This document shows, piece after piece, positions 1 to 57,731 of a stretch of DNA of 57,731 bases. The notes beneath the pieces are model-generated. The model saw only the letters and a program-made list of their open reading frames with translations. It did not search any database and was not told the origin of the DNA. Position 1 is the first letter of the stretch; every line of letters begins with the position of its first letter. The position numbers and the translations under genes were made by a program. This stretch comes from Porphyra umbilicalis (Eukaryota > Rhodophyta > Bangiophyceae > Bangiales > Bangiaceae), in the NCBI GenBank assembly GCA_002049455.2, contig KV919169.1, forward strand, positions 1-57,731, written 5' to 3'.

Positions 1-522
1 GAAAATCATCAGAGCGGGGTGTGCTTCGTTGTGTCACTATCATAGGAGAAAGAAATAGAAGAGGTGCTGTTTGTTTTTTCCATGTGCCGCTTGAGGTATG
101 GGGGCGTCACAATCATAGCTATTCGTATTTTTGAAAATCCAAATGACACATCATTCGACGCACCCCCGGTACTACCTCCGGCGGGGCGGCAACGCCCGCC
201 GCGCAGCCGGTCGCGGCGCGGGGGGGGCGCCCCTGCCGACGGCCGTCGTGGGGTCGACGCCGCAGGGGGGCGCCCCCGCCCACGCAGAGGGGGCCACCCC
301 CGCCGCGCCGTTGCCGGCATGGTTGGTGGCGCTCCCTGGTGGCGACGGCGGCGAGCCGCCGCCCTCCGACGGCGGCGGCCTCACAGCACCCCGGCCAAAT
401 CTAGTAAGATGAAACATTATACTACATCACGTCCATCGCGCGCGTGCGCAAAAAAAGGCCCGCGCCCCCCATCCGTGACCTTCCCCACGCGCGAGCGGCT
501 CCCAGCACGTCGCCCGTCCCCG
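1..522. other. No recognisable gene
   Basis: The first 150 bases are AT-richer and the rest is GC-rich. Reading frames stay open on both strands only because GC-rich sequence has few stops. I see no conserved motif, RNA gene or repeat. Confidence 0.5.
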
Positions 523-1134
523 TCACATCCCCGCCGGCAGGCCCGCCGCCTTGGCGGCCTTGGCGGCCTCGGCTGCCGCCTTGCGCACCAGCCGTCGCGC
601 GTCGGCGTAGCTGCAGCTCGGCGTCAGGGCCAGCGCTTGAATTTCGCCATCTCCCCGCCCCTTCCCCCCCCCTGCCCCCCTTCTGCCTCCCCCCGGCGCC
701 AAGCGACAACATCCCGGCGCCACCGCCGCCAGCCGCACGAGCTGCTCCGCCACTTCGGCGGCCAACCACCGGTCGGGGTGCGCCGCCGCCACCGACGCAA
801 CGGCGGCTGGCCACGGGGCGCGCCTGCGGTGCCGACGCCGCAGCGCCGACCGCACGGCAACGAGGTTGATGGGCAGCTGCACCGCCGCGCACGCGGCGGG
901 CGCGTGCGTCGCGCGTGCCGCCTCCGCCGGCGACGCGGCGTCGCGGTCGCACACGCGCTCGAGGGGGGGGCCCACATCTGCGCCCCCGTCGGCCGCTGAG
1001 CCGCCGCTGTGCGCGGCCGCGCCCGCCGCGACGGCCGGCGCCGGTGGCGGTCGCGGCGGGGCGGTCTCCCCCCCACCCCCCCCGACCTTCACCGCCACAT
1101 CCGCCGCCGCGAGCGCGGCCGTCTCCCCCGCCAC
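523..1134 (-). CDS. Hypothetical alanine-rich helical protein, C-terminal part
   Basis: The open frame ends at a TGA at 523-525. Its first half is low complexity. Its second half alternates hydrophobic and charged residues as a folded domain would: a segment starting LPINLVAVRSALRR, then AAHPDRWLAAEVAEQLVRL, then a basic alanine-rich C-terminus. The pattern loosely recalls the C-terminal winged helix of the replication licensing factor Cdt1 (short helices, then an acidic/leucine helix near the end), but I cannot confirm that. There is no ATG at the 5' end of the frame (it opens at a GTG), so the true start must lie upstream, in another exon or across a homopolymer frame slip. Treat as a candidate coding exon. 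Confidence 0.25.
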   Translation of the reverse strand: MAGETAALAAADVAVKVGGGGGETAPPRPPPAPAVAAGAAAHSGGSAADGGADVGPPLERVCDRDAASPAEAARATHAPAACAAVQLPINLVAVRSALRRRHRRRAPWPAAVASVAAAHPDRWLAAEVAEQLVRLAAVAPGCCRLAPGGGRRGAGGGKGRGDGEIQALALTPSCSYADARRLVRKAAAEAAKAAKAAGLPAGM

Positions 1135-1555
1135 CGCCCTCGCCGCCGCGCGGCGGCGTGCGCGGACGCCGCGCGGCAGAGAAGGCGCTCCCCGAGAAGC
1201 CGCCGCCGCGAAGCGACTACCGCGGGCGACTCAGCCGACACGGGCGAGGAGGTCGCATCGGCGCTGTCGCCGCCGGCGAGGGCCGGCGCCGTCGTCGCGC
1301 CGCCGTGTGAGCCTCAGCCGGTGACGCACGCGGAAGGTTGGTGGGCCGCGGGCAGCGGCATCGCCACCGGGACGAGATCCAGCACGGGCACGGGCTTGCC
1401 TCAAGCACTGCCGGCACCACCCGCCAGCCGCAGACCCGCTGCGGCGGGCGGTGTCGTCTAGGGCACGGAAATGGCGGCGACGAACCCAGCTGCGGCGCGG
1501 GCGCCGCGTCCGCCACGCGCATACCGTGGCGGCACGACAGCGCAAACGACGCCCA

Positions 1556-2710
1556 CGCAAAGCGCGGGCAAGCCAACAACATACAACGCGCCGCCCACCA
1601 CGTCCAGTGCCCGCGCCGTAGCGACAATAACGCCAGTCACGGCAACACAGCCGGCGCCCGCGCAAAGCGCGGGCAAGCCAGCAACACACAACGCGCCGCA
1701 CACCGCGCCCGGCGCCCGCGCCGTAGCGACAGGCAAGCCAGGCACGGCGACCCAGCCGGCGCCCGCGCAAAGCGCGGGCAAGCCAGCAACACACAACGCG
1801 CCGCCCACCGCGCCCAGCGCCCGCGCCGTAGCGACAATAACGCCAGGCCCGGCGACACAGCCGGCGCCCGCGCAAAGCGCGGGCAAGCCAGCAACACACA
1901 ACGCGCCACACACCGCGCCCAGCGCCCGCGCCGTAGCGACAGGCAAGCCAGGCACGGCGACCCAGCCGGCGCCCGCGCAAAGCGCGGGCAAGCCAGCAAC
2001 ACACAACGCGCCGCCCACCGCGCCCGGCGCCCGCGCCGTAGCGACAGGCAAGCCAGGCACGGCGACCCAGCCGGCGCCCGCGCAAAGCGCGGGCAAGCCA
2101 GCAACACACAACGCGCCGCCCACCGCGCCCGGCGCCCGCGCCGTAGCGACAGGCAAGCCAGGCACGGCGACCCAGCCGGCGCCCGCGCAAAGCGCGGGCA
2201 AGCCAGCAACACACAACGCGCCGCCCACCGCGCCCGGCGCCCGCGCCGTAGCGACAGGCAAGCCAGGCACGGCGACCCAGCCGGCGCCCGCGCAAAGCGC
2301 GGGCAAGCCAGCAACACACAACGCGCCGCCCACCGCGCCCGGCGCCCGCGCCGTAGCGACAGGCAAGCCAGGCACGGCGACCCAGCCGGCGCCCGCGCAA
2401 AGCGCGGGCAAGCCAGCAACACACAACGCGCCGCCCACCGCGCCCGGCGCCCGCGCCGTAGCGACAGGCAAGCCAGGCACGGCGACCCAGCCGGCGCCCG
2501 CGCAAAGCGCGGGCAAGCCAGCAACACACAACGCGCCGCCCACCGCGCCCGGCGCCCGCGCCGTAGCGACAGGCAAGCCAGGCACGGCGACCCAGCCGGC
2601 GCCCGCGCAAAGCGCGGGCAAGCCAGCAACACACAACGCGCCGCCCACCTCGCCCAGCGCCTGCGCCGTCGCGGCAGTCGAGCCGGTCACGGCATCGCGA
2701 CCGGCGCTCA
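1556..2710. repeat. 105-bp tandem array, 11 copies
   Basis: The landmark CGCAAAGCGCGGGCAAGCC recurs exactly every 105 bp at 1661, 1766, 1871, 1976, 2081, 2186, 2291, 2396, 2501 and 2606, with a diverged first copy at 1556. Central copies are essentially identical; copies at the two edges carry substitutions, as expected for an array homogenised from within. The period is 35 codons, so a frame stays open through the whole array on both strands (plus-strand peptide unit AQSAGKPATHNAPPTAPG and similar). I cannot tell whether it is translated; a mucin-like secreted repeat is possible but so is a non-coding satellite. Confidence 0.9.
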
Positions 2711-2802
2711 CGTAAAGCACGCGCAGGGCGAGGGCGGTCCTGTCGGTGGGCATGCAGACGAGATGCGACGCTTGGGCATTCTCGTCAGCTGCTAGCGGGA
2801 GG

Positions 2803-2887
2803 GCGTGCGCACCGGGAGGGTGTGCGCACCGGGAGGGTGTGCGCACCGGGAGGGCGTGCGCACCGGGAGGGCGTGCGCACCGGGAGG
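2803..2887. repeat. 17-bp tandem repeat, 5 copies
   Basis: Five head-to-tail copies of GCGTGCGCACCGGGAGG, with C/T variation at the second base. A related single copy (GTAGGCACCGGGAGG) occurs near 3325. Confidence 0.85.
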
Positions 2888-3210
2888 GCGGTTTGAGCGC
2901 ACGAATTTCTTGTTTCATTTCAGAATGCCCCTCTTACAGTACTCTCTTACATTACCTTGCGCTTCAGCCTATCAGAGAGCGACAGTTCTGGCGAGCGAAG
3001 AATCCAGTGTCACTGATCAATGCAAGGCTGGGACTGGGTGCCATTTTCTCGGTGCCGCGACCACGCACAGTCGGGCCGGCTCGCCGCCGGGCTTTCACGC
3101 CAACCATCCGACACCGGCTGCGATAGCAGCCGTCCACTGCAACTTGTTCTCCTTGCTCACTCCGCGTGGCACTACCACCACGACCACGACCACCACCACC
3201 ACCACCATCC

Positions 3211-3254
<44 letters not shown>

Positions 3255-3550
3255 CGTGCCCCACCAAGAGATCGTGGCCCCTGAGAGGGCGCGGCCGCCG
3301 AGAGGGCGCGGCCGCCGAGCGGGTGTAGGCACCGGGAGGACATACCTGCAGGCCCGTGGCCGCAGTGCCAGCGCAGGAGTCCCATCCGGCGGCAGTCGCC
3401 GCAGCGTGCCGTTGGCCGCCTCGCCGCCGGTGCCGCGGGTGCGCAGCCGCCACGCGGCGCTCCTCGCCAGCCGCTCGTGCGGCACCGCCAGCAGCGCGTC
3501 TGGGACACACGGCGGGCGGCGGCGGGCGGACGGCGCCCGCGCATCGGCGG

Positions 3551-3581
<31 letters not shown>

Positions 3582-5240
3582 TCGGGGGCGCCCCCCCACG
3601 GTCGGCCCGACCGGGCGACCGGCGTCGGCCCCCCCGCGCACGCCCCCGTCGGCGTTGCCGCCGCTTGAGGCGCTCCGCCTGCCCCCCGCCCGCGCGTCCG
3701 CGTCGCCCCCGCGGTCGCTTGCCGTGGCGCCGGCGACGGTGGCGGCGGGGCTCCTCTCGTCCGCGGCACGCCGTCGCCCCCGCCGTCCCCGCGGGTGGCG
3801 GCGGCGGCGGCGGCGGCGGCGGCCGCGACAGCGGCGGCGACGGCCGTCGCCAACCACCACGACGGCGACACGGGCCACCACTCCTCCGCCATCCCCCAGA
3901 CGCCCCCCCACCCCACCGTCGCCAACGCGGCGGCCGTCTACGCTTCTGCCGCGGCGCGGCTGCTCCCCCACCCCCCCCACATGCCCCGCTCCTTTTACGC
4001 GGCGGCCATTGCCGCCGGCGTGGCGGTTCCCCCCATTGCCGCCGGCGTGACGGTCCCCACCCCCCCCCCCCCCGCGGCGCGTCGGCCGACGCCTACCCCC
4101 TCCCCGCCGCCCTCCTCCGCCAAAGCAGGGCCCCCGGTTTGGCAGGTCTCCGCCAAGAAGGCGGCCGCCGCCGACCGTCAGTCCGGCCACCAAATTAGTC
4201 ACATGCGGTGGGTGGGGAGCGGTCGCGTCCACTCCACCGCGGCGCATGCTCGTTCTCCCCGACGGAGGGGGTCGGCACCGTTGTTGTCAAACTGTGCCTG
4301 GGACCGGGGGGAGGCGGGGGGGGGGGAGGGAAGGGTCCTTCGTTGTCGGGGAGAGGGAAAAGAAAGGAAGAGAGATAATACGAGGCTTAGGTGCAGCACA
4401 CACGAGGCAAGGGGTGGGGGGGGGCAAGCTCAAGTGACGCGGGGGGAGTGGGGGGAGCGGGGGGGGGGGGCAGCAGACACACGAGCCAACCGCACACGCC
4501 ACCGTCACCGCGGGGGGGGCGGAGGGGGAGCGGGGGGGTAGCAGCAGACGCACCAGTGAACCGCACAAGCCACCGCCACCGCGGGGGGAGCGGCACCGGG
4601 GGGGGGAGCGGCACCGGGGTGGACGCACGAGTCAACCGCACGCGCCACCGCCGCTGCAAAGGGAGCAGGGGGGGAGCGAGGGGGGAGCAGCAGACGTACG
4701 AGTCAACAATATACGCCACCGCCACTGCGGGGGGGGGGCAGGGGGGTGGCAGCGGACGCACGAGTCCACCACACGCGCCACCGCCACCTTTCGCTGCCAC
4801 CACCGCCACGCCGACGGCTGCCGGCGGCACCTCGGCTGCTGCTGTCCGACGGCTCTGCCCGTGACGACCGAGGGCGACGCGGTCGTCGTCGACAGTGGCG
4901 GGCAAAAGGTGGGTGGCAGCTGGTCGGAGGCTGCAGAGACTTGCATGGGCGGCACGGCCATCGCCAGCTTGTCAATCCGTCTGCACGCGAGTAAATACCG
5001 GTTAGCCTTCCAAGAGGTGCACATTTTTTCTTACGATCGTGTTGCCTTGCATCCCCAAAAGTGCATGGGTGTGGTCAAAATCTGCTGAGAACGTGAGAGC
5101 TTCTCGTTGTGCTGTGCGGGACGAGGAGTGGGGGACTGCGCGAGGTGGTGAGAAGCGATCCAGATCGAGCCAAAGCCATGGGTGCCGAAGTTCTAGTCTT
5201 CACGTTCAAGAATGCAGGTACACAAGCTTCCTATAGCACC
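2888..5240. other. Low-complexity GC-rich region, no certain gene
   Basis: The stretch holds a CCA-rich then GGC-rich microsatellite (about 3171-3255), many polyalanine/polyproline frames, and a degenerate repeat (4450-4790). Two parts have somewhat protein-like composition: a minus frame around 3360-3520 and a plus frame around 3880-4200 ending before GC-poor sequence. Neither shows a family signature. From about 4970 to 5240 the sequence is less GC-rich and I see nothing in it. Confidence 0.5.
4450..4790. repeat. Degenerate ~65-78 bp tandem repeat with poly-G spacers
   Basis: About five diverged copies of a unit with the core CAGACGCACGAGTCAACCGC followed by ACGCGCCACCGCCACCGC and a G-run of variable length. 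Cores begin near 4471, 4542, 4621, 4691 and 4755. Spacing varies mainly through the length of the G-runs. Confidence 0.7.
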
Positions 5241-6773
5241 TCATCGATGCCAGGGCCACCATAGCCTCTTCGGAAAGCACGGCTGCATGCTTCTGGGTGA
5301 TAAATTCAGTCCGTACGGGGCCATTGAGGCCACTTTGCAGAGCGACCTGCAGTGATCCGCACGCGGTTTCTCCCGGAATGCGCGATTTGGAGTAACGTGG
5401 TTTAGACCTTGCTGTGCAGGGGGGAGTCGTCCACCTTCGCCGTCGCCACCCCTTTCGTCTCCCCCGCCAAGCGCCGCCTCACCGGCGGCAGCGTCGATGC
5501 CCGGCGGCACTGCCGCCGCCGCGGGGGTGCCGGAGGGTGGGCGGCAGTGGAGTGGGTGCGGGCCCTGGGTGGGGCGCCGGAGCGGGGGGGCAGCTGACCA
5601 TCCCAAAGGCCGGAGGTGTGGGTGGGCCAGGGGCGGACGGCAACAACCGCGCCGTCGCCTCCTCTGCCGTACCGGCGCTCGCCGCCGCCACGAAATCACC
5701 TCCCGCTGCCGCCTCGCTGCCGTTGCTGCCGTCGCCGCCCGGCGCTACCACCTCGGTCGCCACCCTCGCCGATCCGCCGTCGCCGCGCCCAGGGCGGGAA
5801 GGACGCCTTGGTGCAGCGGGTGGGAGACCGGCACGTGTCCCGCCCGTGCTGCAGCCGAAGTCACCGCCGCCGCACGCCGCCGCGCCGCCATCGTCGACGA
5901 CGCACGACGGTGCTGGCGCCGCCCGGTCGATGCCTGCCGGGCGGCGGCAGGGGAAGAAGGTGCGGGTGTGGGCGGGGGGCTGGAGCGGAGGAGGTGCTCG
6001 CCTTGGGGGCGGAACAGAGGCGCAGGCGGGCCAGCAGTGGACGGCGGCTCCCTCGCTGTGGCCGCTCCAGCACCCAGCAGGGACCGCATGTGCCCACCGC
6101 CACCACTCCATCGCCCAGAGCCACCTCCCCGCCACAACCGCGCCGCCGCTATTCGCCGCCATGGCCCCATCACTGCCACCCGCGAACGTCGCCGCACCTG
6201 TCGCAAGGCCGCGCGGGGCGATGTGGCTTGGGGAAAAGAAGGATGCCCGACGCTTATCTGGCGAGCAAAGGAAGATGTGAACGATGGCGAGCCAGTCACT
6301 GCGCCCTCCCCCGCCGTATTGGCATCCACGCGGGCCGCTGCGGCCACGCCAGCGCCAATGACAAAGCCACTGAAGGTGGACGGCCACGTCCGTCTTCTCG
6401 ACCGCCTCCACCTCAACCGACGCAGCGTCCGCGGAGTGAAGGCTGCCGCGGTACGCCTTCGCGGTAGGCATCCCGCGCACTGCCTAACGACCACGAGGCG
6501 GACCCCAACGGCGGAGAAGGTGGCAACGAACGCACTGTCGACGGCCGCGTAGACGCTGTCGCCGCGGTTTCAGGCCCCAGCGGTGCGGGTATTCGTGGGA
6601 AGGCGCCCAGACCGTCGCCAGGGATGACGTACTTGACGAAGAAAGGGGCACGACTGCAGGAGGGCATGGCGAGGGGAAGGGGGAAGGGAGAGGAGGTGAC
6701 AGATGGACAGATGCTGAGAGAGGAGGTAAAGCAGGGGGGCGAAAAAGCCGCGGGCTTGGGACACTCGCCACCC
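5241..6773. other. Open frames on both strands, no assigned gene
   Basis: Frames of 280-350 codons are open on both strands between about 5414 and 6552. None starts with a convincing signal or contains a recognisable family motif, and base composition alone explains their length. The plus frame ending at 6552 has the most ordinary amino-acid mix in its last 90 codons and could be an exon, but I cannot assign it. Confidence 0.4.
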
Positions 6774-8615
6774 TTACCTCTCATCCTGGAAAGCATCATC
6801 GATGAATTGTATAAGCTTGGGGAAGCCTTGAAACGCAGCCATGACGCCTGGAACGCGAGCGTTCTCGTCTTGTAGAACTTGCTTCATGTCGGCAACGCTC
6901 GTTACTGTGCCGGGGTCGACGACTACCATGTCGTCGTAATCGACCAACCGCCAGGAGCCGTCGGCCACCACCACAATGTTCGGCTCCCGCAAGTCGTAGT
7001 AGATGAGCCCACGACGAGCCAACCAGACCACCGCCTTGGAGATGGCGCGGACTCCCTGCTCGTCGGCAGAAGAAGAAGCCTGCAGCTGAAGCGAGGTTGC
7101 TTCGCGACCGACAATGAAGTCCATGGTCACCGCAACTGCGAAGATCCCGTACCACAGGTTGGCCTGAACAAGCGCCTCAGGTACCAAGTGCAGTTCGCCT
7201 TTGTCCGAAGCCTCATCCCATGTAGCTCGATATGTTCGGTACGTCCGGTAGAGGCGACGAAAGAAGCCGGCCGGCTGGAGGAAGGCGTCGAAAGCGGAGC
7301 AGGTAATTACCTTGACGAACTGGTTGCAAAGCAACGTCTCTTGACCTGTGTGAAGCTCCGTCGGTCCTGTTGCCCACGAAACCTTGCGCGACGACCGGAT
7401 GTCCCACTCAACCTTGCTGCTGTCCAGGTCTACGAACTCCTTGTACGAGATGTCAGGCAACGCCGCGAGCGCGTCCTTGTGTTGGTCGGAGCCCAAGAAG
7501 AAAGGCTGGCTAAACGGCGTGGCAAACAGCTTGCCGACCCACTCGACAGCGACAAAGTAACCGCAATAAGGGAAGCAGACCAGCCCGTATCCAACGGGGG
7601 GGGTGGCATAGAACCGGTGCAAAGACGTGCCGGTGAACAGGGAGTCGACCATCGACATCGTCACGTACGTCAGCAGCTCGTTCCACGTGTGTTTGCTGCC
7701 GATAGACTTTACCTCAGCGTTGAAACCAGGATGCAAGACACCAGAGCGCACGTGAAGTTCTGGGTTGCACGCCCACGGCAAGCTGACGGGTCGGAACGAC
7801 GACACAGCATCTGCGCCCCCGTACAGGGCAGTTGCAGACTTGGTATCGGTGATGCTGCTTCTCTCGCCCACGGCCCGCACCCACGCAGGTAGCAGCGACG
7901 CAGCAAGGTTGTCGAAGCGGCCCTCATCCAGCAGCCCATCAAGGGGTAGGTTCAGCTTCCGGATGGCGCTCAATGGGTCACCCACGACCGCCGGATGCAG
8001 GAAGACAGGTCCGTCCAGGGAGAAACTGGCAAGTGCTGAACGAAGTAGTGCATCACTGCCAGCCCGAACGGGGGAGGCTACACGAATAGGGGAGAGAACC
8101 TTGGACATGAGCTCCTCATAGGTGCACTGAAGCGAGGAGCCACCAACGTCCGGAACCGACGCTGTGGGGTTGCTCTGCCTGGCAGTTTCTTGCCGCCGCA
8201 GATTCAAGATCTGTGCATGAAGTCCGGCGCACCTCTGCTTCACAATTTTCTCCCTCCGCTTCTCGTGCGGGAGCAGAACCCGCTCCAGCTGGTCGAAGTC
8301 ATCTCGTTGGTTGTCCTCCACCTCCAGCCGCACCTTGAGAGCCTTGATGTCCCTTCCAATCTTCACGTTGCGCACTAACGGCACGCGACTGCTCCACAGC
8401 GCAGATTTCTGCCGCCCGAGCTCCAGAACCTCAGCCTGTAGAGCGGTAGTCCTGTCATGCGCCGTCTGTTCTTGTCGCTGCTCTTGCTCAGTCAGGTCAC
8501 GCTGCAGCTCGCTCAGCTTGTCCTGGCGATCTAGCTCCACTTTTTCCCGCACCCGGAGGTCGTCGATAGCCTCGTCAATGAGCGCGATGGCGTCGATCAA
8601 GTTCGGGTTGTCCAT
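6774..8615 (-). CDS. Coiled-coil protein with degenerate protein-kinase-like C-terminal domain
   Basis: Uninterrupted 613-codon frame with ordinary amino-acid use, from ATG at 8615 to TAA at 6774. The frame is open further upstream, but only to a GTG, so I take the first ATG (MDNPNLIDAIALIDEAIDD). Residues ~1-150 are charged and heptad-like, predicting a coiled coil. The middle is a globular region with several aromatic-rich motifs. Near residues 535-580 lies a kinase-like core: ARRGLIYYDLREPNIVVV corresponds to the catalytic loop (H-x-D-x4-N, the usual HRD histidine being Tyr), followed by WRLVDYDDM where the DFG motif would be. This arrangement resembles the divergent kinase-like C-termini of Crinkler-type and fungal FunK1-like proteins. 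Activity is uncertain. No introns are apparent and the codon use is less GC-extreme than its neighbours. Confidence 0.8.
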   Translation of the reverse strand: MDNPNLIDAIALIDEAIDDLRVREKVELDRQDKLSELQRDLTEQEQRQEQTAHDRTTALQAEVLELGRQKSALWSSRVPLVRNVKIGRDIKALKVRLEVEDNQRDDFDQLERVLLPHEKRREKIVKQRCAGLHAQILNLRRQETARQSNPTASVPDVGGSSLQCTYEELMSKVLSPIRVASPVRAGSDALLRSALASFSLDGPVFLHPAVVGDPLSAIRKLNLPLDGLLDEGRFDNLAASLLPAWVRAVGERSSITDTKSATALYGGADAVSSFRPVSLPWACNPELHVRSGVLHPGFNAEVKSIGSKHTWNELLTYVTMSMVDSLFTGTSLHRFYATPPVGYGLVCFPYCGYFVAVEWVGKLFATPFSQPFFLGSDQHKDALAALPDISYKEFVDLDSSKVEWDIRSSRKVSWATGPTELHTGQETLLCNQFVKVITCSAFDAFLQPAGFFRRLYRTYRTYRATWDEASDKGELHLVPEALVQANLWYGIFAVAVTMDFIVGREATSLQLQASSSADEQGVRAISKAVVWLARRGLIYYDLREPNIVVVADGSWRLVDYDDMVVVDPGTVTSVADMKQVLQDENARVPGVMAAFQGFPKLIQFIDDAFQDER

Positions 8616-8862
8616 GATGCCGCGCAACCGCAGGTGAGCGAGGATGCCAATGCGTGGCGATTCCGGGCTGGCCGTGGCGACATTGGCACCACGGCGGGGG
8701 CCAAAAGAGTGGGGGGCGACTACAGTACCAGCGGCGGCGGCAGAGGAGGCGAGGGCAGCGGTCGCGACCGCGGCCACGGCAGGGCGGCGGGAACAGCGGG
8801 TCAGAGGTCAGCCGGGCAAGGGGCTGACCACCGAGATACGGCAGCGGCCACGGGTGGGGCGG

Positions 8863-9709
8863 AGGCAGCGACGGCGGCGGCAGCGACGGCAGCGGCAGCG
8901 ACGGCAGCGGCAGCGACGGCAGCGGCAGCGACGGCAGCGGCAGCGACGGCAGCGGCAGCGACGACGGCGGCAGCGACGACGGCGGCAACGGCGACGGAGG
9001 CAACGGCGACGGCGGCAACGGCGACGGCGGCAACGGCGACGGCGGCAACGGCGACGGCGGCAACGGCGACGGCGGCAACGGCGACGGCGGCAGCGACGGA
9101 GGTGGTGGAGGTGACGGCGTCGGACGCGACGGCGTCGGACGCGACGGTGGTGGAGGTGACGGCGTCGGACGCGACGGCGTCGGACGCGACGGCGTCGGAC
9201 GCGACGGCGTCGGACGCGACGGCGTCGGACGCGACGGCGTCGGACGCGACGGCGTCGGACGCGACGGCGTCGGACGCGACGGCGTCGGACGCGACGGCGT
9301 CGGACGCGACGGCGTCGGACGCGACGGCGTCGGACGCGACGGCGTCGGACGCGACGGCGTCGGACGCGACGGCGTCGGACGCGACGGCGTCGGACGCGAC
9401 GGCGTCGGACGCGACGGCGTCGGACGCGACGGCGTCGGACGCGACGGCGTCGGACGCGACGGCGTCGGACGCGACGGCGTCGGACGCGACGGCGTCGGAC
9501 GCGACGGCGTCGGACGCGACGGCGTCGGACGCGACGGCGTCGGACGCGACGGCGTCGGACGCGACGGCGTCGGACGCGACGGCGTCGGACGCGACGGCGT
9601 CGGACGCGACGGCGTTGGACGTGACGGCGTTGGACGTGACGGCGTTGGACGTGACGGAGGTGGACGTGACGGAGGTGGACGTGACGGAGGTGGACGTGAC
9701 GGAGGTGGT
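8863..9709. repeat. 15-bp minisatellite in four homogeneous blocks
   Basis: A 15-bp period runs through the whole stretch but the unit changes in blocks: GGCAGCGACGGCAGC type (8863-~8990), GGCGACGGCGGCAAC type (to ~9095), then about 30 near-identical copies of GACGGCGTCGGACGC (to ~9612), then GACGGCGTTGGACGT and GACGGAGGTGGACGT blocks to 9709. Because 15 is a multiple of 3 and the unit has no stop, long frames exist on both strands (plus strand reads DATAS repeats). Nothing outside the array suggests it is translated. Confidence 0.95.
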
Positions 9710-10562
9710 TGACGGAAAGGTTGTCGAAGCGCCACGAATGGATGCATTCAAGCGGGGGACCCCACACCACAAACCGTGCTGCCTCCTTCCTGTGAGGGGC
9801 AGGGTTGCGTTGGTTTGGTGAACCTTCGGATGGTTCAATGAATCAGGTAAAATTCAACTTTTGAACCAAACCAAACGTAAACGGACTTTCTAATTAAAGC
9901 TCGCCGTGGACCACTTGCCTCCGTATGTATGTCTGTGCAGCCAACCAATGGGACGCCCGCGATCGGGTTTCGCACACTGGCTACATTGGCAAACAAATGG
10001 ATTGCGCGACGGCCCAGAGTTTCAGCGCATTCCGACCACCAAATTTCTAAGGACCTGCATGCACGCCCGGATCAACTCCACCCAGATCCGCGAGCGGCGC
10101 AGGCCAGGATTTAACAAGGAAGAGCTCGCAAATCGCTGTGGATGGTCTTCGATCACAGCACAACTCCAGGCCAGAGTGTTTTCGCGTACGCGCTTTCAGT
10201 CTTTGGCGACGCGCCATATCTGCCGATTCCTGCCTCGTCGTCCCGCCGCGCTGCGGCGCGCGCCGTCGCCGCGCGCGCGTCAGTCCGCGCGGCCGCGGGA
10301 CCCCCCCCGCGTTTGCTGCGCCACACTGCCAGTGCGGGTCGCCCCCCCCCCCCGCCCCCAACCTCTCCCCCCTTGCTGCATGCTCTCCCCCCGCCCCCGT
10401 CCCCCCTGCATCGTGCGCGGCGTCCGCGTCGCCGCCGCCGCTGCGGCGCGCGCCGCAGCGACGACCGCGGGCGCCGGCGCCCGCGCCGGCGGCGCGTCGC
10501 CCCGCCCCCCGCCGGCGCCGGCGCCGGCGCCGGCGCGTGCCGCCCGGCGACCGGCCGGCGCC
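9710..10562. other. Intergenic; imperfect inverted repeat near 9808-9877
   Basis: Around 9830-9910 the sequence becomes AT-rich, unusual for this window. CGTTGGTTTGGTGAAC at 9808 faces its near reverse complement TTGAACCAAACCAAACG at 9861-9877. The rest up to the PUS3-like start is moderately GC-rich, with no other feature seen. Confidence 0.4.
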
Positions 10563-10629
10563 ATGGACGCGCCGGCCCGTGACGGTCGTGGCGCGTCTGC
10601 CGCGGGGAGACCCACCTCCGCCCCCGCCC

Positions 10630-10679
<50 letters not shown>

Positions 10680-10800
10680 CCCCCGACGGTGCCGCCGCCG
10701 CCGCTGCCGGCGCCCGCCTGGTCGGCGGCGGCGGCGCGCGCGCGGCTCGCCGCCCTCGCCCCAGCCGCGCTCGTCGACCACGCGGTCGCGCTCGAGCGCT

Positions 10801-10834
<34 letters not shown>

Positions 10835-13245
10835 GTCCGCTGGCGGCGGGGGCGGCCACCCCCCCCCCCCCTCGGGGGGTCCCCCCCCCCCCGCGGCGGT
10901 CGCCGGCGCCACCCTCCCCCCGTCACGCCGACGGCCCCCCCCCCCACCCGCCTCATTGCGTTGCGCGTCGCCTATGACGGGGGCCCGTACCGGGGTTTGG
11001 CGGCGCAGGTCGGCGTCGCCGCCACCGTCGAGGCGCACCTCTTTCGGGCGCTCGGCCGCACGCGCCTCGTGGCGGGCCTCGACGAGGCGGGCGTGGGGGG
11101 GGACGGCATGGGCGCCCTGCCGCCGCTGCGCGCCGCCGCCTACGCGCGCGCGGGGCGGACCGACAAGGGCGTCAGCGCCACGTGTCAGGTCGTGTCCCTG
11201 CGCGTCAAGTGTGTGGGCGGGGGGGGGGGGGGCGCCCCCGCCGAGGGAAGGGGGGGGGGGGGGGGGCGCAGAGGCGACGGCAGCGCCGCCGGGCGGCGCG
11301 GCGGCGGCGGCGGACGCGGCGGTGGCGGCGGCGGCGGCGGAGGCGGTGCCACCCCCGTCGCCGCCGCGGCCGCCGCCGGCGACCGCCGCCGGGGACGCGA
11401 TGGACGTCGACGCGGCGGCGGCGGCGGCTGCGGACGGGGGCGCCCCCCCCCCGACCCGCCGCCGCCGCCCGCCGACGCGGCCGCCGAACTCGATTACGTG
11501 CGCATGCTCAATGGGTGCCTCCCCCCCGACATTCGGGTGCTCGCCTGGGCGGCGGTCGTCGACCCGCCCGCGCCGGCAGCGTCTGCCGCCACCGCCGCTG
11601 CCGCCGCCGCCGCCGCCGCCGGCACCCCCGCCGACGCCACCGCCGCCGACGACGGGGACCCCCCCCCCCCCCCCCCGGCGGGCGCCCCCGCCGCCACGAC
11701 GCGGCCGCCTCTGCGGTCGGCGGGGAGGCGCTCGCGCCCGCCGAAGCGCCCGCCGCGGCCCGCCCCCGCCTCCCCGGCCGCGCCGGCGCGCCCTTCTCCG
11801 CCCGCTTTGACGCGCTCGCGCGGGCGTACAAGTACTTTTTCTTGGCCGGCGACTTGGACGTGCGCGCCATGGCCGCCGCCGCGCGCGCGCTCGTCGGCGT
11901 GCACGACTATCGCCACTTTTGTAAGGCCGACACGACCAAGCCGCTAAACACCGTGCGGCGGGTGTACGACGCGGCGGTGCGGCCGGCGTTTGGGGGGGGG
12001 GGGACCGGGGGGGGGGGGGGTCGCGTCGGCCGCCGCCGCCGTCGCCGTGTCGCGGGGGGGGGGGGGGGGGGGGGGTGCCGGCGCCGGCGCCGGCGGGCGG
12101 CGCCACGCCCGACCCGCCGCCGCCGACGGCGGCGGCGGCGGCGGCAGCGGCCGACGGGGGCGCCCCCGGCCCCCCTGTCGACGCGTACACGGTCATGGAG
12201 TTTTACGTGCGGGGGCAGGCCTTCCTCTGGCACCAAGTGCGGTACATGGTCGCCATCCTCTTTGCCGTCGGCGACGGCACGGAGCGCCCGTCGATTGTGC
12301 GGGAGCTCCTCGCCCGCCGCCCCCCGTACGATGGGGGCAAGCCCCTGTACCGGCCGGCACCCGCGGCGCCGCTGGTGCTCGTCGACGTTGCCTACCCCGC
12401 CGCCGCGGTCGCGTGGGCCCCCGCCCCGGGGGGGGGAAGGGGGGGGGGCGCCTTCGCTGGCTCGATGAGGCCGCCGTCGGGCGGCTGGCGGGGGCCGCCG
12501 CGCGGGCGGCGGTGGCGCGGCAGCTGCTCGGCGCCGTGGAGGGGCTCCCGGTCGCCTTGCCGGGGGGGGGGGGGTCGTGCCGTGGGCAGACGCGCGCGCG
12601 GGGCCGCGGGTGTTGTTGGAGGCGCCGGGGGGGGCGGGGGGGGGGGGGGTGCCCCTCCGCAAGCGTCCAAAGCAGAGTACGTTGGGGGGGGGGGGGTGTG
12701 GCGTGCTCGCCGAGTGGTCGCGCTGCTGGGCGTCAGGGGGGGAGCGGCAGCTGCCCGCCGCCGCCGGCAGCGTGCCCCCGCTGTCGTCGGGCCGCGCGGG
12801 CCAAACCGCCGGCCGCACACGACTGACCTGTTTGTGCCGCGCCCCTGACCCCTCTTTGGTGTGTGCCCTGCCCCCTCGTGTGGTGGTGGGTTTGCCCACC
12901 CCCCGCCCCGGCGCCGCGCGGTCGGCACGCGGCGTCACAGCGTCGATTGAGGACCTGGTCGCTGCCGCCGACGCCAAGCGGCAGCGCCGCGCTGACGTGG
13001 CGGCGGCGGCGACGGCGGCAGCGGCGGCGGCGGCGGCGGCCAATGGCGCGCCGGCCGACGGTGCAGCGGCCGAAGCCACCGGCGCGTCTGCCGCGGCCGA
13101 CACCACCGGCACGTCGGCGGTCACCCCTCACCCACCGATCACCGACGCCCGGTCGGCCGCCGACGCGAGCGGCGGCGGGCGGGAGCTGGTCGCCGCGGCT
13201 GGCGGCCCGCCGCCGCCGCACCCGCGCGGCGGCGCCGCGTCTTGA
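10563..13245 (+). CDS. PUS3: tRNA pseudouridine synthase, PUS3/DEG1 type (TruA family), frame-interrupted
   Basis: TruA-family enzyme that would convert uridine to pseudouridine at anticodon-arm positions 38/39. ATG at 10563. An N-terminal helix (ARLAALAPAALVDHAVALE) matches the leucine-rich segment typical of PUS3. Then come VAYDGGPYRGLAAQ, the catalytic aspartate motif AGRTDKGVSATCQVVSL, LDYVRMLNGCLPPDIRVLAW, FSARFDALARAYKYFF, GVHDYRHFCKAD and FLWHQVRYMVAILFAVG, all in family order. They are not in one frame: the frame changes near 10870-10935, 11660-11676, 12000-12080 and 12430-12650, each time at a run of G or C. The inserts between motifs are unusually long and Ala/Gly-rich. The C-terminal frame (from ~12577) ends in an alanine-rich tail with TGA at 13243-13245. 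Family assignment is strong; exact frame structure is not. Confidence 0.85.
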
Positions 13246-14930
13246 TCAACAGCGCGTGGGGAACAGCATCCTCGCCAAGACCAATGGTGTTTCTGTTCAC
13301 TTTTTTTTTCCGTTGCTTGCTGTGGCGACGCAGCACGCCGTTGACTGTGGGCGCCCTCGCGGTCGGCGCCTCTCTCTGGCAGAGGCGGTCGTACACTGCC
13401 GCCAGTGGCAGCGGCGCGGTGCCCGCGTTGGGGTCCAGGGTGACGCGGGCGGGCTCCAGGCGCACCCCCGTCGCCACTTCCGTCGGCCGCCACCGCCGCC
13501 GGCGGGGCCGCCGCGGGCCCCAGCCCCGCCGCGGCGACGGCCCCGTGCGCGGTCGCGCCGCCCGCGCCGTCGGGCGCGTGGGGCGGCCGCACGCGCGCGG
13601 GTGGCCTGCCCGCCCGTCGCCATGTGGGCGGGCGGCGCGGCAGCCGCGGTCGGCGCGGCAGCCGCGGTGCTTGGCGTCGGGGTGCCCCACGGCGGAGGGC
13701 GCCCCGCCGCTGTCGCGCCGACGGGTCCCGCCGGTCGCCACTGAGGTGGCTCACGTCTCGCCGGGAGTGGCCGCCAAGCCACACGCGTGGCGGCCCCGGT
13801 GGGCTTGCCGCCAGACGGGGTGGGGTTTGTCTGTCGACGCGGATGCCATACCGTCTCTCTGTCCGTCGGTGGCGGGCACCCAAGCAGGGGTCTTGGGTGC
13901 ACGCAGTCCGTTGGTGGTGGCCTGGCTTTTTCCTCGAGGATCGGTTCTCGTAACCACGAGGTGACTTTCCAGAAAACACACGGTTTAACCGGTCTAGGAT
14001 CGGTTCGTCCTCTCTCCTGGCACTGAGGACAAAGTCAGCCAATCTGAGAAAGTCTGCACTCGATGCTCCAGTTTCAGTGGAATGGCAATCGCACCCGAAC
14101 TTGCGAGGCAGGGTGGAAGCGCACAGCACCCACGATGATTGCCCACACCCTCCCTTGGCCATGCCGTAGTGCATCCGTGTCGCCCGCGCCACTCCACGGA
14201 ACGTCACTGCATTGACCGTGGCAGGCAGCGGCACGTCCCCGCCTGGACGTGTCCAATGCCACACCACGCCCCGCCCATCCTCCCTGCAGTACGTCGTCCT
14301 GTACCACCCGGGCCCCATCCGCCGCCACCCGACAAGCCGCTGCCGCGGCCACCGTGATGCAGACGCTGGCTCCCACGCGTCCCTCCGCATCTCCCCAAGG
14401 CAATGGGTGGCCCACGTCCATGCACTGGCGGGGTCCCTCGAGTGCAATGCCGCAGCGGCGGCGACGGTGGCAGCGGTGGCGGCACGCCACTCGCTCCTGG
14501 TTCTGGGAACACCACGCGGTAGTGTGGCGCCTCGCGCCCCGCGCGCTCCCGGTTGCTGCCAAACGCGCCCGCCCCGCGGTTGGCTGCGAGCAGGAGCTCG
14601 TGCGGCGGCGGGAGCCGTGGGGGGGGGGGGGCGCGCTGCGCACGGGGCGGGCGGCGGGCGCAGCTCGAGGCGACTGCACGCTGCTGCTTCCTCACCTGCT
14701 GCCCGCCGGTGGCGGCTGGCATCGCCCGCCGATGGCCGGCACGGACACTTAAGGCCCGGCGGCGGCGGCCGTCGATCCCATCTGCCGACCGCATCCCACA
14801 CCGCCCCAGTCCCGCACACGACCACCCAACCGCCGCCACCGCACCCGCACTCTCTCCACCGGCCGCGGAACCCCCCTTTCGACGCGCGCTCTTCCTCTCG
14901 TCATCGCCTACTGCCTTCCCCTGCCCGACA
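13246..14930. other. Intergenic; possible minus-strand exon 13310-13480
   Basis: A minus frame in about 13310-13480 reads like protein (VRLEPARVTLDPNAGTAPLP, then VYDRLCQREAPT and a basic KQRKKK tail) and could be an exon of a gene convergent with the PUS3-like gene. It has no ATG and no family I recognise. The remainder, including an AT-richer part near 13900-14160, shows no gene. Confidence 0.3.
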
Positions 14931-16532
14931 ATGGCGCCGCTGATGGGCCCCAGCCGTACCGCCGCGGTCGCGGTGGCCGCCTCGGTGGCAACGACCATTG
15001 GCTTCCTCGTCGTCACGACCGCCGTGACGGGCCCTGCCGCCTTGCGTGCTCCCGCGCTGCGCGTGGCGATTGCTGACGCGACGGCCGCCGTCGGCGAGCA
15101 GCTGCGCGCCGAGTGGGTGGCAGCGACGGCCACCATGGTCGATGCCGCCGACCATGAGGCGGAGGTCGCCCGCCTGGACGGGCGGGCCACGTCCATTGCT
15201 ACCAGCCTCCGCACGTCCTACCGGCCGCCGTATCATCCGATCAAGCCGCCGCGCTGCACGTGCCCGGCCGGTAAGCAGGGCCCCCCCGGGCCTCGTGGCC
15301 AGATGGGCAAGCGCGGGCCAAAGGGCGTCACCGGTGCCATCGGCCGGCAAGGCAAGACCGGCTACGTGTATCTCAAAGGTAAGGTCGGCCCGCAGGGGAA
15401 GACCGGCCCCACAGGGAATCCCGGCGTGCCGGGCAAGGCCGGCCCGCCCGGACCCAAGGGCGACCAGGGCCCCCGCGGCCCGCGGGGTGTTGGCATGGCC
15501 GGCCCGCGCGGTGCTGATGGGGATGACGGGGACGACGGGGACGACGGCGCGCGCGGGGTGAAGGGTAACAAGGGCAAGACAGGTGCAACCGGGCCGCGCG
15601 GCCCTAAGGGCGACACGGGGGCGGCTGGCACGAAGGGGGTACCTGGCGCTGATGGAAAGATGGGCGCTCGCGGCCCGCGGGGTGCCAATGGCGACAAGGG
15701 ACCCGAGGGGGACGACGGCGCCAAGGGCGACGCTGGGAAGACGGGGCTGACGGGCGCGTCGGGGCCTCCAGGTAAGGACGGGGCAACGGGGGCGACCGGG
15801 GCGGTCGGCCCCCAGGGCCCCCGCGGCATGAAAGGGGCGACCGGCGCCGACGGCGCTCGCGGCATGAAGGGCGAGACTGGCGCCGCCGGTTCGCCGGGCA
15901 AGGACGGCACGCGGGGGCCCCGCGGCGCCACTGGCGCCGCCGGGGACAAGGGCGCGCCCGGCGTCGACGGGGCGGCCGGCAAGGAAGGCGCCGCGGGGCC
16001 GCCCGGCCCGGTCGGCCCCAACGGCGACGCCGGCGCCCTGGGCGCGCCCGGAAAGGACGGCGCTGACGGTGCGGCGGGTCAAGACGGGGCAGACGGCGCC
16101 GACGGGGCGCGCGGCTCGGTCGGCCCCAAGGGCGACACGGGCATGAAGGGGGTACGGGGCGACACAGGCAAGCCGGGCTCGCAAGGCAAGGACGGCGTCG
16201 ACGGCGCCGTCGGACCGCGCGGCGAGGCTGGCGCCGATGGCGCAGCCGGCAAGGACGGGGCGCGGGGCGCCACGGGCGCGGCCGGCGCCACGGGCGAGGC
16301 GGGCGCAGCCGGCGAGCGCGGGCCGGCGGGGCCTCAGGGCAAGCGCGGCGTCAAGGGCGTCGACGGGGCGCGCGGCCACAGGGGGCCCAAGGGCAACACT
16401 GGCCCGGCGGGTCCCAAGGGCGACACCGGGCCCCGCGGGTACCCTGGCGCCGCCTATGTGCCGCCGCGTCACGGCTACGTGACGCCGCCGCCGACGATGC
16501 CCCACTATGGGCGGTTCGGGCTGGTCATGTAG
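14931..16532 (+). CDS. Membrane-anchored collagen-like protein
   Basis: A 533-residue protein from ATG at 14931 to TAG at 16530. Residues ~10-40 (AVAVAASVATTIGFLVVTTA) form one hydrophobic segment, a signal anchor that would place the rest in the secretory lumen or outside the cell. Residues ~40-110 are an alanine-rich helical stalk ending in a short Pro/Cys segment (PPRCTCPAG). Then comes a collagen domain of about 130 Gly-X-Y triplets (roughly 15272-16455), rich in GPRG, KGD, GADG and GPKG, with one interruption (GKTGYVYLKGKVG) near its start. The C-terminus is a short Tyr/Pro/His tail. Type II membrane collagens have this layout (cytosolic N-terminus, stalk, triple helix), and I infer a trimeric surface protein. 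The repeat is in one uninterrupted frame with no long homopolymers, unlike its neighbours. Confidence 0.9.
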   Translation: MAPLMGPSRTAAVAVAASVATTIGFLVVTTAVTGPAALRAPALRVAIADATAAVGEQLRAEWVAATATMVDAADHEAEVARLDGRATSIATSLRTSYRPPYHPIKPPRCTCPAGKQGPPGPRGQMGKRGPKGVTGAIGRQGKTGYVYLKGKVGPQGKTGPTGNPGVPGKAGPPGPKGDQGPRGPRGVGMAGPRGADGDDGDDGDDGARGVKGNKGKTGATGPRGPKGDTGAAGTKGVPGADGKMGARGPRGANGDKGPEGDDGAKGDAGKTGLTGASGPPGKDGATGATGAVGPQGPRGMKGATGADGARGMKGETGAAGSPGKDGTRGPRGATGAAGDKGAPGVDGAAGKEGAAGPPGPVGPNGDAGALGAPGKDGADGAAGQDGADGADGARGSVGPKGDTGMKGVRGDTGKPGSQGKDGVDGAVGPRGEAGADGAAGKDGARGATGAAGATGEAGAAGERGPAGPQGKRGVKGVDGARGHRGPKGNTGPAGPKGDTGPRGYPGAAYVPPRHGYVTPPPTMPHYGRFGLVM

Positions 16533-19198
16533 CGTGGTGGAGGAGCGCGGGGGGGTGTGGGCCGTGATGAGCAAGCAAGCAAGTAGTACAAGACGAGACG
16601 GGTGAGGGGGTGCCGGGAGGAGTGAGCGCTCCAGGCAACCAACCGACGCATCCGCTGCAGAGACATGCGTTTTTTTTTGTTGCTTGGCCATGGACAGCCG
16701 GGCGACGTGGGGCTGGTATGCGACGGGAAGTCCGCGCGTTGCCCACCAGGTGAGTTTCACGCCCGGGGTCGCCTCCCCGCTCCTCGTGCGGCGGCGTGTG
16801 CTCGGCAGACCGCCGCCATGATCGACGGGTGCTGTGACGCGGAGGCGGCGGCGCGTGTGTCGGCGAGTGCCAACTACGTATCTATCAAAACTTCATCAAA
16901 ACCCGTGAAAATCATTTGTCTGTCCCACAAAAGCTGGATTGCATCACTGTGCTGAATAGTCAGTCAGGATCCCCATCTGAGCCAATGAGAATCTACAGGC
17001 GATCGCCTGCACGATTATGATCAACGGACGGTCGCCTTGATGACGATCCTGATGGTTGCAGATGCGCTGCAAATGCACAGCACGTTGTCAAATTGGGTCA
17101 CGGAGAACTTAAAATATATGCGAACCGTGAGAGGTCGTGAGAGAAATGTTTTTCCATGCAGCAAACCTCGTGACACCATCCTCGCAAATGTCGCTGTGTC
17201 GATCTCTAAAAGGCTCTGTCTGAGAAGGCTTTCTGACACCCCCAGAGACCTTCTTACCCCACCCACCTGGTCACCCCTACCCATGTGCGTACTCGTCTAC
17301 TCCCAATAGCTGCGGGCACCGCCCAACCACGGACACTTGTGCTTGCCTCCTTTCCTGTCCTCTCCCACTCCTTTCTCCTGCTGGCAGGGGGGGGGGGGCG
17401 AGGGGGGCTGCACATACATGCCGAGGGGGTCGGGGAGGATGGGGGCGCAAACGGTGTCGCTAGAGTGGGACGGCTGCTGGCATTGCCGTGCAGAGCTCTG
17501 GCAGGGTCATGGGGCAGGTCCTCCTTGCGCGATCAAACGGCACCCTTCACACCCAGTTCAAGGCAGACTTGGCGTACACAGTATGCATTCTTGCGGGCAC
17601 ATGGAGACCTCTGCTCGGACGCCTCACCGTCGTAGCTTGTGTCAGCCAGACTTTGTTCAGTACCTGTTGGCATGATAGTCTGCTACCAATGGGGACCCAG
17701 GATGCGCCCCCGGTCAACCGGGCAGCCAACCAGCGGGCTGGAAAACGTCAAGCCTTGTGCTTGGGGATAGCGGGGCGATTAGTAATAATTCGAAGTGCTG
17801 GGCGGCGCCAATGCGCGCCCTCGGCATGTGTGCAGGTGACTGCCATGCTGCCCCCAGCCCCGCTCCTGGCTGCCGCCCAAGTGCACAAGTGCTGCCAACA
17901 TCCCCGCTCGCTCTCCTGGCCGACCGCTCGGCCCACCCTCCTGGCGGACCGCCCCGCCCACCCTCTGGTCGACCGCCCCACCCACCCTCCTGGCCGGAAG
18001 CCCCGGCCACCCTCTGTTCGATCGCCCCGCCCACCCTCCTGCCGACCGCCCTCGTTCCTGTCGTATTCTTATCTGCATCCCCTCCATCCCACGCATTCTC
18101 TCCAGCTCGCACGGGGGCGGGGGGGAGTCACTCTACGACGGGCCGGACGACGTTTGCAGTCGCTGGACTAGTGGTGGTGGCGATTGGGTGGGGATCCACA
18201 CTGGCGCAGTGTGGATAGTGTGACGCGCGCGGTGGGTGGGTGGTGGATGGGTTGGATGAACTGACCACGTACTTCTTTTTCGTGTTCGCTCGCCCGTCCC
18301 CCATGTATCCTTACCATGCATATGTGCGATGGCTTCCTCTTTCTTGGCTTCTGTTTCTTTGCAAACCAATGGGTGTTGCTGACATCGAAGTCGAGTAACT
18401 TGTGTCATACGCACATGCATGCGTGGTGTCCGCGAGTCGCTGACATGGTGAGCTTGCTGTTGTCCGGTGGCCTGTAGCTCTGTCAGAGTTTGCGGCTGTG
18501 TGCAGTTAGCTACATGTCTGCGTGACTCTGTAGCACACCGTGGCTTTCTTATCGATTTCGTGTCTGCTCTGCCACCCGTGCCCGCGCCGAGCAACAATAA
18601 AGCGACCGTGTCTTTCAATGCATCTTTGGCATGTATCCTCAATGCTGGCCGGTGTCACATCCTTTCCTCCGTCAGGGTCTTGCTCCACTTCTTCCCCGAG
18701 ACCTCCGAGGGATCATTGCGGCGAGTCTCGCAACATATGTCTCGAAGGATGTGAACTTCTCCTTAAAGATTGGGCAAAGAGGAGTTATGTACTCATTTTC
18801 GATCTCTCTCTGAACGCAAAGGGGTCGAGCAGCAATACGGTTCGGCCTTGTTGCAGATACCTTGGAACCTGACACGAGATTTCATCAACGCGCTGTGTGG
18901 GGAATACAGAAGGCAGAGCGCAGCAACCGGCCTCAGATCGTGTGCTTGGAAGAGAGAAGGCAAGAGAGACTGGATCGAAGGTCACCTATAACTCCGCTGT
19001 GGCCCCACCAAATCAACAGTTTCCGGGGAACAGGGAGGACCCTTCAACCGACTCATGGATGTGCCGTGTGGTGAAAGAACGCGACACATACATGCGAATA
19101 TCGTCGTGACTTGTGCATCCATGTTCCTTGAATAGATATAGAGGTGCTCTGCTGTGTATCACGTTCCCCGAAGGCAGCCAACTCTAGACTGTAAGTCC
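16533..19198. other. Intergenic, no assigned gene
   Basis: Composition is mixed, with AT-richer parts at 16870-17260 and 18250-19150. A degenerate ~24-bp repeat with the core GACCGCCCCGCCCACCCTC lies at about 17900-18050. Short ORFs are present but none has a family signature. Confidence 0.5.
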
Positions 19199-19490
19199 TA
19201 GTGTCCATTCTACTGACCGCCTCATTTGAGCCTCTCAGGCTCATTTGAGCCTATTTTTGATGCCTCTCTGTGACCAGGTTCCGGCCTCGGCTGCTCTTTC
19301 TGAGAATAGATCTGGACTCAGCGCAGTCCACTTACCTATGGGCCAACTCGGCGGCTGTGTACGATGAAAACTCGGAGGGGGTGCCCCAGACACCCCAAAA
19401 AGGCCGCGTTTCCAGGCCATATGAGAGGGAGCCTCATTTGAGCCTCATCTGAGGCTCATTTGAGCCTCGGGAGCAGTAGAATGGACACTA
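19199..19490. mobile_element. Tc1/mariner-type MITE with TA target duplication
   Basis: TAGTGTCCATTCTACTG at 19199-19215 is matched perfectly by its reverse complement CAGTAGAATGGACACTA at 19474-19490. Read as TA target duplications flanking 15-bp terminal inverted repeats, this is the signature of a small non-autonomous Tc1/mariner (Stowaway-like) element of 292 bp. Just inside both ends are several copies of the near-palindrome GGCTCATTTGAGCC (around 19221-19252 and 19433-19468), i.e. subterminal repeats. The interior has no coding capacity. A tRNA gene lies 79 bp downstream. Confidence 0.85.
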
Positions 19491-19568
19491 CGCTCGTTTT
19501 ACTGTCGAACCAACTCAGATCCACGCGTATATGGTTATGCTGACGTGCCTCTCCTTCAAGGAACAGAT

Positions 19569-19658
19569 GGTTGAATAGCTCAGTGGTAGAGCGAGTGGCT
19601 GCAGTCCACTAGGTCGCCGGTTCAAACACCCCGCGGGTTCAACACCCGGTTTCAACCT
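19569..19658 (+). tRNA. tRNA-Cys(GCA) with an 18-nt insertion in the T loop
   Basis: Acceptor arms GGTTGAA (19569-19575) and TTCAACC (19651-19657) pair perfectly, with T as discriminator (19658), as in all tRNA-Cys. The D arm is GCTC/GAGC and the anticodon arm AGTGG/CCACT with loop CTGCAGT, anticodon GCA. The T stem GCCGG (19616-19620) pairs with CCGGT (19646-19650) only if 18 nt (19628-19645, ACCCCGCGGGTTCAACAC) are removed. The loop is then a canonical TTCAAAC. The insert can form a 4-bp ACCC/GGGT hairpin. I infer an ectopic intron. The CCA end is not encoded. An alternative T arm using the downstream CGGG/CCCG has only 4 bp. Confidence 0.85.
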
Positions 19659-19673
19659 TCATGTGTTATGCAG

Positions 19674-19678
19674 TTTTT
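19674..19678 (+). terminator. RNA polymerase III T-run after tRNA-Cys
   Basis: Five T residues, 15 nt beyond the tRNA end, are the first run of four or more and the likely Pol III stop. Confidence 0.65.
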
Positions 19679-21313
19679 GATGCCGTGCGTTCAGCTTTTT
19701 TTTTTTCACCCTCCGCGCCTCTCCTGTCCGCCACACACCTTCCATCCTGTAGACACAGGGTATGCTGGGATCACGTTTCTCTCCCCGGCACCGCCGGCGG
19801 CCGACCAGCGCCCATGGTGTCCCCCCGCCCCGGCCCCAGCTGCCGCCGCCGAATTTGACATGGACAAGGATGGACAGCAGGCCGCCCTGCACGAGGGTGG
19901 TGTGACATGGCCCTGTTGGCGGGACTCCCCTTTGGCGGGTCCACCTCCGCCGCCGGCTCTGCTGGCGCCGCGGCGGGGCGTCGACGGCGTGCCTTGTCCG
20001 GGTGTCGGCCCGCGCGGCGCGCCAGCGAGTTGACCGTGGCACTCAGCGACGCCGTTACTGGGACTCGGAGGTCAGGCCGGTGGCGCCCCAACGCGCTCTC
20101 AAGCCGACGTCCCGTCGACGACCCGGTCGACGTCGACGAGCAGCCGACGGCGACATTTTGCGGGTGGCCATCAACGCGGCGAGCCACAGGCAAGCCGACG
20201 GGCCGACTGTTAGAATATTGTCGGCCTGGACCCCGATTGTGTTGGCACAGACCCGGTGGTGGTGGTAGTCGGACGGTGCGGCATATGGCGGGACTGATGC
20301 GAACAGCGACACGTGGAGGAGACCCAGAGAAGACGGCCCTGAGCGCTGGCCAGTAATCATTGCGCCTGGTGTTTGTTGTACTCCAACGACACATCTGCTT
20401 TAGGTTCCTTGTTTCCGATCCACTGATGCTGCTACACGGAACGCCTCTATCGTACAGTACAAGGACACGAGTCTCGTCTCCGCTGCAATCGCCTGTCACA
20501 CACGGTCCCCCCCCCAAAAAAACTCCCAGGCCAGCCCGTCGCCCGTTGGTGCTCCCCACCCACCTCCATCCAACGGCGGGGCGAGCCGTCGTCTCCCCCG
20601 CCAGGCGGCCCCGCCCCCCGCGCCACCGCGCACGCCCGCACCGCCGCACCGCCGCACCGCCGCACCGCCGTCGCGGCGGCGCCAAGCGACCGCGTTGCGA
20701 TCAGCCGCTCCGGCTGGCGTTTCCGGCATACGCAGCAGGTTTTTCCCACCGGGGAGCGACGGGCAGCAGATACCTTGGCGATACACTGCGCCGCGCGCCC
20801 CACCGACGCGGGCGGGAGCACCACCCCCGCCCGCCGCGCATGCGCGTCGGCCGCCGCCGCCGGCCGCCAGCGCGCCACCGGCAGCCCGCGTCGCCGCCCC
20901 CCCGCGGCGGTGGCGGTTTTCCGCCCTCCTCCCCCCGGCGGCTGTGGCGGCCGTGGCCACTCGCCACCGTGTGGGCAGAGGGCGTGGCCGTGGGCGCCAG
21001 CAGCGGCGGCAGCGGCAACGAGAAGGCGGTCGGACGCCGGGGGGGCCGTCGGGTGCCATGGCGCCTGTCCGCCGTGGGGGCAAGCCACCTTGATTTAGGC
21101 GGCGTCGCACAGCCCCGTGATCCGAGCGGGGAACACGCGTGGCTGCACGTGGCGCTCCACCGCCCACGCCCACCGCGACGTGACGGTCGCCGCCACCGCC
21201 CTCGCCCCCACCGCTGCACCCGAGCCACGTCGCGAGCGTCCCCTTCTCCCGTCGTCGCCCCCCCTGGCACCCCCAGCGCCCCCCCACCCCCCCCACCCCT
21301 CTCGCCTCACCCC
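19679..21313. other. Region without an assigned gene
   Basis: Open frames lie on both strands (for example plus 19907-20356 and minus ~20496-21380) but show no recognisable family. The 20590-20680 part is a CGCACCGCCG-type simple repeat. It may contain 5' parts of the small gene at 21314. Confidence 0.4.
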
Positions 21314-21565
21314 ATGGAGTCGCCCGACGCCCCCCCCCCCTCGAGGACGCGCCCGTCGACGCGGCGGCGGTCGCCGCCACCCGCGCGGCGCTGCTCGCGG
21401 AGCGGCTCCGCCTCGACCGCCTGCCGCCGTCGTCGGCCTACGTCCTCCACCGGCGGCGGGTGGTGGCGCGCGCGCTCGCGTTGCTAGCCGCGCCGCCGGC
21501 GGGGGGGGGGGGGGGGGGGGGTCCCAGACGAGCTCGCGGGGCTCCTCGCGTCACTGTCCCTGTGA
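21314..21565 (+). CDS. Small hypothetical helical protein, frame-interrupted
   Basis: ATG at 21314 (MESPDAPPP) reads into a run of ten C (21331-21340). One frame over, the reading continues LEDAPVDAAAVAATRAALLA, then ERLRLDRLPPSSAYVLHRR and VVARALALLAAPPAG, into a run of about 21 G (21500-21521). After it, a third frame gives PDELAGLLASLSL and TGA at 21563. Together these make a compact ~85-residue protein: acidic start, two amphipathic helices, glycine linker and a short acidic/leucine C-terminus. The residue mix is protein-like in each piece and breaks exactly at homopolymers. I do not recognise the family. Confidence 0.45.
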
Positions 21566-22204
21566 GGGGGGGTGGCGCGAGCGCCAGGGGCAGAGGGGGG
21601 GGTGGGAAGGGGGTGGGGGGGGCGGGGGGGGGGGGGATGGAGCGGCGCCGCGGCGATCCGCGGAGACCCGCGCTGCGCCACCACACCCGCAGGGGCAGCG
21701 TCGGCGGGGCGGAGCCATGCCGGGTCGTCGGCAGGGGAGCGTGGGGGGGAGCGGGGCTGCTGCTGTGCTGCGGTGCAGTGCCGGCCACGCGTGGCGGTGG
21801 CCGGAGCGCCGCGCGCGCCGCGCCACGCGCCGGCGGCGGGCGTGGCGGGCGTGGCGGGCGTGGCCCTGGGCGGCGCGCCGCAACGGCGCGTGGCGGGCGG
21901 GTAGGGGGGCGTCGGCCGCATGACCGTGCGGGCGGGGGTGGCGACCACGGGGGTGCGCAAGGGGCCACGTCCGTCATCCTGTCAACCTCTTTTTGCTTCT
22001 TGTTGGGCGGCGTGGTGGCCGGGACAGGGGACCGTGGCCCCGCTGCCGCAGCCGCGGCGCCCCACCCGCACGGCGCGGCGGCGCGACGCGGCGCGGCGCC
22101 GCTGCCGCCACCCGCGCTGCGGGCGGCGGGTTGCGCCACGGGGAGGCCGAGGCGGAAAGAAGGCGCCGCCACGAGCGCGCGCCCCCCTCTGCTCCGCCGC
22201 GACG
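21566..22204. other. Intergenic, no gene seen
   Basis: GC-rich sequence with several G-runs and a GGCGTGGCG simple repeat near 21840-21880. It separates the small plus-strand gene from the convergent 3' end of the DEG-type protease. No signature found. Confidence 0.4.
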
Positions 22205-24154
22205 CTACGCCGCTGCCGCGGGTGGTTGCTCCCCCGCTGCCGCCGCCTCCCCCCCACCCACGTGTCCATTCCCGTCTGCCGCCGCAGCCGAGGCGGTCGC
22301 GTCGCCCCCCCCCCCCCCCCCCCCTCCCCCCCGCCCAGTTGTGGAGGACGCCGAGCCCCCCCGCGTCGTCCCCCCCCCGCGGCCGCGGGATGCCGTGCGC
22401 GTCGAGGACCTCGCCCATGCGCGCGGCGGCGGAGGCGCGCTCGACGACGACGGTCATGTCGCCCTCCAAGTCAAACCGGATGTACCGGGCGCCGTCGGCC
22501 GGGGCGGCGGCGAGCGCCGCCGCCGCGCCCGCCAAATCCCGCACCGCCGTGCCGTCAATGGCGAGCACCGCCGCTGGCAGCAGGTCGTTGAGGTGCTCGT
22601 ACCCGCGGTTGAGTGCGTGGCTGAGCACCTGCGCGAGGACGACGACTTGGTCCCCGGCGCTCGCCTTGCCCGTGTAGAGGGCGCGGTAGACGAGGCCGAC
22701 GGGGGCGTCGAGGCGCCACTCCTCCCCAAACTCGGCTTCGAGGTAGGGCTGCGTGAGCGCGAAAAAGACGAGGCCGGCGACGACGAGGAAGGGGGGGGCC
22801 GGCGTCGGATCGTGGACGGGGACGAGGCGGCCGGCGGCCATGGACGGCAGCTTGTACGTGACCGTGAGGGGGGTGACGGCGGCGGCCGGGACGGGGATGG
22901 GGGTGACGGGGGGGGTGCCGACAGGCGAGGGGGGGGCCGTCGGGTCCTGGGAGGGGGGCGCGGTCGCAGCTCCGTCGGCCGCAGTCGCGAGCGTAGCCGT
23001 GGCGGCGGCGGCGGCGGGCAGCGCGGCGGCAGCGTCGCCGCCCGCCCCCGCCACCACTCCATTGGACGCCGCCGCGTCTGGCGGGGGCACCCCCCCCCCC
23101 CCACGGCGCCGACCGGGCGGGCAATGCTCAAACTCACCTCGTCGCCGACAAACTTGGACGCGATGAGGTAGGAAAAGTGGATGCGCTCCCCGCGCCGAAA
23201 CGGCACGGTGCCCGCCGACGACACGGCCACCCCGTCAATGGCGGTGAGGACGTCGCCCCGCCGGAGTACCCGCGCCACGTCCCCACACGCGTCGACGCGC
23301 TTGACGAGGACGCCGACACCGTCGCCAATCGCGGCGGCGGGTGCAGCGGCCGTCGCATCGGCGGTGGCATCCTCCCCCGCTCGCGCCGACGGGAACGGCG
23401 GCGTGCCCCCTCCCCTCCCCCTGCGGCCGCCGCCGCTGCCGCCAACGCCGACGGCCGCCCGCAGCGGGCCGCTCTCCAACCGCTGCCAATCAAAGCCCGC
23501 GGTCGGGAACCCCGTGTACCGCCCGTTCCGCCCATAGTCGACCAGGAAGTGGTGCACGACCGCCGACGGGATGATCCACCCGACCGCCTCCGCGTCGGCG
23601 GCGGAGAGGCTTTGAAACGCCACGCCGACGCACGTGTTGTTTTCCGCAAACACGGGGCCGCCGCTGTTGCCCGAGTTGATCGCCGCGTCGATTTGGACGC
23701 ACAGCAGCTCCGCCGACCCATGGGCGTACGACGACATTTCAATGCGCGAGACGACGCCGGCGGTGATGGCCAAGTTTTCCCCGCCGAGGGGGTATCCGAC
23801 GACCGTCACCGAGTCTTGAAGGCGGGGAAGGGGGCCAAAGACCAGGCCCCCAGACGCGAGGCCGCCGTCTGCGCTGTCGCGGCCGCCCCGGCGGCCACCG
23901 CCGCCGCCCTTGACCGCCGGTAGGCGGCCCGTGCTAATAATGGAGTCGCCGGCCACGCCCCCCCCCTCGCCATCGTCCTCCCCCCAAAACGCCTCGTCGT
24001 CGACCACGAGGATGGCCAAGTCGCACTCGTTGCCGACAGCCGCCACCGACGCCGAGTACTTGGTGTCCCCCCCGCGCTTGCGCACTAGCACCGACGCCGC
24101 GTGCGCGACGCAGTGGGCGTTTGTCAGGATGACGGGGCGTCCCCCGCCCCCCTT

Positions 24155-24206
<52 letters not shown>

Positions 24207-24984
24207 CCCCCCCGTCGGGGGCAGCCACGACAAAGCCCGACGACGTGGACGACGACTGCCGCATCTTTTGCCACGGGAGCGAGTAGTTTGGCACCGAGTG
24301 CGTCACGTACAGCTTGACGCAACAGTCGAGGACGGAGGCGGGTAGGAAGTCGTCGTCTGCGTCCCACGCGTCGGCGAAGGGTGCCCCCGCCGCCGACGCG
24401 CGCGCGCGGCCGACAACGTCGGGGGAAAGGGGCGTGGCCGCGGGGGGGGCGTACGCGGGGGGGGCGCGGGCGGGGGGGTTTCCTTTGGCGGGGCCCCCGC
24501 GCCGCCGCTTCTTGTCGGCGGGCTTGGACTTGCCGCTGCCGCGGCGGGGCGTCGGCTGGGGAGGGGGGCGCCGCGCACGGCGCGCCGCGGGCGCCCCTGG
24601 CCGCGTCGCCGGCCGCACCAGTGGTCGGCCGGTGGCGCCGTCTGCCCCCGCGTCGGTGGCGCCGCCGGCGCCACCGCCACCGCCGCCGCTGCCGCAGCGG
24701 TCGGGCGGCCGGTGGCGGCCGGTGGCACCCCCGGCGGCGGCAGCCGGCGCGCCCGCCCGTGCCATGGCGACCGCCGCGGGGGGCGCCACGCGTCGCTGCA
24801 GTGGCGGGTGGCGGGCGCAGGCCGGTATGACCGCCGGCCGCCCCGGCAGGGCCCCCCCTGCCCAGGCGACGGGGGCGGCGAGGAGCGGCGACCCGGGTGG
24901 GCCGGCAAAGGCGGCGACGGGTGGTGGCGTCCCCCGCGTCGGGGGCAAGGTGCGGTTGAGCGCAGCCGGCACAAAGCGCCCCAT
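22205..24984 (-). CDS. DEG/HtrA-type serine endoprotease (DEG9/DEG10-like) with C-terminal PDZ domains
   Basis: The start is ATG at 24984 (MGRFVPAALNRTL); the frame is open further upstream but only from a TTG. A long Ala/Pro/Arg N-terminus has a basic patch (KSKPADKKRRRGG), possibly for nuclear or organelle targeting. The chymotrypsin-fold protease has all three catalytic residues: His in LTNAHCVAHA, Asp in NECDLAILVVDD, Ser in INSGNSGGPVF. VVSRIEMSSYAHGSAELL is characteristic of plant DEG9/DEG10 proteins. A first PDZ (DVARVLRRGDVLTAIDGVAV) follows, then the C-terminal PDZ-like region with VVVLAQVLSHALNRGYEHL and ending near AHGIPRPRG. Frames change at three homopolymers: C9 near 24213 next to a (GCC)n tract, C14 near 23090, and C-runs at 22301-22327. 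The last piece gives a TAG at 22205-22207, so the 3' end is inferred. At the first change a short GT...AG intron is an alternative. Confidence 0.85.
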
Positions 24985-25965
24985 GGTGCTGGTGCCAGGG
25001 GGGACGGGGGGCGGGGGAGATGAGGGTGGCCCGGCAGGCGTTGGTGGGGCGGCCGAGTGGCGGTGGACGCGACGGCGGGGGGAGGGGGGTGGGGGGTAGC
25101 GCAGCGCCCGAGACAAAGTGCAGAGTTAAGGGGGGCGGGAATAAATGTATGAGTAGCAGCAAGGGAGCCAGGCCCCACTGTCACCACAACAGCAGACGGT
25201 GGTCGCAGCGGCAGCGTCGGCAAGGCCGCCGTCGCACCGACGGCGCGCACCGATGCGGCCACCACCGTCGCCGACAAAACGTCGAAAGACCGGGACTCCC
25301 GGCGGCTAGACAGGTGCCGCACCTTCTCCGGCACCAGTGAAAAGGACCACCAACAGGAAGAGCAGTCGTGGCAGAGGCGAGCGTCGGGACGGTCGGGGCG
25401 GCGCGAGGCCGGGGTCGCTCGTCGGCGGCGGGTGGGAGGGGCGAAAACGGAGGCGTTTGGGGCGATCTCGGTTCGCACGGCGGGGTGGAGCGCCTTTCCA
25501 TCCAGCGGGCCCGAAAAACAACCAACAAAATCAATTACAGCTCATTCTTGTGGTTCATGCAATTTATTTTTGTGACACGTGTGTAACGTCTGCTACTTTG
25601 ACCATACAGTATCCCCACCGGACACGGGCTCGGAGGAGACATCCACCATCGTCGTTGCCTTTCCCATTTAAGCCACAGGTGACGAAAACGCCTCGTCCTG
25701 TCAACTTTTCTCGTTCGAAAGTCGCAAGAGGGGGGTCCTTCCCTTCACATCCGCGGATGTTTCGCCACCGCACGAGCTCCAGGGCTGCTAACGGCGGTGG
25801 GATGTCGACCTCTCTTTGCGTGCTGAGACCATCGACTGGCCAAGCGGGAGTCAGTTTCTATGCTCGCGTGGAGCGAGAGCGGTCAAAGAACAAGACTGCA
25901 CCTTGTGATCAGTGCTCCGTTATCGTTGGATACAAACTATTTTAGATATCGGCTGCTGTCGAGGT
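24985..25965. other. Upstream region of the DEG-like gene
   Basis: GC-rich to about 25500, then AT-richer (25500-25960), which probably holds the divergent promoter space between the protease and tRNA-Val. I see no gene or clear element. Confidence 0.4.
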
Positions 25966-26061
25966 GCGGTTGTAGCTCAGTGGTTAGAGCGTCTGTCTTA
26001 CACACAGAATGTCGTGGGTTCAATTCCAGTAGCGTCTGTTCGGAAATCCCCATCAGCCGTA
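25966..26061 (+). tRNA. tRNA-Val(TAC) with a 23-nt insertion in the T loop
   Basis: Acceptor GCGGTTG (25966-25972) pairs with CAGCCGT (26054-26060, two G-U pairs), and the discriminator A (26061) is right for Val. The D arm is GCTC/GAGC and the anticodon arm TCTGT/ACAGA with loop CTTACAC, anticodon TAC (25999-26001). T-stem GTGGG (26014-26018) is followed by loop TTCAATT, but its partner CCCAT lies at 26049-26053, so 23 nt (26026-26048) interrupt the T arm exactly where tRNA-Cys in this window is interrupted. Within the junction TTCC can pair with GGAA, leaving small bulges as in a bulge-helix-bulge substrate. Removing the insert gives a canonical 73-nt tRNA. CCA is not encoded. Confidence 0.85.
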
Positions 26062-26081
26062 AAGTAGCCAACGATGGCATG

Positions 26082-26086
26082 TTTTT
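26082..26086 (+). terminator. RNA polymerase III T-run after tRNA-Val
   Basis: Five T residues 20 nt after the tRNA, the likely Pol III terminator. Confidence 0.65.
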
Positions 26087-26637
26087 GGAATTACCTGCGC
26101 ACTTTGCAGTCGGGTGACAATCCACTCGAATGTGCAGAGCCTAAAACGATGTCGTCGTACCGAGCGTCCTGGGACCCACCATGCCCTCGGCCCCTCCGAA
26201 GCGCACGTTTGGCATCGGAAGAGACGACAATGGAAAAGTGGCGCGCTTCCGCGTCACTCTCTTGCTTCCGTAACGTCGTTCCGCCAAAGAGCAGCTGTCC
26301 AGGCCTGGTAAAGAGGTGCTATTCGGAGTTGGATTGGCCCAGACACCTAGCGGCTTGACTGAGGTCTCTCCAGCTTTTGTCGGAACGACCACAGATAGGC
26401 GTTGTTTGCACCATGCGAGCGCCAGAAAAGGCACAAAAGTGCTTGTCTCAACTATCAAGACCCCCACTGAAAGTTACGTGAGGAACTACTACCGCCCCAC
26501 CCTGCGCTCTCCGCCTCGCCCAGGTCAGGCCCACTTCTCTCGTCCTCCTCAAATCGTCTGATCGTCCTTCACACTCCTCCTCCTCCCTCGACTCCCCATC
26601 CCACCCACCCCCACAACTCAACACGGCACCGGCGCGC

Positions 26638-28698
26638 TTAACACGCCTCCCATTTGGCAATGCTAAACGCAAAGCCCTGCTGGCAGCTCGCCACGTCCGC
26701 CAAGCACTCAGTGTCATACGTGACGCCATTGCTCCCGCACACGGGAGCGGGCGGCACGTCCGCCTCGCAAAACCGATCGTCGCAGCCGATGCGCGACGCA
26801 AAGTCCGCGCACGTCGTCTCGCCGACATACCAACACGCCTGGTCGCCGCCAGAGCGCATGCACGAGTTGACCTTGCACATGGCCATCCAAGGGTGGTTGA
26901 AGTCGGGCGCCAGCTGCACCGCGTCGTTCTCATCGCCGCCACCGCCGCCACCACTACCGCCACCACCGCTGCCGCCACGAAGGGTGGCGCCCGATTGGTC
27001 CGCCGGGCAGCGGTCGGTATCTGACTCAAAGCACGTGGCCAGGAAGAGAGACACCCACCAGCCTCGGCGGTGACGCACGACGCCGACGCCCATGTGCGTG
27101 GCGCCGCCAAGCATCAACGCGCGGTTGCCCGCGCGGGCGGCCCACGCGTCGACCGCCGCCGTGACGGGGTCGTCAGCCGAGGCGGGAACGAGCGCCAAGT
27201 TTTGGGCCGACACGTAGGTGCCGGGCGGGCCAACGAGCGCCGATAGGTCCGCGCGCTGCAGGGCGCCCCGTCCGCGGAGGGTGCGGGACCACGCGGTCGC
27301 GTGTTTAGTGATGAGCTTGTTGTACGCCAGTGGCGGGCGGGTGGCGGACGCGCGCAGCGCGTTGATTTTCTCTTGGAAAGCGACGCCAAAGCACAGCTTG
27401 GCGGCGCCGCCGGTCTTGGACCCGCACGGGGTGCCGGCAGCCGCCGCATCGACGGGGGCGTTCACCGATAAGGGCGTGCCGACCATGAGCCCCTCGTCGT
27501 CGTCCTCCTCCTCTTCTTCGTCGCCATCGTCTGTGGCGGTGGCATCCGGCTCGGATATGGCCGACGCGCCAACTGGGACGGAAGGCACGACGTTGTCGGG
27601 GGTCTGGGCATCGCCCTCGGTACAAACCCCCTCCGCATCGCACGTTTGGGGCGGGGCAACCATCACCCCCGCCGCCGCCACCGCGCTGGCACGCGCCGCA
27701 GTCGGCAGGTCCCGCGTCGAGCCCGCCCGCCCGGTGGCGAGCACCGCCGCATCCGCGTGCGAGACAGTCGGTTGGGAGGGGGCCGATGCGGCCATATGAG
27801 CGCCATCAATGTGGTGGGGCAGCGCAACTGCCTTGGTGCGCGACGGGGTCGATACGTCTTGGGCCGAGCCGCCGCCGCCACCGCCGCGCCCGGCAGCGAG
27901 CGCCGCCGCGTCTACGTGCGAGACGGTCGGCTGGTAGGGGGCCGACGCGGCCGTGTCAGCAACACCCTCAACGCCACGGAGGCCATCAATGTGGTAGGGC
28001 AGCGCAACTGCCTCGGTGCGCGACGCGGTCGATACGTCTTGGGCCGAGCCGCCGCTGCCACCGCCGCGCCCGGCAGCGAGCGCCGCCGCATCCACGTGCG
28101 AGACCGTCGGCTGGTAGGGGGCCGACGCGGCCGTGTCAGCAACACCCTCAACGCCACGGAGGCGTGCCAACCCTTCGGCGCCCTCTGAGCGCTCTGCAGT
28201 CGGCAAGTCCTGGGAAGAGCGGTTGCCGCCGCCGCCGCGGCCACCGCCACCGCTACCGTCGCCGCCACCGCCGCCACCGCCGCCACCACTGTCGCGCCCT
28301 GCGGCAACCGCCGCCGCATCCACGTGCGAGACCGTCGGCTGGTAGGGGGCCGACGCGGCCGTGTCAGCAACACCCTCAACGCCATGGAGGCGTGCCAACC
28401 CTTCGGCGCCCTCTGAGCGCTCTGCAGTCGGAAAGTCCTGGGAAGAGCGGTTGCCGCCGCCGCCGCGGCCACCGCCACCGCTACCGTCGCCGCCACCGCC
28501 GCCACCGCCGCCACCACTGTCGCGCCCGGCGGCAACCGCCGCCGCATCCACGTGTGAGACCGTCGGCTGGTAGGGGGCCGACGCGGCCGTGTCGGCAACA
28601 CCCTCCACGCGGCGGGGAAACACCACCGCCGCGGCGGTGAGGAGCACCACCGCCGTGGCGGCGGCGGCCGCCAGTGGCGGCCGGCGGGGTGGCGCCAT
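26638..28698 (-). CDS. Secreted CAP-domain protein with internal repeats and a C-terminal Kazal domain
   Basis: A 686-residue protein, ATG at 28698, TAA at 26638. The N-terminus (MAPPRRPP, then LAAAAATAVVLLTAAAVVF) is a signal peptide or anchor. Residues ~30-330 are repeats with the core VADTAASAPYQPTVSHVDAA followed by Gly-rich spacers. An acidic stretch (DDGDEEEEEDDDEG) precedes the CAP/SCP domain (~residues 425-570): FQEKINALRASATRPPLAYN, HATAWSRTL, SAQNLAL where GENLA is usual, and THMGVGVV...WWVSLFLATC. A cysteine-rich linker leads to a Kazal serine-protease-inhibitor-like domain (PVCGSNGVTYDTECLADVAS and a final Cys). CAP proteins are usually secreted sterol/lipid-binding or immune-modulating proteins and Kazal domains bind proteases; the fusion suggests an extracellular role. 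The frame is continuous with no intron needed. Confidence 0.88.
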   Translation of the reverse strand: MAPPRRPPLAAAAATAVVLLTAAAVVFPRRVEGVADTAASAPYQPTVSHVDAAAVAAGRDSGGGGGGGGGDGSGGGGRGGGGNRSSQDFPTAERSEGAEGLARLHGVEGVADTAASAPYQPTVSHVDAAAVAAGRDSGGGGGGGGGDGSGGGGRGGGGNRSSQDLPTAERSEGAEGLARLRGVEGVADTAASAPYQPTVSHVDAAALAAGRGGGSGGSAQDVSTASRTEAVALPYHIDGLRGVEGVADTAASAPYQPTVSHVDAAALAAGRGGGGGGSAQDVSTPSRTKAVALPHHIDGAHMAASAPSQPTVSHADAAVLATGRAGSTRDLPTAARASAVAAAGVMVAPPQTCDAEGVCTEGDAQTPDNVVPSVPVGASAISEPDATATDDGDEEEEEDDDEGLMVGTPLSVNAPVDAAAAGTPCGSKTGGAAKLCFGVAFQEKINALRASATRPPLAYNKLITKHATAWSRTLRGRGALQRADLSALVGPPGTYVSAQNLALVPASADDPVTAAVDAWAARAGNRALMLGGATHMGVGVVRHRRGWWVSLFLATCFESDTDRCPADQSGATLRGGSGGGGSGGGGGGDENDAVQLAPDFNHPWMAMCKVNSCMRSGGDQACWYVGETTCADFASRIGCDDRFCEADVPPAPVCGSNGVTYDTECLADVASCQQGFAFSIAKWEAC
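27900..28600. repeat. 228-bp coding repeats inside the CAP+Kazal gene
   Basis: Two almost identical 228-bp units (about 28140-28367 and 28368-28595) encode 76-residue repeats. A shorter related unit (~180 bp, about 27950-28137) and a more diverged one at ~27780-27950 precede them. Lengths stay multiples of three, so selection on the reading frame is plausible. Confidence 0.8.
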
Positions 28699-31306
28699 CG
28701 GGTGGAAGGCGCGTCGGGCGGCGGCGGTCGGCCGTGCCCTCGTCGTGCCGGCGGAGCAGCGGAGTGGACTGCCCACACAGCACGGGGGGGAGGACGCCGA
28801 GAGCAGAGCGCAGCGGCGGCGGACCGGGATTCGGCCGCGCGGGAGCCCGACCCGCGCCTGGCGGACGGGGCCTGATAAATGCGGCGATGGCTCACTTGCC
28901 GCCGCCGTGGCGGGCGCCGCAGCCGCCGACGGTCGCAGGCCGCCGCGCTGAGCCGCCGCCACCGCCGCCGCCGCAGCTGGCGGCTGCAATTCGTACCGGG
29001 CCCAGTGGAGAAATGGGGTGCACTCTGCAGCCCTTCCCCCCCTCGCCGTTGCCCCACTTCAAAAAGAAAAGGAGCCCACCCTGCAGAGCAGGGTGCACGT
29101 GGACCACAGACGTCGCCCCATGACGTCAGCAAAGCGCGCACCACCGCGTCATGCGTGCCGCACGGTCGTCGAGGCGGTGGCGGCGGCGTGGCCGTTTGGC
29201 GAGACTGAAAGGCAGCCGCCTGCACGGGCGCGGGTGTGGTTGATGACTCAGAGGGTGGGGGGAGGGGAAGGAAGAAGGAAGCGTACCACTTCCGCCAGAA
29301 TTGCCCCGCCAGACCGGCTCGTCGTAGGGCGAGGCGCAGCGAGGGGGTGTGCGCGTCGAAAACGCAGCGTGGCCGCCCACGAGCGACGGGGGGTGGACCA
29401 GAAGAGCGGGCGCGCGCGCCTGGAACTACATCCGGCCGCACTGCCAATCCCGCAGCCGCCGGTAGTGCGTCGCCACGTACGCCACGGACGGCGAATAAAC
29501 AGGCGCCAGCGGCGGGACACCAGGCACGCGCCCCGCGCCCCGCGCCCGCGAGCCGGCCGAGTGGACGGCAGAGACCGCAGCGCTGCTACAGTGCACTGTA
29601 GTGGCACGTGTGCGCCAGCGGGGGGCTCCGTGGGCGGTGTGGTGGCGTGGAGAGCGTGCAACAGCCGAGAATAGCAGGCGGCGGCGCAGTGCTCCTTAAT
29701 GCGTGGGCGCACACAAGCGGCAAATCAGACCGTTTTGGACTGCAAGAACTGGTCGGCACTCACAGTACCCAGTGGCTGGTTTTCAGTACAAGTGGTTTGC
29801 AACAAAGTATTGCACGGATCGCACCTGTCAAATTCATATCACAAGAAGCGTCTCGCGGCGGTGCAGACTGTGAGTGCAAGAGAACACGTTTTCATGCTGC
29901 AGAACTGCGCTTCAGAGTGCGTCAACAACCGCACGTATCGTACGCTGCACGGAACTTGCTATGGGGGCGCGCCATGCTCTTTGCGTCAAGGCTCTGGAGC
30001 ACTGATTGGCAGCTTACATACCCAGGCTCTACCCACCAACGATTAAAGCACAAGAACTTGCTTCAGCACATGTTCATGCGACAAGATCTTGTGCTGCAAC
30101 ATGCAGTCTGACAAGAAATTCTTGCAAAAACGGGCTCTCGTGCGCCCACGCTTTAAGGGACGTGGGGTGCGCAAGGGATGAGGGGTAAGATGTCGAGGAA
30201 GGCGCATTTCCGTCTCACGCGGGCGCATTTCCGTCTCACGCGGGCGCATTTCCGTCTCACGCGGGGCATTTCCGTCTCACTCGCATCCGAGGAAGAAGCC
30301 GCAGCACGATGAACAATTCAATTGCCCAGTCGATCGTGTATTTGTCAGCGTGGTTGTTGTCGGGATCGAACCGATCGATGCTCTTGCCCACCACTCTTTG
30401 ATCCCATTGAGCCGAACCGGCGTCGCGGTCGCCGTCATCCCCTCATGCCGCCGTCGTGCTTGTCCCCGTGCACGACGTCGGCTCGGCCATTGTCCGCTGT
30501 GCCATCTCCTTTGTGGCTTCCCTCTCTACTCACGGTGTATGCTGGCGTTTGCGTGAACATTATCTTTGGCGTTGCACGGTAAGCGATGTGGGAAACGGTA
30601 CGTATCCTTGGCCACCCTTGCTTCCTGCGTCATCCACCGTGGGGCCTCCGCCCCCGCCGCCGCGTGCGCGGGTGGGGGTGAGACACACCCCCGACGGCGT
30701 GTGCCGCTGATGAATTCGCAAACCATAACAAAAAGTAGATAAGGGACTTTTTATTGCTGGCGCAAGCAAGCATGCAATCACTTTGCGGATTGTTTCCTGA
30801 GGCAACACCCCGACCGGGTTGACCGACTTGAAGCGGAGCACACTGGTGGTGGCGAGCTTGGTGACTGACAAGGTTCCGTTGCTGTGCCTGCATTGTGGTG
30901 TCGCTGCTCGTTGGGTTTGCTGCTGGTGTTGCTGCCCGTGCACAGGGCTCTTGCCGACGGTGGGTCCCCGCGCGACGGGGGTCGGCGCCGCCCATCCGTG
31001 GTCATCGTGCGCGTGGATAGTTACTATTGAAGGTCGTTATTCTGTGGGTCTCTGCTCGCCCCCCTCCCTGGTCACAATGTCCTGTGCAACGCGATCACCG
31101 CCCTGCTCCCTGGTCAGACGCCGCCGCGGGCATAGCCACCCTCAGCCGCACAACCGCGCGACGTCATGGTCGCGCGCTCACCCGCCTCCCCCCCCACCCC
31201 TCCACCGCTCCCCGCGCGTGCGCCAACGGCCACCGCCGACGGGCGGGGCCCCTCGACATCTGCATCCACCCCCCCTCCCGCGCCCCCCTCCCCCCGTCGA
31301 CCCCCC
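28699..31306. other. Intergenic, no assigned gene
   Basis: Contains open frames without family signatures, the perfect 16-bp palindrome CTACAGTGCACTGTAG (29586-29601), and a 21-bp repeat (listed separately). 29700-30150 and 30700-30950 are AT-richer. On the minus strand, 30340-30420 has a B-box-like GGTTCGATCCC but no complete tRNA. Confidence 0.45.
30201..30280. repeat. 21-bp tandem repeat, 4 copies
   Basis: Four copies of a 21-bp unit containing GGCGCATTTCCGTCTCAC followed by GCG; the last copy has lost one base. On the minus strand it reads RPRETEM. Confidence 0.85.
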
Positions 31307-33460
31307 TCACGCGCGCTTGAGCTTCTCCGGCGCCACCGCCCGCTCCAACCACCCCACGTACGGCGCAATGGCCGTAAACTGGGACGGGTAGGTCACGTCA
31401 CACGGGCGCCCCGCCGGTGACGCCCCCCCGTGCACGACGCCGCTGATGCGGAGGCGCGCGGGCGCCACGGCGGGCGCCGCGCGCGGCGTCGAGGCGGGCA
31501 CGGGGATGGGCACCGCCGTGGCGGTGGGGGCTGCCGCCGCCGCCGCCGCCTTGGGCACGGGGCGGGGGGCGGGCACCGCCACGGGCGCGGCGGCAGGGCG
31601 TCCGCGCCGCGGGGGGGGCGCCGCCGCCGCCGTGGCGGCGCCGCGGGTCTTTGGGGGGCGGCGCCCCGCCGGCCGGCGGGGGGGACCGCCGCCGCCGCCG
31701 CGGGTCTGCGAGGGGGGGCGCCCCGCCGGCCGGGGGGGGCGGGCGCCGCCGCCGCCGCGGCGGGGGGGGCGTCGGGGCGACGGCCCGGCGGCGGGGGCGC
31801 GGCGCGGCGCGGGCCGGCGGCGGGGGGCGGGGGGCTTGGACCGCCGCGCGGCGGCCGTCGCTTTGGGCGCCGGCGCCGCCCGCCGGCCGGCTGCTGCCGC
31901 CGTTGCTTTGGCGGCGGCCGTTGGGCGCCCGCGGCCGCGGCCCTTCGTCGGCCGCCCGCGTTTCCGGCGTGCCGCCGCCGCCGCCGCCGCCCGCGCCGCC
32001 GGCGTCGGCGTCGCCGCCGCCCGCGTGGCGAGCGGCCGCTTGGGCGCCGGCGACGGGGTGCCGCGGAGCGCCGCCGCTGGATTCCACCCGGCCGTCGGCG
32101 TGAAGACGATGCTCTGCGCCGCGCCGCCGCCGCTCGGGTCCCCACCGGTACCGGCGCCGCCGGGCACGTCGTACATGCCGTGGCCGCTGTCGCCTGTCGG
32201 GGGGACCACCCCGGTCGCGATGGCGGTGGGCGAGGCGGGGGGCAAGGAGCAACCACACCAGCAGCCGGCAGGCAAAAAAAAAAAGCAGGGCGGTCGCGTC
32301 AGAGCGGCCCGTACCGACGGCGGTGCCATTGGTCGGCCTGAGGCCGCGGGTTTCCCACACCCCCCCAGCCCCCCCAGGAGCAGCTGCGCACGCGTCCACC
32401 CCGCCACCCCCCTCAACGTGACGCCGTGCCGCACACCCACCGTCCCCCCCCCCCCCCCTCCGACCGCCCCGCAGCCGTACCCTGACACGGCCGCCCATAG
32501 CCCGCCGTACAAAACACGTTGCGCGCGAGCGGCAGCCCCACGCTCGCGTGCCACGCGCGGCACAGGCGGCTGTCGAGCACGAGCACGCGGGTGAAGCGCA
32601 GCTCGTCTGCATAGTCGGTGGCACCCCTCCCCCCCCCCGCGCCCCCCCCTTTCCCCCCCCCTACCGCCACCAACCTCCCCCGCGCCGACCGCCCCCCACC
32701 CCGCCACCTCCCCCACCGCCCCCGCCACCGGCGACGCGCGGTCTGCATTCACACCGACGACCGCCGCGCCAATGGCGGCGAGCGCGGGCGCCCCTCCCGG
32801 GTTGACAAACTCCACGACCGCCACGTCGGCGGTCGCCCACCGCGCCGCCTTGCCGGCGGGGTGGGGGATCACGCGGGCGACGCGGAACGCGACGCCGCCG
32901 GTCAGGAGCGGGGAGCCGAGGCCGACCGCCGTCAAGGCGCCCCCGTCGGTGCAGTGGCCGGCGGTGAGGACGTGGCGGGGGGTGAGGAGGGAGCCCCCAC
33001 AAACAAACTCGAGTCCCTTAAAGGCGGCCACGCCGCGGCGTCGGCCGCGGGCGGCGCCGCGGCCGCCGCCGCGGAAGAGGCGGACGGAAAAGGCGGCGGC
33101 GGGGGCGGCGGCGGCGGCCGTCCCATTGATGATGAGGGGCCTCCACGAGTGGCGGCGGGGGGTCGCCGCCGCCCCGTCGGGCATCGCCGCCGTCACCGCC
33201 GCGGATGGGGAGGGCATCCGAAGCGAGGGGACACCGCCACCGCCGCCTTGCGGCCACGCCCACTGGGACGCGGCCGACCCGTTCAAGCTGGGGGGCGTGC
33301 GGGCGCCGGGTGTGGCCGACGTTGCAGCAATGGCGGGCACCACCGCCACCACGATGACACACAGCGCCGCAGCCGCCGCCGCCGCCGTGGCGGCCATGGT
33401 TGGCATCGACCGGCGGGCGGTGGCCGCCGGCGGCAGCCGCCGGGACGACCGGCTGCCCAT
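31307..33460 (-). CDS. S1 (chymotrypsin-fold) serine protease, two introns, large insertion in the protease domain
   Basis: ATG at 33460. A hydrophobic segment (ALCVIVVAVVPAIAAT) makes it secreted or membrane-bound. The activation site is PLIINGT. His57 is in LTAGHC, Asp102 in ADVAVVEF. Exons are 33460-32665, 32606-32481 and 32193-31307. The first intron (58 nt) has donor GTAGGG and acceptor TATGCAG; the second (287 nt) has donor GTACGG and acceptor CGACAG. Both are phase 1. Splicing restores FCTAGYGRPCQGDSGHGMY, with Ser195 in GDSGHG. Position 189 (trypsin numbering) is Arg, so trypsin-like specificity is unlikely. About 270 Ala/Pro/Arg-rich residues with an AT-hook-like core (KRGRPTKGRGRGRPT) then precede the last strand and helix (ISGVVHGG, YVGWLERAV). 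The product is 602 residues; TGA/TAG-type stop at the low-coordinate end just after LKRA. Confidence 0.82.
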   Translation of the reverse strand: MGSRSSRRLPPAATARRSMPTMAATAAAAAAALCVIVVAVVPAIAATSATPGARTPPSLNGSAASQWAWPQGGGGGVPSLRMPSPSAAVTAAMPDGAAATPRRHSWRPLIINGTAAAAAPAAAFSVRLFRGGGRGAARGRRRGVAAFKGLEFVCGGSLLTPRHVLTAGHCTDGGALTAVGLGSPLLTGGVAFRVARVIPHPAGKAARWATADVAVVEFVNPGGAPALAAIGAAVVGVNADRASPVAGAVGEVAGWGAVGAGEVGGGRGGERGGRGGGEGCHRLCRRAALHPRARARQPPVPRVARERGAAARAQRVLYGGLWAAVSGYGCGAVGGGGGGTVGVRHGVTLRGVAGWTRAQLLLGGLGGCGKPAASGRPMAPPSVRAALTRPPCFFFLPAGCWCGCSLPPASPTAIATGVVPPTGDSGHGMYDVPGGAGTGGDPSGGGAAQSIVFTPTAGWNPAAALRGTPSPAPKRPLATRAAATPTPAARAAAAAAARRKRGRPTKGRGRGRPTAAAKATAAAAGRRAAPAPKATAAARRSKPPAPRRRPAPRRAPAAGPSPRRPPRRGGGGARPPRPAGRPPSQTRGGGGGPPRRPAGRRPPKTRGAATAAAAPPPRRGRPAAAPVAVPAPRPVPKAAAAAAAPTATAVPIPVPASTPRAAPAVAPARLRISGVVHGGASPAGRPCDVTYPSQFTAIAPYVGWLERAVAPEKLKRA

Positions 33461-34471
33461 GACGCACACACTGGGAACGCCGGGGACGACGTTGGGCCGG
33501 CCGGGCGACGGACGGTGGGGGTGGCAGACGGACGCACGAGGTGCTCACAAGGGGCGGCGGTCGGCAGCGGTGCGGGTGGGCAATGGCCGCACGCGGCCGC
33601 TGGTGGCGGACGCACCCGCGGCGGGGTCTGCACCCCGCCGCCGCGCGGCGGGCCGGCTGGGGTCTGCGCCCCGCCGCCGCGCGGCGGGCCGAGGCGCCGA
33701 GCGACGACGCGCCGGCGCGGGGTCGGGCGGGCGCCCCCCGCGGCGCCGCCGCCGGCGCGCCCGCCGCCCCGATGCGCCGTTGGCGCCGACGGGTGGGCGG
33801 CGCGCGGCGGGGCGGACCGGGGGCGCCTCGCGATCGCCGCGCGGGCGCGCCGCGCGGCTGGTGGGCGCGCCCGCGCCCCGTCGCGCCGGCCCGGCTCGGC
33901 ACCACCGTGCGCCCGACGTGCCGGCGCCGCGCGTCGCGCCTTGACAGTCGCGAGGCGGTGGGGGTGGGGCGGCCCCGGCCGGAGCCCGCCGGTGAAGCGT
34001 CGGGTCTGGGCGGGCGCGGGGTCCGACCCCCATTGGACCGACGGGGCCGTGCCAATTGGGTGCCTGTGATGGCAATGTCAGCAGCGGGTCGGGGGTGGGG
34101 GGTCCACCTGCAGCTGCGGTGGGCAGGCCACGTCATTGCGGGCGATGGCGGTGCCGATCAGCTCCGGGAGGGGTGCCCGCGAGACACCCGGTCTGGAGGC
34201 CGTGCAGCGGGCATCTGCGAGGCCGACGCGGCCCCGCGCGACGCGCTGTCTCCCCCACCCCCCATGCACTCGTCCGCTCCCCGCTGGCACCTTTTGTCCC
34301 TACGCTCTCTCTCTCCTCGACGCTGTGTGGTCAGTCTCCTTTGCTGTGCCCCTGCCTTGTTTAGTGGTCCCCCCGGTCGGCGCGGCAAGCCGTGCCGCCG
34401 CTGCCGGTCGAGCCGCCCCGTGCAGGTTGGACCGCTGCGGACAGACAGTCGGCCGACCTCGACGAGTTACG
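33461..34471. other. Divergent intergenic region, protease / acetyltransferase
   Basis: Separates the minus-strand protease from the plus-strand acetyltransferase. It has a CTGCACCCCGCCGCCGCGCGG direct duplication (CACCCCGCCGCCGCGCGGCG core at about 33628 and 33668) and otherwise no feature. Frames are open on both strands but not family-like. Confidence 0.4.
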
Positions 34472-35867
34472 ATGCCCGACACTGGTGTGGCTGATACCAA
34501 TGGGGCGGTCGCGACAGACTCGCGGTCGCACAAGGAGCGCGTACGTTGAGTGGTGTTCTCCACCCTCGACGTGCCGCGGGTGGTGGGTACAGACCACGCG
34601 TGTTCCCGCCAAAGACACTGGAAAACGGGTGGTTCCACGTGCCATGGCCATCATGCTAGTTGGCTGACCATACCCTGCGTTTGGTATTGACCACTGTGCA
34701 TGTGGTCGTTGCTTTGGTTGTGGTCTGGGGTGTCTCGATGTCGGGGGTGCCCGCTTGCCACCCGGTGCGGGGCCCCGTCGACCGACGCAGATGCTCGCTG
34801 GCGACAACTACTGGTGCGCCGACCCGGAGCTCGTACGTATGCGCGCCGAGGCGATGGTGTTGTGCCGGGAGCTGGCCGACGCCGACCCGCACGACGCAGC
34901 CCTGAACCAGTCCATCGTCGGGCGCCTATTTGGCAAAGTCGGTCACACGTGCATGTACGTGCCTGCGTGTGCTGTTGTGCTGATGTGCGCACGGGTGCCG
35001 GCGCGTTGCTGACGTGTGGGCGTGTGTAGTTTCTGACTCTGGCCATGTCGTCACAGGGTGCCTGTCGAGCTTTTCCTTTTTGTGTCACACTGGCTGTTGT
35101 TTCTGCTTGTGTGGGGCTCTATAGTGTGACTCCGCCTCTGCGCGTCGACTATGGCTCCTTTGTTACCATTGGTGACAACTTCTACTGCAATTTTGACTGT
35201 GTACGCACTCTTCGTTGTTGCCCCTGTCAAGCTGTTTTTGTTTTCTTGTGCCGGTTCGTCACCCAGCTACCAAGGCTATCTCGTGTGTCTTGCATACACC
35301 CCTATTGGTGTCGCGCAGGACCAATGCGCAAGTCTTTTCTGGTGCTGACCGTTTGCTTTTGTACAAGCCGTGCTGCATGACTGGCTGCTTTGTCTTCGTT
35401 TTTCCCGCAATGGCTGGCCATTGCTGCTCCTTTTGTGCCCCACGCAACAGATTATCCTCGACTGCGCCCCCGTGACCATAGGCGACAATGTTCTCCTGGG
35501 CCCAGGCGTCCAGCTGTACGCGGCCACCCACCCGACCAACCCGTCACACCGGGACGCGGGCAAGGAGTTTGCCTTCCCCATCGTCATTGGCGACGGGGTG
35601 TGGGTTGGCGGCCGCTCCATCGTCAACTCGGGGGTGACCATTGGCGCGCATAGCGTCATTGGCTCGGGCAGCGTCGTCACGCGGGACGTCCCCCCGAACG
35701 TGGTGGCGGTCGGCTCCCCGGCGGTGCCGATCAAGCCCGTCGACGGGTTGAGCGACGCGGACGCGGCGGCCGCGTGGTCCGAGGTGTGGGCCGCCCGCAA
35801 GCGCAAGCTGGAAAAGGAGCGCCGCGACGCGGAGGCGATGGAGCAATGGGAGAAGCAGCAGGCGTGA
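34472..35867 (+). CDS. Maltose/galactoside O-acetyltransferase-like enzyme (left-handed beta-helix), four exons
   Basis: Transfers acetyl from acetyl-CoA to a sugar or related hydroxyl in this family (Maa/LacA/NodL). Exons: 34472-34540, 34791-34954, 35125-35200, 35451-35867. Introns are 250, 170 and 250 nt, with donors GTACGTTG, GTACGTGC and GTACGCAC and acceptors GACGCAG, CTATAG and CAACAG. Spliced, it gives 241 residues: HKER joined to MLAGDNYWCADPELVRMRAE (the N-terminal Mac domain), GHTCIVTPPLRVDYGSFVTI, GDNFYCNFDC joined to IILDCAPVTIGDNV, then hexapeptide repeats with the catalytic-His segment YAATHPTNP and GDGVWVGG...VIGSGSVV. The C-terminus is an extra charged helix (KRKLEKERRDAEAMEQWEK) beyond the usual fold. 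If exon 1 is not used, ATG 34791 is the alternative start. TGA at 35865. Confidence 0.92.
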
Positions 35868-36169
35868 AGGAACCATCGCGAAGGGAGTCGCAAACGCGGA
35901 GGGGGGGGCGGAGGAGAGCCACCGAAGACAGCACTGCTTGGCAGGTCAAATGGACCAAAATGGGTCGGTGGTGACCGTATATGTGCAATCGCTTTATCTA
36001 TGCGTGTACCAAAACACAGAAGAGACAGGTGAGACGTGCATCACTCTTGACCCGCGGTGGACGCGCATGGCAAGACGTGCTTGCAAGGGTGCACAGCCCC
36101 ACTGAAGTCGTGGCGGGGAGGCAGCACCTGCCCGAGGGTAGACAACACCAAGAAGAAAAAAATGAATGT

Positions 36170-37370
36170 CTAGTAAAGTTTGGCCGAGTACTTGACGCGG
36201 GAGCGCCGCCGCCGATACAGCGCAAACGCACACAGCCCAGCCATCTCCACGAGCAGCAGGTAGTAAACCTTGGACGCGGAGGGCATCGATGCCGAGTTCA
36301 GCGCCTTCGTCGCCTTTTTGGTTGCGGACATGGCGGCGTCCGTCGCGGAGGAGTGCGTCTCCATGAGGACGTGCGAGCTGTCATGCAGCCGCTTGACCGA
36401 GCTGCCGAGCTGTTGCGGGCACAACAAGGGACAAGCACCGGGCCGTGCGAAGGAAGCAGAGTGTCCGACAAACGAAAAAAGAGCGCGTAGGAATAACAAC
36501 GTGTTAGCAGTCAAATCGAGGACTCAACCACTCGGCGCCAGTTCTCACCTTGCAGAGGCGCACATCGTGGAGCACCATCATCCTGCGCATCAAGCATCCC
36601 GGCTCTTCGACGTCGTGGCCACGAACTAGGCACACAATGCCAAGCAGCTCTGCCAGGCCGACAGCGCACCAAACAAACGTACGCACACGCCCAGCACACG
36701 TGCGCAACACCTACTCAACAGATGCACCCACCATCAAACGTACCTCGATCACCTCGTTGTGGTGCTTCTCCAGATGCTTTTGCAGCTCAACAACCACCTT
36801 TTCCAGCCCCGTCATCGTGTCCCCCACTTGGTCCACCGCCCGCGCGTTCTTGGCCAAAATGTCCAGCACCTCCCGCGCCACCGTCCGCAAGTTGGTGTAC
36901 TTGGTCTTGACCTTTTGGGCGAGTGCCCGCCCTTCGGCCGCCACCGACGCCTTGTTGCCCTTGCGCGACGCCGCCGCCGCAATCTGCTCGTACAGGCCCT
37001 GCTTCAGGTGTTCAAACTTGCTGTCGAGCAAGTGCAGGGATTGGCCGAGGTCCACCACGTCCCGCTTGCTTGACGCCGCCCGCTGGTCGGTCATGACGTT
37101 CTCCACGCCCTCGACAAACGACTCGTAATCGTCGTGGACGGTCTTGGCGTTGTCGTCGTTGCCGTCGGGCGCGTGATTGGCGGCCAAGTGGTCATCGCCC
37201 CATTCACGGTAGTAGTCGAACTCTCCGTGGTGGGCATCGTGGTCGGGGGCGTCGGCAGCGGCGGCTGGCCTGCCGAGGGCCACAACTGCAACCACAACAA
37301 CGCCCACAACCGCGACCACGGCGACAGAAACCGGTGAGTGCAGCCGGCAGCGGCGCCCGAAAAAGACCAT
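36170..37370 (-). CDS. Type I membrane protein with coiled coil, three exons
   Basis: Exon 1 runs 37370-36744. ATG at 37370 is followed by a signal peptide (VAVVAVVGVVVVAVVALG, cleavage likely near AAAADA), an acidic/His stretch (DHDAHHGEFDYYREWGDDHL) and a long heptad-rich helix (e.g. GDTMTGLEKVVVELQKHLEK). It ends at donor GTACGT. A middle exon ends at 36549 with donor GTGAGA; its start is uncertain (36602 gives ...VIE|PGCLM; a start near 36640 is also in frame). Exon 3 is 36409-36170 (acceptor CGCAACAG): LGSSVKRLHDSSHVL..., then a C-terminal membrane span (VYYLLLVEMAGLCAFALY), RRRR and a short tail ending KLY. About 300 residues. The layout (lumenal coiled coil, one span, short basic tail) recalls cargo receptors of the early secretory pathway, but I recognise no lectin or GOLD domain. 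Confidence 0.75.
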
Positions 37371-38024
37371 AGTGACAGACGGCAGCGTACGCCAAACACG
37401 GGAGGGTGTAGACATGCACAAGGACGAACCGAGTGGGGAAGGAGGCAAAGAGTCGACCAGGAGCGCACGAAGACGGCACGCGTTTGAGCAGTGAGGCGAT
37501 ACAGCGAATGAAGGTTGGGCTTGTGCTGACACATCCAACCCAGTGGTGAAATTCTGAGTACTTCAGTAATGTCATTGATTCAATGTTCAACAGTACCACC
37601 AGTATGTACGCAGACTGCATTGTGCTGGTTAAGTGGTGCTGGTTAAATTCGAGAAAGGATGTTGTCGTTATGGCAATGTTCTGTGACACCCTCATCAGCA
37701 AGCAGCTGTCTCGGGCGCTTCCGCTTCCTCGTCCCCGTGCTGCCGGGCTGACCCCGCCACCACCGCCCCCGCCCGACTGTTGTGATGGCGATGTTGTCTG
37801 CTCCTCTGCCTGCGTATACCATTTACCGGTACGCCAGCGCGGTGGGGTGAGCGCGCGGCGCGGCGCGGCCCTGTTCTTTTGGCGTCGCCGCCGCCCGACC
37901 GCCCACCGCCACCGTGGACCCCGTCTTCTGACACCTCGGTCCCGGTAGTGCACGGTGAGCTTCCGACGGACACCATCTACCCCCTTTGCCTTGCTGTTGT
38001 TCCCCCCTGCCGCTGAATGGGAAT
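37371..38024. other. Divergent intergenic region, coiled-coil gene / GT90 gene
   Basis: About 650 bp shared upstream space. 37540-37700 is AT-rich and likely holds promoter elements, but I cannot name one. Confidence 0.4.
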
Positions 38025-39683
38025 ATGCTAGCATGGACCGGCAGTGCCCGCCGGCGGCCCCCTACACCGTACGCCGCCGTGGCGACCGTCGCCGACGGCG
38101 CGGCGACAAGATCCGACAATGGTGTCGGCACCGGCACCGAAACCTCCAAAGCGCCTTGCCAAGTCCACGAGGCAGTGGATAGCCCCCTCCCGCCGCGGCG
38201 GCGGCGGCGGCTGCGGCTGCCCCGGTGGCCCCGCCGCCCCGCGTCTGACACGGTCATCATGGGCCTCCTCTTCGCCGCCTGGTGTATCCTCCTCCACGCC
38301 CACAAGGTGGCGGTCCTCGACGACGCGGCGTACGCGGCGGGTGTCCCCGACGGGGGCGTGCGCAGCGCGTCGGCGGTGGCCGCGCGGCTGCTCTTTTGGG
38401 CGGGCCTCCCTGGCAGCGCGTGGTTGGCCCACCGGGGCAACGCCGACACGGCGTCGTCCTCAGAGCCTCCCCCGCCGCGCGACGCAGACATGATGGTGGC
38501 CATCGAGCCGCTGACGCGCTCGCGGCAGCCGTTTGGGGCGCTCCCCCGCAACGCGTCGGTGGGGTTGGCCTACGCGGCGCTCGCCAAAGCCTACACGGCG
38601 CCCTTTCGGGCGTTTGGAGGCATCCCCCGCGCCCTCTTTATGGATGTCCTCGAGCGCGGGGAGGGCGTCGGCTACTGCGCCACGTGCTTCCTCGTCCAAG
38701 TCAAGACCAACACCATCTACGTCTATGACCCGCGGGGCGTGCGCAACCGCATGAGCCCCTTCCACGCGCTCCGCATGCGGGAGGTGTTGTTGTGGACCAA
38801 ACTCGCCCTCCGCCGCGGCCGCATTGGCGACACGGAGTTTGTCGTGTCTGTCACCGACACTGTCGCGTCTACGCGCTGCGCGCACCCGTACCGGCTGGCG
38901 ACGCCCGAGGCGACGCCCCGCCCCATCTTTACCATTGTCCACTGCAATGTGTCGGACAACATCCCGTTCCCCATGTTTGCGGGCGACCTCCTCCGCCGCG
39001 CCTTCCCCGCCGAGTTTTGGACGGACCGCGGCGGCCGCGTGTCGCGCTGGGACGCCAAAATGGCGGCGCACGCCACGTCCGCGGCGGACGTGCCGTGGGT
39101 GGCCAAGCAGCCGCGCGCGGTGTTTCGCGGCGTCGTCCGCGTGTCGGCAGCGGCGGCCAACGCGTCGGCGTTTCACGCCACGTGCGGCACGCTCGGGCGG
39201 CCGGCGCTGGCCGCGCGCTCGGCGGGGCGCCCGCACCTGTTTGACGTGGAAATCGAAGGCGTGTGCGGGCACACGACGCACACGGCGCGGCGGCTGACCG
39301 CCCACCAGCAGTCGGCTTATCGCTATGGGGTGTACGTGGAGGGCAACGGCTTTTGGGCGGACCGGCTCGTCCTTCAACTGTTTGGCGCGTCGGCGACCTT
39401 TTACCAGCTGACGCCGTGCGGGCTGTTTTTTGAGCCCCTCCTCCGCCCGTACGAGCACGTCATCCCGGTGGATTACCACTTTCGGGACCTCGAGCGGCAG
39501 GTGGTGTGGGCGCGCCACCACGACGCCGCTGCCCGGCGGGTGGCGGTGCAGGGCCGCGCGTTTGCGTCGGAATACCTGTCGACGGCGGGCATCCGCTCGT
39601 ACGCGGAAGCCATCCTCCTCGAGTACACCAAGCTGCTGCACGACCGCAACATCACCATTGTGCCGGGCGCGAAAAAGTACTAG
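38025..39683 (+). CDS. GT90-family glycosyltransferase (CAP10/POGLUT-like), type II membrane protein
   Basis: ATG at 38025, TAG at 39681, 552 residues with no intron needed. A basic cytosolic segment (PPRRRRRLRLPRW) is followed by one membrane span (VIMGLLFAAWCILLHAHKV), a Golgi-type signal anchor. The lumenal domain carries the CAP10/KDELC/POGLUT signatures in order: an arginine-containing PRAVFRGVVRVS, a VDGNG-like VYVEGNGFWADRL, QLFGASATFYQ, then FFEPLLRPYEHVIPVDYHF, RDLERQVVWARHHD, and AVQGRAFASEYLS. The family transfers glucose or xylose to protein serine or xylose to fungal capsule glycans; the acceptor here is unknown. ATG 38260 (MGLLFAAW) is a possible shorter start that would still keep the anchor. 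Confidence 0.9.
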   Translation: MLAWTGSARRRPPTPYAAVATVADGAATRSDNGVGTGTETSKAPCQVHEAVDSPLPPRRRRRLRLPRWPRRPASDTVIMGLLFAAWCILLHAHKVAVLDDAAYAAGVPDGGVRSASAVAARLLFWAGLPGSAWLAHRGNADTASSSEPPPPRDADMMVAIEPLTRSRQPFGALPRNASVGLAYAALAKAYTAPFRAFGGIPRALFMDVLERGEGVGYCATCFLVQVKTNTIYVYDPRGVRNRMSPFHALRMREVLLWTKLALRRGRIGDTEFVVSVTDTVASTRCAHPYRLATPEATPRPIFTIVHCNVSDNIPFPMFAGDLLRRAFPAEFWTDRGGRVSRWDAKMAAHATSAADVPWVAKQPRAVFRGVVRVSAAAANASAFHATCGTLGRPALAARSAGRPHLFDVEIEGVCGHTTHTARRLTAHQQSAYRYGVYVEGNGFWADRLVLQLFGASATFYQLTPCGLFFEPLLRPYEHVIPVDYHFRDLERQVVWARHHDAAARRVAVQGRAFASEYLSTAGIRSYAEAILLEYTKLLHDRNITIVPGAKKY

Positions 39684-41153
39684 TAGAGGTGCAAGGGGCA
39701 CGGGCGGGGGGGTGGGGGGGGAGGTTGCTTTGCTGCGAGCGTCTTTATTGCGCTGCAGTTCTCGTCTGGGGCTGTTTCTCTTCACGGTGTTGGTTCCCTT
39801 GTCTTGGATGTGGCGCGTGCCCGCCGTCTGGTGTACATTGGCTGCTTGTGTCGTTGGCGCGTGCCCGCACGGCGTTTCGGGAGGGTGGACGGTGGGGGAG
39901 CTCCGCACCATCCAGGCGGGCCTGTGCAGCCGCGCCTGCCGTCGCGCCACGCCCGCCCAGCGGCGGAGCGTGGAAGCGGCCGTCCCGCACCGCCCGCTGC
40001 CCGCCACCTGCTGCCCGCCCATGCCACCCCTGCATGCGGTGCCCCGACGCCCCGGCCGTGGACGGCAGCGCGGCGTCTGCGGCAGCGGCGTTGGTGGAGG
40101 GGACGGGTGGGGGAGGACGCCGGGCGGTGCGCGCCGCCACCGCCCCAGCCGCACCCACCATCGGCGCCAGCGGGGCAGCGGGCGCGTCGGCCGCCCGACG
40201 CTGCCAGCAGACTGGGTGGGGTGGCGCGCGTGCCCAAGGGGGGAGACCCGCGCGCGCGCCGCCAAGGGGCTAAACCGGTTGATGGGAGACAGGGGTGGTT
40301 GGGGAGAGGACGGCGGGAGAGGGACCCGGTGACATATCCCGCTTGGGCGGGGGCGGAGGGGTTGCTGGCCATGCCGGCAAGCAGCCTGTCCTATTTATCC
40401 GCGGCAGCAGCCCCTGAATTTTTTACTATGGCACTTCCACAAAAAATGGACCCCCTTCCGTTTCCCATGCGGGACGGTTGCAAACGTGCTGTCAGCAATT
40501 TGCGGGAACGGACAGCCAATGAGCAGTCGGCGTTCGTGGACCGCTAAAATTCCTGGAGGAATCGTGTGACCTCATCGTGTGTTCATCGGCGTGTGCAAGG
40601 AAGCACGAGGCTGGAGGGGAAGCTGTGCAAGGCTTTTACCCTTGAACCTCAAGCCATCTTGAGCTGTCTCCTCGTCTTCGGAGCCACCGTCCGTGGTTGT
40701 GCATCGTGTTCTCGCGCCCGCTGCATGTGGCACCGGACGCGCTGCGAGGCTCTGCGTGAGGTGCATCAACGGGTGGTGGGGGGGGGGGGGGGGGGGGGGA
40801 CGTGTCCTGGTGGCGGGCGTGGCCGTGCCCCCATCGGGAAAACGAGAAGCGGAGGCGCTGGCGCTGGCGGCGACGCGTCCGACGCCACCCGCGGCGCCGT
40901 CACTCTCATCCCTGCTGAGGGGGGTGGGAAAGGAGCAGCCACGGTCGTCACGGATGTGGCAGTGGGACAGATCGTCCCGCAGCTGCGTTTCAGATGTGGG
41001 TCGGCTGTCTGCGGCCGTCAGGGGCAACGGCAACGGCGGCGGCGGCAGTGGAGGCGTTGGCGGCAGCTGCAGCGGCGGACAGCGGCAGCGTTGGACAACT
41101 GCAGCTGTGAACGGCACCGGACGAAGGCAACGGCAGCGGCGGCTTTGGCGGAC
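39684..41153. other. Intergenic, unresolved ORFs
   Basis: Frames are open both ways around 39700-40330 without signatures. 40330-40560 is AT-richer. A run of about 22 G lies at 40778-40799. Downstream of it a plus frame (~40820-41060) has protein-like residue use that may belong to the ORF running into the 77-bp array. Confidence 0.4.
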
Positions 41154-42085
41154 GGCAGCGGGGGCGATGTCGTACGGCTGCAGCGGCAACGGCGGCGGCC
41201 TGTGGTGGTGGTGCGACGCTCCACGCCACGCTCGAGCGGGGCGGCGTCGCACGGCTGCAGCGGCAACGGCTGCGGCCTGTGGCGGTGGCGCGACGCTGCA
41301 CGCCACGCTCGAGCGGGGCGGCGTCGCACGGCTGCAGCGGCAACGGCTGCGGCCTGTGGCGGTGGCGCGACGCTGCACGCCACGCTCGAGCGGGGCGGCG
41401 TCGTACGGCTGCAGCGGCAACGGCGGCGGCCTGTGGCGGTGGCGCGACGCTGCACGCCACGCTCGAGCGGGGCGGCGTCGCACGGCTGCAGCGGCAACGG
41501 CTGCGGCCTGTGGCGGTGGCGCGACGCTGCACGCCACGCTCGAGCGGGGCGGCGTCGTACGGCTGCAGCGGCAACGGCGGTGGCCTGTGGCGGTGGCGCG
41601 ACGCTCCACGCCACGCTCGAGCGGGGCGGCGTCGTACGGCTGCAGCGGCAACGGCGGCGGCCTGTGGTGGTGGCGCGACGCTGCACGCCACGCTCGAGCG
41701 GGGCGGCGTCGTACGGCTGCAGCGGCAACGGCGGCGGCCTGTGGCGGTGGCGCGACGCTGCACGCCACGCTCGAGCGGGGCGGCGTCGCACGGCTGCAGC
41801 GGCAACGGCTGCGGCCTGTGGCGGTGGCGCGACGCTGCACGCCACGCTCGAGCGGGGCGGCGTCGTACGGCTGCAGCGGCAACGGCGGTGGCCTGTGGCG
41901 GTGGCGCGACGCTGCACGCCACGCTCGAGCGGGGCGGCGTCGTACGGCTGCAGCGGCAACGGCGGCGGCCTGAGGCGGTGGCGCGACGCTGCACGCCACG
42001 CTCGAGCGGGGCGGCGTCGCACGGCTGCCGCGGCAACGGCGGCGGCCTGTGGCGGTGGCGCGAGGCTCCACGCCACCCTCGAGTG
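41154..42085. repeat. 77-bp tandem array, ~12 copies
   Basis: CTCGAGCGGGGCGGCGTCG recurs every 77 bp (41231, 41308, ... 42078). Each unit also has CTGCAG and TGTGGCGGTGGCGCGACGC. 77 is not a multiple of three, yet all frames on both strands remain open because the unit has no stop in any phase. Copies differ mainly by CAC/TAC and GCTGC/GCGGC alternatives. Confidence 0.95.
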
Positions 42086-42308
42086 GAGCGCGCTGACCGA
42101 GGGCACCTGGCTGTGGTCGGCCGACGCGCTTGTCGCGTCCGAAAAGCTGGAGCGGCTGCGGTTGGTCGACGGCGGCGGCGCGCCGGGCAACCGCGGCATG
42201 GGGGACGCGCGGGCCCGCGAGGGCGTCCTCGCCGCTGCCGTTCCGTCGGCCGCTGCAGTCGTCGGAGCCCTGGTGGGCGGGCGCGGTGGGCGCCACGCTG
42301 GCGCTTGA
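42086..42308 (+). CDS. Possible coding exon downstream of the 77-bp array
   Basis: Immediately after the last repeat a plus frame reads WSALTEGTWLWSADALVASE, KLERLRLVDGGG... and ends at a TGA near 42306-42308. The residue mix is protein-like for ~70 codons. It joins the array frame, so either the array is coding or this is an exon beside it. No family recognised. Confidence 0.3.
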
Positions 42309-42885
42309 CGGGGTCCGACGGCGACGGGGAGTTGTCATTCGTCGGCCAGGAGGCAGACGGCGCAGCCCACGAGCGGGGGTGGCCACCGCATGCACCCGTG
42401 GGCGCCTGTCCCCACGCCAAGGAGGGTGGCGAGCGTGCGCGGGATCCTGCCCCTTCCCGGTCCACCCCCTCCAGCGGCGGGGAGGGATGGGCAGGCAGCT
42501 GTCGGTTGCCGCCGTAGTCGGTGCGAATGCCGAGGGGTATTGGAAGCTCATGCACGACTGGTGACGTTCTGGTGGTGGCACGACGGGTGAAGTTCCGGTG
42601 GTGAGGTGCCACTATTCGTAGGCGTCGTCCCTCTCGGCGCGGGGCGAACCTTGGCGCGACCCGCCTGTGTGCACGCATATTTTTACCACAAATGCACGCA
42701 CCTCGCGACGCATGCCACCCCGCCCGCCACACGCTCGCCCCGCTCGTTGTCACCTAAGTGCTCCCTGCCCACGTCAATCTTAGCCGTCGGTGTGTGGCCG
42801 ACGTCCGAGGGCGCCCTCTCTCGTCGCACCCTGCCAGCAACGACAACAGCGTGAAGGTTCTATTGCCACGGGCAAAACTGTTGCA
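42309..42885. other. Intergenic
   Basis: Includes a 3' region of the convergent F-box gene. No other feature seen. Confidence 0.4.
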
Positions 42886-44160
42886 TCAGGATAAGAATGG
42901 TGCTCCGCAGCGCCCGCGCACTGGCATGGGACCACGGCGGCGCCCTAGCGAGGTGCACACACGGGCCACACCCAGGCAAGCCATGTGAGCAGCCACTTCC
43001 GCCACAATCACATCACGAGTATCCCCGACGGCAAAAACATAGACCGCAAAGCGGACGACGTGCCGCTCCACCTGCGACCAGTGCATGCAGGCCCGACGTT
43101 CCACCATCTTGGGCCAAAACATGGCCGCCTGGTCGTAAATGGCCACAAGGAAGCAGACTGGGGCGGCGACGTGCGCCTCGTCGACTGTCGGAGCGCCGTC
43201 GAGGAACTGCAAGATTGGCGAGTTCTCTACGCCCATGGCAACGCTCATCCACTCGATGAGGTACGGGCGGCGCCCCGACGGTCCCGCAGGAGTTGCCACG
43301 TTATCACTGCCTGTGTAGCTGTGCAGTAGTCGTCGCACGACGAGCACCCGCCACGCCCGACGGCGGAGGCCGGCCAGCACTGCTCTCATAGACGCGCATT
43401 GCGCCACGCCAGCACTCGAAAAGACGTTACCGACATCGACAAACGCGACTCGAAGGGCCGCCCGGAGGTTGAAGAGGACGTCGGGCGTGTCCCCCCCCGA
43501 GTCGTTGACGCCGTGGACGTCAGCACCGTCGACCCAGCCGGTGTCGAGGCGGATGCCCCACACATGTCGCGCCTCCCACGCCGACACGCCATCGTCATTG
43601 CGCATACGGACGCATACAAGGAGGTTTGCCAGCTGCTGTGGAGAAAATTGTGAAAGGCTGTCGGCCCAGCCGAGGGCGTCGTAGGGCGCCGGGGCGGCCA
43701 GGTCGAGCGCCTTGTACGACTTGCTTAAGCTGGCGACAACGCGGAGGCAGAGCAGAACGAGCCGTCCCTGTGAGGCCATAGTAGCCTGTGGGACGAGAGG
43801 CTCTCCGAGCAACAGGCCATCCCTCTGAATCCCACTACCGGGGCCCAACCTCGTGCGCCCGAACTTGTTGCACTCGGTCGGCGTCGCCGCGCTGGACAAC
43901 ACCGCCGCCGCCGCAGTGGCGCACAGGCCGTCGACGGTGCAGGCCGTTCGCCAGCTTGTAGACACGTCTGCAAGCGCGAGGCGGTCAGACGCGCAAAGAC
44001 GGTTGAACACGAGCTGCAGGACGTCGTTGGGAAGGTCAGGGAGGGAAGCAATGCGAGTCGTTGCCGCCGTCGTGCAAGTATCAGCCTGAGGCTGCCCACC
44101 TCGGTTCCGCCGACCAGCGGAAGGCAGTCGGCGCGCACGGCGCACGCCAAAAGGCGCCAT
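42886..44160 (-). CDS. F-box protein
   Basis: The frame is open above 44160 only to a GTG, so ATG 44160 (MAPFGVRRARR) is taken; TGA at 42886; 424 residues. An F-box lies near residues 40-80 (IASLPDLPNDVLQLVFNRLC, then ASDRLALADVSTSWRTAC). The F-box binds SKP1 and recruits targets to SCF ubiquitin ligases. The remaining ~330 residues have ordinary composition with hydrophobic and aromatic residues (e.g. AYDALGWADSLSQFSPQQLA, GIRLDTGWVDGADVHGVND) but no WD40, LRR or Kelch pattern that I can see. An upstream exon is possible, since another minus frame has an ATG at about 44281 (MPTTLSAT). No homopolymer breaks. Confidence 0.8.
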   Translation of the reverse strand: MAPFGVRRARRLPSAGRRNRGGQPQADTCTTAATTRIASLPDLPNDVLQLVFNRLCASDRLALADVSTSWRTACTVDGLCATAAAAVLSSAATPTECNKFGRTRLGPGSGIQRDGLLLGEPLVPQATMASQGRLVLLCLRVVASLSKSYKALDLAAPAPYDALGWADSLSQFSPQQLANLLVCVRMRNDDGVSAWEARHVWGIRLDTGWVDGADVHGVNDSGGDTPDVLFNLRAALRVAFVDVGNVFSSAGVAQCASMRAVLAGLRRRAWRVLVVRRLLHSYTGSDNVATPAGPSGRRPYLIEWMSVAMGVENSPILQFLDGAPTVDEAHVAAPVCFLVAIYDQAAMFWPKMVERRACMHWSQVERHVVRFAVYVFAVGDTRDVIVAEVAAHMACLGVARVCTSLGRRRGPMPVRGRCGAPFLS

Positions 44161-45207
44161 GCGCCCAGGCACGCGGCCGAGGCGTCCCCAACAGCGTTGG
44201 CAGGGGTGTGGGTGCCGGCCGTGGGGGGGGGGGAGGCAGGTCGGCTCACCATTTCCCACGGGCGGGGAAGAAGAGTCGCTGACAGGGTAGTTGGCATGGA
44301 AGGCAAGCGCACCGCAGCGGTGAGTGGGGTGGTGGGGGAGGGGATGAGGGAGTGAATGTCCATTCAAGTGGCCAAGCACAGCCCAGATGACCGAGAATGC
44401 GGGACGTCCGAGGGCGCCGGGGCTCCGGCGAGGAATAGACCCTCCTCACATGCCGTCGGATGCACAGATCAAGATGGGAAGCCGTGCCAATTCAATGTCT
44501 CATTCTTCTCTCAATTACACGCCATGTTGCACTTTCTGTTCCGCTATTGGTCAGCTGGGGGCAACTGCCTTCGACATACGCGTAGCAGTCGGAAATTGCG
44601 GGCAAGTATCCAATACAGCAAGCACAGCACGTCATCCCATTAACGGTGCACGGGAGCCGGCGGGGCAGTCTGGCTGCTTGCTCACTGGCGGTAGGCGGTC
44701 ATCACTGGCCCGTACGAGGGCGCTCGAGGGAGAAAACAAGCATAGCGGCCATCTGGCCGTGCTTGTCGCCCCTCCGACCACGACACGCTGCTGCGCCGTC
44801 GCCATTCTCCTGCCCAGGGAACGCACGACAAGACTTCATGTTGGGCAGGACGGGGAGCAATGGTTCCTCTCGGAGACCCCACTGCAGGCATGTCGGATGC
44901 ACGGTCGCAGATTGGACTGGTTAACCAGAAAAATTCGGTAAGGCTCATTCAATTGACCATCTGCTCCTTCGTCATTGGTCCACGGGAGACGGCAGTAAAT
45001 GAAATTGCAGTTATCCTCACATGACTGTACCGTCAAGGCACCCCCGGTCATCCGAGTCTGCGCCGGCCTCAGCAAATCTGCGTGCCCACGGACCGCGGTC
45101 ACAGGCGGCAGCCTGGGCTGGTGCCTTAGCACTGGCACCTTCTCGTCGCTGGTCGGCACCTGCCACCGACCTCGGCGCGCCCCCGTGCAACACCGAGTTC
45201 GTTGCGC
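44161..45207. other. Intergenic
   Basis: Mixed composition, AT-richer near 44450-44640 and 44930-45020. Short ORFs only and no signature. Confidence 0.4.
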
Positions 45208-46262
45208 ATGGCCCTGGCCCTCTTTCGGCGTGCCAGCCCCGTTGTTGTGTCCCCTGTTGCCGTCCCCTCTCCCCTCCTTTTTCGCCCCTCCTCCATTGGC
45301 ACCATGGCGGCCGCCCCCCCCCCCCAGCCCCCCCCGGTGCCCCCCCCCCGTTCGTCTCGGGAACCTCGAACTTGCGCGAGTGCACTGTCTGCAGGATGAC
45401 ACTGACGGGGATATTGAGCTGGGAGCAGCACGTGACCGGCAAACGCCATCTGCGTACGCTTGCTGCTGCCGCCAACACGGCGCCGGCGGAGAGTCCTGCG
45501 GTGCGTTGGTCGTGCCCGTCGTGCGGCATCCATATCGACGCGCCGTCGAGTCTGCTGATGCACGTGGCGGGCGAGCGCCACCGCCGCGCCATTGACCTGC
45601 TCCGCCATGGCGGTCGCCTCGATGACGTCGCCCGCCTCGTCCCTCGTCTGCGTGCCGCCATGGCCGCGGTGCACCGCGCAGGAGACGACGACGCCCAGTT
45701 CGGGCGCCTGCTCCGGCAAGCGCGGATCGACGCGGATGAGGACGTTTCAAGCGACGACGACACCTCGGACAACGATTCGAGGGACCATGCTGACAAGAAC
45801 AACGACGTCGCGGAGGAAGATGGTGCACGGGCGGCAGCTGTTTCTTCCCCCACCGTTGCCAGTGGCGCTGCCTCGAGTGCGCCTGATGCCGGTCGACGCG
45901 CCGGTCGCAAGCGCCGTCGGGACAACGGTGGCGGTCCGGCGACCTCGCGGCCTGGCCCGAGCGGCACGGATGCGGCGGTGGCGCGCGGTGACGGGGAGGT
46001 TGGTTGTCTGGGGGGGGGAAGCGGCTTGCGCCAAGACGGTGGTGCTAGCCGTGACGGCAGCGTGGCGACGAGCCGCAACGGCGGCGCTGTGTCGCCAGGG
46101 ATGAGCGGTTCACCTGCCCGGAAAACGGTGGTCGTGCCGGCGGGGGCGGTCCTTTACATGGCCTGTCCCCGGTGCGAGTGTTTGTACAAGACGGCGTGGG
46201 ACTTTGAGGACCACGCGTGCCTCCCGCCGTCGCGCAAGGGGAAGTCGCCGGCCGGCCGCTAG
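45208..46262 (+). CDS. U1/JAZ-type C2H2 zinc-finger protein
   Basis: Two zinc fingers have the spacing C-x2-C-x12-H-x5-H used by U1C/matrin/JAZ-type RNA- or dsRNA-binding fingers: CTVC...QHVTGKRH and CPSC...MHVAGERH. They are followed by an acidic stretch (DEDVSSDDDTSDNDSRDHAD), a nuclear-signal-like RRAGRKRRRD, and a third incomplete finger near the C-terminus (CPRCECLYKTAWDFEDHACL). TAG at 46260. The start is unclear: ATG 45208 or 45304 (MAAAPPP) lies in another frame and joins the finger frame across C-runs at 45317-45350. Codon and residue use are convincing throughout. A nuclear RNA-binding or splicing-related role is inferred. Confidence 0.75.
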
Positions 46263-47085
46263 TAGGTGCCGCCCGCCCCGCTTTTTTCGTGCACGGTGCC
46301 CGTTTTACAGTGTGTGGTCTTGAGTGGTGGAGGTGTGTGACTTGCTGAGGAGCCCGGTTGCCATTCATTTCGTTGCAGGCGTGTGTCTTGCTTTGTATTC
46401 TCGGCGCTGTGACCTCATATACGGGCTGAACGTCGGATTTTCCACCCGCACTCCGTTTACAACAGTGCGCCCTATCATCTCCTCGCGCCATGCCCTACAG
46501 TCATAAAGCGTGAACGCTTCCACATGACGACGACGGCGCGGGCCACGACCGGGCCCCCGGGCTGTGAAGGACGCCAGCGACGACCGTGATGCGCACCATA
46601 TCAGCGACGACTGCGTCGCCCCGCGCCCCGTTTCAAACCGCCAGTGACATGTGGGCGGCCGTACCACCGACGAAGAGCGCAACACGTCGGTCCCCTTGTC
46701 CCCCACGGCACCCGCCGCAAAGGTAATGACGATGACGGGCGCGACGCACTTGGTGCGCACGGCACCAGAGCTGACCAAGTCCACCCCCGCTCCGTCGGCA
46801 ACCACGAGCAACACGTGCGCGGCAAAAACACGCCCAACGTGAAAGCCGCCGCCTCCATCGACGAGCCAACCGACACGACCGTCGCCTTGTGACCCTTTGC
46901 CACCGTGTTGGGGGCGTCGGAAGCGACAACCGCATCTCCCTTCGCGACGCTCGAAACACCGGCGACGGCCGCGTCGGCCTCGGTATTGCGTCATCAGCGA
47001 GATTATCTACAAGAAGGGGAAAAAAAAAGAGGGAAACGTCGTCAGCCGTAGCGACGGTGAGAGGCGCAACATGACAGTCGCCTTG
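46263..47085. other. Intergenic passing into diverged array units
   Basis: From about 46630 diverged versions of the 164-bp unit can be recognised by words such as GACGAAGAGCGCAACACGTCGG. Nothing else is seen. Confidence 0.4.
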
Positions 47086-48080
47086 ACCTACGCCGCCGCG
47101 GTCGCCGGGACCGTGGCGACAACTGCGCCGCCCTTTTCTGCGCGCATGACAACGGCGGCGACCACGTCGGTGTCGTTCACGATGCCAACAACGACGGCAA
47201 CGTCGTCAACGACGGCACCGACGGGTTTGCAAGCTGTCGGTCGCAGTCCTTGTCGCCGCCGCGGTCACACGAATGGCGGCGACAACAGCGCCGCCCTCCA
47301 ACGCCCACACGATGACGACGGCGACGGCGTCGGCGTCGGTGACATTGTCAACCACGAGGGGAACGCCGTCGACGTCGGCGCCGACGAGGAGCGCCAGCCG
47401 TTGGTCACATTCGGCGTCGCCGCCGCGGTCACACGAATGGCGGCGACAACAGCGCCGCCCTCCAACGCGCACGCGATGACGACGGCGACGGCGTCGGCGT
47501 CGGTGACATTGTCAAGCACGAGGGGAACGCCGTCGACGTCGGCGCCGTCGAGGAGCGCCAGCCGTTGGTCACATTCGGCGTCGCCGCCGCGGTCACCCGG
47601 ATGGCGGCGACAACAGCGCCGCCCTCCAACGCCCACACGATGACGACGGCGACGGCGTCGGCGTCGGTGACATTGTCAACCACGAGGGGAACGCCGTCGA
47701 CGTCGGCGCCGACGAGGAGCGCCAGCCGTTGGTCACATTCGGCGTCGCCGCCGCGGTCACCCGGATGGCGGCGACAACAGCGCCGCCCTCCAACGCGCAC
47801 GCGATGACGACGGCGACGGCGTCGGCGTCGGTGACATTGTCAACCACGAGGGGAACGCCGTCGACGTCGGCGCCGACGAGGAGCGCCAGCCGTTGGTCAC
47901 ATTCGGCGTCGCCGCCGCGGTCACCCGGATGGCGGCGACAACAGCGCCGCCCTCCAACGCCCACACGATGACGACGGCGACGGCGTCGGCGTCGGTGACA
48001 TTGTCAACCACGAGGGGAACGCCGTCGACGTCGGCGCCGACGAGGAGCGCCAGCCGTTGGTCACATTCCACGTCGTCGCC
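47086..48080. repeat. 164-bp tandem array, about 6 units
   Basis: Units near 47273, 47437, 47601, 47765 and 47929 are almost identical and spaced 164 bp, with a more diverged unit upstream. One frame of a unit reads NGGDNSAALQRPHDDDGDGV, then a GDIVNHEGNAVDVGADEER segment and PLVTFGVAAAVTR. Since 164 is one less than a multiple of three, this reading cannot continue from unit to unit, so the array as it stands is not a simple coding repeat. Confidence 0.92.
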
Positions 48081-49084
48081 GTGGTCAGCGCCAACAGCGT
48101 TGCCATTTACGACAGAGGGCTCGTCCAACGCAAGGGAGAGGCGGCGGGGATTCCACTTGGACCGCCGGATTCGTGGCAGCCACTCGGGCGGCGGACGCAG
48201 GAACACACGCGAAGACTTCGGTCACGACGAACGCACGTCCTTCGACGCCACGCACATCTCCATGTGGAAGCCAGCACGGAATTGCTGAATCATGATCAGA
48301 ACTACTGGACAAATTGTTTTCTGGCGATGATCGACTGCAGTCATATTTGTGGTCAACTTTTTACCAAATCGTTCAGCGCTTGATTTGGTCGATCTCACAT
48401 GGCCAAAAGGGCAGGCAAAGAGTCCGCGCTGCCAAAAGCAGCTCTCTGCAGCTCGGACGGGTCGAAAAGAAGCCCAGAAAAGCCAGCCTCCCCGCATTCT
48501 TCGACACGTTTGCATTGCCCACGTCATGGAGACGAGATGGAGCCAGCCTCCCCGCATTCTCCGCCACGTTCGCATTGCCCACGTCATGGAGACGAACGGC
48601 ATCCCGCACGCTCTTAGAAGGGCACTGCGTACCACACTCAGAAGTTGAGTCTGGTATCCGCTTGTGCCCGCGACTGTCTGTTGATCTTCCTTTTACAGTG
48701 TGCATGTCACTACTGTCGCGGTTTTATGTCCGGCTGGCTGGCCGTTGTGCGCCCTGCGCTGCCTGCATTGCGCGCGCCACACTCATGCTGTGCCAAGTCG
48801 GGCCATTCCATGACTGCGCGACACGGCCCAATTGCAAGACTCGAGGACTTCCGCGTTCCTATCGGTCGCGCGATGCCAAAGGATGCCTGAATCAGCTCGT
48901 GAGGAGGAGCGATCGTCGAAACCGCTTTCTGAGATCAGCGTACCCCAGCTCTGTGCCAAATTTTTCTCGACAAACGACGGTCTGCGAGATTGCATTCCGG
49001 ACGAAGAGGGACAAACGAGGGGCGGAGAACGGAGATCGGAGGGCGGGAGAAGATGATTGGCTAGTGGAAATATCATGCGTCACC
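48081..49084. other. Intergenic with a 60-bp duplication
   Basis: 48481-48540 is repeated at 48541-48600 with few changes (core GCATTGCCCACGTCATGGAG). The rest has short ORFs only. Confidence 0.5.
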
Positions 49085-50395
49085 GCGACAGCGCCCCTCC
49101 CCGCCGATCCTGTCGCCGCCGTCACCGCCCCCGCCGTCACCTCCCCCGCCGTCACCGTCCCCGCCGTCACCATCCCCGCTGGTCTCGTCCCTGCCGCGCC
49201 CATCGCCGATCCCGTCACCACCGTGACCGTCGTCGCCGTGCCTGTCCCCGCCGTCACCGCCCTCGCCGTCACCGCCCCCGCCATCACCGCCCCCGCCGTC
49301 ACCGTCCCCGCAGGTGCCCGTCCCCGCCGTGCCCGTCGCTGATCCTGTCACCACCGTGCCCGTCGTCGCCGTGCCTGTCCCCGCCGTCACCGCCGCTGCC
49401 GTCGCCGCCCCCGCTGGTCTCGTCCCTGCCGCGCCCACCGCCGATCCCGTCACCGCCGTGCCCGTCACCGCCGTGCCCGTCGTCGCCGTCACCGCCCTCA
49501 CCGTCACCGCCCTCGCCGTCACCGCCCCCGCCGTCACCGCCCTCGCCGTCGCCGCCCCCGCCGTCGCCGCCCCCGCTGGTCTCATGCCTGCCGCGCCCAC
49601 CGCCGATCCTGTCATAGCCGTGCCCGTCACGGCCGTGCCCGTCGTCGCCGTCACCGCCCTCACCGTCACCGCCCTCGCCGTCACCGCCCCCGCCGTCGCC
49701 GCCCCCGCCGTCGCCGCCCCCGCTGGTCTCGTCCCTGCCGCGCCCACCGCCGATCCTGTCACCGCCGTGCCCGTCACCGCCGTGCCCGTCGTCGCCGTCG
49801 CCGCCCTCACCGTCACCGCCCTCGCCGTCACCGCCCCCGCCGTCACCGCCCTCGCCGTCGCCGCCCCCGCCGTCGCCGCCCCCGCTGGTCTCATGCCTGC
49901 CGCGCCCACCGCCGATCCTGTCACAGCCGTGCCCGTCACCGCCGTGCCCGTCGTCGCCGTCACCGCCCTCACCGTCACCGCCCTCGCCGTCACCGCCCCC
50001 GCCGTCGCCGCCCCCGCCGTCGCTGCCCCCGCTGGTCTCGTCCCTGCCGCGCCCACCGCCGATCCTGTCACCGCCGTGCCCGTCACCGCCGTGCCCGTCG
50101 TCGCCGTCGCCGCCCTCACCGTCACCACCCTCACCGTCACCCCCCTCGCCGTCACCGCCCCCGCCGTCACCGCCCCCGCCGTCACCGCCCCCGCCGTCGC
50201 CGCCCCCGCTGGTCTCGTGCCTGCCGCGCCCACCGCCGATCCCGTCACCGCCGTGCCCGTCGTCGCCGTGCCTGTCCCCGCCGTCACCGGCCCCGCAGTC
50301 ACTGCCCCCGTCGTCACCGCCCCCGCCGTCACTGTCCCCGCTGGTCTCGTCCCCGCCGCGCCCGTCGTCGCCGGTGCCTTTGGGGCGAGGCAGAC
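49085..50395. repeat. CCGTCACCGCC-type array with ~150-bp higher-order units
   Basis: Short GCCGTCACCGCC/GCCGTCGCCGCC words are organised in larger units, each opened by CTGGTCTCGTCCCTGCCGCG (near 49179, 49412, 49724, 50032, 50342; variant CTGGTCTCATGCCTGCC near 49575 and 49884). The plus strand reads Val/Ala/Thr/Pro repeats ([20 protein letters not shown]), the minus strand [11 protein letters not shown]. The plus frame runs on into the zinc-finger ORF that follows. Confidence 0.9.
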
Positions 50396-50909
50396 CGCGG
50401 GATCAACCGCCACCGATCAACGTCGGGCAACGAGCGACCGTAGAAGCGACGCACGTGCTGCCAGCTGCGCCTTGCAGGAGACCGAAGAGAGCTCTTGGGA
50501 ATACTGTGTGTGTGTCTCGTTGTTTTGTAGTATGACGTGTCGCTTCAAACAATGTGAGTGTGTCTCTTGTTGTCAATACCAGTGTAAAAAGAACATCCTC
50601 GACGACCACTTGAGCGTCACCAGGCACTTCAGGAGACGTGCTGCCGTGTACGCGACCACGGCAGTCTCCAAACCATGCGCAGGCACGTCGCACAGTGCTG
50701 CGTCCGCGCCGAGCGCGAGCGCCGGGAGCACCCGGCCCGAGTCCGGCCGCCACCAGCAACCACCGCCGCCAACGGGTGCCCCCCGGGAGCCAGCCGCCGA
50801 CTACCGCGCGCGCCGGCCGGCCGAGGCACCGCACCGCTCTGCCGTTGCCGCCTCCACTGCCACCGGGACACTGCCGGACGCAACAGTGGGTGGGCGCGGG
50901 GGACGATGA
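50396..50909 (+). CDS. Possible U1-type zinc-finger protein, C-terminal part
   Basis: In the frame continuing out of the Val/Ala/Pro array, CVSC...DHLSVTRH has exactly the C-x2-C-x12-H-x5-H spacing of the fingers in the gene at 45208. A basic run ([10 protein letters not shown]) and a low-complexity tail follow, with TGA at 50907. The CAATACCAG just before TGTAAAAAGAAC could instead be a splice acceptor, which would remove part of the finger. Whether the array is translated as its N-terminus is unknown. Confidence 0.35.
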
Positions 50910-52746
50910 CGGCCAGCGAAGCAGACAGTGGAGAAGGTGGTGGGCGCTGTGTTCGCTGCACGGACGCCGACGGCGGCGCACCGGTGAATGCCGCGAAGGA
51001 CCTTGCCTTCGCGAGGGACCTTGCCTTCGCCATACACGTATCTCTTTGTTCGGGTGGACGGGGAGAGAAGCAGTCGCGGCCGGGCGGCAGGAAATACACG
51101 ACAGGAGACATAATGATTTTGTTTGCAACGACACAAGAGGCACAGAGAGGCATTAAAGCCGAGCGGGCGAGGGCACGGCATCTAACCCACATGTCGGAAA
51201 CATCAAAGCGGGCGTCGGGCCGATCATTGCAATTGGAACTTCGGGGACGGCATGCCTCGGATATTGACATTGCCGCCGTCTTCGTCCGCGTCGCTCTCAT
51301 CGGCCTCTCTCATCATAATGCCCACGGACCTGTTGCTGGAAGCCGCACCACCTGCTGTCTGGCACGCCGCTCACGCCAGCTCCCAGCACACATACGCCAT
51401 CAGCCAGGGCCGCCGTGCCCGCAGGACGGTGCGTCGCTGCAGCCGTCGGCGCCACCATTTCCCACGATACACGGGCGCGCAAAAGACACCTCCTCTGTTG
51501 CTGCCACGTCCTGAAGAGCAAAACCACGTTAGAAACGAGCAAAAGCAATGCGACAGGCACATCATATGATTCTCGAGCACGTACGATGCTGGCCAGGAGG
51601 GAGCGCTCCATGTGCTGTCAAAAATGAAGCTGCAACACTCACATTGACGGAGACGCTTGCGCTTCGAATGCGAAATGAGAGGGGCGGCCAATAGATCAAA
51701 AACAAACTTACCAGAGTGAGGCCAGAGAACGAGCGTGGCAGTGCATCGCGCTGTCCCGGGAGAGCCTGTTGCAACCGCAACGGGGTTGCCGATGACGACG
51801 ACGGCATGCGCGATCGATGGTCAACGACGACCGTGACGCTCCGCTTCCACACCAAAACCTCCCCGAACAAACCGTCTGAAGCGCCACCCCTCTCCAGCTT
51901 CCTCAAAAGGGACCCTGCAGGGCCGGCCCTCCAGGACCAAGAGAGTTTCGCGAGATCCCTCTGTCCGGCAGAAAAACGTGGTCCACTTTATCAAATTTTC
52001 TCCCTGATGCGTCGATTGGGCAGGGTGCTCGATCGGAAACGACGATCTTTGCGCTTTCGCAGAATCTCATATCAATCCAGGGCCACAGATTCGCAGACCC
52101 AAGCCTTGGGACGTTCTCGAGTCGCCGTAAGTGCGTAATCTCACTACAGCATACCCACAAAGGATGCACTTGTTCGTCTGGGTGGTGCACGGTCGATGCT
52201 GCTCATTCAAAAGCTGCTCAGCTGCGCTGGTAGGCACAGTGTGGCTCAGCGCGCCGTCCGATGCAGGGTGCAACTGCATTTCAGCTACGCGCTCGGTCAG
52301 CGAGGGGACACATGCCTGACCTCGCGCGCTGCCGACTGCAGTGCGCCACGCGTGCACATATGTCAAACAGCCAGAATACGCCCGTCATCGGCATTCCGGG
52401 CAGCGGCATGGCCATGTGCGCCGACTATCAATAAAACAAGTGCACGCCAGGCGCGTGCCGTTGGGAACCATGCCAGTGGTTCTCGGACGTGGCGCCCGGC
52501 CGCTGGCTGCGAGGCCGGGGTGGCTGCGTCGACGGGTGCGCAGCGGCTGAGGCCCACGCGGAGCGCCTTAGAGGGGCCGGGCCACCAGCTGGGAGGGGCA
52601 CCACCTGTGTACGGCGCTCGTAGGAGCCAGAGCAAAACCCGTTGCTGTCACTGTCTGAGGGGACAGGCTGTTCGGCAATGTCGTCAGCCAGCGTTAAACA
52701 TGGTGGTCGAGTGCTTGACGATTGCCGAAACAGACAGGATCAAAAT
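50910..52746. other. Intergenic, no assigned gene
   Basis: Moderate GC. Short ORFs only. Near 52668-52732, CTGTTCGGCAAT faces ATTGCCGAAACAG, an imperfect inverted repeat just downstream of the transposase. Confidence 0.45.
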
Positions 52747-53781
52747 TTATTGAGCAAGAATCGATGCGATCACAACGTCCACCCGATCAAATTGTCCAAT
52801 AATTTGGCGCCGAGTGAGCATGCTGGCAGCCGTGGCCTGCAGAAAATGCGGCTGGTCGAGTAGTTCTGGTCGAACGTAGACCAAGTTGCGAATAATCGTC
52901 TTCAAGTCATTGAAGACGCCCTCGATGGGCTGCAGGTCGGGGCTGTACGTCGGCAATCGCAAGAACGGCACGCCATTGTTGCCTAGGAAGGTGTCTCCGG
53001 CCGCGTCGTGGATGGGAGCGTTGTCCAACAAGACGACGCAATTGTCCGGCTGCTGGGTCCACGGCCTCCCTGGAACGTAGACTCCCAACTTTGGTATGAG
53101 GTTCTGCACGAACAGTCGCCAGTCCGCCGCCGTCAGCGCCCCCTTGCTTACGACGACAGACTGGAAGCCGAGGATGCCACCGTCGCTCGACACCGCCATC
53201 GTAGTGCTCGTCCGCGGCACAGTGCGCGGGTCGCGACCCAGCAGACGAGAGCGGTCGTGCGCCAGGGCTCGTCCAAAGCGACGGAAGACGTCACCGCCGT
53301 CGGTGTGCGTCTCGTCAACGGACACGATACAGCGACGAGGAATGTGCTCGCGAATTGCCGCGTGCGTCAGCCGCCGAGGCGCCGACGACTCCTCGAACAG
53401 CCGCAACACGACCTTACGGGTGAAGCCCAGCTTGTTGAGGTGGAGGTCGACGGTGCTCTTCGAGCAGCGTAGGCCGATGAACTCGCCGCTTGGATGGTTG
53501 CGCATCATTTCCAGCATGGTAGAGTGCTCGCGCAGCAGCCCGCGGGGGTTCTCTCGAACCAACGTGACGATGGCCGACAGCAGCGTCATGTCGAGCGCGC
53601 AATTGTCCTCGTGCCGGTTGCGCAGCACCGGGTCCCTCCACACCGACCCGTGGTCACGGTAGTACCGCTTCCAGCGGTTGAGCGTCGACCGCGTGACGCC
53701 GGTACTCTCGTAGATGGTGTTGCGGCTGACGCCGTTGTGCAGCATCGTGACAGCAATGAGTCGAATGTCTACGCTAAACAT
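52747..53781 (-). CDS. Tc1/mariner-IS630 superfamily transposase (DDE)
   Basis: A 344-residue intact frame, ATG at 53781 (MFSVDIRLIAV), TAA at 52747. The N-terminal helix-turn-helix (NTIYESTGVTRSTLNRWKRY) would bind terminal repeats. The DDE catalytic triad is complete: Asp in CIVSVDETHTDGG, Asp in CVVLLDNAPIHDA, Glu in PTYSPDLQPIEGV, with 33 residues between the second Asp and the Glu. The DNAPIH and YSPxLxPIE motifs are diagnostic of the Tc1/IS630 group. Codon use is less GC-extreme than the flanks and there are no homopolymer breaks, so it may be recently active or arrived. I found no clear terminal inverted repeats. Its start lies only ~50 bp from the tandem array beginning at 53830. Confidence 0.92.
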   Translation of the reverse strand: MFSVDIRLIAVTMLHNGVSRNTIYESTGVTRSTLNRWKRYYRDHGSVWRDPVLRNRHEDNCALDMTLLSAIVTLVRENPRGLLREHSTMLEMMRNHPSGEFIGLRCSKSTVDLHLNKLGFTRKVVLRLFEESSAPRRLTHAAIREHIPRRCIVSVDETHTDGGDVFRRFGRALAHDRSRLLGRDPRTVPRTSTTMAVSSDGGILGFQSVVVSKGALTAADWRLFVQNLIPKLGVYVPGRPWTQQPDNCVVLLDNAPIHDAAGDTFLGNNGVPFLRLPTYSPDLQPIEGVFNDLKTIIRNLVYVRPELLDQPHFLQATAASMLTRRQIIGQFDRVDVVIASILAQ

Positions 53782-53829
53782 GACCTCCACGACGACCGAG
53801 ACACCGGCGACGACTGGCGGCGCACAACA

Positions 53830-55870
53830 GGCGTCGCCGTGACCGTCGCCGCCGCGGTCGCCGCAGCGGCGGCGACACCTCCGTAGCCGCCAGCGACGCC
53901 CACGACAACGGCGACGTCAGCGTCAGCAACGACAAGTGCACCGCGGTTCGCGACGACGTTAACGTGCAGAAAAACACAGCGCACGCCTTCAGCGTCGCCT
54001 CCACAATCTGTGCGATGGAACCCACGGCTGTGTTGCCCTCCGTGGCGCACGCCACGCCCCCCTTGACCGCGACGGCGTCGGTGACGTCGTGTAAAACGAG
54101 GGCAACGCGGTCGGCGACGGCGCCGACGAGGAGCGCAATCCGTCTGTCGCCTTGAACGTCGCCGCCGCGCCTGACACTATGGCAGCTGTAACAGCGTCGC
54201 CGTCTGCGGCGCGCGCGACGCAGGCCGCGACCGCTTCGGCGTTCGTCGCGATGCCGACCACGCGCGCAACGTCGTCGGCCACGGCGCCGACGAGCAGCGC
54301 AAGCCGTCGGTCGCCCTAAGCGACGCCGCCGCGGTCGACGCGGTGGCAGCCACTTCTGCGTCACCCTCAGCGGCGCGCACCACGCCGGCGACGACCGCGT
54401 CGGCGACGGCGACGTCGTCAATATCGAGCGCAACGTCGTCGGCGATGACGCCGACGAAGTGCGCAAGCCGCCGGTCGTCGTGTGCGTCGCCGCCGCGGGC
54501 GCCCCGACGGCGGCGACACATGCGTCGCCCTCCCCTGCGCGCACAACGGTCGCGACGACCGCTTCGGCGTTTTTCACGTGTCCAGCAAAGAGCGCAACGT
54601 CGACGGCCACGGCGCCGACGAAGATCGCAAACCGTTGGTCGCCTTGGACGTCTCCGCCGCGCCTGCCACGCCGGCGGCTACAGCTGCGTCGCCGTCTGAG
54701 GCGCGCGCGACGCAGGCCGCGACCGCTTCGGCGTTCGTCGCGATGCCGACCACGCGCGCAACGTCGTCGGCCACGGCGCCGACGAGCAGCGCAAGCCGTC
54801 TGTCGCCCTAAGCGACGCCGCCGCGGTCGACGCGGTGGCAGCCACTTCTGCGTCACCCTCAGCGGCGCGCACCACGCCGGCGACGACCGCGTCGGCGACG
54901 GCGACGTCGTCAATATCGAGCGCAACGTCGTCGGCGATGACGCCGACGAAGTGCGCAAGCCGCCGTTCGTCGTGTGCGTCGCCGCCGCGGGCGCCCCGAC
55001 GGCGGCGACACATGCGTCGCCCTCCCCTGTGCGCACAACGGTCGCGACGACCGCTTCGGCGTTTTTCACGTTTCCAGCAAAGAGCGCAACGTCGACGGCC
55101 ACGGCGCCGACGAAGATCGCAAACCGTTGGTCGCCTTGGACGTCTCCGCCGCGCCTGCCACGCCGGCGGCTACAGCTGCGTCGCCGTCTGAGGCGCGCGC
55201 GACGCAGGCCGCGACCGCTTCGGCGTTCGTCGTGATGCCGACCACGCGCGCAACGTCGTCGGCCACGGCGCCGAAGAGAAGAGCAAGCCGTCGGTCGCCT
55301 TAAGCGACGCCGCCGCGGTCGACGCGGTGGCAGCCACTTCTGCGTCACCCTCAGCGGCGCGCACCACACCGGCGACGACCGCGTCGGCGACGGCGACGTC
55401 GTCAATATCGAGCGCAACGTCGTCGGCGATGACGCCGACGAAGTGCGCAAGCCGCCGGTCGTCGTGTGCGTCGCCACCGCGGGCGCCCCAACGGCGGCCA
55501 CACCTGCGTCGCCGTCGGCGGCGCGCACGACGACGGCGGCCAGCGCGTCGACGTTTGTCACGTTTCGAAGAACGAGTACAACGACGTTGGCTACGGCGCG
55601 GTCGACGAGCGCAATCGTCGGCCGCCTTGAGCGACGCCGCCGCGCCTGACACGGCGGCGGCTACAACTGCGTCGCCCTGCTGGGCGCGCTTGGCGACGGC
55701 ACGCCCGCGTCGCCGTTTTTCAGGTTGTCAACCACACGTGCCACGCCGTGGGCCCCGACACCAACGAGAAGCGCAAAATGACTGCTGCCTTGTTCGTCGC
55801 TGCCGCGATCGCCGCAATAGCAGCCACCTCTACGTCGCTCTCCGCGGCCAGCACGACGACGGCGTGAACC
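53830..55870. repeat. Second 164-bp-type array with a 492-bp higher-order unit
   Basis: Near-identical 492-bp blocks start at about 54316 and 54808, with a third, partly diverged one from 55300. 492 equals three times 164, and each block consists of three diverged ~164-bp monomers similar to the array at 47086 (shared words around GACGCCGACGAAGTGCGCAAGC versus GCGCCGACGAGGAGCGCCAGC). Frames stay open on both strands for hundreds of codons but switch phase between monomers. Confidence 0.9.
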
Positions 55871-56234
55871 GCGTTGAAGCTGGGCGCGTCCCCAAACACC
55901 AGCCCGAGTTATGGCCGACCACGGCCGAGGAGCCGACCAACAGGACCACACATCTGCGACATGTGCGGCTAGAAAATCTGTTTTCTGAGGACCCGCCTTG
56001 ACTTTGGCATCCCACGACGTGCATCGAATCTTTCCGGCCAATGGGAACATGTCGTTCCAATGACCTGTTTGGTTTGGCGCCCGCTGATTGGACAACACGC
56101 GTGCCTGCACGTTTGGAGCCTGCCGTCAAGACTGCGCCTCAGCGTCGATGCCTGCCGTCAAGACTGGGCCTCAGCGTCGATGCCTGCCGAGTATCCCCAA
56201 GTGGTCTTTTGTCACTGTCGCGGCGGCGCCTGAC
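55871..56234. other. Intergenic with 32-bp duplication
   Basis: A 32-bp unit beginning GCCTGCCGTCAAGACTG at 56118 is repeated at 56150, with the start of a third copy. Otherwise nothing is seen. Confidence 0.6.
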
Positions 56235-57119
56235 ATGGACTGTTCCGACACCCATCTCCTCCTGGATTGGCCGGAGCTTGATGAGCCCCGCGCCTCGTCC
56301 CACATCGACGATGACGACGCCGATGAGCCACGACGCCTTGCTCGCACCGTGGCCGACGTGCTCGAAACAACTGCGCGCTGCACGCTGCGTCGGCAGCGCA
56401 CGGCGGTAGAGGTCGCCATTCGGCTCAACCGTGCCACCGTTCGCCGGCAGCAGCGTGTTGTCGCTGCTGCTGCTCCCACCGGCGACCCCGCGCTGGTTTT
56501 GGCAACCTTGGATGTAGCGCGTCTGGTGCTCAGAGACGGCGCCGGCGGCACTGACGCCTCTTGGGTTGTGGGGTCATCCGGCGCCTGCGACGCCGCCACG
56601 GGCGTATGTACTTGCCAATGGTCGGGGGGTGGAGGGCCTGCGTTGCGTCAATGTGTGAGTGTGGGAGGTACCGACGGTGCTGGCGGTCAACGTGGGAGCT
56701 GCGACGACGGGCTTTCGGCGAGCAACGCCGCAAAGCCGTCGCCACGAAAGGTGCGCCGGGTGCACTCGGGGTCGGGTGGGCCTGCTACGTGTGCCGTTGA
56801 CCGCCAGCGCGCGCCCGCAGCGCCAGCGTCAGTCTCCGCACGGCCTTCCCTCCACGTGCCAACGACGACTACGAGGTTTGCCGCACCTTTGGGGACGCGA
56901 CTGCCGTCCGGTGACGACCTACCACGGGCGGGCACCATTCGGATGACGATGCTTCCGGCTGTCGAGCGGCCGCCGACGTACACGTTCTGCTCGCCCACCC
57001 GCCGGGTGTGGCGGCGCGTCGAGGACGCTTCGGCGCAGCGGTTCGTGCCGGACATGGGCGGGGTGACCGGTGAGTTTGCGGAGTCGGCGCGGCGCGCTCG
57101 CTTGGACCGGTAGGCGGGT
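56235..57119 (+). CDS. Hypothetical protein, probably interrupted
   Basis: ATG at 56235 (MDCSDTHLLLDWPELDEPRA). The first ~100 residues are helical and charged, with a basic stretch (RRQRTAVEVAIRLNRATVRR). A good donor (TGT|GTGAGT at 56655) offers an intron at codon 140, but the frame is also open through it. The downstream part (RMTMLPAVERPPTYTFCSPT, RRVWRRVEDASAQ) looks coding. A TAG at 57111-57113 follows ARRARLDR, yet the same frame continues AGVVDSDSDLSEEDDADRG, an acidic segment typical of coding sequence. So the TAG is a premature stop, or lies in an intron. No family recognised. Confidence 0.45.
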
Positions 57120-57731
57120 GTCGTCGACAGCGACAGCGACCTCTCTGAGGAGGACGACGCTGACAGGGGGGTGGGTACTACAGCCTGTCGGCAAGGACGC
57201 GGCGAATGGCAGAGCGTGCCGGGGTGCGCGCTGTCGTGCGCATGCTTGGCGAAGGCCAGACCGTGGTTAACGCCATTGCCCGTGGTTTGGGTCGACCTAC
57301 GGCACGAGTGCGACGGACGATTGCGCTCGTCGACAGACGCGCCCGCCATCACGCCGCTGCGCGGGAGAGACCATCGAGCAACCACGCCCAATCTACGCTG
57401 GACAATTGACGGGCGGTGCCAGCTTGGCCGTCGTTCTCGCCAGTGGCGCCGCACGTGCTCGCCCGCGCGCGTGTCCCCGGTCGGCGACTGTGCCTCGCCT
57501 CTCCGGCACGGCGACCGCACAGTCGGCGGCGTCAGTAGGCCGCTGGGGGCAGAAGGGCCCTGTCATCGAGGCATTGGCAGCGGTAGCGGCCGATGCAAGT
57601 GCTGCCGGCCTTCCCCGAGCGAGCCGTGCGTGGGCCATGCGTCAGGCGGGGGACGTTGCATCTGTTCTGGCTGACGCCGACGCCCTAAGACGCGACGTCG
57701 CCAGCGTGCGCGACGTGCTGTCCACGCTCCG
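57120..57731 (+). CDS. Continuing exons of the preceding unknown gene, cut by the window end
   Basis: After the acidic segment a different frame reads MAERAGVRAVVRMLGEGQTV and VVNAIARGLGRPTARVRRT. From about 57554 (after GGGGGCAG, a possible splice acceptor) a frame open to the window end reads GPVIEALAAVAADASAAGLP, RASRAWAMRQAGDVASVLAD and ADALRRDVASVRDVLSTL. All are alanine-rich amphipathic helices. They may be exons of the gene starting at 56235; the order and joins are not resolved. Confidence 0.35.

Follow-up and report, generated by a model that had tools for sequence, protein, structure and literature searches.

Reports of ectopic introns in nuclear tRNA genes, as cited in the reviews consulted (PMC3978253, PMC4090602, PMC4033280), concern a single extremophilic red alga and nucleomorphs, a restriction that fits explanations based on genome reduction or on a hot, acid habitat. 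In the red alga, Cyanidioschyzon merolae, introns were described in the D, anticodon and T arms, with more than 62% of nuclear tRNA genes bearing introns and at least 12 bearing several (PMC9602550). The same alga has permuted tRNA genes (PMC3978253), and a table from 2014 names it as the eukaryote in which tRNA genes have multiple introns (PMC4033280). As for its splicing endonuclease, the account in PMC4090602 has no Sen15 subunit identified. In the nucleomorph of Guillardia theta, 3-nt T-arm introns were found in the genes for tRNA-Cys(GCA) and tRNA-Val(AAC), their excision was observed by RT-PCR, and some genes contained two or three introns (PMC4090602). Many nucleomorph tRNA introns of this organism are described as having no defined bulge-helix-bulge (BHB) motif (PMC3978253).

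The window analysed here is the whole 57,731-nt stretch of Porphyra umbilicalis DNA, corresponding to contig C409 of an 83.8-Mb genome assembly with 665 contigs; from its GC content, its contig and its Pol III-like features, we infer that it is nuclear. A tRNA-Val(UAC) gene occupies positions 25966-26061 of the plus strand (tRNA positions 1 and 73, respectively), exactly where the sequence-only reading had placed it, and it displays the announced 23-nt insertion in the T loop (Table 1). Its 5' part comprises the acceptor strand GCGGTTG, the D arm GCTC/GAGC, the anticodon arm TCTGT CTTACAC ACAGA and the variable region ATGTC. The T arm reads GTGGG (stem) and TTCAAT (loop), followed by the 23 extra nucleotides and by C CCCAT CAGCCGT A. 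Without the insert, 21/21 cloverleaf pairs form, and all columns that are invariant across the 14 tRNA types assembled in this study are retained, so that the exons appear undamaged. The 3' half (CCCAT CAGCCGT A) alone restores all T-stem and acceptor pairs. The chance of such a 12/12 match within 60 nt was about 1.1% for this gene and 0.1% for the tRNA-Cys gene described below (first-order Markov model, local composition); this pairing taken alone is thus moderate evidence, and it is the genome-wide pattern that decides. The gene scored 42 bits with the Rfam tRNA model (gathering threshold 29), the alignment ending at 26034 because the insert was not placed by the model, and ARAGORN did not report it.

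Table 1. Coordinates of the two interrupted tRNA genes in the window and of associated features.
Feature	Position	Strand	Basis or remark
tRNA-Val(UAC) 5' exon, positions 1-59	25966..26024	+	Direct reading; Rfam RF00005, 42 bits; all cloverleaf pairs once spliced
tRNA-Val(UAC) anticodon TAC	25999-26001	+	Within 5' exon
Proposed 23-nt T-loop intron of tRNA-Val(UAC), 59/60	26025..26047	+	Same site as paralogue-defined Thr(CGT) inserts; compatible with Val(CAC) insert
tRNA-Val(UAC) 3' exon, positions 60-73	26048..26061	+	T-stem and acceptor pairs 12/12; unspliced minimum-energy fold retains cloverleaf
T-run, probable Pol III terminator of tRNA-Val(UAC)	26082..26086	+	TTTTT, 20 nt downstream of gene
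tRNA-Cys(GCA) 5' exon	19569..19626	+	ARAGORN, Rfam, spliced cloverleaf
Proposed 18-nt T-loop intron of tRNA-Cys(GCA), exact boundary ambiguous	19627..19644	+	Cys genes of contig C26 have inserts at same place
tRNA-Cys(GCA) 3' exon	19645..19658	+	T-stem/acceptor pairing; T-run 15 nt downstream

The first intron bases of tRNA-Val(UAC) (window 26017-26027), as well as those of two tRNA-Cys genes from contig C26 (L043 and L044), extend what we take to be the B-box consensus (GGTTCAATTCC, GGTTCAAATCC), and the internal promoter may therefore survive the intron in these genes. This continuation was absent from the eMet and Thr introns. Beside the tRNA gene, on the minus strand, lies an open frame (window 22454-25180) with a Pfam Trypsin_2 match of 60.8 bits and, by eye, an INSGNSGGP motif; it is probably a gene for a Deg/HtrA-type protease.

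The tRNA-Cys(GCA) gene of the window (19569-19658) likewise carried its insert at the matching place of the T loop, as previously claimed, and again 21/21 cloverleaf pairs formed once its 18 nt were removed. Three more genes of this type were found on contig C26, each interrupted at the same place of the T loop by 14 nt that differ in sequence from the window insert; a DNA search returned exactly four tRNA-Cys(GCA) genes, all of them (4/4) interrupted in the T loop. The C26 copies displayed an additional D-loop insert, from which the window gene is free, and this comparison places the D-loop site unambiguously at 20/21. It was also observed that, within window 19626-19658, the Cys intron contains GGGTTCAACACCC, a mimic of a second T arm and thereby a possible competitor for the same 3' strand; similar G/C pairing was displayed by the C26 copies, but with a loop devoid of TTC.

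A genome-wide tRNA search had been proposed by the sequence-only reading as a check, and a survey of this kind, which is not exhaustive, yielded 33 nuclear tRNA genes in which the cloverleaf could be read. They were collected through Rfam (63 of 1,261 first-look candidates scored, giving 49 matches, 25 of which lie on plastid contig C665 and were left out of the 33) and through two A-box/B-box patterns, which cover some tRNA families only and allow gaps of up to 50 nt. These patterns gave 41 and 31 matches (72 in all), of which 20, beyond those already in the set, had their sequence examined. Since reversed-pattern controls still gave 22 and 13 matches, a match was kept only when it formed a full readable cloverleaf. 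Several candidates were dropped by eye. L036, L038 and L040 (contigs C62, C60 and C77) share similar flanks (tgttattgtcta...) and look like a dispersed tRNA-derived repeat, while L037 and L039 have AT-rich flanks and look organellar. In the A-box/B-box matches L055-L060 (C151, C26, C12, C30, C264 and C163), the 3' half completes no tRNA; several of them are alike, perhaps as short interspersed elements of tRNA origin. Genes for Leu, Ser, Ile, Tyr, Phe, Trp, Pro, His, Gln, Asp and initiator Met did not appear outside C665 in the census, and may be missed or more disrupted.

At least one insert was present in 19 of the 33 genes, and seven genes contained two. T-loop inserts were the most frequent (12 genes, spread over nine contigs and with intact exons), followed by D-loop inserts (10) and by anticodon-loop introns (4). 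The first category comprised, besides tRNA-Val(UAC) (23 nt) and the window tRNA-Cys (18 nt), the three C26 tRNA-Cys genes (14 nt), three eMet genes (11 nt), one Val(CAC) gene (11 nt) and three Thr(CGT) genes (14, 16 and 18 nt). D-loop inserts occurred in Lys (C163), Cys (three on C26), Val(CAC) (four), Asn (C432) and Arg (C249), and anticodon-loop introns, recognized by eye, in three eMet genes and in Thr(UGU). After removal of the inserts, 11 of the 14 spliced types had no mismatch. The genes are not all independent, as the two Val(AAC) genes of C515 lie inverted to each other with identical downstream sequence, and as introns are shared between two C26 tRNA-Cys genes. When the 19 intron-bearing genes were submitted to ARAGORN (bacterial code), only one (Cys) was returned with the anticodon as read here; three came out different or unresolved and 15 were unreported, so that a standard finder fails on the intron-bearing tRNA genes of this genome.

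Comparison of copies of the same tRNA gave access to the insertion sites, since Thr(CGT), Lys(CTT) and Val(CAC) were each represented by copies with and without an insert. The Thr(CGT) gene of contig C14 reads TTCGAATCCCAG without any insert, and its three paralogues read TTCGAA-[insert]-TCCC, with the insert between A59 and T60; they define the 59/60 site, unambiguously in two of the three cases. One of the four Val(CAC) copies contained an 11-nt T-loop insert, with allowed cuts from 57/58 to 60/61. In Lys(CTT), a 15-nt D-loop insert was found in one copy, at 20/21 or 21/22, and three copies were free of it. The sequence-only reading had put the tRNA-Val(UAC) insert after position 60. Its location in the T loop holds; as for the exact point, the sequence of the gene alone allows 58/59 or 59/60 (position 60 then being C) as well as 60/61 to 62/63 (position 60 then being U), and the Thr(CGT) paralogues of the same genome favour 59/60, that is, a putative intron at 26025-26047.

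If an intron at 59/60 is presented in a BHB motif, a helix is expected between positions 54-57 and the four nucleotides of the intron that come just before its last two. Over the 11 distinct T introns, this central helix reached 33 of 44 possible pairs compared with 18.4 in shuffled introns, and none of 20,000 shuffles was as good, a probability to be read, like the other shuffle P values, as optimistic since the helix had been spotted by eye in the Thr and Val(CAC) introns, which were then both included, and since copies of a family are not independent. Without the Cys introns, the figures were 27 of 32 pairs and 14.6, respectively. A full 4-bp helix flanked by 3-nt bulges was observed in Val(CAC) of C288 (UUCA/UGAA) and in the Thr genes of C30 and C187 (UUCG/CGGA). 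These were also the three introns, among the 11, for which the expected helix belonged to the minimum-energy fold; the other eight folded differently. The eMet copies displayed three of the four pairs, with a G-to-A difference that preserves the pair to U55. In the three distinct Cys introns, three, two and one of the four pairs were present.

The expected helix of tRNA-Val(UAC) itself (UUCA with GGAA) displayed three of the four pairs, which gave a P value of 0.146 when this intron was considered alone. Its unspliced minimum-energy fold kept the cloverleaf and contained a UUCC/GGAA helix of 4 bp, with a 3-nt AU^C bulge next to it; the 3-nt 3' bulge was thus present and a clean 5' bulge was absent. 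By comparison, the unspliced Cys transcript lost its D and anticodon arms when folded at minimum energy. Folding energies were unexceptional (z of -1.49 and -1.43, with 16 and 20 of 200 shuffles as good). Among D introns, the full 4/4 helix occurred in five of nine distinct sequences (P 0.0075; summed pairing P 0.026). Those of Lys and Cys C26b had the full helix with bulges at 20/21, those of Asn and Cys C26a three of the four pairs, and those of Val C236 and Arg two.

Homologues of splicing enzymes are encoded in the genome. Those of Sen34 (contig C104, 66.6 bits) and Sen2 (C7, 37 bits) had the solved chains of these two subunits as best matches, and in the alignments Tyr, His and Lys fall at what we take to be the triad positions. 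A Sen54 N-terminal domain (C25, 49.3 bits) and an RtcB homologue (C294) were also found. A search with the Sen15 profile (PF09631), run exon by exon for this short and divergent family, gave no match in the genome.

Expression signals were consistent with transcription by Pol III. A run of at least four Ts started within 45 nt downstream of 31 of the 33 nuclear genes. Control stretches of 49 nt contained such a run in 7 of 32 cases when taken upstream and in 69 of 504 when taken farther away (14-22%), still well under the downstream rate; the window-wide background was 6.4%, a value that comes from sequence richer in GC than the tRNA flanks. Upstream AT content reached 0.62-0.68 between -50 and -31 (32 genes, no formal control), which agrees with the proposal that transcription in C. 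merolae is TATA-directed (PMC3978253). The plastid contig C665 (185 kb, GC about 0.3 in the stretches read) carries, by eye, phycobilisome genes and homologues of ilvB, argB, ftsH and dnaK (names as we read them). In the best 120 of 7,910 matches, its TrpA was 76-77% identical to that of named Bangiales (Pyropia, Wildemania), 53-57% to that of named florideophytes and cyanobacteria, and 94% to an environmental cluster, which identifies the source as a bangiophyte red alga.

Taken together, these observations make it very probable that the 23 extra nucleotides form an ectopic tRNA intron at 59/60, removed from a Pol III transcript by Sen cleavage and ligation to give a standard tRNA-Val(UAC). 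This reading draws on the gene anatomy, the genome-wide set, the paralogue-defined sites, the set-wide pairing enrichment and the enzyme genes, from which we infer transcription, cleavage and ligation. The gene would be transcribed by Pol III, and in the precursor the T stem would stay closed while T-loop positions 54-57 pair with the 3' part of the intron. Both splice sites would then lie in short bulges flanking the helix (a BHB or a relaxed form), where a Sen2/Sen34/Sen54 endonuclease could cut them, and a ligase, plausibly RtcB, would join the exons. The insert most likely belongs to a system of D-, anticodon- and T-loop introns of the C. merolae kind. The sequence-only reading had proposed T-arm introns and a splicing system able to handle them, a proposal reinforced by the inserts of Cys, eMet, Val(CAC) and Thr(CGT), which differ in sequence but lie at a compatible T-loop site, by the D- and anticodon-loop inserts and by the splicing-endonuclease homologues.

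A different view would be that the tRNA-Val(UAC) locus is a pseudogene, in which a random T-loop insertion was never removed from a dispensable tRNA copy. Val(AAC), read as IAC, could cover GUA codons, so that Val(UAC) may indeed be dispensable, and the BHB is weak in this copy. Moreover, according to the review that discusses them, D- or T-arm insertions that affect a single member of a large synonymous gene set in a eukaryote are usually read as marks of pseudogenes (PMC4090602). Yet, this would leave unexplained the undamaged exons, the T-run downstream, the compatible inserts in four other tRNA families and the interruption of every tRNA-Cys(GCA) gene found. The sequence-only reading had held that tRNAs free of such inserts, along with an intact Val(UAC) elsewhere and a silent locus here, would speak against an intron. 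Ordinary T loops were indeed present in 21 of the 33 nuclear genes, but partial searches (Rfam candidates, A-box/B-box pattern and DNA search) revealed no second Val(UAC) outside the plastid contig. The DNA search of the genome with the gene returned only itself, and the one other Val(UAC) seen (anticodon by eye) lies on C665. On balance, a pseudogene is improbable.

Still less credible is a mature tRNA that would retain the insert, either within a larger T loop or in the form of a long variable region, although ARAGORN calls the window Cys gene as a 90-nt tRNA-Cys and the second T arm mimicked within its intron could be invoked. A 30-nt T loop would not make the contact between D and T loops at the elbow, the C26 tRNA-Cys copies do not have TTC in the corresponding second loop, and copies vary in insert length and sequence while their exons are conserved: Cys inserts measure 18 or 14 nt, Val(CAC) has either 11 nt or no insert, and Thr has 14-18 nt or no insert. 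Least of all would we retain an assembly or sequencing artefact: the draft is repeat-rich, GC-rich and split into 665 contigs, but such an error would hardly recur in T loops of nine contigs between intact exons, nor would it produce intron-exon pairing beyond that of shuffled introns over the whole set. An ectopic intron thus remains the preferred reading.

A more tentative proposal, which we would not put at even chances, is that in this lineage introns have recently been gained and lost preferentially at T-loop 59/60 and D-loop 20/21, in individual copies that are otherwise near-identical, some introns (Cys, perhaps Val(UAC)) having relaxed below a recognisable BHB. If true, the genome would be a living record of tRNA intron turnover, and such relaxed introns would point to a bangiophyte nuclear endonuclease with broad substrate recognition.

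Searches of an open-licence library listed no bangiophyte among the organisms reported to have ectopic tRNA introns. Our results support the view that the Porphyra inserts extend a known red-algal trait; what appears to be new is that they occur in a bangiophyte genome that is large and GC-rich, and that they are spread as a mosaic over the copies of a given tRNA. The finding of introns in the D, anticodon and T loops in a large, repeat-rich genome of this group suggests an older or wider trait within red algae. As some tRNAs have copies both with and without introns, they offer a direct route to studying intron gain and loss.

Among the systems compared, Crenarchaeota and other archaea share intron positions such as 20/21 and 59/60 and a BHB or relaxed motif, as listed in PMC4090602, but they belong to a different domain of life and their endonuclease is archaeal. 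The Guillardia nucleomorph shares T-arm introns in tRNA-Cys(GCA) and in a tRNA-Val (there Val(AAC)) and the several introns of some genes; its T-arm introns are, however, 3 nt long, in contrast to 11-23 nt in Porphyra. Cyanidioschyzon differs from Porphyra in that the genome of the latter is about 84 Mb and GC-rich, with several multicopy tRNAs whose copies differ in intron presence and sequence. The published accounts also give points in common: a red alga with introns in the D, anticodon and T arms, several of them in some genes, BHB or relaxed BHB motifs such as those proposed for Porphyra, Sen2, Sen34 and Sen54, and TATA-like upstream elements; Sen15 is not reported there, and the exon-by-exon profile search gave no match in Porphyra.
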